A stretch of DNA of 64,000 nt from a bacterium (GTDB taxonomy: Bacteria > SZUA-79 > Acidulodesulfobacterales > Acidulodesulfobacteraceae): contig JAJZVN010000003.1 in NCBI GenBank assembly GCA_021845685.1, positions 62,001 through 126,000 on the forward strand, given 5' to 3'. Both the position numbers and the translations under genes were made by a program. The first letter of the stretch is position 1. Each line of letters opens with the position of its first letter. Positions 1-64,000 of the stretch are shown in pieces. The notes beneath the pieces were generated by a model. The model saw only the letters and a program-made list of their open reading frames with translations, was not told the DNA's origin and made no database searches.

Positions 1-1
1 A

Positions 2-181
2 ATAACGAGAGACGACGACAAAAAAGATGTAATAAAAAAAAGATTAGAGGTTTTCCAAAAATTAACGCATCCATTGGTTGAATATTATAAAAAACAAAAT
101 AAAGTTATAGAAATTGATGGAAATAAAAATTCTGAAGATGTTTTTAAAAATATTATTTCAGGAATAAATTGTTTTAAATGA
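2..181 (+). CDS. adk: adenylate kinase, C-terminal fragment (cut by window edge)
   Basis: The reading frame open at the left edge encodes about 59 residues. It includes the R-x-D-D segment of the adenylate kinase LID/CORE region, then a K-R-L-x-V-F-x-K-L-T-x-P-L-V-x-Y-Y stretch, which is the characteristic C-terminal helix of Adk (ATP + AMP = 2 ADP, cytosolic). The N-terminal P-loop and NMP-binding domain lie outside the window. The stop codon overlaps the ATG of map in an ATGA arrangement, so the two genes are translationally coupled. The secY-adk-map order of ribosomal operons supports the call. Confidence 0.88.
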   Translation: MTRDDDKKDVIKKRLEVFQKLTHPLVEYYKKQNKVIEIDGNKNSEDVFKNIISGINCFK

Positions 182-918
182 TTAAATTAAAAAATAAAAA
201 TGATATTGCAGAAATTAGAAAGTCCGGTAAAATTGTTAATGAGGTATTAAATAAATTAGCCGATATAACTAAACCCGGTTTAGCAACAAAAATATATGAT
301 AAATTAGCAGAAGAGATAACATGGTCATATAATGCGAAATGTGCATTTAAAGGATACAAAGGCTTCCCGCATTCTATATGCGTATCAATTAACGAAGAGG
401 TTGTTCATGGTTTTCCTTCTGATAGAAAATTACATGAAGGGGATATCGTGAGTTTAGATTTCGGCGTTTTATATAACGGATATTATGCCGATTCAGCCTT
501 AACTGTTCCAGTAGGTTCAGTTTCAGATAAGGCTGAAGAATTAATAGATATTACAAGGAAATCTTTATATGAAGGTATATCTAATGCTAAAATAGGAAAT
601 AATTTAAATGAAGTAGGCGGATCTATTGAAAATTATGTTTTAAATCATAATTTTTCAATCGTGCGGGATTTTGTAGGACATGGTCTCGGATTTGAATTGC
701 ATGAAGATCCCCAGGTGCCTAATTATATTATTAAGACTTCTAACGTAATTTTAGAAGAAGGCTTAGTTATTGCAATAGAACCTATGGTGAATGAGAAAAA
801 TTATAAAATAAAAATAAAGAAAAATAATTGGACGGTAATAACCGCAGATAAGGGATTATCCGCCCATTTTGAACATACAATAGCTATAACGGAAAATGGA
901 CCTGAGATTTTAACTTAA
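178..918 (+). CDS. map: type I methionine aminopeptidase
   Basis: Map removes the initiator methionine from nascent proteins in the cytosol. The 246-residue product has the usual length of the short bacterial type I enzyme without an N-terminal extension. All metal ligands are visible: D94 (in L-D-F-G), D105 (in Y-A-D-S), H168 (in V-G-H-G-L-G), E201 (in I-E-P-M) and E232, plus the substrate-side H78 (in V-V-H-G-F-P). The start ATG overlaps the adk stop (ATGA) and has no obvious ribosome-binding site, which suggests coupled translation. The gene lies between adk and infA, as in many ribosomal alpha operons. Confidence 0.97.
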   Translation: MIKLKNKNDIAEIRKSGKIVNEVLNKLADITKPGLATKIYDKLAEEITWSYNAKCAFKGYKGFPHSICVSINEEVVHGFPSDRKLHEGDIVSLDFGVLYNGYYADSALTVPVGSVSDKAEELIDITRKSLYEGISNAKIGNNLNEVGGSIENYVLNHNFSIVRDFVGHGLGFELHEDPQVPNYIIKTSNVILEEGLVIAIEPMVNEKNYKIKIKKNNWTVITADKGLSAHFEHTIAITENGPEILT

Positions 919-1002
919 AATTTATAATTTTAATTTAATTTATTTTAATTATATTATATTATAAAAAATTAAATTTATATAAATACGAAATTAAATAAAA
1001 AT

Positions 1003-1224
1003 ATGGCAAAAAAAGAGGACTTAATAGAAGTTGAGGGAATTGTCTTAGAACCTTTGCCTAATGCTATGTTTAAGGTAGAATTAGAAAATGGACATAAGGT
1101 TCTTGCCCATATATCCGGCAAGATGAGGATGCATTATATAAGAATTTTGCCAGGAGATAAAGTTACGGTTGAGCTTTCGCCTTACGATCTTACACGAGGC
1201 AGAATTATATTCAGAACAAAATAA
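1003..1224 (+). CDS. infA: translation initiation factor IF-1
   Basis: The 73-residue protein is a single OB-fold S1-type domain and matches IF-1 along its whole length (M-A-K-K-E-D-x-I-E-V-E-G, then [13 protein letters not shown] and [21 protein letters not shown]). IF-1 occupies the ribosomal A site during initiation and assists IF-2 and IF-3. There is no Shine-Dalgarno sequence in front of the ATG, only AT-rich DNA. It sits between map and rpmJ, the standard place. Confidence 0.98.
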
Positions 1225-1271
1225 ATAAATTAAATTTAAAGATAAATAAAAACAAGATAGGAGTAAAAAAA

Positions 1272-1385
1272 TTGAAAGTCAGATCTTCGGTAAAAAAAAT
1301 TTGCGATAAATGTAAAGTAGTTAAAAGAAAAGGCGTTGTCAGAGTTATTTGCGAAAATCCAAAACATAAACAGCGTCAGGGATAA
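1272..1385 (+). CDS. rpmJ: 50S ribosomal protein L36 (TTG start)
   Basis: This 37-codon gene encodes L36, the small zinc-ribbon protein of the large ribosomal subunit. It starts [14 protein letters not shown]. The zinc ligands C11, C14, C27 and H32 are all present, so this is the zinc-binding form. The start is TTG, supported by a GGAG Shine-Dalgarno just upstream (about 1259-1263); no ATG or GTG is available in frame. The gene is short and easily missed, but its position between infA and rpsM is canonical. Confidence 0.95.
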
Positions 1386-1398
1386 ATAGGAGGAACAC

Positions 1399-1770
1399 AT
1401 GGCAAGAATATCAGGTATTGATTTACCAAAAAATAAACGGATTGAAATAGGATTGACTTATATTTTTGGAATAGGAAAATCTACCGCAAAAAAAATATTA
1501 TCCAATGCAGGTATTGATTTAAATATTAAGGTTAATGATCTTACTGAACCCCAAGTTAATTTGATACGGCAGGCTATTGATAAAGAATTTAAAGTTGAAG
1601 GAGATCTTAAAAGAGAGATTCAAACCAATATTAAAAGACTTATAGATATAGCTTCATATAGAGGGCTTAGGCATAAAAAAGGATTGCCTGTAAGAGGACA
1701 AAGAACAAAAACAAATTCAAGAACTAGAAAAGGACCTAGAAAATCCATAGGGTCATTGAAAAAGGCTTAA
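1399..1770 (+). CDS. rpsM: 30S ribosomal protein S13
   Basis: The product has 123 residues, the typical length for S13, which binds 16S rRNA in the head of the small subunit and contacts the P-site tRNA and L5. The family N-terminus ([10 protein letters not shown]) is present, as are the helix-two-turn-helix core ([10 protein letters not shown]) and the basic C-terminal tail [17 protein letters not shown] perfect AGGAGG lies 5 bases before the ATG, the strongest ribosome-binding site of the operon. Confidence 0.98.
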
Positions 1771-1842
1771 ATAAAAACTTAAACATAGCTTAAATTAAAT
1801 AGCTTACTAATTATAATAATTTGAATTCTTTAAGAGGTTTAA

Positions 1843-2238
1843 ATGGCTGAACACAAGAAAAAACTTATTAAGAAAAAAAAAGAAAAGAAAACAATACAGA
1901 ATGCAATTGCTCATGTAAAATCAACTTTCAATAATACAATAGTAAGCATTTCCGATTTAAACGGAAATGTTATTGCCTGGGCAAGCTCAGGCAGTTCTGG
2001 TTTTAAAGGTTCTAGGAAAAGTACTCCTTATGCAGGTCAGATAGCTGCAGAAAATGCCGCTAAAAAAGTTTCTGAATACGGCGTATCTAATATTGAAGTA
2101 TATATTAAAGGTCCAGGGAGCGGAAGAGAGTCGGCTTTAAGAGCGCTGCAAAGTTCAGGGCTAAATATTACCGTTATAAAAGATGTTACGCCCATACCTC
2201 ATAACGGCTGCAGACCATCTAAAAGAAGACGGGTATAA
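1843..2238 (+). CDS. rpsK: 30S ribosomal protein S11
   Basis: S11 (131 residues) lies on the platform of the small subunit near the mRNA exit. The sequence has the family core [16 protein letters not shown], the W-A-S-S-G motif, the [12 protein letters not shown] segment and the C-terminal [13 protein letters not shown]. The lysine-rich N-terminal tail is normal. A GAGG ribosome-binding site precedes the ATG. Confidence 0.98.
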
Positions 2239-2328
2239 TATATAACAATTGTTTAGTTTGATTTATATTAAATTTCAACATATAGTTTATTAATAACATT
2301 AATTTTAATAAAATAAAGAGGTTAATAA

Positions 2329-2955
2329 ATGGCTAAATATACTGAAGCCAGATGCAGATTATGCAGAAGAGAAGGATTAAAGCTTTTTCTAAAGGGTGAA
2401 AGATGTCTTACAGATAAGTGCGCTATTGAAAGAAAAGCTTACGGTCCTGGTCAGCATAAAGGAGGAAGAGGCAAGTTTTCAGAATTCGGCGAACAATTAA
2501 GAGAAAAACAAAAATTAAGAAGAACATATAGTCTTATGGAGAAACAATTTAAAAAAGTTTATCGCTTAGCTGAAAAAATGGAAGGTATAACAGGAGAAAA
2601 TTTATTAATATTACTTGAAAGAAGATTAGACAATGTTATTTATGAGATGGGTTTTGCAAGTTCACGTTCGTTTGCAAGACAGCTTATAAGACATAAGCAT
2701 GTCAGTATTAACGGAAAAAAATTAGATATACCGTCTTATACCGTTAATATTGGAGACGAAATAACACTTTCTGAAAAAAGCAAGAAAAATGATTTGGTAA
2801 ATAAATCTATAGAATTGTCTATTAGAAAAAATACTTATAATTGGTTAGAAGTTGACAAGGATGCATATAAAGGTATTTATAGAAATTATCCTGAAAGAGA
2901 TGATATTGCTACTTCAATAAATGAAAAGCTTATTGTTGAGCTATATTCTAAATAA
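2329..2955 (+). CDS. rpsD: 30S ribosomal protein S4
   Basis: The product has 208 residues, normal for S4, a primary 16S rRNA binder that nucleates 30S assembly and often autoregulates the alpha operon. It keeps the zinc-binding cysteines C9, C12, C26 and C31, so it is the zinc-bound (C+) paralogue. It has the S4 RNA-binding domain with the S-R-S-F-A-R-Q-L-I-R-H-K-H motif and ends in the usual I-V-E-L-Y-S-K. GAGG lies before the ATG. I could not identify an S4-binding regulatory structure with certainty. Confidence 0.98.
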   Translation: MAKYTEARCRLCRREGLKLFLKGERCLTDKCAIERKAYGPGQHKGGRGKFSEFGEQLREKQKLRRTYSLMEKQFKKVYRLAEKMEGITGENLLILLERRLDNVIYEMGFASSRSFARQLIRHKHVSINGKKLDIPSYTVNIGDEITLSEKSKKNDLVNKSIELSIRKNTYNWLEVDKDAYKGIYRNYPERDDIATSINEKLIVELYSK

Positions 2956-2987
2956 GGAGCCTAATATAATTTTTTTTTGGAGGCAAT

Positions 2988-4016
2988 ATGAAAAAAAATT
3001 GGCTTTCACTTATTAAGCCAAAGAGAATTGAATTTGAAAAAGATACATATACTGATTATTACGGAAAACTGATAGTTGAACCATTAGAAAGAGGATTTGG
3101 GATTACCGTAGGTAATTCTTTAAGAAGAATATTATTGTCGTCTATAGTAGGGCATAAAATATCGGAAGTAAAGTTTGATAATGTATATCATGAGTTTTCA
3201 ACTATACCGGGCATCATAGAAGACGTTACCGAAATTATTTTGAACTTGAAAGAAGTAGATTTTAACTTATTGTCGGATGGAGCTGAAACGGTTTATTTAG
3301 ATATAGACAGGGAAGGGGATGTGTTTGCGGCGGATATAAAAACCTCTCACAATATTGAAGTTATAAATAAAGAAAAAAAATTATTCACAATATCAAAAGG
3401 CGGTTATTTTAAAGCCGAAATGTTAGTTACAAGCGGAAGAGGATATGTCTCAAGCGAAGTTATAAAACGTGAAGATACGCCGTTAGGCACCATTACTCTT
3501 GATGTTGCATATTCGCCTATTAAAAAAGTTACCATTGATGTTTCATATGCAAGGGTCGGTAAAATCATAGACTATGATAAATTAGTAATGGAAATATTTA
3601 CAAACGGATATCTAACGCCTGAAGATGCATTAAAAGAAGCATCGTGGATTATGCAGGATCAATTGTCTGTTTTCGTATCTTTTGAAGAAATGGAGCAAAT
3701 GACTCCAAAAAATATCAATGCAAGTGAAGAAACAGTTAAAGAAGAAAAAAATAACGATAATCTTAATAAAAGCGTAGATGAATTAGAATTATCCGTAAGG
3801 TCAGCCAATTGCCTAAAAAATGCTGATATAAAAACATTATATGAATTGGTTCAAAAATCCGAAAATGAAATGTTAAGGACTAAGAATTTTGGAAGAAAAT
3901 CGCTTAATGAAATTAAAGAAGTTCTCGCTACTATGGGACTAAGTCTTGGAATGAAATTAGATAATGTTAAAAATATTGAAGAAAAAAAAGAAAATAATCA
4001 GGAATCAACCATATAG
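2988..4016 (+). CDS. rpoA: DNA-directed RNA polymerase alpha subunit
   Basis: The 342-residue protein has both alpha-subunit domains. The N-terminal dimerisation/assembly domain (about 1-235) contains P-L-E-R-G-F-G[14 protein letters not shown]. The C-terminal DNA-binding domain (about 262-330) contains [12 protein letters not shown] and the helix-hairpin-helix [10 protein letters not shown]. The linker and the last 15 residues are rich in E, K and N. A GGAGG ribosome-binding site precedes the ATG. It lies between rpsD and rplQ as usual. Confidence 0.98.
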
Positions 4017-4025
4017 AGGTCAAAA

Positions 4026-4403
4026 ATGCGTCATAGAAAAATTAAATCGAGACTAAATAGAACATCATCGCATAGATCTGCGCTATTACGAAATATGGCA
4101 TCATCTATGATAGAACATGAAAAAATTGAAACTACTCTTCCAAAAGCTAAAGTTATAAGAAGTTATGTAGAAAAACTTATAACGCTTGGGAAGAATGATA
4201 CTACTTCAAATAGAAGATTAGCGTTTTCAAGATTGAGAAATAAGTCGGCAACTAAAAAATTATTTGGAGAATTAAGCCCTAGATTTAAAGAAAGACCGGG
4301 CGGTTATACCAGAATTATAAAAACAGGATTTAGGGCTGGTGACGCTAGTCCAGTTGGATTTATTGAATTTATTACGGAAGAGAAAGAGAAAGATAAAAAA
4401 TAA
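4026..4403 (+). CDS. rplQ: 50S ribosomal protein L17
   Basis: L17 (125 residues) begins with the family signature [17 protein letters not shown] and contains L-A-F-S-R-L-R-N-K and the R-P-G-G-Y-T-R-I motif before an acidic/basic tail. It starts 9 bases after the rpoA stop, with GAGG in front, and is the last gene of the alpha operon. Directly after the stop codon is an odd run of seven C and seven T residues. Confidence 0.98.
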
Positions 4404-4452
4404 CCCCCCCTTTTTTTAGATTTATTATTGGCGTAAAATATTGGAATAATAA

Positions 4453-4518
4453 GTTTAATCCTGTAATATGATTTGCAAAATTAATTTAAAAATATAAAAT
4501 TTAATTACAGGATTAAAC
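4453..4518. repeat. 15-bp perfect inverted repeat (small palindromic element)
   Basis: The arm GTTTAATCCTGTAAT (4453-4467) is repeated exactly in reverse complement at 4504-4518, around a 36-base AT-rich centre. No poly-T run follows directly, so it is not a typical terminator, although it lies downstream of rplQ and could act as one. The AATCCTGTAATA core recurs at the end of another palindromic element near 40959, so I read it as a short member of a dispersed repeat family. Confidence 0.6.
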
Positions 4519-4530
4519 AAAGAAACAATC

Positions 4531-4670
4531 TCCAAAATTGCCGATAGAGATTGTTAAATATACAGCCTTTCGAATGCATGACACCTAATGGGTGAACTTT
4601 TAAAATCTTTCAAAGTTATTTCCGCGAAAGCCGCAATTCAAAACTATAAATTTTTATCAGCAATTTTGGG
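4531..4670. mobile_element. small MITE-like element with terminal inverted repeats
   Basis: About 140 bases are bounded by near-perfect inverted repeats: CCAAAATTGCCGATA (4532-4546) and TATCAGCAATTTTGG (4655-4669), which match at 14 of 15 positions. The inside has no coding potential but contains further short stems (AACAATCTC at 4524-4532 with GAGATTGTT at 4547-4555; CACC with GGTG at 4582-4594). The left end, CAAAATTGCCGATA, recurs exactly at 33010-33023, next to an IS605-like hairpin. The rest of the 317-base gap between rplQ and trpE holds only AT-rich DNA and a trpE promoter candidate. Confidence 0.5.
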
Positions 4671-4682
4671 AATATATAAATA

Positions 4683-4711
4683 TGTCCAATTAAATAAAAT
4701 TGTGATATAAT
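4683..4711 (+). promoter_or_regulatory. candidate trpE promoter (extended -10)
   Basis: TATAAT at 4706-4711 is preceded by TGTGA, resembling an extended -10 element. Only a weak -35 candidate (TGTCCA, 4683-4688) lies 17 bases upstream. The -10 ends 9 bases before the trpE ATG, so a transcript would have almost no 5' leader. This agrees with the absence of a Shine-Dalgarno sequence. No Trp-codon leader peptide or attenuator is visible upstream. Confidence 0.35.
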
Positions 4712-4720
4712 TTCATAATT

Positions 4721-6289
4721 ATGTCAATAATAAATAAAAAAAATATAAAAAATATTGCTTTATCATACAATGTCATACCTATAATAAAAGAAATTAGCGG
4801 AGACATGGAAACGCCGATTTCTATATTTTCTGCATTTTCCAATGAATCTTCCGCATTTTTTTTTGAAAGTGCAGAGGGTGTCGGCAAATGGGGAAGATAT
4901 TCTTTTATTTGTTTAAATCCGCATTTCACCGTTAGTCTTTTAGATAAAAAAATTACACTTAACAAATTTGAAAACAAAAGCATTATTTCATCGGATTATT
5001 ATAATGTAGACGAAATAAATAAAGATGTCTTTTCTTTTCTTAAAGATTTAATTTCAAAATATAAAATATATAATAAAGATCTTCCCGAGAATTTTACCGC
5101 AGGTTTATTTGGATATTTAGGTTATGAAATTTGCAATTTAATTGAAAAACTTCCTCCAATAAAAAAAGATATAACCAATGTGCCGGATCTTTTTTTTATG
5201 CTGCCTAAAAATATTATAATATATGACTCTTTACTGCAAAAAATACTAATTGTAGTTCTTCTTATAAATGACGATTTATCTGAAGAAATAAAATTATTAG
5301 AAGATAAATTTGATAATGCAATTAATAATATAAATAATCTTATATCTTTAATTAAAAAAAATAAAAATAAAAATTATGCATATTTGCCTGAAAAACTATG
5401 CGTTAAAAATCCTGAATCTCAAAATATAGAAATAGTTGATGAAGTAGATTTTAATTCATATAAAGAAAAAGTATTAAAAGCGAAAGATTATATTTGTAAA
5501 GGAGATATATTTCAGATTCAAATTTCCAGAAGGAAAAAAATTTTAAATTCTCCCGACCCGTTTTGTTTTTATCGCGCCTTAAGATTAGTTAATCCTTCTC
5601 CTTATATGTTTTATCTTAAAATAAATGATTTTGTAATAGCAGGATCTTCGCCCGAAAATTTAGTAAAATTATCAGACAATATAGTAGAAACAAGACCTAT
5701 CGCAGGAACTATCATAAGAGGTTCCAATCCTGCAGAAGATGAAATACTCGCTTCTAAGCTTCTGAACGACCCTAAAGAAAGAGCAGAGCATGTAATGCTT
5801 GTTGATTTAGGAAGAAATGATATAGGACGGGTATCTAAAATAGGTACTGTTAAGGTAGATAAGCTAATGTATATTGAAAAGTACTCGCATGTTCAGCATA
5901 TAGTAACAAATATAGTATCTGAATTAGAAGATAAGTTTGATGCATTTGATCTTATTAAAGCTGTTTTCCCGGCAGGAACTCTAACAGGAGCGCCGAAAGT
6001 AAGAGCAATGGAATTGATAAACGAACTTGAAGATTCTAAAAGAGGCGTATATGGAGGAGGAGTTGGATATTTTGGATTCTTAAATAATGCCAAATGCGAT
6101 AAAATGGAATTTTGTATTACAATTAGAACTGCATTATTTAATAAATCGGCATGCTATATACAGGCTGCAGGCGGATTAGTGTTTGATTCTACGCCTGAAA
6201 ATGAATTTACGGAAACTGAAAATAAATTAAGGCATCTTATAGCCGCTCTTAATATGGCGAACACTCTTGACGAGAATATACTTAATTAA
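4721..6289 (+). CDS. trpE: anthranilate synthase component I
   Basis: TrpE converts chorismate to anthranilate using ammonia supplied by TrpG, the first step of tryptophan synthesis. The 522-residue protein has the N-terminal regulatory domain, including an F-F-F-E-S-A-E segment in place of the L-L-E-S tryptophan-binding motif. The chorismate-binding domain (about 245-510) carries F-Q-I-Q-I-S-R-R, R-P-I-A-G-T, D-L-G-R-N-D-I-G-R-V, P-A-G-T-L-T-G-A-P-K-V-R-A and Q-A-A-G-G-L-V. A short N/K-rich stretch (about 200-220) separates the domains. There is no ribosome-binding site before the ATG. It is the first gene of a complete trpEGDCFBA cluster. Confidence 0.97.
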   Translation: MSIINKKNIKNIALSYNVIPIIKEISGDMETPISIFSAFSNESSAFFFESAEGVGKWGRYSFICLNPHFTVSLLDKKITLNKFENKSIISSDYYNVDEINKDVFSFLKDLISKYKIYNKDLPENFTAGLFGYLGYEICNLIEKLPPIKKDITNVPDLFFMLPKNIIIYDSLLQKILIVVLLINDDLSEEIKLLEDKFDNAINNINNLISLIKKNKNKNYAYLPEKLCVKNPESQNIEIVDEVDFNSYKEKVLKAKDYICKGDIFQIQISRRKKILNSPDPFCFYRALRLVNPSPYMFYLKINDFVIAGSSPENLVKLSDNIVETRPIAGTIIRGSNPAEDEILASKLLNDPKERAEHVMLVDLGRNDIGRVSKIGTVKVDKLMYIEKYSHVQHIVTNIVSELEDKFDAFDLIKAVFPAGTLTGAPKVRAMELINELEDSKRGVYGGGVGYFGFLNNAKCDKMEFCITIRTALFNKSACYIQAAGGLVFDSTPENEFTETENKLRHLIAALNMANTLDENILN

Positions 6290-6349
6290 ATAGATAAAAA
6301 TAATTAGTTTTGTTTACAATAAGAAAATTAAGAAAATTAGGTATTAATT

Positions 6350-6919
6350 ATGATATTAATGATAGATAATTATGATTCGTTTACTTACAATATAGTGCAG
6401 TATATAGGCGAATTAGGACATGAAATAGTTGTATATAGAAATGATGAAATTAGTATTGACGATGTTAAAAAAATAAATCCCGATAAGATTGTTATATCGC
6501 CAGGACCGAAATCTCCTTCCGAAGCCGGAATTTCCGTTGATATAATTAAAAAGTTTTATGATAAGATGCCTATATTAGGAGTATGCTTAGGACATCAGGC
6601 AATAGGATATGCGTTTGGCGCGGAAATAGTTCAGGCGTCTAATATTATGCACGGAAAGGTTTCATCTATAAAGCATAATTCAACTTCTATTTTATTCAAT
6701 AATATCCCCGATACCTTTGATGCTACCCGATATCATTCTCTTATAATAAGCAAAAACAATATTCCAGAGATTATAAATGTGACGGCTTATTCGAAAGACG
6801 ACGATGAAATTATGGCAATAGAACTTAAAGGTTATAATGTATACGGCGTGCAATTTCATCCTGAATCAATTTTAACTTTTCAAGGGAAAAATATAATTAA
6901 TAATTTTTTAAAAATTTGA
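6350..6919 (+). CDS. trpG: anthranilate synthase component II (glutamine amidotransferase)
   Basis: TrpG is the class I glutaminase subunit that feeds ammonia to TrpE. The 189-residue single-domain protein has the N-terminal D-N-Y-D-S-F-T-Y-N motif, S-P-G-P, the nucleophile region G-V-C-L-G-H-Q-A-I and the His-Glu pair in Q-F-H-P-E-S, so the Cys-His-Glu triad is intact. It is not fused to TrpD, unlike in enterobacteria. In other bacteria the same protein may also serve 4-amino-4-deoxychorismate synthase (PabA); no dedicated pabA is seen here. Its stop overlaps the possible start region of trpD. Confidence 0.95.
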   Translation: MILMIDNYDSFTYNIVQYIGELGHEIVVYRNDEISIDDVKKINPDKIVISPGPKSPSEAGISVDIIKKFYDKMPILGVCLGHQAIGYAFGAEIVQASNIMHGKVSSIKHNSTSILFNNIPDTFDATRYHSLIISKNNIPEIINVTAYSKDDDEIMAIELKGYNVYGVQFHPESILTFQGKNIINNFLKI

Positions 6920-6924
6920 AATAT

Positions 6925-7953
6925 ATGGAAATCAAAGAAATTATTGAAAAATTAATAAATCGTATTGATTTGACGGAAGACGAGACTTTTGAAATTTTTA
7001 ATAAAATATTTCTGGGGCGGCTTACCAATGCGCAAATAGCCGCTATTTTAACGGGATTAAAAGCTAAAGGCGAAACTGTTTTAGAAATAGCGGGAGCCGC
7101 TAAAGCTATGAGAGGCAATGCCGTTTCAGCAATAATACCTGAAGATGCCGCATTTAATCTTGTGGATACATGCGGGACGGGGGGAGATTATAAAAATACT
7201 TTTAATATTTCTACCTGCGCTGCAATTATATCAGCCGGAGCAGGCGTTAAAATTGCAAAACATGGAAATTATGCAGTTTCTTCCAAATCAGGAAGCGCTG
7301 ACGTTCTTCAAGAGTTGGGCGTTAATATTCATGCAGACTTAGATATTATTCTAAAATCTATTGATGAGGCAAATATAGGTTTTTTATTTGCGCCAAAATT
7401 TCATGGAGCTATGAAATTTGCAGCTCCTGTCAGAAAAGAGTTGGGAATTAAAACAATATTTAATGTACTTGGCCCTTTAACAAACCCTTTTAATGCTAAA
7501 AATCAGGTAATGGGCGTTTATTCCGAAGAAATAGGGAAAAAAATTGCCGGCGCGGTTAGATTATTGGGAATTCAAAGGGTTTTTATAGTGTATGGCAAAG
7601 ATGGAATAGATGAAGTCAGTTTGTCAGATAAGACAATTATATACGAAATTGATAATGAAAAAGATATCTTCTACGAATTTAATCCTGAAGATTTAGGTTT
7701 TAAATTATGCGATATTAAAGAATTGCAAGCATTTTCCGCTGCCGAAAATGCTGCTATAATTAAAGATATAATTTCAGGTAAAAAATCGCCAAAAAGCGAA
7801 ATAGCAATTTTAAATGCGGGATTTGCGATTAAAGCTTCAGGTAAAACTAATGAACTGGAAGAGGCGATTTATTTAGCAAGAGAAAGCGTTGAATCAGGAA
7901 TGGCTAAAAAAACTCTTGAAAAATTTATAAAAATATCTAATAGAAAAATATAA
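6925..7953 (+). CDS. trpD: anthranilate phosphoribosyltransferase
   Basis: TrpD transfers phosphoribose from PRPP to anthranilate. The product (342-345 residues) has the family signatures D-T-C-G-T-G-G-D, the N-x-S-T (here F-N-I-S-T) phosphate loop, K-H-G-N-Y-A-V-S-S-K-S-G and G-P-L-T-N-P. Two starts are possible: an ATG at 6925, chosen here, or a TTG at 6916 that overlaps the trpG stop. Neither has a good ribosome-binding site, so coupling to trpG is likely. Confidence 0.96.
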   Translation: MEIKEIIEKLINRIDLTEDETFEIFNKIFLGRLTNAQIAAILTGLKAKGETVLEIAGAAKAMRGNAVSAIIPEDAAFNLVDTCGTGGDYKNTFNISTCAAIISAGAGVKIAKHGNYAVSSKSGSADVLQELGVNIHADLDIILKSIDEANIGFLFAPKFHGAMKFAAPVRKELGIKTIFNVLGPLTNPFNAKNQVMGVYSEEIGKKIAGAVRLLGIQRVFIVYGKDGIDEVSLSDKTIIYEIDNEKDIFYEFNPEDLGFKLCDIKELQAFSAAENAAIIKDIISGKKSPKSEIAILNAGFAIKASGKTNELEEAIYLARESVESGMAKKTLEKFIKISNRKI

Positions 7954-8112
7954 ATAAGTTAAAAACAGGTTATTTATATTTTTTTATTTTATTAATTTAT
8001 ATATAATGTAAAATTATGATATATGCGCAAATATAATAATAATATTTAAATTTTAAAATAAGAATTGCGAAGAGTAATGCAAATATAAATATAAATTATA
8101 CGGAGTTTATTT

Positions 8113-8946
8113 GTGATATTAGACGAAATATTAAAAAATAAAAGAGCTGAAGTTGAAAAGCTTAAAGAAAAAATAAATATAAAAATTTATACGCAAGAAG
8201 CATTTGAAACTTTTTATGATGCCAGAAATTTCAAAAAAGCTTTGAAACCGCGTTCTAACGGTGAAGCAGTTGCTTTTAAAATTTGCAGTATTATAGCAGA
8301 ACTTAAAAAAGCTTCTCCTTCAAAAGGCGTATTTATCCATGATTATAAGCCTGAAATTCTGGCAAGAAAATATGAAAATGCCGGCGCAAGCGCCCTTTCC
8401 GTTCTTACGGATAAAAAATTTTTTATGGGAGATACTAAAGATATCATTAAGGTAAGGAATGCCGTAAAATTGCCTATTTTAAGAAAAGATTTTATAATAG
8501 ATGAAATACAGATTTTTGAATCAAAAATTATAGGCGCAGACGCTATTCTTCTAATTTTAAAAGCTATTTCAAAAGAAAATTATTTAAATTTTTTATCGCT
8601 TGCCAAAGATCTATCTTTAGATGTATTAGTTGAAGTTTCGGATGAATATGAATTAGATACTGCATTAATGTCCGGAGCCGAAATCATCGGAATAAACAAT
8701 AGGGATTTAACGACATTTAAAACCGATATTTCTAAAACTATTAATTTGTCAAAAAAAATTGCGCCCGGAAAAATCGTCGTAGCGGAAAGCGGCATACAAA
8801 AAAGACAGGATATTGAAATGCTTATACATAGGGGAATAAATTCTTTTTTAATAGGCGAAGCTTTAGTTGCTTCAGAAGATGTTGAAATGAAGATTAAGGA
8901 TTTTTTGGCTCCTTATCCTATTGAAAATTATAATTTGGATATTTAA
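8113..8946 (+). CDS. trpC: indole-3-glycerol phosphate synthase
   Basis: This (beta/alpha)8 enzyme closes the indole ring of CdRP. The 277-residue protein has I-L-x-x-I-x-x-x-K at the N-terminus, the catalytic region A-E-L-K-K-A-S-P-S-K-G, L-P-I-L-R-K-D-F-I, E-I-I-G-I-N-N-R-D-L and V-A-E-S-G-I. It starts with GTG, supported by CGGAG 8 bases upstream. It is monofunctional, with TrpF as a separate gene. The 159-base spacer after trpD is unusually long for an operon but contains only AT-rich DNA. Confidence 0.96.
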   Translation: MILDEILKNKRAEVEKLKEKINIKIYTQEAFETFYDARNFKKALKPRSNGEAVAFKICSIIAELKKASPSKGVFIHDYKPEILARKYENAGASALSVLTDKKFFMGDTKDIIKVRNAVKLPILRKDFIIDEIQIFESKIIGADAILLILKAISKENYLNFLSLAKDLSLDVLVEVSDEYELDTALMSGAEIIGINNRDLTTFKTDISKTINLSKKIAPGKIVVAESGIQKRQDIEMLIHRGINSFLIGEALVASEDVEMKIKDFLAPYPIENYNLDI

Positions 8947-8982
8947 TAATTTGCCCATATTACAATCTATCGGATGGCAAAA

Positions 8983-9009
8983 GCTATGTGTTTAAAATTA
9001 ATACATAGC
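8983..9009. repeat. hairpin between trpC and trpF
   Basis: GCTATGT (8983-8989) and ACATAGC (9003-9009) form a perfect 7-bp stem with a 13-base AT loop. No U-run follows, so termination is doubtful. It could be an mRNA-stabilising hairpin or a decayed repeat inside the trp operon. Confidence 0.3.
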
Positions 9010-9049
9010 GGAATTAATAATATATTTAATAAAATTTGATTTATACAGT

Positions 9050-9739
9050 ATGAGTCTAAAGGTTAAAATTTGCGGCATAACTAATTTTGAAGACGCTTTC
9101 AATTGTATAGAAGCAGGAGTTGATTGCCTCGGTTTTGTTTTTTATGAAGATTCTAAAAGAAATATTGATTTACATAATACAAAAAATATTATAAATAAAA
9201 TTAATAATCTTAATTTAAATTTAGAAAAATTTTTTTTAAAATCAAATAATACGGTTTTAACCGCAGGAGTATTTGTTAATAAAGACATAAACGAAATTAA
9301 TAAAATTATAAATGAAACAGGGATTGATATTATTCAGCTTTCAGGAAATGAAACTGCAGAATATATAGATAAACTTATTAAATTAGATAATTTTGAACAT
9401 AAAATTTTAAAGACAGTCCATATAAAAGATAAATCAGATATTGATAAAATAAGTTATTATGAAGATTCAGGCGTAAATATTTTGCTTGATACTTATGTTA
9501 AACAGGGTGTTTACGGAGGAACAGGAACGGTTTTTGATTGGAAAATTCTTGACGGCGTGGATTTGTCTGATAAAATTATCGCAGGCGGAGTTTCTTATGA
9601 AAATATTGCTTATATTAAAAATATATTAAAACCGTATGCCGTTGATCTTTCAAGCAAAGTTGAAAAATTTCCGGGTAAAAAAGATCACGATAAAGTAAAA
9701 TTATTTTTTGAAAATCTAAAAATTACCGATGATAATTAA
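9050..9739 (+). CDS. trpF: phosphoribosylanthranilate isomerase
   Basis: TrpF isomerises PRA to CdRP by Amadori rearrangement. The 229-residue protein starts V-K-I-C-G-I-T, with the catalytic cysteine. It has D-C-L-G-F-V-F-Y-x-x-S-K-R, A-G-V-F-V-N, I-I-Q-L-S-G-N-E and, near the C-terminus, the catalytic-Asp/phosphate region L-L-D-T-Y and G-G-T-G-x-x-F-D-W, then I-I-A-G-G-V and V-D-L-S-S-K-V-E. About 20 residues between helix 1 and strand 2 (about 47-68) are an N/L/K-rich insertion not normal for TrpF. There is no ribosome-binding site. A 287-base spacer with no gene I can support follows before trpB. Confidence 0.94.
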   Translation: MSLKVKICGITNFEDAFNCIEAGVDCLGFVFYEDSKRNIDLHNTKNIINKINNLNLNLEKFFLKSNNTVLTAGVFVNKDINEINKIINETGIDIIQLSGNETAEYIDKLIKLDNFEHKILKTVHIKDKSDIDKISYYEDSGVNILLDTYVKQGVYGGTGTVFDWKILDGVDLSDKIIAGGVSYENIAYIKNILKPYAVDLSSKVEKFPGKKDHDKVKLFFENLKITDDN

Positions 9740-10026
9740 ATTTTTGTTGAATTTATTTTTTGAAGTAAAATTCATATGATATTATTATTTATTTTATTTA
9801 TTGTATAACTTAATTATCTTAACCCGACTTCACCATAATTAACAGCGGCATATTGATATTACTATATTTATGGGGGCAATAAAAATGTCTATGGTGCCTA
9901 CAAAATAAAAAATAAAATGCAATAATATAAATAAGTTATAATTTTATAATAATAAAAACGATAAAGTTGAGTTAATATTTTTCAACATATTAATTTTTAA
10001 TTTATTAAAAACGATTTGGAGATAAA

Positions 10027-11196
10027 ATGAAGTATCCGGACAATAAAGGACATTATGGAGAATATGGCGGAAGATATATTTCTGAAACATTAATGCCTGC
10101 GATATTGGAATTGGAAGAATTTTATAAAAAAATTAAAAATAATAAAGAATTCAAAGATGAATTTAAAGGCTATTTAAAAAATTATGCAGGTAGGCCGACG
10201 CCTCTTTATTTTGCTTCAAGACTTTCAGAATTATATTCTTCAGATATATATTTAAAGAGAGAAGACTTGAACCATACCGGTTCCCATAAATTAAATAATA
10301 CATTAGGGCAAGCCTTACTTGCCGTAAAAATGGGTAAAAAAAGAATAATAGCGGAAACGGGAGCAGGTCAGCATGGAGTTGCTACGGCAACGGTATGCGC
10401 TTTATTCGGTCTTGAGTGTGAGGTTTTTATGGGCACCAAAGATATTGAAAGACAGAAACAAAATGTTTTAAGAATGGAAGTTCTCGGCGCTAAAGTTACC
10501 CCTGTGGACGCAGGTTCGTCAACATTAAAAGATGCTATGAACGAGGCTATCAGAGATTGGATTACCAATGTAAGAACAACTTATTATATGATAGGCACTG
10601 CGGCAGGACCGCATCCTTACCCTGAGATAGTCAGGGATTTCCAGTCTGTTATAGGAAAAGAGGTTTTAAAGCAAATAGATAAATTCCCGGATATTTTGAT
10701 TGCCTGTATCGGAGGCGGCAGCAATGCAATCGGTTTATTTCATCCTTTTTTAAAATATAAAGAAGTAAAAATGTACGGAGTTGAAGCTGGCGGATTAGGT
10801 TTAGAAACAGGAAAACATGCAGCTTCTATATCAGGCGGAAAACCCGGTGTTTTGCACGGCAATAAAACTTATTTATTACAGGATGAGGACGGAAGAATTA
10901 AAGAAGCGCATTCAATTGCGGCAGGATTAGATTATCCGGGAGTAGGACCCGAGCATAGTTTTTTTGCCGACAAGAAAAGAATAATTTATGATACTGTAAC
11001 CGATAAAGAAGCGATAAATGCTTTTAAACTGCTGTGTAAATTAGAAGGCATTATACCTGCGATAGAAAGTTCGCACGCAGTTGCATATTTAGAAAAGATT
11101 AAAGACGAAATTAAAGGCAAAACCATTATAATAAACCTCTCAGGCAGAGGCGACAAAGATATAGATACAATAGCGAACTATTTATCGCAAAGCTAA
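10027..11196 (+). CDS. trpB: tryptophan synthase beta chain
   Basis: TrpB condenses indole with serine in a PLP-dependent reaction. The 389-residue protein is of the trpB1 type. It has [17 protein letters not shown], the PLP-lysine motif [21 protein letters not shown], the phosphate-binding G-G-G-S-N-A-I-G and C-terminal S-G-R-G-D-K-D. A GGAG ribosome-binding site lies before the ATG. It forms the alpha2beta2 complex with the next gene. Confidence 0.98.
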
Positions 11197-11265
11197 ACCT
11201 GAAATTGAGGATTTAAATTTAATCAATGATAATATTATAATGGTAACATTAAGGGTTAATTTAAT

Positions 11266-12075
11266 ATGAAAATCAATGTAAATAAAATAGACAATCTTTT
11301 TATAAATTATAAAAAATCAGAAAAAACCGCATTTATCCCTTTTATTTCAATAGGAGACCCTGATATTAAAACCTCATTTGAAATAGCGAAGGTATTAATC
11401 TCGAACGGGGCTGATATGATTGAACTGGGGTATCCTTTTTCTGATCCTATGGCAGACGGCAAGGTTATACAAAAATCATATGAAAGAGCTTTAAAAAACC
11501 GGGTGTCTATGGCTGATGCTTTTAATTTTATAGAAAGACTAAGAGAAATTTCAGAAATCCCTGTGATATTTTTTACTTATTATAACCCTATTTTTGCCTA
11601 TAATCCTTCTAAATTTGCCGAGAAAGCATCGGCTGTCGGAATAGACGGTGTTTTAGTCGTTGATTTGCCGCCTGAAGAATCCGATGAATTAAAAAAATTC
11701 ACCGACGAGGAAAATTTGGACCAGATTTTTTTATTGGCGCCAACTTCGGATATCTCAAGAATCAAACTTGTTGCTTCATACGCAAAAGGTTTTGTATATT
11801 ATGTTAGTGTTACGGGAGTAACCGGCGCAAGAAAGAGTTTGCCGGCGGAAATGCGCTCTAAAGTCAATGAGATCAAAAAGATCAAAGATATTCCCGTGGG
11901 TATCGGATTCGGCATATCTAATCCTGAACAGGTTAAAGAAATAAAAAACTATGCCGATGCAATTATTATCGGCTCAAAAATAATTCAATTTATTGAAGAT
12001 AATTTAAACGACAAAAAAAATATTATTAAAAATATTGCGGAATTTTCATATAGTATAAAATCAAGTCTCATGTGA
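11266..12075 (+). CDS. trpA: tryptophan synthase alpha chain
   Basis: TrpA cleaves indole-3-glycerol phosphate to indole and GAP and channels indole to TrpB. The 269-residue TIM barrel has F-I-S-I-G-D-P-D, catalytic Glu in I-E-L-G-Y-P-F-S-D-P, the second acid in M-A-D-G, V-V-D-L-P-P-E-E, the loop-6 region S-V-T-G-V-T-G-A-R and G-I-G-F-G-I-S phosphate binding. It is the last trp gene. A weak terminator-like hairpin follows. Confidence 0.97.
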   Translation: MKINVNKIDNLFINYKKSEKTAFIPFISIGDPDIKTSFEIAKVLISNGADMIELGYPFSDPMADGKVIQKSYERALKNRVSMADAFNFIERLREISEIPVIFFTYYNPIFAYNPSKFAEKASAVGIDGVLVVDLPPEESDELKKFTDEENLDQIFLLAPTSDISRIKLVASYAKGFVYYVSVTGVTGARKSLPAEMRSKVNEIKKIKDIPVGIGFGISNPEQVKEIKNYADAIIIGSKIIQFIEDNLNDKKNIIKNIAEFSYSIKSSLM

Positions 12076-12121
12076 ATATTAGTTGAAAAATAAACAAAAT
12101 TTAGGAGCAAACTACAAAATC

Positions 12122-12152
12122 CTCTCCTTATTTAAAAGAGAGATATATTTTT
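12122..12152 (+). terminator. possible weak intrinsic terminator after trpA
   Basis: CTCTC (12122-12126) pairs with GAGAG (12138-12142), followed by ATATATTTTT. The stem is only 5 bp, so termination would be partial at best and accD may still be read from the trp promoter. Confidence 0.3.
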
Positions 12153-12185
12153 AACAATAGGTTTGGCGAAGTATAAAATCAAGCA

Positions 12186-12208
12186 TTATGTTGCAATCTG
12201 TAACATAA
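12186..12208. repeat. 7-bp hairpin upstream of accD
   Basis: TTATGTT and AACATAA form a perfect stem around a 9-base loop. A run of AATAT repeats follows up to the accD start. It may be an operator-like site or the 5' end of the accD transcript; nothing in the sequence decides. Confidence 0.25.
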
Positions 12209-12249
12209 ATAATAATATAATATAATATAATATATATTTTATAGCATAT

Positions 12250-13110
12250 ATGCATTTATTTAAATTAAAAAATAATAATAAAGATAAAAAAGACAAAAAG
12301 GATGCCGGCAAACCAGCAGGTATTCCTGAAGGTTTATGGGTTAAATGTCCCGGATGCAGCGAAATAATTTACAAGAAAGAGCTTGAAAGAAACCTTGAGG
12401 TATGCCCTAAATGTAATTATCATTTTAGAATAAATTTTGAAAGCAGAATTAAAATAATTTTTGACGAAGGCAGTTTTATACGTTTATTCGATGATTTAAA
12501 GCCTACAGATATTCTTGATTTTAAAGACACAAAAAAGTATAAAGACAGATTAAAAGAAGACTATGAAAAAACCGGATTGTCTGATGCAGCCGTTGCAGGA
12601 TACGGTTTAATAGAAAAGATAGAAGCGGCATCCGTTATTTTTGATTTCAATTTTATGGGCGGTTCTATGGGAAGGGTTGTTGGAGAAAAAATAACGAAGA
12701 CATTTGAGTATGCTATTGAGAAAAAGCTGCCGGTTATAATATTCACATCTTCAGGCGGCGCCAGAATGCAGGAAGGTATTTTTTCATTAATGCAGATGGC
12801 TAGAACTATTGCGGTAATTTCAGAATATGAGAAAACAAGGCTCCCTTATATATCCGTTTTAACGGATCCTACCACAGGAGGGGTTTCGGCAAGTTTTGCA
12901 AGTATAGGAGATATTATGATAGCCGAGCCTAAAGCCCTAATAGGATTTGCCGGTCCAAGAGTAATTGAAAAGACTATACATCAAAATCTTCCCGAAGGTT
13001 TTCAAAGAGCGGAATATCTTTTAGAACATGGTATGATAGATATGATAGTAGAAAGAAAGGATATAAAAAACACCATTAAAAATCTTTTAAATTTATTAAT
13101 TAATTATTAA
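12250..13110 (+). CDS. accD: acetyl-CoA carboxylase carboxyltransferase beta subunit
   Basis: AccD with AccA transfers CO2 from biotin-BCCP to acetyl-CoA, committing carbon to fatty acids. The 286-residue protein has the N-terminal zinc ribbon with C33, C36, C52 and C55. The crotonase-like domain has [22 protein letters not shown] and [10 protein letters not shown]. The first 20 residues are a K/N/D-rich extension. The ATG lacks a ribosome-binding site. accA is not in the window. The trpA-accD-folC order is common in proteobacteria. Confidence 0.97.
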
Positions 13111-13184
13111 AGAAACTTCTAAATAAAGAAACTTCTAAAGAAATTAAATTTAAATTATTAAAGATTTAAATTGCTAAATAATAA

Positions 13185-14498
13185 ATGTTCAAAGAAAATG
13201 CGCTTAGAAATAATCTTGATTCGGTTGAAAAATTATATCAAAAACAAGGTTTTAAAATGAATTTCGGTCTCGGCAGCATTGAATATTTATTAAATTACGC
13301 AGGCAACCCGCAGAAAAATATTAATTTTATTCATATAACGGGCACTAACGGAAAAGGTTCGGTAAGCCGTATTATTTATGAAATTATTAAATCGCATGGT
13401 TTAATTGCAGGAATATATACTTCACCTCATCTTTTAAGGTTTAATGAAAGAATAATCGTTAATGATGAGCAGATAAGCGATGCGGATTTAGACGATCTAA
13501 AAAATTATTTTTTAGAAAGCGGACTTAAATGCAGTTTTTTTGAATTGACCACTGCTATTTGTTTTAAATATTTTAAAGAAAAAAATGTTGATATTGCCGT
13601 TATAGAAGCAGGTCTCGGCGGAATGCTAGATGCCACCAATGTTATTGAAAAGCCGTTGATGTCAATAATTACAAACATATCTATAGATCATTCTGAAATT
13701 CTCGGTAATTCATATAAAAAAATAGCTCTTGATAAAGCAGGTATTATTAAAAAAAATTCTATTATGATAACAGGCGAGAGAAAAACAGCCATAAGAGAGA
13801 TTCTGATAAATGAAGCAATTAATAAGAATGCTTTGTATTTTTCGACAAACTTAATTAAAATAACACATGTAAAGAATATATATAATTATTACGGATTATA
13901 TAGTTCATTTGAAGATATTTTATTCCCTTCTTTTGCGTCATATCATAAATACAACTTAGCTATAGCTTTACTATCAATTGAAATTTTATTTAAATATTAT
14001 AAAGATAAAATTAATAAAAATTTATCTGAAGAGTCGGTTAGAAAAGGAATATCTTATTTTAAGAATGAAGGAAGATTTGAAATAATACATGTAAAAGATA
14101 AAACTATAGTTCTTGACGGGGCGCATAATCCGGACGGAATAAAGAATTTAATTATATCTTTAAAGAATATTTATAAAAATTATAATTATATATTTATATT
14201 TGGAGTAATGAAAGATAAAGATTATAAGACAATGCTCCGTCGATTGTCGAAGATGGATAGTGTCCCTTATAAGGCGGATATAATATTTACAAATGTTAAC
14301 AACGAAAGATCTATGGATTCTAAATTACTGCAAGAATATTCGGACAATTTAAAATATTTTAATAATTCTTATGCAGTAAAAAATATTAAAGAAGCTATAG
14401 ATAAAGCATTCCATATATATGCAAATAATAATAAAAATAAAATTATTGTGATTTGCGGCTCTCTATATCTTTTAGGTGATTTTAAAAAAATAAATTAA
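13185..14498 (+). CDS. folC: bifunctional dihydrofolate/folylpolyglutamate synthase
   Basis: FolC adds glutamate to dihydropteroate and to folates (Mur ligase superfamily, cytosolic). The 437-residue protein has the P-loop H-I-T-G-T-N-G-K-G-S-V, the A-G-x-Y-T-S-P-H-L motif followed by F-N-E-R-I, E-A-G-L-G-G-M-L-D-A-T-N, N-I-S-I-D-H-S and L-D-G-A-H-N-P-D-G in the C-terminal ligase domain. It starts without a ribosome-binding site. The second half is somewhat lysine- and asparagine-rich, like the rest of the genome. Confidence 0.95.
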   Translation: MFKENALRNNLDSVEKLYQKQGFKMNFGLGSIEYLLNYAGNPQKNINFIHITGTNGKGSVSRIIYEIIKSHGLIAGIYTSPHLLRFNERIIVNDEQISDADLDDLKNYFLESGLKCSFFELTTAICFKYFKEKNVDIAVIEAGLGGMLDATNVIEKPLMSIITNISIDHSEILGNSYKKIALDKAGIIKKNSIMITGERKTAIREILINEAINKNALYFSTNLIKITHVKNIYNYYGLYSSFEDILFPSFASYHKYNLAIALLSIEILFKYYKDKINKNLSEESVRKGISYFKNEGRFEIIHVKDKTIVLDGAHNPDGIKNLIISLKNIYKNYNYIFIFGVMKDKDYKTMLRRLSKMDSVPYKADIIFTNVNNERSMDSKLLQEYSDNLKYFNNSYAVKNIKEAIDKAFHIYANNNKNKIIVICGSLYLLGDFKKIN

Positions 14499-14537
14499 TA
14501 AAAGCTATATTAATTATATTTAATTTAAATTTAAATT

Positions 14538-16898
14538 ATGCGGAATTTTTTTTATAAAAAAACTATAAAATTAATATTAGCAAAATTAATATTAGCGATA
14601 TTAGTTTTTCTTACTGTTTTTTTTGGGATTTTAAAAGTTAATAATTCCTGTGCGGCTGTGTTTTCAAACTGCTCAAGCGGCAAGATTAAGATACATAAAG
14701 CAGATGGAGAAGGTAAAGCAGAGCACAAAATAAAAATAAAAAACAAAACGTCGAAAATAAAAATTATTGCGGATAAAATAACGTATTATAAAAAAGATAA
14801 TAAATATATCATAACCGGAAATGTTTTAATAACGAGACGGCATTTTCGTTTATATGCCGATAAAGTCGTATATTTTTATAAAACAGGGTTTGCAGTTGCG
14901 ACGGGTCACGTTATTGCATATTCTAAAGGCAGTGTGACTAAAGCTAAAAAGTTAGACGTATATTTAAAAAATAAGTTTGGAAATATTTATAATTCGCATA
15001 TACATTATTTAAAAAAAAATATTTTTATATACGGTCAAAAAATTACACATAAAGCAAAAGGATTTTATCAAGTTCAAAACGGTTATTTAACATCTTGCAG
15101 AAGAAAACCGCCGTCATGGAAAATATATTCTTCGTTTTCAAATATATACGTAGGCCAATACGCATTTTCTTATAATTCATTTTTTTATATACATAATGTG
15201 CCTGTTTTATATTTTCCTGTTATGATAATGCCGATTAAAACAAAGAAATCTTCGGGATTGCTAATACCTACGGCAGGATACAGCAGTCTTACCGGTTTTC
15301 AGGCTGGTGACGGCTATTATTTTGACCTTGGAAGAAGCCAGGATCTTACATATAATTTAAATTATTACAGCTATCTCGGCATAGGAAATTCGCTAAAATA
15401 TAGATACAGTTTAAATCAATTTTCGCACGGCTCTATATACGGTTTTTATATTCATGAAAACAGCGGTTCTAAAAGTCTTGCTTTATCCCCGCATTTATCC
15501 CGTTATTTGCTGCTCTCTCATAATGCGGATTTTATAGACGGTTTAGCAATCAAGACAAATTTAAATATTCCAAGCGACCCTGCTGTTTATATAGATTTTT
15601 CAACAAACGTCTATCAAATGACTAAAAATAGGCTTTCTTCCAATTTTTCAGCGACAAAAGATTTCGGCAGTTTTTCGTCGAGAATAAATTTTTTAAGATT
15701 AGATAATTTATTTTTTCCAAATTATGCTACCGTTGACGAATATCCGAGACTTTCGCTAAACGGCGAAGAAGAGCTTAAAAAGTTTTATTTTGCACCTTTA
15801 TATTTAAAATTTAATTCATCTTTAAATGTTTTAAGAAGCGCGAATTATTATAGCGCAAACAGATTAGATATTTTTCCTGATTTATATATGCCTTTTAAAT
15901 TATTAAGCGGCATAAATATTACTCCTTCGGCAGGTTTCAGATATACAGGCTATGATGATATAAAAAATGCGGGAGTTAGCAGCGGAAATTATCCAAATAA
16001 AAGCAGAGAAGTATATTATGCAGGCATTTCAAGTAATGCAACATTATTTAAGAATTATAAAAATAATAAAAACGGCAGCGGATTAATTTCTTTTGTAAAA
16101 CCTTATGTTAACTACAATTTAATCAGACCGGTAAATCAATCGGGGCTTCCTTTATTTGACCAGACTGATTATATACCGCCGCAAAGTGCAGTTAAATATG
16201 GATTTAGCTGGGATTTAGAAAATTATTCAAAAACTAATATATCAAATTTGTTTAGATTAAATATTTATCAATACCATTCATTTTCAGGTAATTTTATTAA
16301 TCCGGTTAATTATTTCAACTATAATAATTTAAATTCAGATATTATTGGCAGGCTAAGATATCATCCGTTCGGTAACATTCATTTTATAGCTTCATGGAGT
16401 TACGACGATAATAATTATGTTTTTAATAATTACAATTTAGGCACGCAATTAACTGATTTTAGAAATGATTCTTTAGGATTTGGATATACTGCGGTTAATG
16501 ATATTCAAGGCTATCTGGGGGCGCTGAATATGTTTAATTCGAGCAATCCTTCATTGTTTCCGCAGGGTCTTTCTTTAATCACTCCTACAAATACATTGGC
16601 GTATGCAAGTATAGCCGCTAATTTAAATATTATTGACGGATTCAGTCTGAACTTGGCAGAAAATTATGATGTTACAACTCATAAAGATATTTCAAATTCT
16701 ATCGGAATAATATATAATCTGGGTTGTCTCGGGTTTGTTGCAAGCTATACTAATATGCCTTATTTTCATCAGTGGGCTTTTTCATTCGGTCTGGTGCTTA
16801 AAGGAATAGGAACTTACGGTTTCGGCAATATGGTTTCGCCGGGGGCAAACGCAAGCGGAATTAGCGTAATGACGCCTAATTATGCTTTTAATCCTTGA
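14538..16898 (+). CDS. lptD: LPS-assembly outer-membrane protein LptD
   Basis: LptD is the outer-membrane beta barrel that places LPS on the cell surface with LptE. The 786-residue protein has an N-terminal hydrophobic segment (about 11-33, signal peptide). An OstA/LptA-like beta-jellyroll follows (about 70-190: A-D-K-I-T-Y-Y, I-T-G-N-V-L-I, L-Y-A-D-K-V). Next is the L-T-S-C-x-x-K-P-P-x-W junction, and then a long barrel rich in alternating aromatic strands. The barrel ends in a long aromatic/glycine stretch rather than a classic terminal Phe. It shows that the organism is a diderm with LPS. I see no ribosome-binding site. Confidence 0.9.
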   Translation: MRNFFYKKTIKLILAKLILAILVFLTVFFGILKVNNSCAAVFSNCSSGKIKIHKADGEGKAEHKIKIKNKTSKIKIIADKITYYKKDNKYIITGNVLITRRHFRLYADKVVYFYKTGFAVATGHVIAYSKGSVTKAKKLDVYLKNKFGNIYNSHIHYLKKNIFIYGQKITHKAKGFYQVQNGYLTSCRRKPPSWKIYSSFSNIYVGQYAFSYNSFFYIHNVPVLYFPVMIMPIKTKKSSGLLIPTAGYSSLTGFQAGDGYYFDLGRSQDLTYNLNYYSYLGIGNSLKYRYSLNQFSHGSIYGFYIHENSGSKSLALSPHLSRYLLLSHNADFIDGLAIKTNLNIPSDPAVYIDFSTNVYQMTKNRLSSNFSATKDFGSFSSRINFLRLDNLFFPNYATVDEYPRLSLNGEEELKKFYFAPLYLKFNSSLNVLRSANYYSANRLDIFPDLYMPFKLLSGINITPSAGFRYTGYDDIKNAGVSSGNYPNKSREVYYAGISSNATLFKNYKNNKNGSGLISFVKPYVNYNLIRPVNQSGLPLFDQTDYIPPQSAVKYGFSWDLENYSKTNISNLFRLNIYQYHSFSGNFINPVNYFNYNNLNSDIIGRLRYHPFGNIHFIASWSYDDNNYVFNNYNLGTQLTDFRNDSLGFGYTAVNDIQGYLGALNMFNSSNPSLFPQGLSLITPTNTLAYASIAANLNIIDGFSLNLAENYDVTTHKDISNSIGIIYNLGCLGFVASYTNMPYFHQWAFSFGLVLKGIGTYGFGNMVSPGANASGISVMTPNYAFNP

Positions 16899-17108
16899 TG
16901 CGATAACATTAAGGCGTTATTTATAACATTAGCTATAATTAACTATAAATATTAAACATTTTTTGGAATTTAAATTTTAATTAAGAATTATATTTATTTA
17001 TAATTAAATTTTATTTTACATTATCAATTATATTATTTATATTATTGCAAATTTATTATATCTTTATTATTAATATTTTTAATTTAATGATATTCGGGAT
17101 TTAAAATT

Positions 17109-18122
17109 ATGAAAACATATCTTGTAACCGGCGGATTGGGTTTTATAGGAACAAATTTTATAAAATATGTTGCAAGCAATAGAAAAGATATAAAAATTAT
17201 AAACATTGACAGTATTACATATGCTGCAAACCCCGACAATATAGACGAAGAAAAAACAATTAATTATAAATTTTATAAAATTGATATAGCAAATAACGAT
17301 GAGCTTTCAGAAATTTTTAAAAAAAATAAAATTGATTATGTAGTTAATTTTGCGGCAGAATCCCATGTGGACAGATCAATTTTAAATCCTTCTATATTTA
17401 TAAAAACCAATGTTGAAGGAACATTAAACCTGCTTAAATTGTCTTTAGAATATAAAATAGAAAAATTTCTTCAGATTTCTACCGATGAAGTATACGGTTC
17501 ATTGGGGAAAGAAGGTTTATTTACGGAAAAAACCCCATTATCCCCAAGAAGCCCTTATTCTGCTTCAAAAGCATCCGCCGATATGCTTGCAATGTCATTT
17601 TTCCATACTTACGATATGCCCGTTTTAATTACAAGATGTTCAAATAATTACGGTCAATACCAGTTTCCTGAAAAACTGATACCGTTGACTATCATTAATG
17701 CATTAACGGGAAAAGACATTCCTTTATACGGCGACGGCAAAAATATCAGAGACTGGGTACATGTGGACGATCACGTAAAAGGGGTACTTGCCGTTCTTGA
17801 AAAAGGAGAATTCGGGGAAGTTTACAATATAGGCGGACGGAGCGAAATGCAAAATATAGATATTATTTCTTTAATTCTTAAAAAATTGAATAAGCCTTTA
17901 TCTTTAATTAAATATGTTAAAGATAGAGCCGGACATGATAGAAGATATGCCATAGATTTTTCTAAAATTAATAAAGAACTGGAATTTAATCCCCAATTAA
18001 ATTTAGATAAGGGATTAGACTTAACCATTAATTGGTATTTAGCAAATGAAAAATGGTGGAAGAAAATAATTTCAGGAGATTATAAAAATTATTATAAAAT
18101 TATGTATGAAAGAGAAAAATAA
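17109..18122 (+). CDS. rfbB: dTDP-glucose 4,6-dehydratase
   Basis: RfbB (RmlB) makes dTDP-4-keto-6-deoxyglucose, the second step to dTDP-rhamnose for LPS or other glycans. The 337-residue extended SDR protein has the N-terminal Rossmann motif T-G-G-L-G-F-I-G, the F-A-A-E-S-H-V-D-R-S segment, S-T-D-E-V-Y-G, catalytic Y-S-A-S-K and R-C-S-N-N-Y-G with P-E-K-L-I-P substrate contacts. It precedes rfbD on the same strand. The thymidylyltransferase (rfbA) and epimerase (rfbC) genes are not in the window. Confidence 0.95.
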   Translation: MKTYLVTGGLGFIGTNFIKYVASNRKDIKIINIDSITYAANPDNIDEEKTINYKFYKIDIANNDELSEIFKKNKIDYVVNFAAESHVDRSILNPSIFIKTNVEGTLNLLKLSLEYKIEKFLQISTDEVYGSLGKEGLFTEKTPLSPRSPYSASKASADMLAMSFFHTYDMPVLITRCSNNYGQYQFPEKLIPLTIINALTGKDIPLYGDGKNIRDWVHVDDHVKGVLAVLEKGEFGEVYNIGGRSEMQNIDIISLILKKLNKPLSLIKYVKDRAGHDRRYAIDFSKINKELEFNPQLNLDKGLDLTINWYLANEKWWKKIISGDYKNYYKIMYEREK

Positions 18123-18194
18123 AAATTATTGCTTTTTTGCGAACCTTGCAGTTAGCAAAAGAAGGGATTTTACGGCAATTATGAGGTGATTTAA

Positions 18195-19064
18195 ATGCAA
18201 AAAGTTATTGCGATTATAGGTTCTACGGGAATGCTCGGAATAGACGTCAATGTAGCTTTAAAAGACGAAAATGCTGCAATTCATAATTTTAATTCCATAA
18301 ATCTTGATATTACGGAATTAAACAATGTTATGAATGCGCTGATTAAGTTTAAACCTGATTATATAATAAACTGCGCCGCATATACAAATGTTGACCTGGC
18401 GGAAACCGAAAAGGATAAAGCCGATAAAGTTAATCACATAGGGGCATTAAATCTTGCAATCGCATCGAAAGAAGTCAATGCAAGATTAATTCATATAAGC
18501 ACCGATTATGTTTTTAACGGTCTAAAGAAAGCGCCTTACAATGAAAATGACGATGTTAATCCTGTTAATGAATACGGTCTTTCAAAATTAAAAGGCGAAA
18601 ATGCAATTAAAGATTCAAAAGCAAGCTATATTATATTAAGAACCGAATGGCTTTACGGTAAAAACGGCAAAAATTTTGTTAACACGATATTAAAATTGAC
18701 AGATACTAAAAAATCAATAGAGGTTGTAGATGACCAGTTTGGTTCGCCTACATATACTAAAGATATTGCTTTTGCAATTAGAGACATCATTGCTAACGAT
18801 AAAGGAAATAATGGAATATATAATATAACTAACGCAGGGTATGCTTCATGGTATGAGTTTGCGGCAGAAATTATCAAGGTTTTTAAAAGAACTAATTGCG
18901 TCATAATTCCTGTTTCATCCGATAAATTTGTAAGACCTGCCAAAAGACCTGCCGATAGCAGACTTGATTGCTCCAAAATTAAATTAGACTATAAGATTGA
19001 ATTGAGAAATTGGAAAGATGCGTTAAAAAAATATTGTTATGATATAGGTTATTTTATCTTATAA
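18195..19064 (+). CDS. rfbD: dTDP-4-dehydrorhamnose reductase
   Basis: RfbD (RmlD) reduces dTDP-4-keto-rhamnose to dTDP-L-rhamnose, the last step of the pathway. The 289-residue protein has the Rossmann motif G-S-T-G-M-L-G, I-N-C-A-A-Y-T-N-V-D-x-A-E, I-S-T-D-Y-V-F-N-G, catalytic Y-G-L-S-K-L-K-G-E and R-T-E-W-L-Y-G, and P-A-K-R-P-A-D-S near the C-terminus. GAGGTGAT provides a good ribosome-binding site. It lies 72 bases after rfbB, probably in the same transcript. Confidence 0.95.
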   Translation: MQKVIAIIGSTGMLGIDVNVALKDENAAIHNFNSINLDITELNNVMNALIKFKPDYIINCAAYTNVDLAETEKDKADKVNHIGALNLAIASKEVNARLIHISTDYVFNGLKKAPYNENDDVNPVNEYGLSKLKGENAIKDSKASYIILRTEWLYGKNGKNFVNTILKLTDTKKSIEVVDDQFGSPTYTKDIAFAIRDIIANDKGNNGIYNITNAGYASWYEFAAEIIKVFKRTNCVIIPVSSDKFVRPAKRPADSRLDCSKIKLDYKIELRNWKDALKKYCYDIGYFIL

Positions 19065-19080
19065 ATAAAAGCTGTTATCT

Positions 19081-19226
19081 GTGAAGCACCTCTATTTACG
19101 AAAGAGGGTGAGCCGTCCAAAAACTGACGGCTTAAAACCGTACTTGGTTCATAGACAAGATACTTTTTAGGAGCAATATTATGAATATCTCACTCGGTCA
19201 TCCATAGAGCTTGTTTCCCTAAGCTT
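19081..19226 (+). mobile_element. structured repeat, copy A (IS200/IS605-like remnant)
   Basis: This non-coding segment shares long identical blocks with copy B at 20804-20916: GTGAAGCACCTCTA, TACGAAAGAGG, CTTGGTTCA, GACAAGATACTTTTTAGGAG and TCGGTCATCCATAGAGCTTG. Copy A has two stems, CACCTCT with AGAGGGTG (19087-19110) and a perfect AGCCGTC/GACGGCT (19111-19132); the second is missing from copy B. A GTGAAGC hairpin followed by an RBS-like AGGAGCAA and ATG looks like the 5' part of a small transposon or its RNA. The ORF after the ATG is short and not recognisable. The remaining gap to 19385 is AT-rich leader DNA of the cytochrome gene. Confidence 0.45.
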
Positions 19227-19385
19227 AAAAAATATTTATGTATTTATGATTTATTTATATAGTTTGAAAAATTTAATTTTATGGATATAATATAACTATA
19301 GAGATAAAGTATGTAATTTATTTTAAATATATAAATTAATACAAAGTAATATAAAATAATTTTAAAACAATTTACGGAGGGTACG

Positions 19386-28899: not shown

Positions 28900-29529
28900 A
28901 TGAAAAATTTTCATAAAAATATAATAATACTTGCTTCAGGCAACGGCTCTAACGCCATTAATATAATAAATAATTTTTCAAGCGCAAATAGCAGCGTATC
29001 TAAAATTAGCATTAAAGCATTAGTATGCAATAACCCTGATGCTCCGATAATTGATAAAGTCAAAAATATGTATGCGGATATAAATTTATATTGCCTTCCT
29101 TTTAAAAAAGCGGCTGAAAGAACTTTATTCGAAAAAGGATTAACTGAAATAATAAATAAATATAAAATTGATTATATTATCCTTGCAGGATTTATGAAAA
29201 TATTATCTAACGATTTCGTTTTAAAAAACTTAAATAAAATAATAAATATTCACCCTTCGTTATTGCCTGCTTTTAAAGGAACGCAAGCTATCAAAGATGC
29301 TTTTGATTACGGAGTAAAAGTAACGGGCGTAACCATACATTTTGTGATACCTGAAATTGATTCGGGTCCTATAATACTTCAAGAACCGGTTATTATTGAA
29401 GAAGATGATACTATTGAAACCTTGGAAGAAAAAATTCATAAATTGGAACATAAAATGTATATTAAAGTTCTTGAATTGATTTCATGCGAAAAATTAAGAA
29501 TTGCAGATAATAAAGTAAAAATATTTTAA
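28900..29529 (+). CDS. purN: phosphoribosylglycinamide formyltransferase
   Basis: PurN transfers a formyl group from 10-formyl-THF to GAR. The 209-residue protein has A-S-G-N-G-S-N at the N-terminus, D-Y-I-I-L-A-G-F-M-K-I-L, the catalytic triad region with N-I-H-P-S-L-L-P-A-F-K-G (N and H) and G-V-T-I-H-F-V-I-P-E-I-D-S-G-P-I-I (H and D). It is co-directional with purM and convergent with the response regulator gene that ends 8 bases away. Confidence 0.96.
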   Translation: MKNFHKNIIILASGNGSNAINIINNFSSANSSVSKISIKALVCNNPDAPIIDKVKNMYADINLYCLPFKKAAERTLFEKGLTEIINKYKIDYIILAGFMKILSNDFVLKNLNKIINIHPSLLPAFKGTQAIKDAFDYGVKVTGVTIHFVIPEIDSGPIILQEPVIIEEDDTIETLEEKIHKLEHKMYIKVLELISCEKLRIADNKVKIF

Positions 29530-29537
29530 TCATCAAA

Positions 29538-30281
29538 TTAATCTTCGTTTGTAAATCTATAGCCTGCGCCTCTTATAGTGTCTATAAATTTAACGGTTTC
29601 ATCTATTTCAATATTTGAGCGGAGCCTGCGAATGTGTACGTCAACCGTCCTTGGCTCTACAAATGAATCGCTGCCCCATATATTGTCCAATAATTTTTCT
29701 CTTGAAAAAACTTCTCCTGCATAAGTCATTAAAAATACAAGCAGCTTAAATTCGGTAGGACTTAGTTTTATTTCTTTATTTTTAACCATTACGCTATGTT
29801 TAGACACATTGACATTTATATTTCTAAAATTGAATTCGTTTGGCATAGACGGCTTGCCGCCGTCGGAATCAAGCAAATGATTTATCGTGTTTGCGTATGT
29901 TCTTTTAAAAATAGCTCTTATTCTTGCAATAAGCTCATTAATAGAAAAAGGTTTTGTCATATAATCTTCCCCGCCTGCTTCAAAGCCAAGAATTTTGTCA
30001 ACTTCTTCCTGCTTAGCCGATAAAAATATAATAGGAATTGAACTTGTTGCATAATTTGCTTTAATTCGTTTGCAAACCTCGTATCCCGTTAAATCAGGCA
30101 GCATTAAATCAAGTACAATCAAATCCGGTTTTGTTAATTCGGCGAAATGTATTCCGTCATAGCCGTTTAAGGCAAATTGTATGTTATACCCGTCTTTTGC
30201 AAGGTTATATTTTAGTAATTCTATCAGGTCTATCTCATCATCTATTACGAGTATATTCCCTTTTTTGTTATTGTTTGCCAT
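29538..30281 (-). CDS. OmpR/PhoB-family response regulator
   Basis: The 247-residue protein has a receiver domain with acidic pair D14/D15, phosphoacceptor D58 (in I-V-L-D-L-M-L-P) and K110 (in T-K-P-F). The C-terminal winged-helix domain contains L-S-P-T-E-F-K-L-L, V-F-S-R-E-K-L-L-D-N-I-W-G and R-T-V-D-V-H-I-R-R-L-R. It closely follows the PhoB type, but no histidine kinase is adjacent. It lies 21 bases downstream of the glycogen phosphorylase gene on the same strand and is probably co-transcribed. A role in phosphate or carbon-storage control is inference only. Confidence 0.93.
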   Translation of the reverse strand: MANNNKKGNILVIDDEIDLIELLKYNLAKDGYNIQFALNGYDGIHFAELTKPDLIVLDLMLPDLTGYEVCKRIKANYATSSIPIIFLSAKQEEVDKILGFEAGGEDYMTKPFSINELIARIRAIFKRTYANTINHLLDSDGGKPSMPNEFNFRNINVNVSKHSVMVKNKEIKLSPTEFKLLVFLMTYAGEVFSREKLLDNIWGSDSFVEPRTVDVHIRRLRSNIEIDETVKFIDTIRGAGYRFTNED

Positions 30282-30302
30282 AATTAGATTATTTATTAAT
30301 TA

Positions 30303-32810
30303 TTATTTTTGCCACAATATTTGACTAAATTCTAACGGAACAACCGCATCCGGATGGTAAGGAATAACTCTTATAGTATAATCGTTCGGCGGGACTTCGG
30401 CTGTAGCTTGCGCTTCATAAATAAATCCGTTGATTGCCCCTGTTATGCTTTTGTTTATTTTCATATCGGTAATGAGCGGTTTTCCGTTTAATATAGTATA
30501 TAATTGGACACTTATAGCTTCAGGTTCAATTATACCGAGCCAAATTGTACACCTTACATTATATATGGTATTAACTTTTTCAAATGAGGGATTTGCAAAA
30601 TGTATTCCTTTCCAATTTTCATTTAATTTATTTCCCCATTCTACTATTTCAAGAGCTATTTTTCCGCCGTTCTCATTTCGTTTCGTATAATTTTCAGACA
30701 TAGGTATGTAAGCTTTTTCAATATATTCTTTCATCATCCTGTAAGTAGAAAAAGCAGGTGTTAACGTCGCCATGCTTTGTCTGATTTTTTGTACCCATTT
30801 TGCAGGAATACCGTTTTTATCCCGGTTAAAAAATTCAGGAATAATAGTGTTTTCTAATAAACCGTAAAGCGCTTCCGAATCAGCTTTATCGTCATTAAAA
30901 TACTGAACTGTTTCAGACTTTCCTCCGATTGCCCAGCCAACGTTTTCATTGTAGGCTTCACCCCACCAGCCGTCTAATATTGAGCAATTAAGCCCTCCGT
31001 TCGAAAGGATTTTCATTCCGCTCGTGCCGCTGGCTTCCAACGGTCTTTTCATGCAATTAAGCCAAACGTCTATTCCACCTGTAAGTTTCTGGGCAATGTC
31101 CATATCGTAATCAAGCAAAAAGAAAATTTTGTCGTTTAATTCTTGTTCTGATGCGAATTCTATCCATTCTTTTATATGCTCTTTTCCTTTAACATCGCTC
31201 GGGTGCGCCTTACCGCCAATTAAAATTCTGACGGGATAATTAGTATTTGTTAAAATATTTCTTAATCTGTTTTTGTCGTTAAGCAGTAAATTTAATCTTT
31301 TATATTCGGTAAATCTGCGGGCAAGACCTATATATAATGCATTTGGATCAAGAAAAGAATGTTTTTGAGTTAAGTTGCAGCATACCTGCATTTTATTCAT
31401 ATGTTTTTGAATTTCATTAATCATATAAAGTCTGTTTTTCATTTCAAAATCCCATATATCGGAGTCTGAAACTTTTAATATAAATTTTGAATTTTCAGTT
31501 GAGAATTTTTTATGCTCAGGCAAACCATCGCAATATTTCGTCCAAAATTTGTTTGATTCTTCAGATAGCCATGTAGGCGTGTGTATTCCGTTTGTGATAT
31601 AATCTACAGGGATTTCATCAAGAGGCCATCTGTCGAATAAATCGGAAAACAAATCTTTACTGACCGATTGATGTATTTTACTGACCGCATTGACAAAATT
31701 GCTGCCCCTTATAGCTAAATAAGCCATATTAAAAGGTTCATTGTTATCGGCGCCGGGGTTCTTTTTTCCAAGGTTAATAAAATTTTCTACGGTTATATTG
31801 CATCTTGTAATATAATGAGACAGATAATGATATATAAGAGAAGGATCAAATAAATCAAAGCCTGCCGCAATAGGCGTATGCGTTGTAAAAATGTTTCCTG
31901 CTCTTGTTGAAGCCAATGCTTCATAAAAATTTCCGCAATTATTTGTTATCATCCAGTCATTGATTCTTTCAAGAACTACAAAAGCGGCATGACCTTCATT
32001 CATATGACATAAATTAAAATCTATTTTTAATATTTTTAGCAGTTTAAAACCGCCTATACCGAGGATCATTTCCTGTATAAGTCTTACTTCTTTTCCCGAT
32101 TCGTAAAGGTCGCCAGTTATACCTCTATCAATGGGTAAATTTACGGGATCATTCGAATCTAAAAAAAATAGCTGCGTATTACCTATTTTTGCAAACCATA
32201 CTCTAAGAGTAATAGTTCTTTCAGGAAGAGTAAGAGGGATTCTGAGCCATTCCCCTGAATTGCCTCTGAGAGGAGCAATCGGTAATGAATGAGGGTCGTT
32301 GTAGGGATAAACTTCGTTTTGTATTCCTGAGCTATCGACAATTTGATGAAAATAGCCCTTTTGATATAACAAACCTATTCCAATTACGGGAACACCTAAA
32401 TCTTCCGCAGTTTTAAGATAATCTCCTGCCAGAATTCCAAGACCTCCCGCATAAAGAGGCAAAGATTCATCTAAGCCAAATTCCATACTGAAATAAGCAA
32501 TATTTTTAATTTTTGTGTCCGGATAATTTTTTGCAAACCAGGTGGCGGAGGAATCAAATTTTCTCCACTCCTCTTTAATATTGTTAAGATTATTGATAAA
32601 AGTTTCATCTTTTGCAAGATTATTGCAATGGTCCAATGATACGGTTTCAATTATAAGATAAGGATTATGTGTTAATTCCCAAAGGTATGGATCAAGTGCT
32701 TTAAAAAGTTCATCGGCTCTGTGATTATATGTCCATCTAAGATCAAATGATAATTCGGCTAAAAATTCAAGACCTGCAGGTAAAACTCTGGTAGAAAAAT
32801 GTTGAAGCAT
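30303..32810 (-). CDS. glgP: alpha-glucan (glycogen) phosphorylase
   Basis: The enzyme releases glucose-1-phosphate from the ends of glycogen or maltodextrins. The 835-residue protein belongs to the DUF3417-bearing family (the Thermotoga/archaeal type, distinct from the E. coli type). The N-terminal domain (about 1-90) has L-R-W-T-Y-N-H. The catalytic part has Y-F-S-M-E-F-G-L-D-E-S-L-P-L-Y-A-G-G-L-G, G-I-G-L-L-Y-Q-K-G-Y-F, H-M-N-E-G-H-A-A-F and the PLP-lysine motif E-A-S-G-T-S-G-M-K. A GGAG site precedes the ATG. It is the first gene of a two-gene unit with the response regulator. Confidence 0.93.
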   Translation of the reverse strand: MLQHFSTRVLPAGLEFLAELSFDLRWTYNHRADELFKALDPYLWELTHNPYLIIETVSLDHCNNLAKDETFINNLNNIKEEWRKFDSSATWFAKNYPDTKIKNIAYFSMEFGLDESLPLYAGGLGILAGDYLKTAEDLGVPVIGIGLLYQKGYFHQIVDSSGIQNEVYPYNDPHSLPIAPLRGNSGEWLRIPLTLPERTITLRVWFAKIGNTQLFFLDSNDPVNLPIDRGITGDLYESGKEVRLIQEMILGIGGFKLLKILKIDFNLCHMNEGHAAFVVLERINDWMITNNCGNFYEALASTRAGNIFTTHTPIAAGFDLFDPSLIYHYLSHYITRCNITVENFINLGKKNPGADNNEPFNMAYLAIRGSNFVNAVSKIHQSVSKDLFSDLFDRWPLDEIPVDYITNGIHTPTWLSEESNKFWTKYCDGLPEHKKFSTENSKFILKVSDSDIWDFEMKNRLYMINEIQKHMNKMQVCCNLTQKHSFLDPNALYIGLARRFTEYKRLNLLLNDKNRLRNILTNTNYPVRILIGGKAHPSDVKGKEHIKEWIEFASEQELNDKIFFLLDYDMDIAQKLTGGIDVWLNCMKRPLEASGTSGMKILSNGGLNCSILDGWWGEAYNENVGWAIGGKSETVQYFNDDKADSEALYGLLENTIIPEFFNRDKNGIPAKWVQKIRQSMATLTPAFSTYRMMKEYIEKAYIPMSENYTKRNENGGKIALEIVEWGNKLNENWKGIHFANPSFEKVNTIYNVRCTIWLGIIEPEAISVQLYTILNGKPLITDMKINKSITGAINGFIYEAQATAEVPPNDYTIRVIPYHPDAVVPLEFSQILWQK

Positions 32811-32976
32811 TTTTTCTCCATTAAAAATTCATTAATTTAATTTTAACGTTATATTAAATATTAAACTTGATATGCATGAAATAATTATTAGAATAACATA
32901 GTATTTTACCTGTGTCATCTATATATAAATATAATATAATTAATCATTATATATAGTATATATAGGATAATCAATA

Positions 32977-33133
32977 ATTTAAATTATATCAAGACAAATA
33001 TTTAATACTCAAAATTGCCGATATAAATCTTTCTTAACCAGCTCTCTTATCAACCAGGGCTTTTACAAGCCTACCGTTTTAACGGTGGGTGGTTGACAAT
33101 TCACCATTAAGGCGATCATTTAAATTATATCAA
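32977..33133. mobile_element. IS200/IS605-end-like hairpin element flanked by 16-bp direct repeats
   Basis: ATTTAAATTATATCAA occurs at 32977-32992 and again at 33118-33133, where it is the last codons and stop of ndk. Between them lie CAAAATTGCCGATA (33010-33023, shared with the left end of the element at 4532), a GGCTT/AAGCC hairpin (33058-33071) and a strong stem CCTACCGTT/AACGGTGGG (33070-33089) followed by TGGTTGAC. A stem of this kind ending in GGGTAGTTGAC-like sequence is typical of IS605/TnpB right ends. No transposase gene is present. The rest of the 309-base gap to glgP is AT-rich. Confidence 0.5.
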
Positions 33134-33536
33134 AATAACTGAAGAAAAATGAAACTTCAAATTTTGCAGATTCTAATGAATCTGAGCCGTGAACTATGTT
33201 CCTTTCAATGCTTTCCGCATACATTTTTCTTATTGTTCCTTCAGCGGCATCTTTGGGATTAGTTGCACCCATAATTTCACGATTTTTTAAAATAGCATTT
33301 TCTCTTGACAGAACCATTGGAATTATAGGTCCTTCTGTCATAAAATCAACAAGACTTCTAAAAAACGGTCTTTCTTTATGAACATAATAAAAATTTTCAG
33401 CATCTTCCTTTGTAAGAATTAATTTTTTTATTGCTTTAATTTCAAATCCATTGTTTTCAAATAATTGAATAATGTTTCCCGTTAAATTTTTTTTTACGCC
33501 GTCAGGTTTAATTATTGATAATGTTTGCTCAATCAT
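33120..33536 (-). CDS. ndk: nucleoside diphosphate kinase
   Basis: Ndk transfers gamma phosphate between nucleoside triphosphates and diphosphates through a phosphohistidine. The 138-residue protein is standard length. It has [10 protein letters not shown], the K-E-R-P-F-F region, M-G-A-T-N-P and the active-site [12 protein letters not shown] precedes the ATG. It lies last in the kor operon. SCS and Ndk act together when GTP is made, which may explain the linkage (inference). Its 3' end overlaps the 16-bp direct repeat. Confidence 0.97.
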
Positions 33537-33569
33537 TTATTCTCCGCATTTTATAAACTTTTTATTTTT

Positions 33570-34121
33570 TTAATTTTTTTTTGCTTCCCTTCCCAATCTA
33601 AAGCCAATTTCCAGCGCCTTTTTGTTATAATCTTCAAATCCTTTAGGCACTCTTTTCATAAGAGCTTTTTCAATAGAATCTTTAGATACTACGCCTGATA
33701 TTTCAACCAAAACTCCAAGAGCTATAACATTAAGTCCTAATAGTTTTCCAAGTTCTTCCCTTGCGGATTTTACCATGTCTATAATATACAGCTTGCCTTT
33801 GGCTGCGGAAAAGTCGGTCACGAGTTCTTTATCTGTAATTATTGTGCCGGTATCTTTTAAATCACAGGCATATTTAGAAAAAGACTCCTGAGTTAAAGCA
33901 ACCATATAATCTAAGGACGTTGCCTTAGGATAAGCAATAGGTTCATTTGATATTACAACTTCCGATTTAGAAGAGCCGCCTCTTGCTTCAGGGCCGTAAT
34001 TCTGGGTTTGAACGGCATTTTTATTTTCATAAATTGCTGCGGCTTCGGCTAAAATTATTCCTACCAGTATTAAACCCTGACCGCCCGAACCGGCAAATCT
34101 TATTTCAGTTATATTATCCAT
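33570..34121 (-). CDS. korC: 2-oxoglutarate:ferredoxin oxidoreductase gamma subunit
   Basis: This is the pyruvate/ketoisovalerate oxidoreductase catalytic-domain (POR gamma type) subunit of a four-subunit 2-oxoacid oxidoreductase. The 183-residue protein begins with I-R-F-A-G-S-G-G-Q-G and has Q-T-Q-N-Y-G-P-E-A-R-G-G-S-S-K-S-E-V, the family hallmark. AAGGAG lies before the ATG. It starts 12 bases after korB. Confidence 0.93.
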   Translation of the reverse strand: MDNITEIRFAGSGGQGLILVGIILAEAAAIYENKNAVQTQNYGPEARGGSSKSEVVISNEPIAYPKATSLDYMVALTQESFSKYACDLKDTGTIITDKELVTDFSAAKGKLYIIDMVKSAREELGKLLGLNVIALGVLVEISGVVSKDSIEKALMKRVPKGFEDYNKKALEIGFRLGREAKKN

Positions 34122-34132
34122 TTGCCTTCTCC

Positions 34133-34963
34133 TTATTGTTTAATTAATTCTAATTGTTTATAAGTTTCTTCAACAAACTCTAAAGAGTCTTTTTTCTCAT
34201 AGATAAGCCCTGTTTTAAATCTTCCCGTGAGTTCTTCCGGAGTCATATTGCCTGCAGACCTGTTTGGAACGGCTTTTTCTTTCTGATATTTAATCATTTC
34301 AACGGGAGATTTCATTTTATTTCTTCTTCCGTATGATATATGGCAGTTAGTTATAACCTCCAGTACTGAAAAACCTTTATGGGTTAAAGCGTCTGCTATC
34401 AGTTTTTCAAGCTGAACGGCATGATAGGAAGTTGATCTTGCAACCCATGTAGCTCCCGCAGCTTTTGCAAGTTCGCATGTGTCAAAAGGAGGTTCAACGC
34501 TTCCGTAAGGAGTCGTAGTGGCAAGAGACCCGTAAGGCTGAGTCGGAGAAGACTGCCCGCCGGTCATTCCGTAAGTATAGTTGTTAAATACTATAAGAGT
34601 CATATCTATGTTTCTTCTTGCGGCATGTATAAAATGATTGCCTCCTATTGCAAGAGCATCCCCGTCTCCTGAAACGGTAATAACTTTTAATCTCGGCTTA
34701 TACATCTTTATACCTATTGCAAAAGTAAGGGCTCTTCCGTGAGTTGTATGAATAGTATTAAAGTCAACATAGCCAGGAAGTCTTGAAGCGCATCCTATAC
34801 CCGATGTTATAACTACATCGTCTTTTTTATACTGAAGTTTGTCTATGGCTCTTAAAAGAGATTTTAATATTATTCCGTCTCCGCATCCCGGACACCATAT
34901 ATGCGGAAGAGTATCTTTTCTTAAGTATTTATCGTAATCAAATTTAATAGTGGTTTTAGGCAT
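34133..34963 (-). CDS. korB: 2-oxoglutarate:ferredoxin oxidoreductase beta subunit
   Basis: The beta subunit binds thiamine diphosphate. The 276-residue protein has the characteristic W-C-P-G-C-G-D-G near residue 25, T-T-H-G-R-A, the TPP motif S-G-D-G-D-A-L-A-I-G-G-N-H and N-N-Y-T-Y-G-M-T-G-G-Q-S-S-P-T. An AAGGAGG site precedes the ATG. A 231-base gap with a palindrome separates it from korA upstream, which is unusual inside such operons. Confidence 0.95.
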   Translation of the reverse strand: MPKTTIKFDYDKYLRKDTLPHIWCPGCGDGIILKSLLRAIDKLQYKKDDVVITSGIGCASRLPGYVDFNTIHTTHGRALTFAIGIKMYKPRLKVITVSGDGDALAIGGNHFIHAARRNIDMTLIVFNNYTYGMTGGQSSPTQPYGSLATTTPYGSVEPPFDTCELAKAAGATWVARSTSYHAVQLEKLIADALTHKGFSVLEVITNCHISYGRRNKMKSPVEMIKYQKEKAVPNRSAGNMTPEELTGRFKTGLIYEKKDSLEFVEETYKQLELIKQ

Positions 34964-35155
34964 ATTAGCCTCCTTAACAATTTAACAATAAATTAAATAT
35001 AAATAAAATAATTTATAAATGCATATAACCATATAACTATGCAAATATAAATAAAATAACTGCTATGAATATAAATAAAGATTATAAATTAAATAATCTC
35101 TATAAATATATATAATAAATATTTCTGCAGTAATATCAGTAATATTTATTTTAAA

Positions 35156-35184
35156 TAACCGCCACGTCAGTCACGGTGCGGTTA
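35156..35184 (-). terminator. palindrome between korA and korB
   Basis: TAACCGC and GCGGTTA form a 7-bp stem, with an internal CGT/ACG stem, located just after the korA stop. It is the only GC-rich spot in the 231-base korA-korB gap. Read on the minus strand it is followed by TTTAAAATAAAT, so it may be a partial terminator that lowers expression of the downstream genes. Confidence 0.45.
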
Positions 35185-35194
35185 AAAAGAACTA

Positions 35195-36325
35195 TTACAT
35201 CATTTCTTTAATTTTTAAATATATCTTGTCGGGTGTTATCGGTTCTCCGCTGACTATGTTAAGTCCTTTTACGATATTATTGCATGCTGCTCTTTGGACT
35301 TCTAATATTATCTGACCCATATTCATTTCAGGAACGAGTATTTTTTTTATTTTTTTAGATAATTCTTTAATTCTTTCTTCCGGAAACGGCCAAATCGTAA
35401 TTGGTCTAAACAATCCTGCTTTTATCCCGCCCGCTCTTGCCATAGATAAAGCCGCTTTTGCGGAACGCGAAACTGAACCGTAAGCAACTATTAATATATC
35501 TGCATCTTCGGTCATGGTTTCTTCATATTTTTCAATGTCTTTTATGTTCTTGTAAATCTTGTCTATTAGCCAGTTTTGCATATCTTGCAGCACTTCCATT
35601 TTTGCCGTAGGAAAACCTGTTTCTCCGTGGCTGAGCCCTGTTACATGATAGCGGTAGCCTTCTCCCATAGGAGCTAAAGGCGTAACTTTGCCGCTTTTAT
35701 AATTGTAGGGCTTGTATTCCGAAGGCGGCACATCCGGCAATTTTACGTCAATTATTTCCAAAGTGTCTTTTTCAGGTATTATAACCTTTTCTCTCATATG
35801 TCCGATAATTTCGTCAGTTAATATCAATACGGGAGTTCTATATTTCACGGCAAGATTTAAAGCTCTTATAGTTTCATAAAAAGATTCGTTAACGCTTGAA
35901 GGGGTAATGGCTATTATAGCATGGTCTCCATGAGTTCCCCATTTTGCCTGCATAATGTCGGCCTGGGAAGGCAATGTGGGATTACCCGTAGACGGTCCTC
36001 CTCTCATAACATTAACTATGACGCACGGAATTTCACACATAGAGGCATAGCCTATATGCTCGGATTTTAACGACATGCCCGGTCCCGAAGTAGCCGTTAA
36101 AGCTTTTGCTCCGCCGAGCGCAGCCCCTAGAACCGCTCCTAATGCCGCTATTTCGTCTTCCATCTGAATTACGATGTGACCTTTTTTAGTGAGTTTTGCC
36201 GATAATATTTCTGAAACTTCGGAAGAAGGAGTTATGGGATATCCAGCAAAGAAATCGCATCCTGCAATCATTGCTCCTTCGGCAATAGCTTCATTACCCT
36301 GCATTAATTTAATATTTTCGCTCAT
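35195..36325 (-). CDS. korA: 2-oxoglutarate:ferredoxin oxidoreductase alpha subunit
   Basis: This subunit carries the substrate/pyrimidine domain of the 2-oxoacid oxidoreductase. The 376-residue protein has M-Q-G-N-E-A-I-A-E-G-A, F-F-A-G-Y-P-I-T-P-S-S-E, E-D-E-I-A-A-L-G-A-V-L-G-A and T-S-G-P-G-M-S-L-K-S-E, and a C-terminal domain starting near L-I-V-A-Y-G-S. The M-R-G-G-P-S-T-G-N-P-T segment supports a 2-oxoglutarate-type enzyme, although pyruvate or branched-chain substrates cannot be excluded by eye. A GGAGG site precedes the ATG. Confidence 0.95.
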   Translation of the reverse strand: MSENIKLMQGNEAIAEGAMIAGCDFFAGYPITPSSEVSEILSAKLTKKGHIVIQMEDEIAALGAVLGAALGGAKALTATSGPGMSLKSEHIGYASMCEIPCVIVNVMRGGPSTGNPTLPSQADIMQAKWGTHGDHAIIAITPSSVNESFYETIRALNLAVKYRTPVLILTDEIIGHMREKVIIPEKDTLEIIDVKLPDVPPSEYKPYNYKSGKVTPLAPMGEGYRYHVTGLSHGETGFPTAKMEVLQDMQNWLIDKIYKNIKDIEKYEETMTEDADILIVAYGSVSRSAKAALSMARAGGIKAGLFRPITIWPFPEERIKELSKKIKKILVPEMNMGQIILEVQRAACNNIVKGLNIVSGEPITPDKIYLKIKEMM

Positions 36326-36338
36326 ATTGTGTTTCCTC

Positions 36339-36683
36339 CTATTCTACAGATATAGAAAAATCCGGACAAAGATATTCACAGATGTTGCACTTTGTACACC
36401 TGGAAATATCTATCACTTCCGCAACTTCTTTGTTCATAGCAAGAACTTCTTCAGGACAGAATGCGACGCATAATTCACATCCTTTGCAATAGTTGACTAC
36501 TATGTCTATTTGCACCTGTTCTTTTTTACCCATACCTGAATATTGTTTAATTTTAAGCTTGTTTTCAGACTTAACGGTAATTTCGATTGAATTGCAAGCC
36601 CTGTAGTTGGGAATCGTTGTTTCTGCGGATTGATTTAAGCTCGGGTTATTGTTAGTTTTATGTTGATTATTCTGATTGGGCAT
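36339..36683 (-). CDS. korD: 2-oxoglutarate:ferredoxin oxidoreductase delta subunit (2x[4Fe-4S] ferredoxin)
   Basis: The 114-residue protein ends in a bacterial-type ferredoxin domain with two C-x2-C-x2-C-x3-C-P clusters (C-K-G-C-E-L-C and C-T-K-C-N-I-C), carrying electrons from the KorABC core. The first 50 residues are an N/Q/S-rich extension rarely seen in KorD. The long start is favoured because GGGAGG lies about 9 bases before that ATG, although an internal M51 (M-G-K-K-E-Q) would give the standard size. It begins 42 bases after sucD. Confidence 0.88.
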   Translation of the reverse strand: MPNQNNQHKTNNNPSLNQSAETTIPNYRACNSIEITVKSENKLKIKQYSGMGKKEQVQIDIVVNYCKGCELCVAFCPEEVLAMNKEVAEVIDISRCTKCNICEYLCPDFSISVE

Positions 36684-36725
36684 ATATACCTCCCTAAATT
36701 AATTAAAAAATTAATTAAAAAAAAT

Positions 36726-37598
36726 TTATTTTAATGCTTTTATCATAGTTTCGGCAATAACGGAGGGGTTTTCGGCAATATGAATCCCGTTTTTTTCCAT
36801 TATTTTCAATTTTTCCGAAGCGGTACCTTTTCCTCCTGAAATTATTGCGCCTGCATGCCCCATTCTTTTTCCTTCGGGAGCAGTTTTCCCTGCAATAAAC
36901 CCGACTACGGGCTTTTTCATGTAATTTTTTACATATTCGGAAGCTTCTTCTTCCTGCGTACCTCCTATTTCGCCGATTAAAACAACGCCTTTAGTTTCGG
37001 GGTCGTTTTCAAACATTTTTAAAAAAGTTAAAAAAGAAGAACCGATTATAGGGTCTCCGCCTATCCCGATGCACGTCGTTTCCCCGAGACCTGCTTTTGT
37101 CAGCTGATTAACTGCTTCATACGTGAGAGTTCCGCTTCGAGATAATACCGCAATTTTACCTTTTTTATGAATAAAACCGGGCATTATTCCAATTTTGCAT
37201 TCATCCGCCGTAATAATTCCGGGACAATTAGGTCCTATCATAATTGAGATAGAACCTCTTAATGCCGCTTTAACATTCATCATATCTACAGTAGGTATTC
37301 CTTCGGTTATGCAGACGATAAGAGGAATTTCAGATTCTATTGCCTCTATAACGCTCGAAGATGCAAATACCGCAGGAACAAAAATAACGGTTGCGTCAAT
37401 TTTAACATTAACCTTAGCTTCTTCTACCGTATTAAATACCGGAATTGAATTGTTAAATAACGAGCCGCCTTTAAAAGGAGTTACGCCTGCAGTAATTTTA
37501 GTTCCGTATTCTAAGCATTTCAAAGCATGAAAAGAACCCTCTTTTCCTGTGATACCCTGTACTATAACCGATGTTTCTTTATTAACTAAAATGCTCAT
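36726..37598 (-). CDS. sucD: succinyl-CoA synthetase alpha subunit
   Basis: The alpha subunit binds CoA and carries the phosphohistidine. The 290-residue protein has Q-G-I-T-G-K-E-G-S-F-H, G-T-K-I-T-A-G-V-T-P, G-P-N-C-P-G-I-I and the active-site G-H-A-G-A-I-I-S-G-G-K-G-T-A. It converts succinyl-CoA, ADP (or GDP) and Pi to succinate and NTP or the reverse, with SucC. A 198-base AT-rich gap separates it from sucC. Confidence 0.97.
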   Translation of the reverse strand: MSILVNKETSVIVQGITGKEGSFHALKCLEYGTKITAGVTPFKGGSLFNNSIPVFNTVEEAKVNVKIDATVIFVPAVFASSSVIEAIESEIPLIVCITEGIPTVDMMNVKAALRGSISIMIGPNCPGIITADECKIGIMPGFIHKKGKIAVLSRSGTLTYEAVNQLTKAGLGETTCIGIGGDPIIGSSFLTFLKMFENDPETKGVVLIGEIGGTQEEEASEYVKNYMKKPVVGFIAGKTAPEGKRMGHAGAIISGGKGTASEKLKIMEKNGIHIAENPSVIAETMIKALK

Positions 37599-37796
37599 AA
37601 ATTTATACCCTGCTTTACAGTAATAATTTATTATTTATTTATTTATATTTATTAGCTATCTATTATTATTTATTTAGTATTCAGTAGCTCAACTTAATTA
37701 TTAAATCAAATTACCGTTTTATATGTTTTATATTATATAAAGTAGCCGCCGGCTTTTTTATATAATTTTTAACGCTTTAATGCCAAATAAAAAAAT

Positions 37797-38960
37797 TTAG
37801 CCGTTAACAATCTTTGACACTTTTTGAGCACCGTCAGCAAGGCTATTTCCAACAATAAAATTTAAACCTGAATTTTCTAACAGCTCAGACGCCTTATCGG
37901 CATTAGTACCTTCAAGCCTTATAACGACAGGCAGTTTCAATCCTATATTTTTTGCAGCCGTAATTACGCCGTCTGCTACCATATCGCATTTTACAATTCC
38001 GCCGAAAATATTAATAAAAATAGCTCTTACATTTTTGTCCGATAATAAAATATTAAAAGCTGTTTCTACTCTTTTGCTGTCGGCTGTGCCTCCTACGTCA
38101 AGAAAATTTGCGGGCGCTGCACCGAATTCTTTGATTGTATCCATCGTAGCCATAGCAAGCCCCGCTCCGTTTACCATACATCCTACATTCCCTTCAAGCC
38201 TTATATAGTTAAGTCCTACACTTTTGGCTTTTATTTCAAGCGGGTCCTCTTCGTCTTCGTCAATAAAATCGTTATAATAAGGATGCCTGAATGCAGCATT
38301 GTCATCAAGTGCGATTTTTGCATCAAGAGGTATAAGATTCCCGTTTCCCGTTAAAATAAGAGGATTAATTTCAAGCATTGACATATCCTCGGCTAAAAAT
38401 GCGCTATACAATAAGTTGACAAGATTATTAAATTCGCTAAATATAGATTTATCAAAATTCAAAAATAAAAACATTTTTAAAACATGATATGATTTGATAC
38501 CGTAAGAATGGTTTATTAAAACCGTAAGAATTTTCTCAGGGGAATTTTTTGATATTTCTTCTATTTCCATTCCTCCTTCTGCACTAACCACAAATGCAAT
38601 ATTAGAAGTTTTTCTGTCAATAGTTATGGATAAATAAAATTCTTTTTTGATATCCGCACCTTCTTCTATAAGCACTTTACGGACGACCTTACCTTCTTTA
38701 CCTGTTTGGGCAGTTATTAATGTCATTCCTATCATTTGCTCGGTAATAGACTTAGCATCATCTGCCGTTTTAGCAATTTTAACCCCGCCCGCCTTGCCTC
38801 TTCCGCCTGCATGCACCTGAGCTTTAACTACAACTGCCTGCGAACCCAAATTAATTGCCGCATTATAAGCTTCATTTCCGCTATGGCATAAAATTGAGCG
38901 TAAAATTTTAATATTGTTTTTTGTCAATAATTCTTTTGCTTGATATTCATGGATATCCAT
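37797..38960 (-). CDS. sucC: succinyl-CoA synthetase beta subunit
   Basis: SucC holds the nucleotide-binding ATP-grasp domain. The 387-residue protein has M-D-I-H-E-Y-Q-A-K-E-L-L, K-A-Q-V-H-A-G-G-R-G-K-A-G-G-V, E-I-N-P-L-I-L-T, D-D-N-A-A-F-R-H and G-L-A-M-A-T-M-D with F-L-D-V-G-G in the C-terminal domain. Nucleotide specificity (ATP or GTP) cannot be decided reliably by eye. It is 272 bases downstream of the fumarase beta gene; that gap carries a palindromic repeat (39069-39148). Confidence 0.97.
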   Translation of the reverse strand: MDIHEYQAKELLTKNNIKILRSILCHSGNEAYNAAINLGSQAVVVKAQVHAGGRGKAGGVKIAKTADDAKSITEQMIGMTLITAQTGKEGKVVRKVLIEEGADIKKEFYLSITIDRKTSNIAFVVSAEGGMEIEEISKNSPEKILTVLINHSYGIKSYHVLKMFLFLNFDKSIFSEFNNLVNLLYSAFLAEDMSMLEINPLILTGNGNLIPLDAKIALDDNAAFRHPYYNDFIDEDEEDPLEIKAKSVGLNYIRLEGNVGCMVNGAGLAMATMDTIKEFGAAPANFLDVGGTADSKRVETAFNILLSDKNVRAIFINIFGGIVKCDMVADGVITAAKNIGLKLPVVIRLEGTNADKASELLENSGLNFIVGNSLADGAQKVSKIVNG

Positions 38961-39068
38961 AATTAATTAAATCCCTATTATTAATATTTATTTATTTATT
39001 TAAATATTTAATTAAATAAATGCTTAAAAACTGAATCAAACAATTATATTAATTTATAAACATTAACA

Positions 39069-39148
39069 CTTCCATAAGAAACTTCATGAGGCTATAAGCC
39101 GAGGCCGAAAGCTAAACGGTCATCCAGAAAATAAATTTCTATGGAAAG
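39069..39148. repeat. palindromic dispersed repeat (REP/MITE-like)
   Basis: About 80 bases have imperfect inverted ends: CTTCCATAAGAAA (39069-39081) opposite TTTCTATGGAAAG (39136-39148). Inside is GGCTATAAGCC, a small hairpin. The sequence around ATCCAGAAAATA (39122-39133) matches the element near 40987. It lies in the fumB-sucC gap, which otherwise holds only AT-rich DNA. Confidence 0.45.
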
Positions 39149-39232
39149 ATTAAAGATAAAATTTAAATTTATTATTTTTTTATAATTTATACTATTATGT
39201 TGTTATTAATTTAATAAAAAATTTTAAAAAAG

Positions 39233-39793
39233 CTATTTAAATTTGCCTGCAAATTTTGATTTTCCTTCATCGTATAAATCACCGCCGAAAATATCGTTTA
39301 CTACTACCGCCGGAAAATCTTCAACCGTCAATTCCCTTATTGCCTCTGATAATAGTTCTTCATATGCAATAACCTTAGAAGATTTAATAGATTTTGCAAT
39401 TAAAGCACCCGCCCCCCCGATTGCGCCAAAATATACCGCTTTATATTTTTTGACGGCATCTTTGACTTCAATTGACCTTTTACCTTTGCCTATCATTCCT
39501 TTAAGTCCGTATTCCATGAGAACCGGAGCATACTTATCCATTCGGTAGCTTGTAGTAGGACCTGCAGAACCGATAACTTCACCGGGTTTTGCAGGAGACG
39601 GTCCCACATAATAAATAATTTGTCCTTTAATATCAAAAGGCAAAGGTTTGTTTTCAAAAATTAGGGCGGTAAGTCTTCTGTGCGCTTCGTCTCTTGCCGT
39701 ATAAATTGTTCCGCTGATCAATACTTCGTCGCCTGTTTTGAGCCCCGCAATAACATCTTCGGTTAAAGGAGCCTTGATTTTTTTAAATTCCAT
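39233..39793 (-). CDS. fumB: fumarate hydratase class I, beta subunit (C-terminal domain)
   Basis: This is the swivelling half of the two-subunit, iron-sulphur class I fumarase. The 186-residue protein has G-D-E-V-L-I-S-G-T-I-Y-T-A-R-D-E-A-H, Y-Y-V-G-P-S-P, the G-P-T-T-S-Y-R-M-D motif and G-K-G-K-R. The L-tartrate dehydratase beta subunit has the same domain, so the substrate is inferred from context (adjacent SCS and OGOR). It starts 12 bases after the alpha gene without a ribosome-binding site. The symbol refers to the two-subunit nomenclature and not to the E. coli FumB isozyme. Confidence 0.92.
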   Translation of the reverse strand: MEFKKIKAPLTEDVIAGLKTGDEVLISGTIYTARDEAHRRLTALIFENKPLPFDIKGQIIYYVGPSPAKPGEVIGSAGPTTSYRMDKYAPVLMEYGLKGMIGKGKRSIEVKDAVKKYKAVYFGAIGGAGALIAKSIKSSKVIAYEELLSEAIRELTVEDFPAVVVNDIFGGDLYDEGKSKFAGKFK

Positions 39794-39805
39794 TTTGTTG
39801 TTTTT

Positions 39806-40645
39806 TTATAAAATAATTTCTCCGTGTCTATGAGAATGACATTCTATATTAACGGCCGCGGGCATGCTGGCAATATGACAAGGTTCTTTGATTATATGTA
39901 CTGCAAGAACCGTGCATACCCCGCCAAATCCCATAGGTCCAGTGCCTATATTATTGACTTTTTTGTATATAGTTTTTTCAATTTCAGCAAGTTCTTTGTC
40001 AGGATTGATTGTCCCGATATTTCTAAAAAGCGCTTTTTTTGCTATTACGGCAGACCTTTCAAAGTTGCCTCCTATACCGATACCGATAATATTAGGCGGA
40101 CACGGATTTGGTCCTGCTATTTCCATGGTTTCAACGGCAAAATCAATAATTCCTTTAATTCCGTCGGACGGTTTCATCATTTTTATTCTGCTCATATTTT
40201 CGCTGCCGCCGCCTTTAGCCGCATATGATATCTTTAATTTATCTCCGCTGACAAATTCATAATGTATTATAGCAGGCGTATTGTCTCCTATATTTTTCCG
40301 AGTTAAAGGATCGCATGTTGATTTTCTCAGGTATCCGGCTTCGTAGCCTCTTCGAGTTCCTTCATTGATGCTTTCGGTTATAGTTCCGCCTTCTATTCTG
40401 ACGTCGCTTCCTATCTCTACAAAAAAAACAGCCAACCCCGTATCCTGACATAGAGGCTTATTTTCATTTTTTGCTATTTCGGCATTTTTAATAATTTTAT
40501 TTAAAACACTCTTTCCTGATTCAGAAATTTCAATATTTAAAGAATTACCGAGACTTTCGGCAACATCTTCGGGAAGATTGGAAGCCGCATGTGCAATTAA
40601 ATCTATAACAGCGTTTGAAATTTGATTATATGTAATTATTTTCAT
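39806..40645 (-). CDS. fumA: fumarate hydratase class I, alpha subunit (N-terminal domain)
   Basis: The alpha subunit binds the [4Fe-4S] cluster that activates fumarate/malate. The 279-residue protein has the cluster cysteines in P-L-C-Q-D-T-G, R-K-S-T-C-D-P and G-P-N-P-C-P-P-N-I-I-G-I-G-I-G-G, and N-x-G-x-G-P-M-G-F-G-G. Oxygen-sensitive fumarase fits anaerobic or microaerobic life. AAGGA lies 11 bases upstream of the ATG. Its first 17 codons and 104 upstream bases are repeated exactly at 40792-40946. Confidence 0.94.
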   Translation of the reverse strand: MKIITYNQISNAVIDLIAHAASNLPEDVAESLGNSLNIEISESGKSVLNKIIKNAEIAKNENKPLCQDTGLAVFFVEIGSDVRIEGGTITESINEGTRRGYEAGYLRKSTCDPLTRKNIGDNTPAIIHYEFVSGDKLKISYAAKGGGSENMSRIKMMKPSDGIKGIIDFAVETMEIAGPNPCPPNIIGIGIGGNFERSAVIAKKALFRNIGTINPDKELAEIEKTIYKKVNNIGTGPMGFGGVCTVLAVHIIKEPCHIASMPAAVNIECHSHRHGEIIL

Positions 40646-40749
40646 ATTATTAATAATCCTTAAAAATCAATGTTCTTATTATTTTACACATTTATAAAAT
40701 AATTTCAAGAAAAAAATAAATAATAAAATAATTTTTTAATTTTAATTTA
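40595..40749. repeat. 155-bp duplication, copy 1 (fumA start and promoter)
   Basis: This block covers the first 51 bases of the fumarase alpha gene and the 104 bases in front of it. An identical block occurs at 40792-40946 (offset 197, no mismatch by eye). The block contains an AAGGA ribosome-binding site for the minus-strand gene and probably its promoter. Confidence 0.95.
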
Positions 40750-40776
40750 TTAATAACCTTTATCTGACTGAATGAT

Positions 40777-40842
40777 TCATGTATAATTTATAATTAAATC
40801 TATAACAGCGTTTGAAATTTGATTATATGTAATTATTTTCAT
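40777..40842 (-). pseudogene. truncated fumA start created by the duplication
   Basis: Copy 2 carries the fumarase ATG, its ribosome-binding site and 17 codons identical to the real gene. It then runs into the unique spacer for 4 codons and stops (TGA). The 21-residue product would be nonfunctional, but if translated it could act as an upstream ORF for the operon. Confidence 0.7.
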
Positions 40843-40946
40843 ATTATTAATAATCCTTAAAAATCAATGTTCTTATTATTTTACACATTTATAAAATAAT
40901 TTCAAGAAAAAAATAAATAATAAAATAATTTTTTAATTTTAATTTA
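40792..40946. repeat. 155-bp duplication, copy 2
   Basis: Second identical copy, separated from the first by 42 unique bases. Copy 2 is upstream of copy 1 for the fumarase operon, so it probably provides an extra promoter. The 492-base gap to the glycosyltransferase also contains a palindromic repeat (40959-41060) and AT-rich DNA; no other gene is visible. Confidence 0.95.
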
Positions 40947-40958
40947 ATTTTAGACCTC

Positions 40959-41060
40959 AATCCTGTAATAGAAACTACTATCCGTTATCCAGAAAATACC
41001 TTTATAGAAGTAATTATTTTCTATCGCAGAATTAAGAAAATAAATTCCTATTGCAGAATT
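40959..41060. repeat. palindromic dispersed repeat with AATCCTGTAATAG ends
   Basis: The left end AATCCTGTAATAGAAA (40959-40974) and the right end TTCCTATTGCAGAATT (41045-41060) are inverted repeats matching at 13 of 16 positions. A second copy of the right-end motif (TTTTCTATCGCAGAATTAAG) occurs about 28 bases before it. ATCCAGAAAATA at 40987-40998 is shared with the element at 39069-39148, and the AATCCTGTAATA core is shared with the palindrome at 4453-4518. Confidence 0.5.
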
Positions 41061-41137
41061 AAAGTTTATATATTATATATAAATCATAATATATAATATA
41101 TAATATATACGACAATATTAATAACAACAACAACAAG

Positions 41138-42568
41138 ATGAAGACGCATGAAACTTTAAAATCTGATAATAAACCGTATAAAATTTTTATTGATGCGAGG
41201 CTTATGTTTTATGCCGGCATAGGCAGATACCAGCGAGAATTTATACTTAATGTTTTAAAAAATAATACAAATAATGAAAGGAATAAAATTAATGCAAAAA
41301 ATGAAATTAATCTAAAATTTTATTTGCTCGGAGATAAAAATAAAATCAATCAATTTATATCTTCAAATGATTTGCCGGAGGATAAATTTATCGTAATAAA
41401 CAATACATCAAAAAAATATTCTTTTAAAGAACAGTTTTCCCTTTTTTTTATATTATTATATTACAGAAAAAAAATAGACCTGTTTTTTTTTCCGCATTAT
41501 AACATTTCAATCTTTTATATACCAAAAAATTCAATAGTTACAGTGCATGATTTAACTTTTTATAGATTTTCTAATTATACTTGGAAATTTAAAACAGCTG
41601 TCGGAAAATTTGTTCTAAAAAGAGTTTTAAAAAAAACTAAAAAAGCGATAACCGTTTCTAATTATGTTAAAAATGATATAATAAATATGTTTGACAAAAT
41701 AGGCGGATTAAATCTTCAAAATAAAATTAAAGTTATATATCCTGGGTATAGTTTATTTTTTAGCAGCCATGCAGACAAAAATATAACTTATGCGATTAAA
41801 GAAATCAATGGTGCAGAAGACACAGGAGACGCTGAATATAAATATAAATCATATAAAAAAAAATTTAATTTTGATAATAAACTGCCGGATAGCCTAAAAC
41901 AAAATATTTCCTATCCTTATATACTTTATCTTGGAAACAGAAAAAAACATAAAAATATATTAAATTTGATTAAAGCTTTTAAATTAATAAAAGATATTCC
42001 GCAAAATCATAAAAATAATCAATTAGACATAAAAAATAAAGTCAATAATGATAATGATAATGATAATGATAATGAAGATAGTTATAAAAATATGTCAATC
42101 GGCAATACTTATGAATTATGCGAAAATTTCCAAAATTTAAAACTTGTATTAATAGGTTCAAGATTTAAAAAATATGATTTTATTGACGAATTTATAAAAA
42201 AAGAAAATATAGGAGATATTATTCAGCTTTCAAATATTTCCGATGAAGAAGCCAAAATTTATTATGAAAATGCTAAAGCGTTTACATTTATTTCAATAAG
42301 CGAAGGTTTCGGTTTCGCTCCTCTGGAAGCCGCGGTTTGCGGCGCACCTTTAATACTTGCTAACGCAGGTGCGCTTCCGGAGGTATTTAAAGATGCAGCT
42401 CTTTTTGCAGACCCTTTTAATATTGAAGGCATAGCAGATTCAATTAAAAAAGTGCTCACCGACGAAAATTTGAGAAATGATTTAAAGAAAAAATCTTTAG
42501 CCCTGTCAAATAAATATTCATATAAAAAAATGGCTTCTGAAATGCTGGATTATTTTATTTGCGATTAA
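41138..42568 (+). CDS. glycosyltransferase family 4 (GT-B) protein
   Basis: The 476-residue protein has a GT-B fold of the GT4 type. The N-terminal half begins I-F-I-D-A-R-L-M-F-Y-A-G-I-G-R-Y and contains V-T-V-H-D-L-T-F and K-A-I-T-V-S-N-Y-V-K-N-D. The C-terminal nucleotide-sugar domain has Y-I-L-Y-L-G-N-R-K-K-H-K-N and S-E-G-F-G-F-A-P-L-E-A-A-V-C-G-A-P (the E-x7-E motif). The donor and acceptor are unknown; surface polysaccharide is the usual role. Residues about 293-317 are an N/D/K-rich insertion containing an AATGAT hexamer tract. No ribosome-binding site is visible. Confidence 0.88.
   Translation: MKTHETLKSDNKPYKIFIDARLMFYAGIGRYQREFILNVLKNNTNNERNKINAKNEINLKFYLLGDKNKINQFISSNDLPEDKFIVINNTSKKYSFKEQFSLFFILLYYRKKIDLFFFPHYNISIFYIPKNSIVTVHDLTFYRFSNYTWKFKTAVGKFVLKRVLKKTKKAITVSNYVKNDIINMFDKIGGLNLQNKIKVIYPGYSLFFSSHADKNITYAIKEINGAEDTGDAEYKYKSYKKKFNFDNKLPDSLKQNISYPYILYLGNRKKHKNILNLIKAFKLIKDIPQNHKNNQLDIKNKVNNDNDNDNDNEDSYKNMSIGNTYELCENFQNLKLVLIGSRFKKYDFIDEFIKKENIGDIIQLSNISDEEAKIYYENAKAFTFISISEGFGFAPLEAAVCGAPLILANAGALPEVFKDAALFADPFNIEGIADSIKKVLTDENLRNDLKKKSLALSNKYSYKKMASEMLDYFICD
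42047..42070 (+). repeat. in-frame AATGAT hexamer tract (4 units)
   Basis: Four AATGAT units (encoding N-D) lie inside the glycosyltransferase gene and extend the low-complexity loop. Because the unit is 6 bases, slippage changes the length without shifting the frame. Confidence 0.8.
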
Positions 42569-42660
42569 TAATAAAATTAAAATACATTAAATTTTAAAAT
42601 AAACAAAATTTTTTAATAATTGTAAATTACAAACTAAAGCAAAAAGGAGAAATTAATATT

Positions 42661-43647
42661 ATGGGGTTAAAAATCGGATTTATCGGGGCAGGAAATATGG
42701 CATTCGGTTTAATAAAGGGAATAATGAATAATAAAAATATAAAAGATGCCGGTATATTTATATATGACCCGTCATTAGAAAGGCAGGAGTTTATGAAAGA
42801 CAGCTTTAACACTGCAATTTTAAACAGCGTAGGCGAAGTAGTCGAAAATGCGGATATTGTTTTTATAGCAGTCAAGCCTAATGTGGTTGCAGATGTTTTA
42901 AACATAGCGGCAGATACTATTATACGTATGTATAATGAAGTCTTTAGCAGCAATGATAACCCCGATAATATAAAAAAGGCTGGCTCATCAGCAGGCTCAT
43001 CAATAAATATATTAGATGATATTGTCGACGGCGATAATAATAATGATAATTCTAATAATGCCGCGAACAAGACAATTAAAGATATTATTTTTGTTTCTAT
43101 AGCAGGCGGCGTAAGGATAGAAGCGATTGACAGAGTATTTCATGAAAAATTCCGCGGTAAATATAATCCTAAAATTATCAGAATTATGCCTAATATAAAT
43201 TCGCTTGCAGGAAAAGGGATGAGCGCTGTTTGCTATAATAATGCCGTCAAAGAAGAAGACTATAATAAAGTAAAAAATATTCTTGAAATGTCTTCAAAAG
43301 TTTTAGTCCTTGAAGAAAAATATTTTGATGCAGTAACCGCTGTAAGCGGAAGCGGTCCCGCATATTTCTTTTTGATTGCCGAAGGTTTTATTGAAGCAGC
43401 CGTTAAACTTGGACTGCCCAGACATATTGCGTCTATTCTATCTATACAAACGCTGGCAGGATCGGGAGAGCTTTTAAATTCCGAAGAATTTAGCAAATAC
43501 TCAACTAAAGACCTTAAGGATTTGGTGACTTCACCAGGAGGTACTACGGCATACGGTCTAAACAAGCTTGAAGAAGGCAGAATTAAATATGTTATAGATT
43601 CCGCCGTTAATGCAGCCTATTTGCGTTCCAAGGAACTTGGAAATTAA
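42661..43647 (+). CDS. proC: pyrroline-5-carboxylate reductase with low-complexity insertion
   Basis: ProC reduces P5C to proline with NAD(P)H. The 328-residue protein has the Rossmann motif G-F-I-G-A-G-N-M-A, V-F-I-A-V-K-P, S-I-A-G-G-V, R-I-M-P-N and the C-terminal helical P5CR domain with V-S-G-S-G-P-A-Y-F-F and S-P-G-G-T-T-A. It is about 55 residues longer than usual because of an N/D/S-rich insertion at about 92-137, between the two cofactor-domain strands. AAGGAG lies 10 bases before the ATG. maf follows after 2 bases. Confidence 0.94.
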   Translation: MGLKIGFIGAGNMAFGLIKGIMNNKNIKDAGIFIYDPSLERQEFMKDSFNTAILNSVGEVVENADIVFIAVKPNVVADVLNIAADTIIRMYNEVFSSNDNPDNIKKAGSSAGSSINILDDIVDGDNNNDNSNNAANKTIKDIIFVSIAGGVRIEAIDRVFHEKFRGKYNPKIIRIMPNINSLAGKGMSAVCYNNAVKEEDYNKVKNILEMSSKVLVLEEKYFDAVTAVSGSGPAYFFLIAEGFIEAAVKLGLPRHIASILSIQTLAGSGELLNSEEFSKYSTKDLKDLVTSPGGTTAYGLNKLEEGRIKYVIDSAVNAAYLRSKELGN

Positions 43648-43649
43648 AA

Positions 43650-44396
43650 ATGATTAAGCCGCGTATAATTTTAGCGTCGTCCTCGCCTCGCAGAATAGAC
43701 ATTTTAAAAGAACATAAAATTAATTTTATTTCTAAAGAACATAAAATTATTAATGAACCTGAATATTCAAGCGGCACTGAACCTTGCGAATTTGTAAAAA
43801 ATATTGCGCTTGATAAAGCTAAAAGTATTGAAAGCTATTATCCCGATGATTTTATTATAGGCTCTGATACCATAGTTATACTAGATAATTCAATGAACAG
43901 ATATAAAAATTTTTTTACCGATTTTAATTCTGATATTGATGACATATTATACAATAAAACCAAAAATGCAAATAGCAGAATCAATAAAAGCATAAATAAC
44001 AGCGTAAAAAATATAAATAGCTGTAATCAAAATGAAGATATATGTCATCCGTCCCTTATATCTTTGGGTAAACCGAAAGATATAGTTTCCGCTTTCAATA
44101 TGTTGAATATGCTATCCGATAATATTCATAATGTTTATACCGGCATTGCGCTAATTAATAAAAACAGGCAAATTTATGAATTTTCTTATGATAAAACCGA
44201 GGTTAAAATAAAAAACTTATCCGATGAAGAAATATATAATTATATAAATAAATTTAAACCTTTTGATAAAGCAGGATCATATGGAATTCAAGATTCTCAA
44301 GATATTGTAGAATCATATGCGGGTTCTTATAAAAATGTAGAAGGGTTATGTATAGAAAAATTAATCCCTCTTTTAAAGAAATATAATTTAATGTAA
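43650..44396 (+). CDS. maf: Maf family nucleotide pyrophosphatase with insertion
   Basis: Maf-like proteins hydrolyse dTTP/UTP or modified nucleotides and are linked to septum formation. The 248-residue protein has the signature L-A-S-S-S-P-R-R (residues 9-15), the E-P motif, A-L-D-K-A, I-I-G-S-D-T-I-V (D73) and the C-terminal F-K-P-F-D-K-A-G-S-Y-G-I-Q-D. Residues about 80-136 are an N/K/S/D-rich insertion in a loop where the family normally has L-G-K-P. The C-terminal part resumes at L-G-K-P-K-D. It starts 2 bases after proC. Confidence 0.92.
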   Translation: MIKPRIILASSSPRRIDILKEHKINFISKEHKIINEPEYSSGTEPCEFVKNIALDKAKSIESYYPDDFIIGSDTIVILDNSMNRYKNFFTDFNSDIDDILYNKTKNANSRINKSINNSVKNINSCNQNEDICHPSLISLGKPKDIVSAFNMLNMLSDNIHNVYTGIALINKNRQIYEFSYDKTEVKIKNLSDEEIYNYINKFKPFDKAGSYGIQDSQDIVESYAGSYKNVEGLCIEKLIPLLKKYNLM

Positions 44397-44408
44397 TTTA
44401 TGTTTTAC

Positions 44409-44450
44409 GCAGGCGGCTTTTAGCCTGCTCATCCCATCTGCCTTTAGGCA
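44409..44450. terminator. double hairpin between converging maf and topA
   Basis: GCAGGC/GCCTGC (44409-44428) and TGCCTTTAGGCA (44439-44450) are two GC-rich stems in the 66-base convergent gap, near TATAAATTATAATTA. They probably terminate transcription from either side. They resemble REP-type repeats, but no second copy was found in the window. Confidence 0.5.
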
Positions 44451-44462
44451 TATAAATTATAA

Positions 44463-46985
44463 TTATTCAGATTTTGGCAATGTCCATGTTATATAATCGC
44501 ATTTTGGATAATTTGAACAACCGTAAAATTTTCTCCCCTTTTTTGTTTTTTTTATAACAAGATAGCCTCCGCATTCATTTGGACACGGTATATTAGATTT
44601 CAGAGGTATAGGTTTTGTATTTTTACATTCAGGATATCCGCTGCAGGCAAGAAATTTTCCAAATCTGCCTGATTTAAGCACCATAGGTTTCCCGCATTTA
44701 TCGCAAATTATTGCTGGTTCGCTGATTTGCTGAGCCGTATTTACCGCGTTTCCTGAATTATCCGTATTATTTTCGATATTATTTGAACCCTGCGCTTCAT
44801 TTTTATTGTTTTCATTATTTTCGGAAATTGAAGAAAGCTCTCTAGTATTTTTACATTCAGGATATCCGCTGCAGGCAAGAAATTTTCCGAATCTGCCGAA
44901 TTTTATCACCATAGGTTTCCCGCATTTATCGCAAGTTATATCGGTAGCGATAGACGTACCTTTTATATTTTTAATATCTTTTCCTGCACTTTCTAATCTA
45001 TCAACAAGCTTATCGTAAAATTCTCTAAGCAATGTATTTTTATTTAAAGTTCCTTTTTCTATTTCATCAAGTTTGTTTTCCATATTTGCCGTAAATTTAA
45101 TATCTAAAATATCGGGAAACCCTTCTTTTAAAATATCTGATACTACAATTCCAAGCTCCGTAGGCTTAAATCTGGCTATAGAGCTTGTTTCAGTTTCTGT
45201 TTCGACATAATCTTTATTTTTAATGTTTGATATAATTGTCTGATAAGTGGATGGTCTGCCGACGCCGTTTTCATCCAATGCTTTAACAAGAGTAGCTTCA
45301 GTGTATCTCGGCGGCGGCATAGTAAAATGCTGTATAAGATCTAAATCTTGAATAAAAGCAGGGTCATTTTCTTTTAAAATTTCAAATATTTTTAAAATAT
45401 ATTTGGAGTTTAATCCTTTATTTTTTTTATTATCTTCTTTATTTTTGCTTTCATTAACATTAACATTTTTTTCGCTATTGTCTGCATTTAAATTTAAATT
45501 GCTATTTATATCCTGCTCCGATTTCTCTTTTGGATGTTCATATAATTTATTAAGAGCTTTTAAATATCCTTCAAATTTAAGAATGCTTTCAGTAGTTTTA
45601 AATAAATACTCATTTTCTCCAATATTTTCTGTATGATTATCTGTGTCCGTTTTATTGCCCTTTTTATTTTTAATTTTTTTAATGTTATCGGTTTTGCCGG
45701 TGTTTTCAGCTATGTTATTTTTGGCTATTTCCCCATTGCCGCTTATTGTTATATTATACTGGTCAAAAATACTTTGAGACATTTGGGAAGCAACAAAAAA
45801 TGTCCATATTAAATTATAAAGTTTGTATTCATCCGTAGATAAATAATTTTTTATCTTTTCGGGGGTCAAAAAAACATTTGATGGTCTTATTGCTTCGTGG
45901 GCATCTTGAATTTTTTTTGGTTTTTGTTTTTTTGAAACAATTGCAGTGCCGCTTTTGGCAAAATCTTCCCCGAATTCTTTAGTAATAAAATCTTTTGCAG
46001 CTTTAGAGGCAACATCGGATATTCTTATGGAATCAGTTCTCATATAAGTTATAAGACCGGTAAGACCTAATGGACCGCTGCCTGCATTTTCTACCTTGCC
46101 TAAATCAATTCCTTCATAAAGTTTTTGGGCGACGCTCATTGTTTTTTTAACGGAGAATCTGATTGTTTTAAAAGCTTCTTGTTGTAATGTGCTTGTAATT
46201 AAAGGAGGCGGAGCATTTCTTTTAACGGATTTTTTGCCGATATTATAAATTTTATATTCTGCTATATTTAATAATGAAGTTTTAATGTTTTCAGCTTCGG
46301 AGGCATTTTTTATTTCAGGGTCTTTCCTGTTTATTTTTGCAAGTTCCGAAGTAATAGTAAATGAATCTCCCGAATTGTTTTTAATTAAAAAATTGGCCGA
46401 CAGCGTCCAGTATTCTTCTTTGACAAAATTATTGATTTCTTTTTCTCTTTCTACTATTAAATATAATGTAACAGATTGAACTCTTCCTGCGGAAAGCCCT
46501 CTCCCGACTTTTTTCCACAAAAAAGGACTTAAATTATAGCCGACTAATCTATCTAATATTCTCCTTGCTTTTTGAGATTCAAACATAAATTCATTAAGGT
46601 CTATCGGGTTTTTAATAGCTTCTTTAATAGCATCTTTTGTTATCTCGTTAAAAAGAACTCTTTTTACTTCGGGCCTTTTGCCTTTTATAGTATCTATAAT
46701 TTCTTTTACGTTCCATGCTATTGCTTCCCCTTCTCTATCAGGGTCAGCAGCCAGAAAAACGGTATCGGCGGTTTTAGCATATTTTTTTATTTCTTCGGCA
46801 ACTTTTTCTTTGCCTTTTATAATTTCGTAAAACGGTTCAAACCCATGTTCAATATCAACGCCTATTTTGCTTTTCGGCAAATCTTTTATATGTCCCATCG
46901 TAGCTTTTACCGCATAGTCTTTACCGAGATATTTATTTATCGTATTAGCTTTTGACGGAGATTCTACTATAACTAAATTTTTCAT
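44463..46985 (-). CDS. topA: DNA topoisomerase I
   Basis: TopA relaxes negative supercoils by single-strand passage (type IA). The 840-residue protein has the Toprim domain (L-V-I-V-E-S-P-S-K-A, F-L-A-A-D-P-D-R-E-G-E-A-I-A-W), catalytic Y314 (in I-T-Y-M-R-T-D-S), and three C-terminal zinc ribbons: two nearly identical ones (C-D-K-C ... C-S-G-Y-P-E-C) and a third variant (C-P-N-E-C ... C-S-N-Y-P-K-C). N/K/D/E-rich insertions are seen at about 425-460 and 490-525 and between the ribbons (about 720-756). The start overlaps the upstream gene by ATGA, so the two are coupled. Confidence 0.96.
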   Translation of the reverse strand: MKNLVIVESPSKANTINKYLGKDYAVKATMGHIKDLPKSKIGVDIEHGFEPFYEIIKGKEKVAEEIKKYAKTADTVFLAADPDREGEAIAWNVKEIIDTIKGKRPEVKRVLFNEITKDAIKEAIKNPIDLNEFMFESQKARRILDRLVGYNLSPFLWKKVGRGLSAGRVQSVTLYLIVEREKEINNFVKEEYWTLSANFLIKNNSGDSFTITSELAKINRKDPEIKNASEAENIKTSLLNIAEYKIYNIGKKSVKRNAPPPLITSTLQQEAFKTIRFSVKKTMSVAQKLYEGIDLGKVENAGSGPLGLTGLITYMRTDSIRISDVASKAAKDFITKEFGEDFAKSGTAIVSKKQKPKKIQDAHEAIRPSNVFLTPEKIKNYLSTDEYKLYNLIWTFFVASQMSQSIFDQYNITISGNGEIAKNNIAENTGKTDNIKKIKNKKGNKTDTDNHTENIGENEYLFKTTESILKFEGYLKALNKLYEHPKEKSEQDINSNLNLNADNSEKNVNVNESKNKEDNKKNKGLNSKYILKIFEILKENDPAFIQDLDLIQHFTMPPPRYTEATLVKALDENGVGRPSTYQTIISNIKNKDYVETETETSSIARFKPTELGIVVSDILKEGFPDILDIKFTANMENKLDEIEKGTLNKNTLLREFYDKLVDRLESAGKDIKNIKGTSIATDITCDKCGKPMVIKFGRFGKFLACSGYPECKNTRELSSISENNENNKNEAQGSNNIENNTDNSGNAVNTAQQISEPAIICDKCGKPMVLKSGRFGKFLACSGYPECKNTKPIPLKSNIPCPNECGGYLVIKKTKKGRKFYGCSNYPKCDYITWTLPKSE

Positions 46986-48403
46986 ATTTTTTTTATTACC
47001 CCTGAAATTTCCCTTTTTATTACCCCTTTAATTTCCATTAAAGAGATTGATTGAAGAATCATTTTTTTAATTTGATTTGTATCATTTTTATTTATTTTTT
47101 GAACAATTTTTATTAGATTATTAATTATATCGTCGGCAGTTATATTGATGTTGTTATTTTTTTTATAATTATAATCTAAAAAACTTAATATTGTTTTTTC
47201 AATATACTGTAATTTATTTATATTTTCATTTTTGTCTATTATATATATATCTGGATCATCTATAGTATTTATTATATCGTCATCTTTTATATTTATTATA
47301 TTTGTATTATTATTGTCATCGGCAATTTTATTTTTTTCAATAAACTTTTCTATGATATTAACATTTTTATTTAAATTTTCAAATTTTTTAATTAGATTAT
47401 TTAATGAACTTTTTTTTGACAAATATAGCACAATCATTTCCGATGAGATATTTAATATTAGATTGTTCCTGTAAATATAACAATATTTAAAATTTGTTTC
47501 AAAAGGATCTGTTGCCGAAATAGCCGAAAAATCTGAGTATTGGGAGTAATTTTTTAAAAAATGAATCATAGGATAATGAGGCGCTAATATAATTTTATTT
47601 TTATCTTTGAAAACTTTATCATAATTTTTTATCAAATTATTTTCTGATTCGCTTGCCGTCCCTATAAAATATGAAGTATTTATACTTTCGTCTAATTTAT
47701 TAAAGTTGCAGCTTACGTTGCTTAAGCTGTTCAAGTTGTTGCAGCTGATTAAATACTCGCTCAAGCAGTTACTTGAAGAGCAGTTACTTGAATAATCATT
47801 TAATCTGAATATGCCGGCGTCTTTATATCTTGAAGATGTAATAAATATAAATTTATTATTGTTATTTATATCGTTATTTGTTATATTGCTGCCGCAATTA
47901 TTATTTATGCCGTTTATATTATTTCCATCAAAATATTCATCATTTGGGTATATATTATTTATTTTTTTACTTATATGATTTATATTACAGGCTAAAGCAG
48001 CTGTTTTTTCTAAAGCCTCTTTTTTATTAATATTATAATAATAAAGAAAAATAGGCAGACTGTCATTATAAATATTCAAAAAGGGTATAATATTGAATTT
48101 GTCTAAAGCATTACTTTCGTTTTCCGCAATTTTTTTAGATTTGCCAAAAATATTTTTATCAATTTTATATGTTTCTAATGCCGTATTTTCCAAAATTTTC
48201 GCAATATCGCTATAATAATTGAAATTATTATAGCTATTATTATCAGTTATGTATAATTTAATAATTTTTTTAAATATTTTTTTCACAGCGCTTTGCTTTA
48301 TGCTTTTAAATTGCGAGAAAATCCTGTGATAAAAATACAGCAGTTTAATTAAATCATTATCTAAATAAATATTTTTGCCCATTTGAACTGTTTGATTTTT
48401 CAT
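46982..48403 (-). CDS. highly diverged, asparagine-rich DprA/Smf-like protein
   Basis: The 473-residue product is strongly N/I/K-rich. It has no clear family signature at first sight, but the order of remnants follows DprA: F-N-I-I-P-F-L-N-I-Y-N-D-S-L-P-I-F-L near 103-120 (DprA I-x-x-x-x-D-x-x-Y-P-x-x-L), I-F-I-T-S-S-R near 186-192 (for V-A-I-V-G-S-R), F-I-G-T-A-S-E-S-E near 246-254 (for S-G-x-A-x-G-I-D), I-S-A-T-D-P-F-E-T-N-F (about 295-305), Y-R-N-N-L-I near 311 (for R-N-R-I-I) and a final winged-helix-like I-S-L-M-E-I-K-G-V-I-K-R. DprA normally loads RecA on incoming ssDNA and usually lies next to topA. The catalytic-like glycines are lost, so function is uncertain; it may be degenerating. 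Confidence 0.6.
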   Translation of the reverse strand: MKNQTVQMGKNIYLDNDLIKLLYFYHRIFSQFKSIKQSAVKKIFKKIIKLYITDNNSYNNFNYYSDIAKILENTALETYKIDKNIFGKSKKIAENESNALDKFNIIPFLNIYNDSLPIFLYYYNINKKEALEKTAALACNINHISKKINNIYPNDEYFDGNNINGINNNCGSNITNNDINNNNKFIFITSSRYKDAGIFRLNDYSSNCSSSNCLSEYLISCNNLNSLSNVSCNFNKLDESINTSYFIGTASESENNLIKNYDKVFKDKNKIILAPHYPMIHFLKNYSQYSDFSAISATDPFETNFKYCYIYRNNLILNISSEMIVLYLSKKSSLNNLIKKFENLNKNVNIIEKFIEKNKIADDNNNTNIINIKDDDIINTIDDPDIYIIDKNENINKLQYIEKTILSFLDYNYKKNNNINITADDIINNLIKIVQKINKNDTNQIKKMILQSISLMEIKGVIKREISGVIKKI

Positions 48404-48601
48404 ATTGCTTTAAATATTTTTTATTATATGATATGATAATATAATAAAAAACAATAGGTTGTTTCTTAACAACAGATAGCAGTTATTAAATAATTATAAG
48501 ATTTATTCTATGTATTATTTTTTAGAATTATTTAGCTATATAACAAATATTACAATATTAATATTTAATTTTTATAATATTATAACGATAATTAATTTTT
48601 A

Positions 48602-50017
48602 ATGAAAGATTTTAATCGCAATTTAAAATACGGCTTTTTTGATATTTATGACAATTATAATTATAAAAACATTTTGTCTTTAGTTATTATTATAGCCGTA
48701 AGCAGTTTTTTAATCTTGATTTCAGGTTTCAATAATTTTAGCGGATGTTACGGCTATGGCGCAAGTCTATCAAATAATACAGGCATAAAAAACGCAGATA
48801 ATAAAAATAAAAACCCGGAAATTAAAAATAATTCGGTTAATATTGCTGTTACTGTTCCTACAAATGGGCGATATAAATATTTCGGAAAACAGTTCTTAGA
48901 CGGAATTCTTTTTTCTATACAAAAAAATAAAAAAGCGAATATAAAATTTATTATTGTGAGTCTACCCTTTAATGCGGGCAGCAGTTTCATTAAAAATTTA
49001 TTTAAAAGCATTAATAAAAAAAATATCAGCGCAATTATCGGTCCTTTATTTGCTAATCAGATTGCTTATTTTTCAAAATATTCATCAATATATAAAATTC
49101 CTGTTTTTACTCCCGCCCCTTTAAATTTTTCAAAGTATAAATCCCCGTATTTATTCCATTACGGAATGACGGTAAAAAATGAAATTTCGGCAGACTTACA
49201 ATATGCCGAAACTAAAGGAATAGATAAAATATCGGTTATTTATCCGGATAATGCATACGGTCAAAAAACAATTCAATATATAAACGCTATAGGAAATAAA
49301 TTAGGGATAGATATTGTTGACGAAACTGCTTACGAAAGGCATACGGTTGATTTTTTTTATAATTTTAATTTACTTGTAAGGTTTCAAGATATGGGACATG
49401 GGCATATGACAAAAGCAGAGGAAAATCAATTAGGGGTTACTCCTTACGATCTTATGCACGGTATTACAAAAGCAAAACCGTATATCCCTTTTGACGGTCT
49501 CTTTTTAATCGGGTCTACCGGAAAATTAAAATTAATATTAACTCAGCTTGCTTATTACAATATTACCGGCATCAAACTTTTTGGGTTAAGCTCGGTAGAC
49601 AATACAAGGTTTTTAAATAAGTATAGTTTTTATATGCAGGGAATAGTTTACCCAGGCGGATTTTTTCCTGACAGCAAGAATAAATTCGTTAAAAATTTTG
49701 TAAAATCTTATAATAATTATTATAATGAAAAACCCAACATACTGTCGGCTGAAGGATATGATATGGGCAATATCGTAATAAAGTCGATTATGATGCACGG
49801 CGGCAGTAATGCTTATGAAAGCACAAAAAATACCATACAGGCTAACGGCGGCATTAATAATAACAGACAATTATTATACCGCAGTTTATTAAAACTTAAA
49901 TCTTTTAAAGGAGTATGCGGTATCAGCCGTATACGCGGCAGAGATTTTGCAAAGGGGCTTTATCTTTTTCAATTGAAGAATAATAAAATATATATAATAA
50001 AGAGCCCTTTTAATTAA
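48602..50017 (+). CDS. periplasmic-binding (LivJ/LpoA-type) protein, probably lipoprotein
   Basis: The 471-residue protein has a hydrophobic segment (about 24-42) followed by a lipobox-like F-S-G-C (C49), so it is exported and may be lipidated. The remainder is a type I periplasmic-binding fold: I-A-V-T-V-P-T-N-G-R-Y-K-Y-F-G-K-Q-F-L-D-G, I-I-G-P-L-F, I-P-V-F-T-P-A-P and V-I-Y-P-D-N-A-Y-G. Amino-acid ABC receptors share this fold, but no permease genes are near. It lies directly before a class A PBP, so a PBP-activator (LpoA/YraM) role is plausible. That is inference. Confidence 0.7.
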   Translation: MKDFNRNLKYGFFDIYDNYNYKNILSLVIIIAVSSFLILISGFNNFSGCYGYGASLSNNTGIKNADNKNKNPEIKNNSVNIAVTVPTNGRYKYFGKQFLDGILFSIQKNKKANIKFIIVSLPFNAGSSFIKNLFKSINKKNISAIIGPLFANQIAYFSKYSSIYKIPVFTPAPLNFSKYKSPYLFHYGMTVKNEISADLQYAETKGIDKISVIYPDNAYGQKTIQYINAIGNKLGIDIVDETAYERHTVDFFYNFNLLVRFQDMGHGHMTKAEENQLGVTPYDLMHGITKAKPYIPFDGLFLIGSTGKLKLILTQLAYYNITGIKLFGLSSVDNTRFLNKYSFYMQGIVYPGGFFPDSKNKFVKNFVKSYNNYYNEKPNILSAEGYDMGNIVIKSIMMHGGSNAYESTKNTIQANGGINNNRQLLYRSLLKLKSFKGVCGISRIRGRDFAKGLYLFQLKNNKIYIIKSPFN

Positions 50018-50178
50018 TTTTAAATCTATTTAATTTAATTACCGATTATATGTTTTATCTTATTTCATAAGCATTTCAAAGATACATAGAAAAATACGAG
50101 ATATATTTATTTATTAAGGCATAAACGATAGATAATAAACGACAGCATATATTAATTATTTAGCAGGAAATTTTAATT

Positions 50179-52566
50179 ATGAATAACGGAAATAGAAATA
50201 ATACAAAAAAAGAAACTGAAAACAAAAAAAAAAGAAAAAAGAAAAGTTTACTTAAAATAATTTTAATTACAGTATCTATAATTATAATAGCGCCTATTGC
50301 AATAGTGGCTATATTATATTTTGCGCTTGCTTCAACAGTCCCCAATATCACATCTTTAAAAGATTATCATCCGCAGCAGGTTAATTACGTATATTCGGCA
50401 ACAGGGAAATTAGCCGGATATATAGGTCCGGTCAATAGAGAAGTGGTACCTTTTTCAGATATACCTGTTCAGGTAAGAGAGGCTTTTTTGGCTGCGGAAG
50501 ATAAAAATTTTTATAATCAAGGACCTCTAGATTTTAAAGCAATCTTAAGGGCTTTTGTCGTAAATTTAATGTCGGGGCATATTGTAGAAGGCGGTTCCAC
50601 CATTACCCAGCAGGTTGCGAAGACCATTCTTGTTCCTTATCAGAGGACTTATATATGGAAATTAAGAGAAGCTATACTTGCCTATCGCGTAGCGGATCAT
50701 TTATCAAAAAACGATATTTTAGACGTATATTTAAATCAGATTTATTTAGGTAACGGTTCTTATGGGGTAGAGGCTGCATCTTTGAGCTATTTCGGCAAAC
50801 CTGTTTGGAAGCTTAATTTAGCCGAAGCGGCTATATTAGGCGGATTGCCGCAGGCGCCTTCTTTCCTTGACCCTTTTGTGCATTTTAATGATGCAAAAAG
50901 GAGGCAAAAATATGTTTTGAACCAGATGTATAAAAACGGTTTTATCACTAAACATCAGGCTATTCAAGCCTATAATACGCCGATTGTATTAAACGATTAT
51001 TTTAAATATAACGGAGTTGCGCCTTATTACGTCGCTTTAATAAAGCAATTAATAATTGCTAAATACGGCAAGCAGATTTACAAAGAAGGCGGATTAAAAA
51101 TTTATTCAGCTTTAAGCGCCAGAGCTCAGGAGTATGCCGATAAAGCGGTTAAAACCCATTTAACGGTATTATCGCATGAATACGGCTATACCGGTCCGTT
51201 AAAAGTTCTTTCATATTCTCAAATGGAACGGGCATTGAAAAGAGAAAAAAATAATACAAAAGATCTTTACGTAGGCTATAAATATAAAGGATTTGTTACA
51301 GGGACGTCAAAAAATGGACAAACCGCCTATGTGTCTGTCGGAAAATACCGGGGTATTATACCTGTAAACAATATGAGATGGGCATCTAAATTTCAACGCT
51401 ATGTTTATTTTGCTTACAGAACAATCAGCAATGTAAGACAGGCATTAAAACCGGGATACGAGATTCTTGTAAAATTTGACGGTTTTAATAAACATCATAT
51501 TCCTGTATTTTCTCTCGAAGAAAAAGATGTGATAGAAGGGGCTTTAGTATCAATAGACCCCCATAACGGCTATGTTAAGGCAATGGTCGGAGGCTATAGT
51601 TATAAAGATACCGAATTTAACCGGGCTCTTTATTCTAAACGACAAACGGGTTCCGCATTTAAACCTTTTGTTTATGCGGAAGCTTTAACGCAGGGGTATA
51701 CCCCTTCTTCAATTATAAATAACACGCCGGTAATTTATCCCACGGGCGTTCCGGGGAAATATTACAAGCCTCATAACTTTTCAAGAAGATTTACAGGACC
51801 CACGACTCTTTTGATAGGGCTTGCACATTCCATAGACGTAATAGCAGTGAAACTTTTAGATAAAGTCGGTATTAATAAAGTTACAGCTTTAGCCTCAAAG
51901 ATGGGTTTTCATCATCTTGTGCATAATCTCACGATGGCATTAGGCTCATCAAGCGTAAGACTTATTGATTTGGTTGACGGATATACCTCATTTGCAAATA
52001 GCGGCGTTGAATGTAAACCTGTTTTTATAATAAAAATATTAACCCCTCAAGGCAAAATTTTATATTATAAGAAACCTGAATGTAAACAAGTTTTATCTCC
52101 TAAAGTCGCTTTTGTTCTGACAAACATGCTTGAACGCGTAATTACAAACGGAACAGGCGTTACAATATCAAAAATAAGAAATATCACTCCTTACGTAGCG
52201 GGGAAAACGGGCTCTTCCAGCCAGTATAGAGACGGGGTGTTTGTAGGGTATACATCTTCTTTGGTTACAGGCGTATGGACGGGCTTGGATGATTTTCATT
52301 CTATGGGAAGATTTATGGTTGGAGCTATAACTGCGGCACCTATATGGAATGCTTATATGTCAAAAGCGTTAATGATTTTCCCGCCTAAATCGTTCAAAAT
52401 ACCTTCAGGGATTGTTTTTGCCGAAATAAATCCGCATACGGGATTGCTTGCAGATTCAAGCTATCAAGACCCTGTTTTAATGCCTTATATTGCAGGGACA
52501 GAACCTAAATCAACGACAAAAGTAAAAAAAATATCAAATCCCCAGTCTTTTTTTGAGATGCCTTAA
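50179..52566 (+). CDS. mrcA: class A penicillin-binding protein (PBP1A family)
   Basis: This bifunctional glycosyltransferase/transpeptidase builds and cross-links peptidoglycan. The 795-residue protein has a lysine-rich cytosolic tail, one membrane helix (about 25-51) and a GT51 domain with catalytic E107 in E-D-K-N-F and G-G-S-T-I-T-Q-Q. An extra OB-like domain (about 330-445) is followed by the transpeptidase with S492-x-x-K (S-A-F-K) and K-T-G (676-678). The second motif reads S-I-D (551-553) instead of S-x-N. The usual H in F-Y-x-H-x-G-x-D is replaced: F-Y-N-Q-G-P-L-D. An AGGA site lies upstream. It follows the periplasmic-binding gene by 161 bases. Confidence 0.95.
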   Translation: MNNGNRNNTKKETENKKKRKKKSLLKIILITVSIIIIAPIAIVAILYFALASTVPNITSLKDYHPQQVNYVYSATGKLAGYIGPVNREVVPFSDIPVQVREAFLAAEDKNFYNQGPLDFKAILRAFVVNLMSGHIVEGGSTITQQVAKTILVPYQRTYIWKLREAILAYRVADHLSKNDILDVYLNQIYLGNGSYGVEAASLSYFGKPVWKLNLAEAAILGGLPQAPSFLDPFVHFNDAKRRQKYVLNQMYKNGFITKHQAIQAYNTPIVLNDYFKYNGVAPYYVALIKQLIIAKYGKQIYKEGGLKIYSALSARAQEYADKAVKTHLTVLSHEYGYTGPLKVLSYSQMERALKREKNNTKDLYVGYKYKGFVTGTSKNGQTAYVSVGKYRGIIPVNNMRWASKFQRYVYFAYRTISNVRQALKPGYEILVKFDGFNKHHIPVFSLEEKDVIEGALVSIDPHNGYVKAMVGGYSYKDTEFNRALYSKRQTGSAFKPFVYAEALTQGYTPSSIINNTPVIYPTGVPGKYYKPHNFSRRFTGPTTLLIGLAHSIDVIAVKLLDKVGINKVTALASKMGFHHLVHNLTMALGSSSVRLIDLVDGYTSFANSGVECKPVFIIKILTPQGKILYYKKPECKQVLSPKVAFVLTNMLERVITNGTGVTISKIRNITPYVAGKTGSSSQYRDGVFVGYTSSLVTGVWTGLDDFHSMGRFMVGAITAAPIWNAYMSKALMIFPPKSFKIPSGIVFAEINPHTGLLADSSYQDPVLMPYIAGTEPKSTTKVKKISNPQSFFEMP

Positions 52567-52652
52567 TAATTAAGAATTTCTGCTAAGTTTAAAAGATAAT
52601 AAATATAAATAAATAAAACAATAATAAATTAAATATAGATAAATAAAACAAA

Positions 52653-53723
52653 TTGGATATTATTAATAATAAAAAAATTAATAGCAAAACTGAAAATAGC
52701 CTGCCAGATAATTTTTTGATTGACGGGTTTGGCAGACAAATTACTTATTTAAGAATTTCGTTAACCGACAGATGCAACTTAAGATGCGTATACTGTATGC
52801 CGGAAGATGGAGTGAAACTGATTGAACATAGCGAAATGCTGTCCTATGAAGAAATTTTAAAATTTGTCAATATACTGGCAAGTCATGGCGTTAATAAAAT
52901 AAGAATAACCGGCGGAGAACCTCTTGTCAGAAAAGGAATGATTAATTTTATTAAAAATTTGAGCGGCATTATCGGTATAAAAGATATATCTATGACGACT
53001 AACGGCATATTGCTTGATAAGTATGCGCAAGATTTGTATAATGCAGGTCTTAAAAGAATAAACATAAGTCTTGATTCATTAAATAATGAAACTTACAGCA
53101 AGATAACCCGCGGCGGCAATCTTGATGCCGTGCTTAAAGGCATAAGCGCTGCAAAGGCTGTAGGTTTTCATCCTATTAAAATAAACACTGTGCTTATACG
53201 CGGCACTAACGACAATGAACTGATGAATTTTATAAGTTTTGCGATAGAAAACGAACTTAATTTAAGATTTATTGAATATATGCCTATAGGGCAAAATATA
53301 AGCCGGACAATTACGACTAAAGAACTCACGGAAAAAATTAAGGCGGAATATAAAGATTTTGAATCTAATAAAATTAGCGATTCTTCCGTAAGCAAAGAAT
53401 ATTATTTTTCAAATAATAAAAATAATAAGGCTGTAATAGGCTTTATAAGCCCGCTATCCGAGCATTTTTGCAATGATTGCAATAGACTTAGATTAACCGC
53501 ATCGGGAAAATTGCGGCTTTGCCTTTTCTATGATGAAGAATATGACATTAAAAAAATTTTAAATAACAGTGTAAATGATGAAGATATTTACGATTATTTG
53601 TTAAATTTGCTGCAAAAAAAACATCAAACCCATTTATTTAATAATAAAAGAGGCGCAAATAATTGCAGCGGACATATTAACATTATAGAAGATAATACTT
53701 ATATGAATAAAATAGGAGGATAA
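52653..53723 (+). CDS. moaA: GTP 3',8-cyclase (molybdenum cofactor, radical SAM)
   Basis: MoaA opens the molybdenum cofactor pathway by cyclising GTP. The 356-residue protein has the radical-SAM cysteines C41, C45 and C48 (C-N-L-R-C-V-Y-C) and R-I-T-G-G-E-P-L-V-R. The C-terminal [4Fe-4S] ligands lie in H-F-C-N-D-C-N-R-L-R-L-T and the C-x-x-C of S-G-K-L-R-L-C-L. The C-terminal G-G is present, as needed for activity. It begins with TTG (no ATG precedes the cluster) and has no ribosome-binding site. The C-terminal domain is N/K-rich. No other moa gene is in the window. Confidence 0.94.
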   Translation: MDIINNKKINSKTENSLPDNFLIDGFGRQITYLRISLTDRCNLRCVYCMPEDGVKLIEHSEMLSYEEILKFVNILASHGVNKIRITGGEPLVRKGMINFIKNLSGIIGIKDISMTTNGILLDKYAQDLYNAGLKRINISLDSLNNETYSKITRGGNLDAVLKGISAAKAVGFHPIKINTVLIRGTNDNELMNFISFAIENELNLRFIEYMPIGQNISRTITTKELTEKIKAEYKDFESNKISDSSVSKEYYFSNNKNNKAVIGFISPLSEHFCNDCNRLRLTASGKLRLCLFYDEEYDIKKILNNSVNDEDIYDYLLNLLQKKHQTHLFNNKRGANNCSGHINIIEDNTYMNKIGG

Positions 53724-53814
53724 TTTTTAAAAATAAATATATTATATATTACCTAGTATATACATATATTAAAATTATATATTATTATAAATCAATCGGA
53801 GGTTAAAGCTGTAG

Positions 53815-56256
53815 ATGGAGCAGAAAAATATTATCAATATTAATATAGAAGACGAAATGAGGCAGTCTTATCTTGATTATGCTATGAGCGTTATTATAGG
53901 AAGAGCGCTGCCTGAAATTAAAGACGGATTAAAGCCTGTTCACAGGAGAATTTTATTTGCTATGAATGAAATAGGCAATGACTACAATAAACCGTACAAA
54001 AAATCTGCAAGAATAGTCGGAGATGTTATAGGTAAATATCATCCGCACGGAGACTCGGCAGTTTATGACTCTATCGTCAGAATGGCGCAGGATATTTCAT
54101 TAAGATATCCATTAGTTGACGGACAAGGCAATTTTGGTTCTATAGACGGAGATCCTCCTGCCGCAATGCGATATACCGAAATTAGAATGACTAGACTTTC
54201 TTCTTTTATGCTTGACGATATAGACAATGAAACGGTTGATTTTATTCCAAACTATGACGGTTCATTAAAAGAACCCACGGTTTTGCCCGCTAAATTCCCT
54301 AATCTGCTTATTAACGGATCTTCGGGAATTGCGGTAGGCATGGCTTCAAATATACCGCCTCATAATTTAAGCGAAACCATTGACGCTTTGCTTTATTTTA
54401 TGGATAACCCCGATTGTTTAATAAATGATCTTATGGAATTTATGAAAGGACCTGATTTTCCTACTGGCGGCATAGTTTACGGCTATTCCGGCATAATAAA
54501 CTATTTTAATACTGGAAGGGGTATTGTTAAAGTAAGAGCTAAATATCATACCGAAAAAGATAAAATAATTATAACCGAAGTTCCATATATGGTTAATAAA
54601 GCAAAAATACTTGAAAAAATTGCCGAACTTGTCAGAGAAAAGAAAATAGAAGGGATATCCGATCTTCGCGATGAATCGGACAGAGAAGGGCTTAGAGTCG
54701 TAATTGAACTTAAAAGAGATGTGAACGAAACTATTTTGATGAATAAACTTTTTTCGCATACGCAGCTAGAAGAAACATTCGGGGTAATTATGCTTGCGAT
54801 AGTAAACAATCAGCCGAAAGTGCTTAATTTAAAATCAGTGCTTTCATATTTTATTGATTTTAGAAAAGAGGTAGTAGTCAAAAGAACATTATTTGAATTA
54901 AAAAAGGCGCAGGCAAGACTTCATATATTGGAAGCTCTAAGAATAGCGGCTCAAAATATAGATGAAGTTATTGAATTAATTAAAATGTCCGCTTCTCCGA
55001 AAGAAGCCAAAGCTGCTCTTATTAAAAAATACATCTTTTCGGAAATTCAAGCCCAAGCTATTCTTGATATGAAACTTGAAAAAATAACCAATCTAGAAAG
55101 AGAACAGCTTATAAAAGAATATGAGGAAATATTAAATAAAGTTAATAAATTAAAAGAAATATTAGCTAATGAGAGCCTTATTGCAAAAATTATAAAAGAC
55201 GAGCTTATTTTTATAAAAGAAAAATTCGGAGATGCAAGAAAAACCGAAATAGTTGTTGAAGAAACGGAAGTAAATGAAATAGATTTTATCCCTAATGACG
55301 AAATGATTGTTATGATGACGGGAAGCGGTTACATAAAAAGAACCAAGCTTGATTCTTTTCAATCTCAGCACAGAGGAGGACGCGGACATATAGGCATAAA
55401 ATCGAAAGAAGATGATTTTGTGACGGATTCTTTTTGCGCAATGGCTCATGACAGTATATTATTTTTAACTAACTTAGGTATAGCATATAAACTTAAAGTT
55501 TATAATATTCCGGAAACGCAAAAACAGTCAAAAGGCAAACCTATAGTTAATCTTCTTAATTTAAGAGAAAATGAAAAAATATCATTTTTTGTGCCGGCCG
55601 AAAACTTTAATGAAGGCTATTCCTTAGTTGTTGCAACAAAAAAAGGACAAATCATAAAAACATCCTTGATTAATTTTGCAAATGTAAGAAAAGGCGGATT
55701 GATAGCCGTAAAACTGAGAGAAGGAGACGAAGTTATAAACGCTAAGATTGTTGATAATTCCTTAAAAGACACATTAATAACAATAGCAACAAAATTTGGA
55801 AAATCAATCTGCTCTGATATTAACGATTATAGGCTTCTTGCAAGAGGCGCAATGGGCGTAAGAGGAATAAAACTTCTAAAAGGCGACGAAGTAGTTTCTA
55901 TGGATATTTTGACTTCAAAAGATGATTTTCTTGTAGGCATTACAGAAAACGGATACGGCAAAAAAACGACTATGACTGAGTTCCGTAAGCAAAACAGAGG
56001 CGGAAGCGGTCTGATAGCCATTAAAACAGGGAACAGAAACGGCAATGTCGTAGCTGTTTTAAAAGTAAAAGAAAATAATGATATTATTTTAATAACTTCT
56101 TCAGGAAGAATTATAAGAATTAAAGCATCCAATCTTCGCAGCATAGGAAGAAATACAATGGGCGTAAGGCTCATCGGACTCAGTGAAGGAGAGAAAGTTT
56201 CTAATGCTATTGCGGCATTGGCATCCAATGAAGGAGAAGAAGAAACCGCAGATTAA
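53815..56256 (+). CDS. gyrA: DNA gyrase subunit A
   Basis: GyrA introduces negative supercoils with GyrB. The 813-residue protein has the winged-helix/tower core with [13 protein letters not shown] (quinolone region with unmodified S and D), the catalytic tyrosine in A-A-M-R-Y-T-E-I and a C-terminal beta-pinwheel. The pinwheel has the GyrA box Q-H-R-G-G-R-G and a second Q-N-R-G-G-S-G. GGAGG lies before the ATG. gyrB is not present in the window. Confidence 0.97.
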
Positions 56257-56322
56257 TATTTAATATATTAACTTTTTAACTTTAATCCTTTTATTTTATA
56301 TAGTTAGTTCTAAATATGCTTT

Positions 56323-57363
56323 ATGGAAAAGAATAATAATGCAGATTTTGTGCCGGGAATTATAGGTGCGGGGAGTTTCGGGACTGCATTGGCGGTGAAT
56401 TTTTCCAAATATACGGATAAAGTTTATCTAAAATGCAGGAATCCCGAGTTCGCCAAAAAATTAAAACAATGCAGGCAAAACCCTGATTATCTGCCTGGAA
56501 TAGTTTTAAAAGAAAATATTATTATTGAAGACAGCTTTGAACCTGTTTTTAAAAATACAAATATAATATTTTTAGTTGTTCCGTCAATAGCTTTAAAAAG
56601 TACTCTTGAAGAAATTAAACGATATGATGCACAATTTAATTTTAACGATTATATCTTTATTAATACCGCAAAAGGAGTAGGACTTGATACTTTAGAGATG
56701 TCGCATAAAGTATTTTCTGATGTTTTTGGAAAGCGAATGCTTGAAAGATATGCCATGTTAAGCGGACCAAGTTTTGCGGCAGAGGTAGCAGTCGGTCTTC
56801 CTACGGCGGTTTGCATAGCTTCTTTTAATAATTCTGTACTTACAGGCGTTAAAGAATTTTTTAAAAATAATCAAAATTTCCGTATATATACTTTAAATGA
56901 TGTAATAGGTTTAGAACTCGGCGGAGCGCTTAAAAATATTATAGCGATTGCATCGGGTATATCGGACGGGTTAAAATTAGGCTATAATGCAAGATCTGCT
57001 TTATTAACCCGCGGCATTGCGGAGATTACCAGGTTCGGTGAAGCTATGGGCGCCGACAGGCAAACTTTTGCCGGTTTATCAGGGATAGGAGATTTAATTT
57101 TAACTTCTACATCCGATTTAAGCAGAAATAAGACGGTAGGATTAAAGATTGCACAGGGAATGAGTCTTAATTCAATAGTAAACGGTATGAAAATGATTGC
57201 CGAAGGAGTTACGACTACTAAATCGGTACATATATTGGCAAAACAAAAAAATATTTATATGCCTATAACCGAAATTGTCTATTTAGTGCTTTATGAAGGT
57301 TTAAAGTTGCAAGATGCTATAAAAATGCTCATTCAAAGAGATATAAAAAATGAATTTGATTAA
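56323..57363 (+). CDS. gpsA: NAD(P)-dependent glycerol-3-phosphate dehydrogenase
   Basis: GpsA makes sn-glycerol-3-phosphate from DHAP for phospholipid synthesis. The 346-residue protein has the Rossmann motif I-I-G-A-G-S-F-G-T-A-L-A, N-I-I-F-L-V-V-P-S, N-T-A-K-G, S-G-P-S-F-A-A-E-V and the substrate-binding region E-L-G-G-A-L-K-N-I-I-A-I-A-S-G with R-G-I-A-E-I. No ribosome-binding site is visible. It lies 66 bases after gyrA. Confidence 0.96.
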   Translation: MEKNNNADFVPGIIGAGSFGTALAVNFSKYTDKVYLKCRNPEFAKKLKQCRQNPDYLPGIVLKENIIIEDSFEPVFKNTNIIFLVVPSIALKSTLEEIKRYDAQFNFNDYIFINTAKGVGLDTLEMSHKVFSDVFGKRMLERYAMLSGPSFAAEVAVGLPTAVCIASFNNSVLTGVKEFFKNNQNFRIYTLNDVIGLELGGALKNIIAIASGISDGLKLGYNARSALLTRGIAEITRFGEAMGADRQTFAGLSGIGDLILTSTSDLSRNKTVGLKIAQGMSLNSIVNGMKMIAEGVTTTKSVHILAKQKNIYMPITEIVYLVLYEGLKLQDAIKMLIQRDIKNEFD

Positions 57364-57493
57364 TTAAAAAATTTTAAACAAATAATAATTTTTTTATCAA
57401 TTTTATTTATGTTTATTTATGCAATTTTATACAAACAAAATATATAAATATAAAAAGTAAAAAAATTTAATTAATAAACAGAGGTAAGTTATT

Positions 57494-57922
57494 ATGCCAA
57501 ACACAATGGAAATCAAACTTAAACATATAAAAAATTTGCGATTTGAGGGATACTCTTCATCTAATCCTGATTATAAAATCATTTTAGACACATCAAAAGA
57601 AGTAGGCGGAAATGATGAAGGCGTAAAACCTACAGAACTGCTTCTTATCGGCTTAGCAGGGTGCAGTTCTATGGATATTATTTCAATTCTAAACAAAAAA
57701 AAACAGATAATTGAATCTTACGATGTAATCGTCAAAGGACAGAGAGCGGCATCGCACCCCATGGTTTTTACCAAAATTAACATTATATATAATTTTAAAG
57801 GGGTTAACATAGACGAAGATGCAATTAAAAGAGCAATTTCGCTTTCAAAAGATAAATACTGCAGTGTTTGGGCAATGCTTCAAAAAGCTGCCGATATAGA
57901 ATATTCGTATAATATTGTGTAA
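57494..57922 (+). CDS. OsmC/Ohr family peroxiredoxin-like protein
   Basis: The 142-residue protein has the OsmC fold with the two active cysteines in L-A-G-C-S-S-M-D and K-Y-C-S-V-W. These reduce organic or inorganic peroxides. It is shorter than E. coli OsmC and more like the general OsmC/YhfA type. GAGGT precedes the ATG. It is followed by the AMMECR1 gene after 51 bases. Confidence 0.88.
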   Translation: MPNTMEIKLKHIKNLRFEGYSSSNPDYKIILDTSKEVGGNDEGVKPTELLLIGLAGCSSMDIISILNKKKQIIESYDVIVKGQRAASHPMVFTKINIIYNFKGVNIDEDAIKRAISLSKDKYCSVWAMLQKAADIEYSYNIV

Positions 57923-57973
57923 TATAAATTTAATATTAATAATTTAATAATTTAATAAAAAAGGCGAATATAA

Positions 57974-58540
57974 ATGGAATTCAATTTAACTGAGAATGAG
58001 AAAAAACTGTTAATAAAAATTGCCAGAAAATCTATTGAAGATTCTTTGAGCGGAAAAAAAGATAATTATTTAAATTCCGAGGAGCTTGCAGGCTCTTTGA
58101 CAGATAACTTAAAGAAAAAAGCGGGCGTATTTGTAACTTTAAAGACAAACGGTGAACAATTAAGAGGATGCATAGGAAACTTTGTTTCAAATGTACCCAT
58201 TTATACTAATATATATAAAATGGCATACGAAGCGGCATTTAACGACCCAAGATTCAGACCCCTTGATTCTTTGGAAATTAATAATATTAGTATAGAAATA
58301 TCGGTTTTAAGTCCTTTGGAAAAAATTAGCAGTTTTGATGAAATAATAATAGGAAAACATGGCTTGTATATAATGAAAGGACCATATCATGGTGTTTTAC
58401 TGCCTCAAGTGGCAACCGAATATCATATGAATAAAACACAATTTTTGGAAGCAGTATCTCAAAAAGCAGGGCTGCCTAACGATGCCTATAAAGAAAATGC
58501 GGATATTTATATATTTTCGGCGGAAATTTTCAGTGAATAG
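57974..58540 (+). CDS. AMMECR1 domain protein
   Basis: The 188-residue protein has the AMMECR1 signature G-V-F-V-T-L-K-T-N-G-E-Q-L-R-G-C-I-G-N, A-A-F-N-D-P-R-F-R-P-L, E-I-S-V-L-S-P-L and H-G-V-L-L-P-Q-V-A. In many bacteria this domain is component A of the AmmeMemoRadiSam set with a Memo-like and a radical-SAM protein; neither partner is adjacent here. Biochemical role is unknown. An AAGGCG site precedes the ATG. Confidence 0.9.
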   Translation: MEFNLTENEKKLLIKIARKSIEDSLSGKKDNYLNSEELAGSLTDNLKKKAGVFVTLKTNGEQLRGCIGNFVSNVPIYTNIYKMAYEAAFNDPRFRPLDSLEINNISIEISVLSPLEKISSFDEIIIGKHGLYIMKGPYHGVLLPQVATEYHMNKTQFLEAVSQKAGLPNDAYKENADIYIFSAEIFSE

Positions 58541-58608
58541 GATTAAAGTTGAATGAAATGCGGTAATGACATTGAGGGATTTTAAAAGTTTGCCAGTCAT
58601 ATGCAGTT

Positions 58609-58628
58609 ATTCCGAAGGAAGCAGGAAT
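58609..58628. repeat. decayed REP-like hairpin
   Basis: ATTCC and GGAAT form a stem around GAAGGAAGCA, next to CAGT and CTAATATTC. The wording resembles the common dispersed bacterial hairpin ATTCCCG-(loop)-CGGGAAT. It lies in the 200-base gap before the siroheme gene. Confidence 0.35.
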
Positions 58629-58740
58629 CTAATATTCATTTAATTGCGATATATTTGACAATCCTAACGGCAAATTTGAAATATTATAATGAACCTATAA
58701 TACATTAATGTATTAATAAAAAACATATTACAATTATTTT

Positions 58741-59388
58741 ATGAAATATTATCCGATCGGTTTAAATATTTTTGATAAAAAAGTGCTTGTCGTCGGAGGA
58801 GGTAATGTCGCATCAAGAAAAATAGAGCGGCTTATTGAAAAAGGTGCTGAAATTACCGTTATTTCTCCTGAAATCATAAGTGATATTGACACCATAGCAA
58901 AAAAATCAAAAATTAAATGGGTTAAAAGAATATATGAAATTGGTGACGAAGAAGGTTTTTTCGCAGTTTTTTGCGCTATTTCGCCTACCGATGAAAATAC
59001 AAAAACGGAAGAAGAGCTATATAAAAGATGCATTCAAAAAAATATTTTAATAAATGTGGCTGACAAACCGGATTTATGCACGTTTACGCTTCCTGCCTTA
59101 GTATCAAGAGGAGAATTTGACATTGCAATATTTACAGGAGGATTCAGCCCTTTGTTTGCAAGAAAGATAAGGGAAGGTTTAGAAAAAATATACGGAGAAG
59201 AATATACTGTTTTTGTAAAAATTTTAGGTTTAGTAAGAAAAGAAGTAAAAAAGAAAAATTTACCGCAAAAAAAAAATCAAGAAATATTTGACAGACTTCT
59301 TTCTTCGGAACTTTTTGAATTAGTGAAGGAAAAAAAATATAATGATATCAGTTTATTTTTAAGCAATTTTCTTGAGGAAGTCTGTTAA
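58741..59388 (+). CDS. precorrin-2 dehydrogenase / sirohydrochlorin ferrochelatase (Met8-type)
   Basis: This 215-residue protein matches the N-terminal half of CysG: K-V-L-V-V-G-G-G-N-V-A-S-R-K (NAD site), I-S-P-E-I, N-V-A-D-K-P-D-L-C-T-F-T-L-P-A and S-R-G-E-F-D-I-A-I-F-T-G-G-F-S-P. It oxidises precorrin-2 to sirohydrochlorin and inserts Fe or Co to give siroheme. The methyltransferase half is separate, in the cobA-hemD gene at 63157. Its last base overlaps the first of the next gene, so the pair is translationally coupled. Confidence 0.93.
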   Translation: MKYYPIGLNIFDKKVLVVGGGNVASRKIERLIEKGAEITVISPEIISDIDTIAKKSKIKWVKRIYEIGDEEGFFAVFCAISPTDENTKTEEELYKRCIQKNILINVADKPDLCTFTLPALVSRGEFDIAIFTGGFSPLFARKIREGLEKIYGEEYTVFVKILGLVRKEVKKKNLPQKKNQEIFDRLLSSELFELVKEKKYNDISLFLSNFLEEVC

Positions 59389-60272
59389 TGATTTTTAAAA
59401 ATTATTATTTTATCCCGCTTGCATTATATGTTTTATCTTATGCGGTTCTTTATTTCAAAAAAGATAATCCGTATAAATCTTTTATTTTTTTTATATATTC
59501 GGCTTTTATTATCCAGAGCGCAATTATTTTTATAGGTTTAGATAAATATCATTTTACTATGATTATACCGATTGACCTGATGATTTTTCTTAATTCATGG
59601 ATACTTATGCTTATCATTATTCTTTTTGAACTTTTATATAAAGCAAAATATATTGTTATTTATGCGACTCCTTTAGTCATTGCAGGATTACTGATATCAT
59701 ATTTTGCTCCTTCCGCAGATATTACCGCTATATTAAGAGTAGATTCATGGCTTTTGATAGCGCATATTGTTCTTATATTAGCCGGCGATTCACTGTTCAC
59801 GCTTGCATTTATTTTATCTTTAATATATATTTTTCAGGAAAGAAAGCTAAAACTTAAAAAAAATTTAAAAATCGTCAATAATAGCAATAATAAAAGCAGC
59901 AATACTAAAGCCGGATTATTTAATCTTCGCAAAAATTTTAATTATTTTAATTTAGGGAACGGATATAACTTAGAATTATTGGATAATATGAATTATCAAT
60001 GTTTAAAATTGGGATTTCCCGCCTTAACCGCGGGCATTGTTATAGGCATATATCTTTCAAGTGCTTTGTTTAAGTCTATGTCGTCCGTTAAACCTATTGA
60101 AATTATTTCATTTATTACCTGGCTTATATATGCATTTTTATTGCATGAACGCGTTGCAAAAGGTTTAAGAGGCAATAAAGCAGCTTTGCTAAGCATAGCA
60201 GGTTTTATTATGATTTTATTAGCAGTAGGTTTTTCTTTTTATCTGTTTCCGGAGTTTCATGGTTTTAAATAG
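59388..60272 (+). CDS. HemX/CcsA-like membrane protein (CcmC/CcsA superfamily)
   Basis: The 294-residue protein has about eight hydrophobic segments and matches the cytochrome c assembly protein family: C-terminal W-L-I-Y-A-F-L-L-H-E-R, then G-L-R-G-N-K-A-A-L-L-S-I-A-G-F. The tryptophan-rich haem-binding WWD motif expected before that is absent. The place between the siroheme gene and hemA resembles the hemX position of hemAXCD operons, so a role in HemA stability is as likely as haem delivery. Residues about 160-205 form an N/K-rich loop. The protein starts at the last base of the preceding gene. Confidence 0.78.
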   Translation: MIFKNYYFIPLALYVLSYAVLYFKKDNPYKSFIFFIYSAFIIQSAIIFIGLDKYHFTMIIPIDLMIFLNSWILMLIIILFELLYKAKYIVIYATPLVIAGLLISYFAPSADITAILRVDSWLLIAHIVLILAGDSLFTLAFILSLIYIFQERKLKLKKNLKIVNNSNNKSSNTKAGLFNLRKNFNYFNLGNGYNLELLDNMNYQCLKLGFPALTAGIVIGIYLSSALFKSMSSVKPIEIISFITWLIYAFLLHERVAKGLRGNKAALLSIAGFIMILLAVGFSFYLFPEFHGFK

Positions 60273-60444
60273 ACTGTAAATTAAGCAGGATTAAGTTAAT
60301 TTGTAATAAATTAAAATAAAAAAATAGTTGCATTAAATATTTATATAAATTAATAAATTAAAGCATAATAAAAATAAAAAAACTAAAAAATTCTAAACAT
60401 ATAAAATTGTTTAAATAAATATAACATTATTTATAATAGTATCT

Positions 60445-60450
60445 TATAAT
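60445..60450 (+). promoter_or_regulatory. candidate -10 box of hemA
   Basis: TATAAT lies 8 bases before the hemA ATG with no Shine-Dalgarno in between. This resembles the trpE arrangement and suggests a leaderless transcript. Confidence 0.3.
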
Positions 60451-60458
60451 AAATTAAA

Positions 60459-61928
60459 ATGGAAATTATTATTACAGGTTTAAACCATAAATCGTCAGAT
60501 ATATTTCATAGAGAAGAAGTGTCTAAGAAAATTCTCACAAAAGAATTAAGGAGTAAATTTATTTTTGATATTAAACAATTGTTTAATGAAGAAATAGGAA
60601 AACAGCTAATTCAAGAATCGGCGATAATTTCTACATGCAATAGAGCTGAATTTATATTTGCAGTATCAGGCAGTTCTAACAACAGTAATAAAAATACTGA
60701 TTATGCCATAATTATAAAAAATATTATACTTAGGTATTTATTCGGTAATAATTTTGAGAATGAAGAATTGCAGAGTATGTTTTATATATATAAAAATTTT
60801 GAAGCAGTACGGCATTTTTTTATCGTTACATCAAGTTTAGATTCCATGATAATAGGCGAACCGCAAATTTTAGGCCAGATAAAAGAGTCATATAACGAAG
60901 CCTGCGAATTTAAAAATACAGGCTTAATTTTAAATAAGCTTTTTCATAAAGCTTTTTACTGCGCTAAAAGGGTAAGGACAGAGACAAAAATAGCAGCTGC
61001 GCCGGTTTCAATAAGTTATGCGGCGGTAGAACTTGCCAAAAAAATATTTAACGATATAAGCAATAAAAAGGTTTTACTGCTTGGAACGGGAGAGATGGGG
61101 AAAATTGCAGCTAAACATTTCATAAAACAAGGAGTTAGCGAAATATTTATTACAAACAGGACAAAAGAAAAAGCCGTTAAACTTGCGGAAGAACTTGACG
61201 GATATGATTCTAAAACAATTATTGACTTTAACGAATATTATAAAATATTAACGGTAGCCGATATAGTATTATGTTCTACCGGTGCGGAAACGTATGTCAT
61301 AAAGTACGAAGATATTCAGCCTATTATTAAAATGCGAAAACAAAAACCTATTTTTTTAATAGATATATCGGTTCCGCGCAATATTGACCCTGAAATAAAT
61401 AAAATTTCCAATGTATATCTTTTTGATATTGACGATATCGGCAAAATTATTGAAAATAATCTTGATGTAAGACAACAGGAGGCAGATTTTGCGGAAAAGA
61501 TAACAGAAGAAGAAGCAAAAGACTTCATGGACTGGAAAAATTCTCTTAACGCCGTTCCGATAATTGTAAATCTAAGAAGCAAAGTCAATGATATTCTTTT
61601 TACCGAATTGCGCAAATATATTAACAATAAAGATGAAAATATAGAAGCAATAGCAAATTCTATTACAAATAAAATTCTTCACGAGCCTATTACTAAAATT
61701 AAAAGATCGGAGATTGATTTCAACGGTTTAAATCTTATGGAAGCCGTCAAAATACTTTTTGATTTAGATTTAAATATTGGCAGTGTATCTAAGGAAAACA
61801 AAGAAACTAAAAAAGAAATATTGAACTGCGGAGATTATAGTAATGACAGCAGCGACAGTAACAATAACAACGAAAAAAATGATTATTATAATAATAAAAT
61901 TATTCAATTAAATAATAAAAAAAGTTAA
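60459..61928 (+). CDS. hemA: glutamyl-tRNA reductase
   Basis: HemA reduces glutamyl-tRNA to glutamate-1-semialdehyde, the first step of the C5 route to tetrapyrroles. The 489-residue protein has G-L-N-H-K-S-S, catalytic C60 in S-T-C-N-R-A-E, G-E-P-Q-I-L-G-Q and the NADPH domain with L-L-G-T-G-E-M-G-K and I-T-N-R-T. It also has S-V-P-R-N-I-D-P and the C-terminal dimerisation helices. The final 55 residues are a long N/K/D/S-rich tail not found in normal HemA. The family is usually about 420-450 residues long. Confidence 0.96.
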   Translation: MEIIITGLNHKSSDIFHREEVSKKILTKELRSKFIFDIKQLFNEEIGKQLIQESAIISTCNRAEFIFAVSGSSNNSNKNTDYAIIIKNIILRYLFGNNFENEELQSMFYIYKNFEAVRHFFIVTSSLDSMIIGEPQILGQIKESYNEACEFKNTGLILNKLFHKAFYCAKRVRTETKIAAAPVSISYAAVELAKKIFNDISNKKVLLLGTGEMGKIAAKHFIKQGVSEIFITNRTKEKAVKLAEELDGYDSKTIIDFNEYYKILTVADIVLCSTGAETYVIKYEDIQPIIKMRKQKPIFLIDISVPRNIDPEINKISNVYLFDIDDIGKIIENNLDVRQQEADFAEKITEEEAKDFMDWKNSLNAVPIIVNLRSKVNDILFTELRKYINNKDENIEAIANSITNKILHEPITKIKRSEIDFNGLNLMEAVKILFDLDLNIGSVSKENKETKKEILNCGDYSNDSSDSNNNNEKNDYYNNKIIQLNNKKS

Positions 61929-61972
61929 ATGAAATAACAAAACAATCAATAATAAAGTAAAATAATAAAATT

Positions 61973-63055
61973 ATGCAATTAAAAAATAGTAAGTATATCG
62001 TAAAATTGGGCACGCGCGGCAGCAAACTTGCACTTTATCAGGCGAATACCGTTAAAGACAAACTTTTAAATGTTTTTAAAGAACAAAATATAGACGCTGA
62101 TGTAGAAATTATCACGATTAAAACATCCGGCGATAAAATTATGCATGCTTCCCTGAGCTCTTTCGGCGGTAAAGGTTTATTCGTAAAAGAAATTGAAGAA
62201 GCTTTGCTTGCAGGCGAAATAGATATTGCAGTTCACAGTTTAAAAGACGTGCCTCAGGTTATACCCGATGAATTGACGATAGGATGCGTACTAAAAAGAG
62301 ACGATCCCCGAGATTGTATAATATTAAAAAATGAATCCGCAATAGACCAACTTAGCGGTAAAACAGCCCGCATAAATTTAAATTTAGAGCTTGCAAACAA
62401 TCATATAAATAATAATAATATAGATACAAAAAAAAACGTGGCTTCATTTGTTGATGTCGTCAGTTTGCTTAAGCCTCATTCAATAATCGGGACATCAAGC
62501 TTAAGACGAAGAATTCTTATGCAGAGACTAAGAGATGACTTAATTTTTGAGCCGTTAAGAGGTAATATTGACACAAGAATTCAAAAAGTGAAAAATGGTT
62601 TTTTTGATGCAATTATACTTTCATCAAGCGGATTGATAAGATTAGGTCTTGAGCATTTGATTGATTTCTATCTTGACCCGTTTGTTTTTATCCCCCAATG
62701 CGGACAGGGTGTGATAGCAATTGAATTTGCAAAAGAAAATCAAGGTTTAGGCGCAATTTTGCAATTTATTAACGATGAAAACACCTTTGTTTCAACTTAT
62801 GCCGAGAGGCAGTTTATTAAAATATTAGATTGCGGGTGTGCTTCGCCTGTCGGCGTTTATTCATATTTTGATGCCGATAGTAGCCTTAATAATGAAATTG
62901 AAATAAATATTAAAGGATTTGTTTCTAATATTGACGGGCAATATTTAGAAGAACAAATTAAAGGAAGTAAATCGGAATATAAAGAATTAGGCAAAAAACT
63001 CGCTCAAATTATTATAGAAAAAGGCGGTGCGGAAATTTTATCTAAAAATAAATAA
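61973..63055 (+). CDS. hemC: hydroxymethylbilane synthase (porphobilinogen deaminase)
   Basis: HemC polymerises four porphobilinogens with a dipyrromethane cofactor. The 360-residue protein has G-T-R-G-S-K-L-A, H-S-L-K-D-V-P, G-T-S-S-L-R-R-R, the R-G-N-I-D-T-R segment and the cofactor cysteine C289 in C-G-C-A-S-P-V-G. An insertion at about 134-168 (N/I/D-rich) lies before G-T-S-S and makes it about 50 residues longer than usual. It lies 44 bases after hemA, with no ribosome-binding site. Confidence 0.96.
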   Translation: MQLKNSKYIVKLGTRGSKLALYQANTVKDKLLNVFKEQNIDADVEIITIKTSGDKIMHASLSSFGGKGLFVKEIEEALLAGEIDIAVHSLKDVPQVIPDELTIGCVLKRDDPRDCIILKNESAIDQLSGKTARINLNLELANNHINNNNIDTKKNVASFVDVVSLLKPHSIIGTSSLRRRILMQRLRDDLIFEPLRGNIDTRIQKVKNGFFDAIILSSSGLIRLGLEHLIDFYLDPFVFIPQCGQGVIAIEFAKENQGLGAILQFINDENTFVSTYAERQFIKILDCGCASPVGVYSYFDADSSLNNEIEINIKGFVSNIDGQYLEEQIKGSKSEYKELGKKLAQIIIEKGGAEILSKNK

Positions 63056-63156
63056 AAATAACGAAAATAATAATAAAAAACGTAACAGCATAGGAACATA
63101 AACTGCAATAAAAATAATAAAATAACGAATATGATCAATATAAGGAAAAATTTTAT

Positions 63157-64000
63157 ATGAATAAACCTTTAGTTTATCTTACTGGGGCAGGGCCGGGTGA
63201 CCCCGAACTTTTAACTTTGAAAGCAAAAAGAGTTATAGGCGAAGCAGATGTTATAGTTTATGATAGTCTTATTTCTAACGACCTTTTAAAATATGCGCGA
63301 AAAGACTGTGAAATAATATATGCGGGCAAGCGGTCTTCAAATCATACGCTTCCCCAGTATTCTATAAACGAATTGCTGGCGCAAAAAGCAAAAGAAAATA
63401 AAACAGTCGTAAGACTTAAAGGAGGAGACCCCTTTTTATACGGAAGAGGCGGGGAAGAAGCCGAAAAATTATATGAAGAAGGAATAGACTTTGAAATAAT
63501 ACCCGGCATTTCGTCTTCTTTTGCCGTTCCTGCCTATGCAGGCATTCCTTTAACACACAGAGATTATTCTTCAACGGTTGCCATAGTCACGGGACACGAA
63601 GGAGAACATAAAGAAGAAACTAGTATAAACTGGGATAGAATAACGGGAGCTTCTACTATTGTTGTTTTAATGGGATATAAAAATCTTGCCAATATTATTA
63701 ATGAAATGGTAAATGCGGGAAAAAACGAAAATACTCCCGCTGCCGTTATTCAGGAAGGAACAACCGCAAATCAAAAAGTTGCCGTCGGAACACTAAAAAC
63801 TATTGAAGAAGAAGTGCGCAGCAAAGGTTTAAGAAGTCCTCTGATATTAATCGTAGGAGATGTAGTCCGCTTACGGCAAAAGATAAAATGGTTTGAGAAA
63901 AGACCGTTAAGCGGCGTTAAAGCGCTAATAACCCGTTCTACAGGAAAATCTTCCATGTTGTCCGCCGATTTAAAAAGATGCGGTGCAGAAACAATAGAAC
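63157..64000 (+). CDS. cobA-hemD: uroporphyrinogen-III C-methyltransferase / uroporphyrinogen-III synthase fusion (5' part)
   Basis: The open frame runs to the window edge (281 complete codons, no stop). The first 250 residues are SUMT: V-Y-L-T-G-A-G-P-G-D-P-E-L-L-T-L-K-A, V-R-L-K-G-G-D-P-F-L-Y-G-R-G-G-E-E, I-P-G-I-S-S-S, G-I-P-L-T-H-R and V-V-L-M-G-Y-K. At about 253 it continues into R-P-L-S-G-V-K-A-L-I-T-R-S, the start of the HemD fold. Fusions of this kind make uroporphyrinogen III and divert it to precorrin-2. AAGGA lies upstream. With the first operon gene it completes the siroheme branch. Confidence 0.93.
   Translation, partial: MNKPLVYLTGAGPGDPELLTLKAKRVIGEADVIVYDSLISNDLLKYARKDCEIIYAGKRSSNHTLPQYSINELLAQKAKENKTVVRLKGGDPFLYGRGGEEAEKLYEEGIDFEIIPGISSSFAVPAYAGIPLTHRDYSSTVAIVTGHEGEHKEETSINWDRITGASTIVVLMGYKNLANIINEMVNAGKNENTPAAVIQEGTTANQKVAVGTLKTIEEEVRSKGLRSPLILIVGDVVRLRQKIKWFEKRPLSGVKALITRSTGKSSMLSADLKRCGAETIE

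Follow-up and report, generated by a model that had tools for sequence, protein, structure and literature searches.

DprA occurs widely in bacteria, even where no competence is known, and what it does apart from transformation is still an open question (PMC12386762). This question is raised by a locus in the window (the whole stretch of 64,000 nucleotides analyzed here, from a member of the Acidulodesulfobacteraceae), where a reading frame of extreme composition lies directly upstream of topA: does this gene descend from dprA and, if so, what might it still do? The source genome is 96% complete, and the closest named relative is Candidatus Acididesulfobacter diazotrophicus AP1 (protein 92% identical), from the acid-mine order Candidatus Acidulodesulfobacterales (PMC6776010).

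Descent of the topA-linked gene

The open reading frame (46982-48403, reverse strand) starts with ATG, is intact over 473 codons with no internal stop, and is flanked by topA and one divergently oriented gene. The topA gene (44463-46985, reverse strand) encodes a type I DNA topoisomerase of 840 amino acids with Asn-rich inserts of its own (TIGR01051, 706.9 bits, above the cut-off). The initial annotation described the two genes as fused in translation; the ATGA stop/start overlap it reported is indeed present (46982-46985, reverse strand), but it is an overlap of 4 bases and not a fusion. This arrangement, which probably reflects translational coupling, recurs as an ATGA-type overlap in 13 of the 19 relatives that hold both genes; at loci L076, L089 and L093 from other bacteria, canonical dprA and topA also overlap by 4 bases. 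The accompanying premise that most bacteria have dprA next to topA proved too strong: of 30 loci sampled from other bacterial families, 11 showed adjacency, scored within about 1.2-1.5 kb.

Searches of Pfam, NCBIfam and PADLOC with the window protein alone gave no match; the DNA_processg_A model (PF02481) scored 11.4 bits against a gathering cut-off of 29.6, and hmmscan reported nothing. When a profile of the family was aligned by hhalign with a profile of 20 DprA proteins from other bacteria, the two matched over 275 colinear columns (E 1.7e-6), compared with a best E of 0.045 among 60 column-shuffles and 0.72 for the reversed profile. Most of this signal is supplied by the DprA-type winged helix (residues 401-473; 46985-47203, reverse strand), which by itself gives E 6e-7; the part before it yields E 0.026, and the conserved Rossmann core a weak E 0.006. 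The Rossmann similarity being this weak at the sequence level, homology rests on the winged helix, the position and the predicted fold. The Pfam model of the winged helix (DprA_WH, PF17782) matches 6 of 21 family members, exceeding the cut-off in G010 (31.9 against 22.9 bits), and is not detected in the window protein itself.

The family profile found no match among PDB sequences, so that DprA structures were reached by fold comparison alone. The AlphaFold2 (AF2) model of the window protein has a mean pLDDT of 68, with ordered parts mostly at 70-95 and inserts below 50. In a Foldseek search of the whole PDB, the DprA of R. palustris, ShosA, and the DprA proteins of S. pneumoniae and H. pylori lead, ranks 1-11 are all DprA or ShosA, and YpsA (2nx2) follows at rank 12. 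A second AF2 model, of a 358-amino-acid member from a sister genus, also retrieves DprA first, with a better E-value (8e-8) and the DprA/ShosA group at ranks 1-13. Overall TM-scores, normalized by target length, remain modest at 0.41-0.55, and superposition on the best full-length match leaves a large rmsd, in part because model confidence is low over more than a quarter of the window protein. An extended Rossmann fold of the DprA type is thus predicted in both models. YpsA and other SLOG proteins have the superfamily core in common with the window protein, but this match is weaker than those of the higher-ranked DprA structures, and YpsA is not known to have a winged helix. With position, winged helix and predicted fold in agreement with the profile match, the window gene is a descendant of DprA and not an unrelated Rossmann protein, and the view of it as a nearly unrecognizable homologue holds.

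Conserved core and drifting inserts

The protein begins with an N-terminal helical domain and the start of a pre-Rossmann element (residues 14-110; 48074-48364, reverse strand), modeled with pLDDT mostly about 85-95, in which AENExxxLxKxxI aligns by hhalign with AExELxxxxK of DprA. The order of DprA landmarks that had been read from the DNA, namely TSSR (189-192), GTASESE (248-254), YRNN (311-314) and a winged-helix end (401-473), is correct, and all four have conserved counterparts in relatives. The first Rossmann strand with TSSR (183-200) is followed by a low-confidence Asn/Ser-rich insert and the next strand (201-252; 47648-47857 for the whole segment, reverse strand); S190, S191 and R192 are present in 21/21 members, and the pLDDT of the insert falls below 50 at 197-212 and 220-240. 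Column counts place GTxSEAE (for GxAxGID), ISAxDPF, K306, R312-N313 and LYLSxxSSL in the Rossmann core (residues 241-352; 47348-47683, reverse strand), from which an Asn/Asp-rich linker (residues 353-400; 47204-47347, reverse strand), with pLDDT below 50 over 353-396, leads to the winged helix.

The DprA of H. pylori binds ssDNA through R52, K137 and R143 (PMC4489622), and that of S. pneumoniae through R115 and lysines including K202, the equivalent of H. pylori K137 (PMC4066776). All three H. pylori positions have basic counterparts here. R192, inside TSSR, corresponds to S. pneumoniae R115 and H. pylori R52 and is conserved in 21/21 members; R312, the first R of RNR, corresponds to H. pylori R143, with R312-N313 in 21/21. 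K306 would be the counterpart of K137 (K in 19/21, R once), an assignment made from its distance to RN and the least secure of the three, as this column varies in DprA at large. Across the family, 28 columns are invariant, ssDNA-contact residues included. The GxAxGID loop, in which S, G, A, G and D are found in 20/20 canonical DprA proteins, is absent and replaced by GTxSEAE; FP before RN, the third base of RNR and PG following the last core strand are lost as well, and the family-specific motifs GTxSEAE and ISAxDPF are invariant or nearly so. Regarding RecA binding and tail-to-tail dimerization, the EDE triad of pneumococcal DprA is poorly conserved even among DprA proteins (PMC4066776).

Compared with DprA/Smf proteins of known structure (R. 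palustris 3maj, S. pneumoniae 3uqz, H. pylori 4ljk/5mll), the window protein thus has in common the position by topA, the domain order (N-terminal helical domain, extended Rossmann fold, winged helix), the predicted fold, the basic residues equivalent to R52/K137/R143 and a serine-rich SxL turn after the RN helix. It differs in having TSSR for G[ST]R, in the motif losses listed above, in the sub-threshold DNA_processg_A score and in the Asn-rich inserts of its genus.

These low-confidence Asn-rich segments (residues 147-181, 197-240 and 353-396) are enlarged in the window genus. Asn, Ile and Lys make up 44.0% of the protein (N 16.9%); among the 42 window reading frames of at least 200 amino acids, the gene ranks first by this measure (median 28.9%; topA product 31%). 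Insertion of this kind is not restricted to the DprA-like gene: the TopA proteins of the genus have Asn-rich inserts around residues 425-535, and near their C-terminus another stretch rich in Asn separates two zinc-finger repeats.

By the Nei-Gojobori method, pairwise comparisons in the genus give a dN/dS of 0.24-0.47 for the topA-linked gene, 0.09-0.14 for topA and 0.05-0.12 for a second, ComF-linked DprA described below. Within the gene, the Rossmann core (dN/dS 0.22, 79% identity in the genus) and the winged helix (0.24, 76%) differ sharply from the linker (0.53, 47%); the values for residues 183-200 and 201-240 are unreliable, with few codons and saturated sites. The pattern is one of a constrained core between drifting inserts. 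The suggestion of relaxed selection therefore stands in part: dN/dS is roughly triple the topA value and the gene has decayed in one sister genus, but the core and winged helix are constrained (omega about 0.2) and the 28 columns do not vary.

Distribution, ComEC and a second DprA

With the family profile, we recovered the gene intact from 25 of 30 family genomes (separate assemblies, 5 of 6 genera), while 31 genomes from other bacterial families yielded no copy. Members of the same genus are 55-92% identical to the window protein, and identity across genera is about 30%. Wherever topA is available in full (18/18 relatives), the gene lies immediately upstream of it, as it does in one relative whose topA is partial. 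In G007, of genus g2, decayed remains (L159:5600-6731) with recognizable core and winged-helix pieces in different frames lie directly upstream of a retained topA; together with the 25 intact copies, this indicates that the gene is normally kept and can be lost. The complete frame, its retention in relatives and purifying selection agree with the earlier remark that the gene is not simply dead. Neither the DprA-like gene nor a bacterial topA was recovered from G015, G016, G020 and G022 (the sole match in G016 being a 33% partial one). As topA is missing along with its partner, the relevant contig is probably absent from these assemblies, and gene loss in the four genomes is unsupported. Three genomes (G023, G024 and G026) have two copies of the topA-linked gene each, on separate contigs, which probably reflects strain mixing in metagenome-assembled genomes (MAGs) rather than duplication.

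The channel domain of ComEC (PF03772) was detected in 0/30 family genomes, compared with 30/31 genomes from other families; the absence of ComEC is judged from two profiles (PF03772 and TIGR00361) applied to draft genomes and MAGs. Family matches to TIGR00361 lie far below the cut-off, and we rejected them as a hidden ComEC, most of them covering model positions 451-523 alone, inside the metallo-beta-lactamase part, in frames of 550-590 amino acids. With the ComEC domain absent, natural transformation by the usual route appears unlikely in this family, judging from these profile searches. ComM-type ATPases remain in most members.

A second, recognizable DprA (best E about 1e-50) is encoded in 29/30 family genomes, the source genome included, and adjoins a gene for a ComF-like phosphoribosyltransferase wherever the locus is long enough to see (L001:1300-2931 on contig C29 in the source genome; counterparts L044-L071). 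It has no winged helix, and RDR replaces RNR. The best PADLOC matches are ShosA for this protein and ShosT for its neighbor; its near-universal presence argues for a core gene over a patchy defense system. A second canonical dprA in the genome had been named as evidence against descent of the topA-linked gene from DprA. A recognizable second gene does exist, but it is the ComF-linked, ShosA-like form without a winged helix, and the homology is not overturned. We also considered and rejected this gene (L001) as the parent of the topA-linked one: it shows no resemblance to the family profile (E 0.17), has no winged helix, and sits in a conserved context of its own.

RqlI of E. coli belongs to the DprA-like antitoxins that pair with a phosphoribosyltransferase protein (PMC4670107). 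The topA-linked protein has the DprA-type Rossmann fold in common with ShosA and its relatives (8zva, 9vzo), its second best fold match; unlike ShosA/PsyrA-type antitoxin genes, its gene has no phosphoribosyltransferase neighbor, and PADLOC finds nothing for its product.

Possible functions

We consider it likely that the gene is the vertically inherited, topA-linked dprA of this lineage, rebuilt after loss of the ComEC DNA-uptake channel, and that its product is an accessory ssDNA-binding protein or RecA mediator in repair, made together with TopA. The protein would still bind ssDNA through R192, K306 and R312, as the conservation of these residues makes probable, and the winged helix may provide a second contact with DNA or with another copy of the protein. 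No longer handing incoming DNA to RecA, it would most likely act in repair or recombination, a role proposed because DNA uptake is apparently gone. The overlap would couple its production to that of TopA.

The strongest competing explanation is gradual decay of a redundant gene: DprA would have become unneeded once uptake was lost and a second DprA was present, and would be expressed only by way of the topA transcript and constrained mainly by solubility and coupling. A dN/dS about threefold that of topA, the Asn-rich inserts with their 44% Asn, Ile and Lys, the remains in genus g2, and the absence of ComEC alongside a recognizable second DprA in 29/30 genomes are all as this explanation would have it. 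We nevertheless regard it as rather unlikely, given that the gene is intact in 25 of the 26 genomes with the gene or its remains, across genera sharing only about 30% identity, and that 28 columns, ssDNA-contact residues included, are invariant and core omega is 0.22. Repurposing of the DprA scaffold as a SLOG/Rossmann protein for another ligand or partner, such as in nucleotide sensing or topoisomerase regulation, with GTxSEAE and ISAxDPF forming a new site, would account for the replacement of GxAxGID and FPxRNR by (near-)invariant family-specific motifs and fits the coupling to topA in most relatives. SLOG relatives do bind nucleotides, and the SLOG structure of ThsA turns up in the fold search, at a low rank. 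However, none of the known nucleotide-sensing SLOG proteins comes close to DprA in rank, and the ssDNA-binding positions and winged helix are retained, which makes this explanation improbable. The extreme composition and the inserts could even suggest a pseudogene or an assembly artefact without biological product, an explanation that is scarcely credible for a gene intact in 25 genomes from separate assemblies, under purifying selection and with a coherent predicted fold.

In a more tentative reading, these proteins might form a family-specific class of DprA derivatives in which the SLOG GxAxGID site was exchanged for a new conserved one (GTxSEAE/ISAxDPF) and whose work is unrelated to transformation; they might, for instance, join TopA on ssDNA that supercoiling or replication lays bare. 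We consider this possible but doubtful. The family amounts to a natural experiment. In a lineage without recognizable ComEC, DprA has been neither left unchanged nor, one genus excepted, lost; it has been rebuilt around the ssDNA-contact residues and the winged helix, which, being retained without ComEC, are candidates for an uptake-independent function. This lineage-wide variant, with its clear evolutionary setting of apparent ComEC loss and a second DprA, offers a test of DprA function independent of DNA uptake.

The ComF-linked DprA may fulfil some of the ancestral role, and this would account for both the drift of the topA-linked DprA and its loss in one genus. In most members, this ComF-linked protein ends in QPxLF(G/D), a C-terminus that we take to resemble a sliding-clamp-binding motif.
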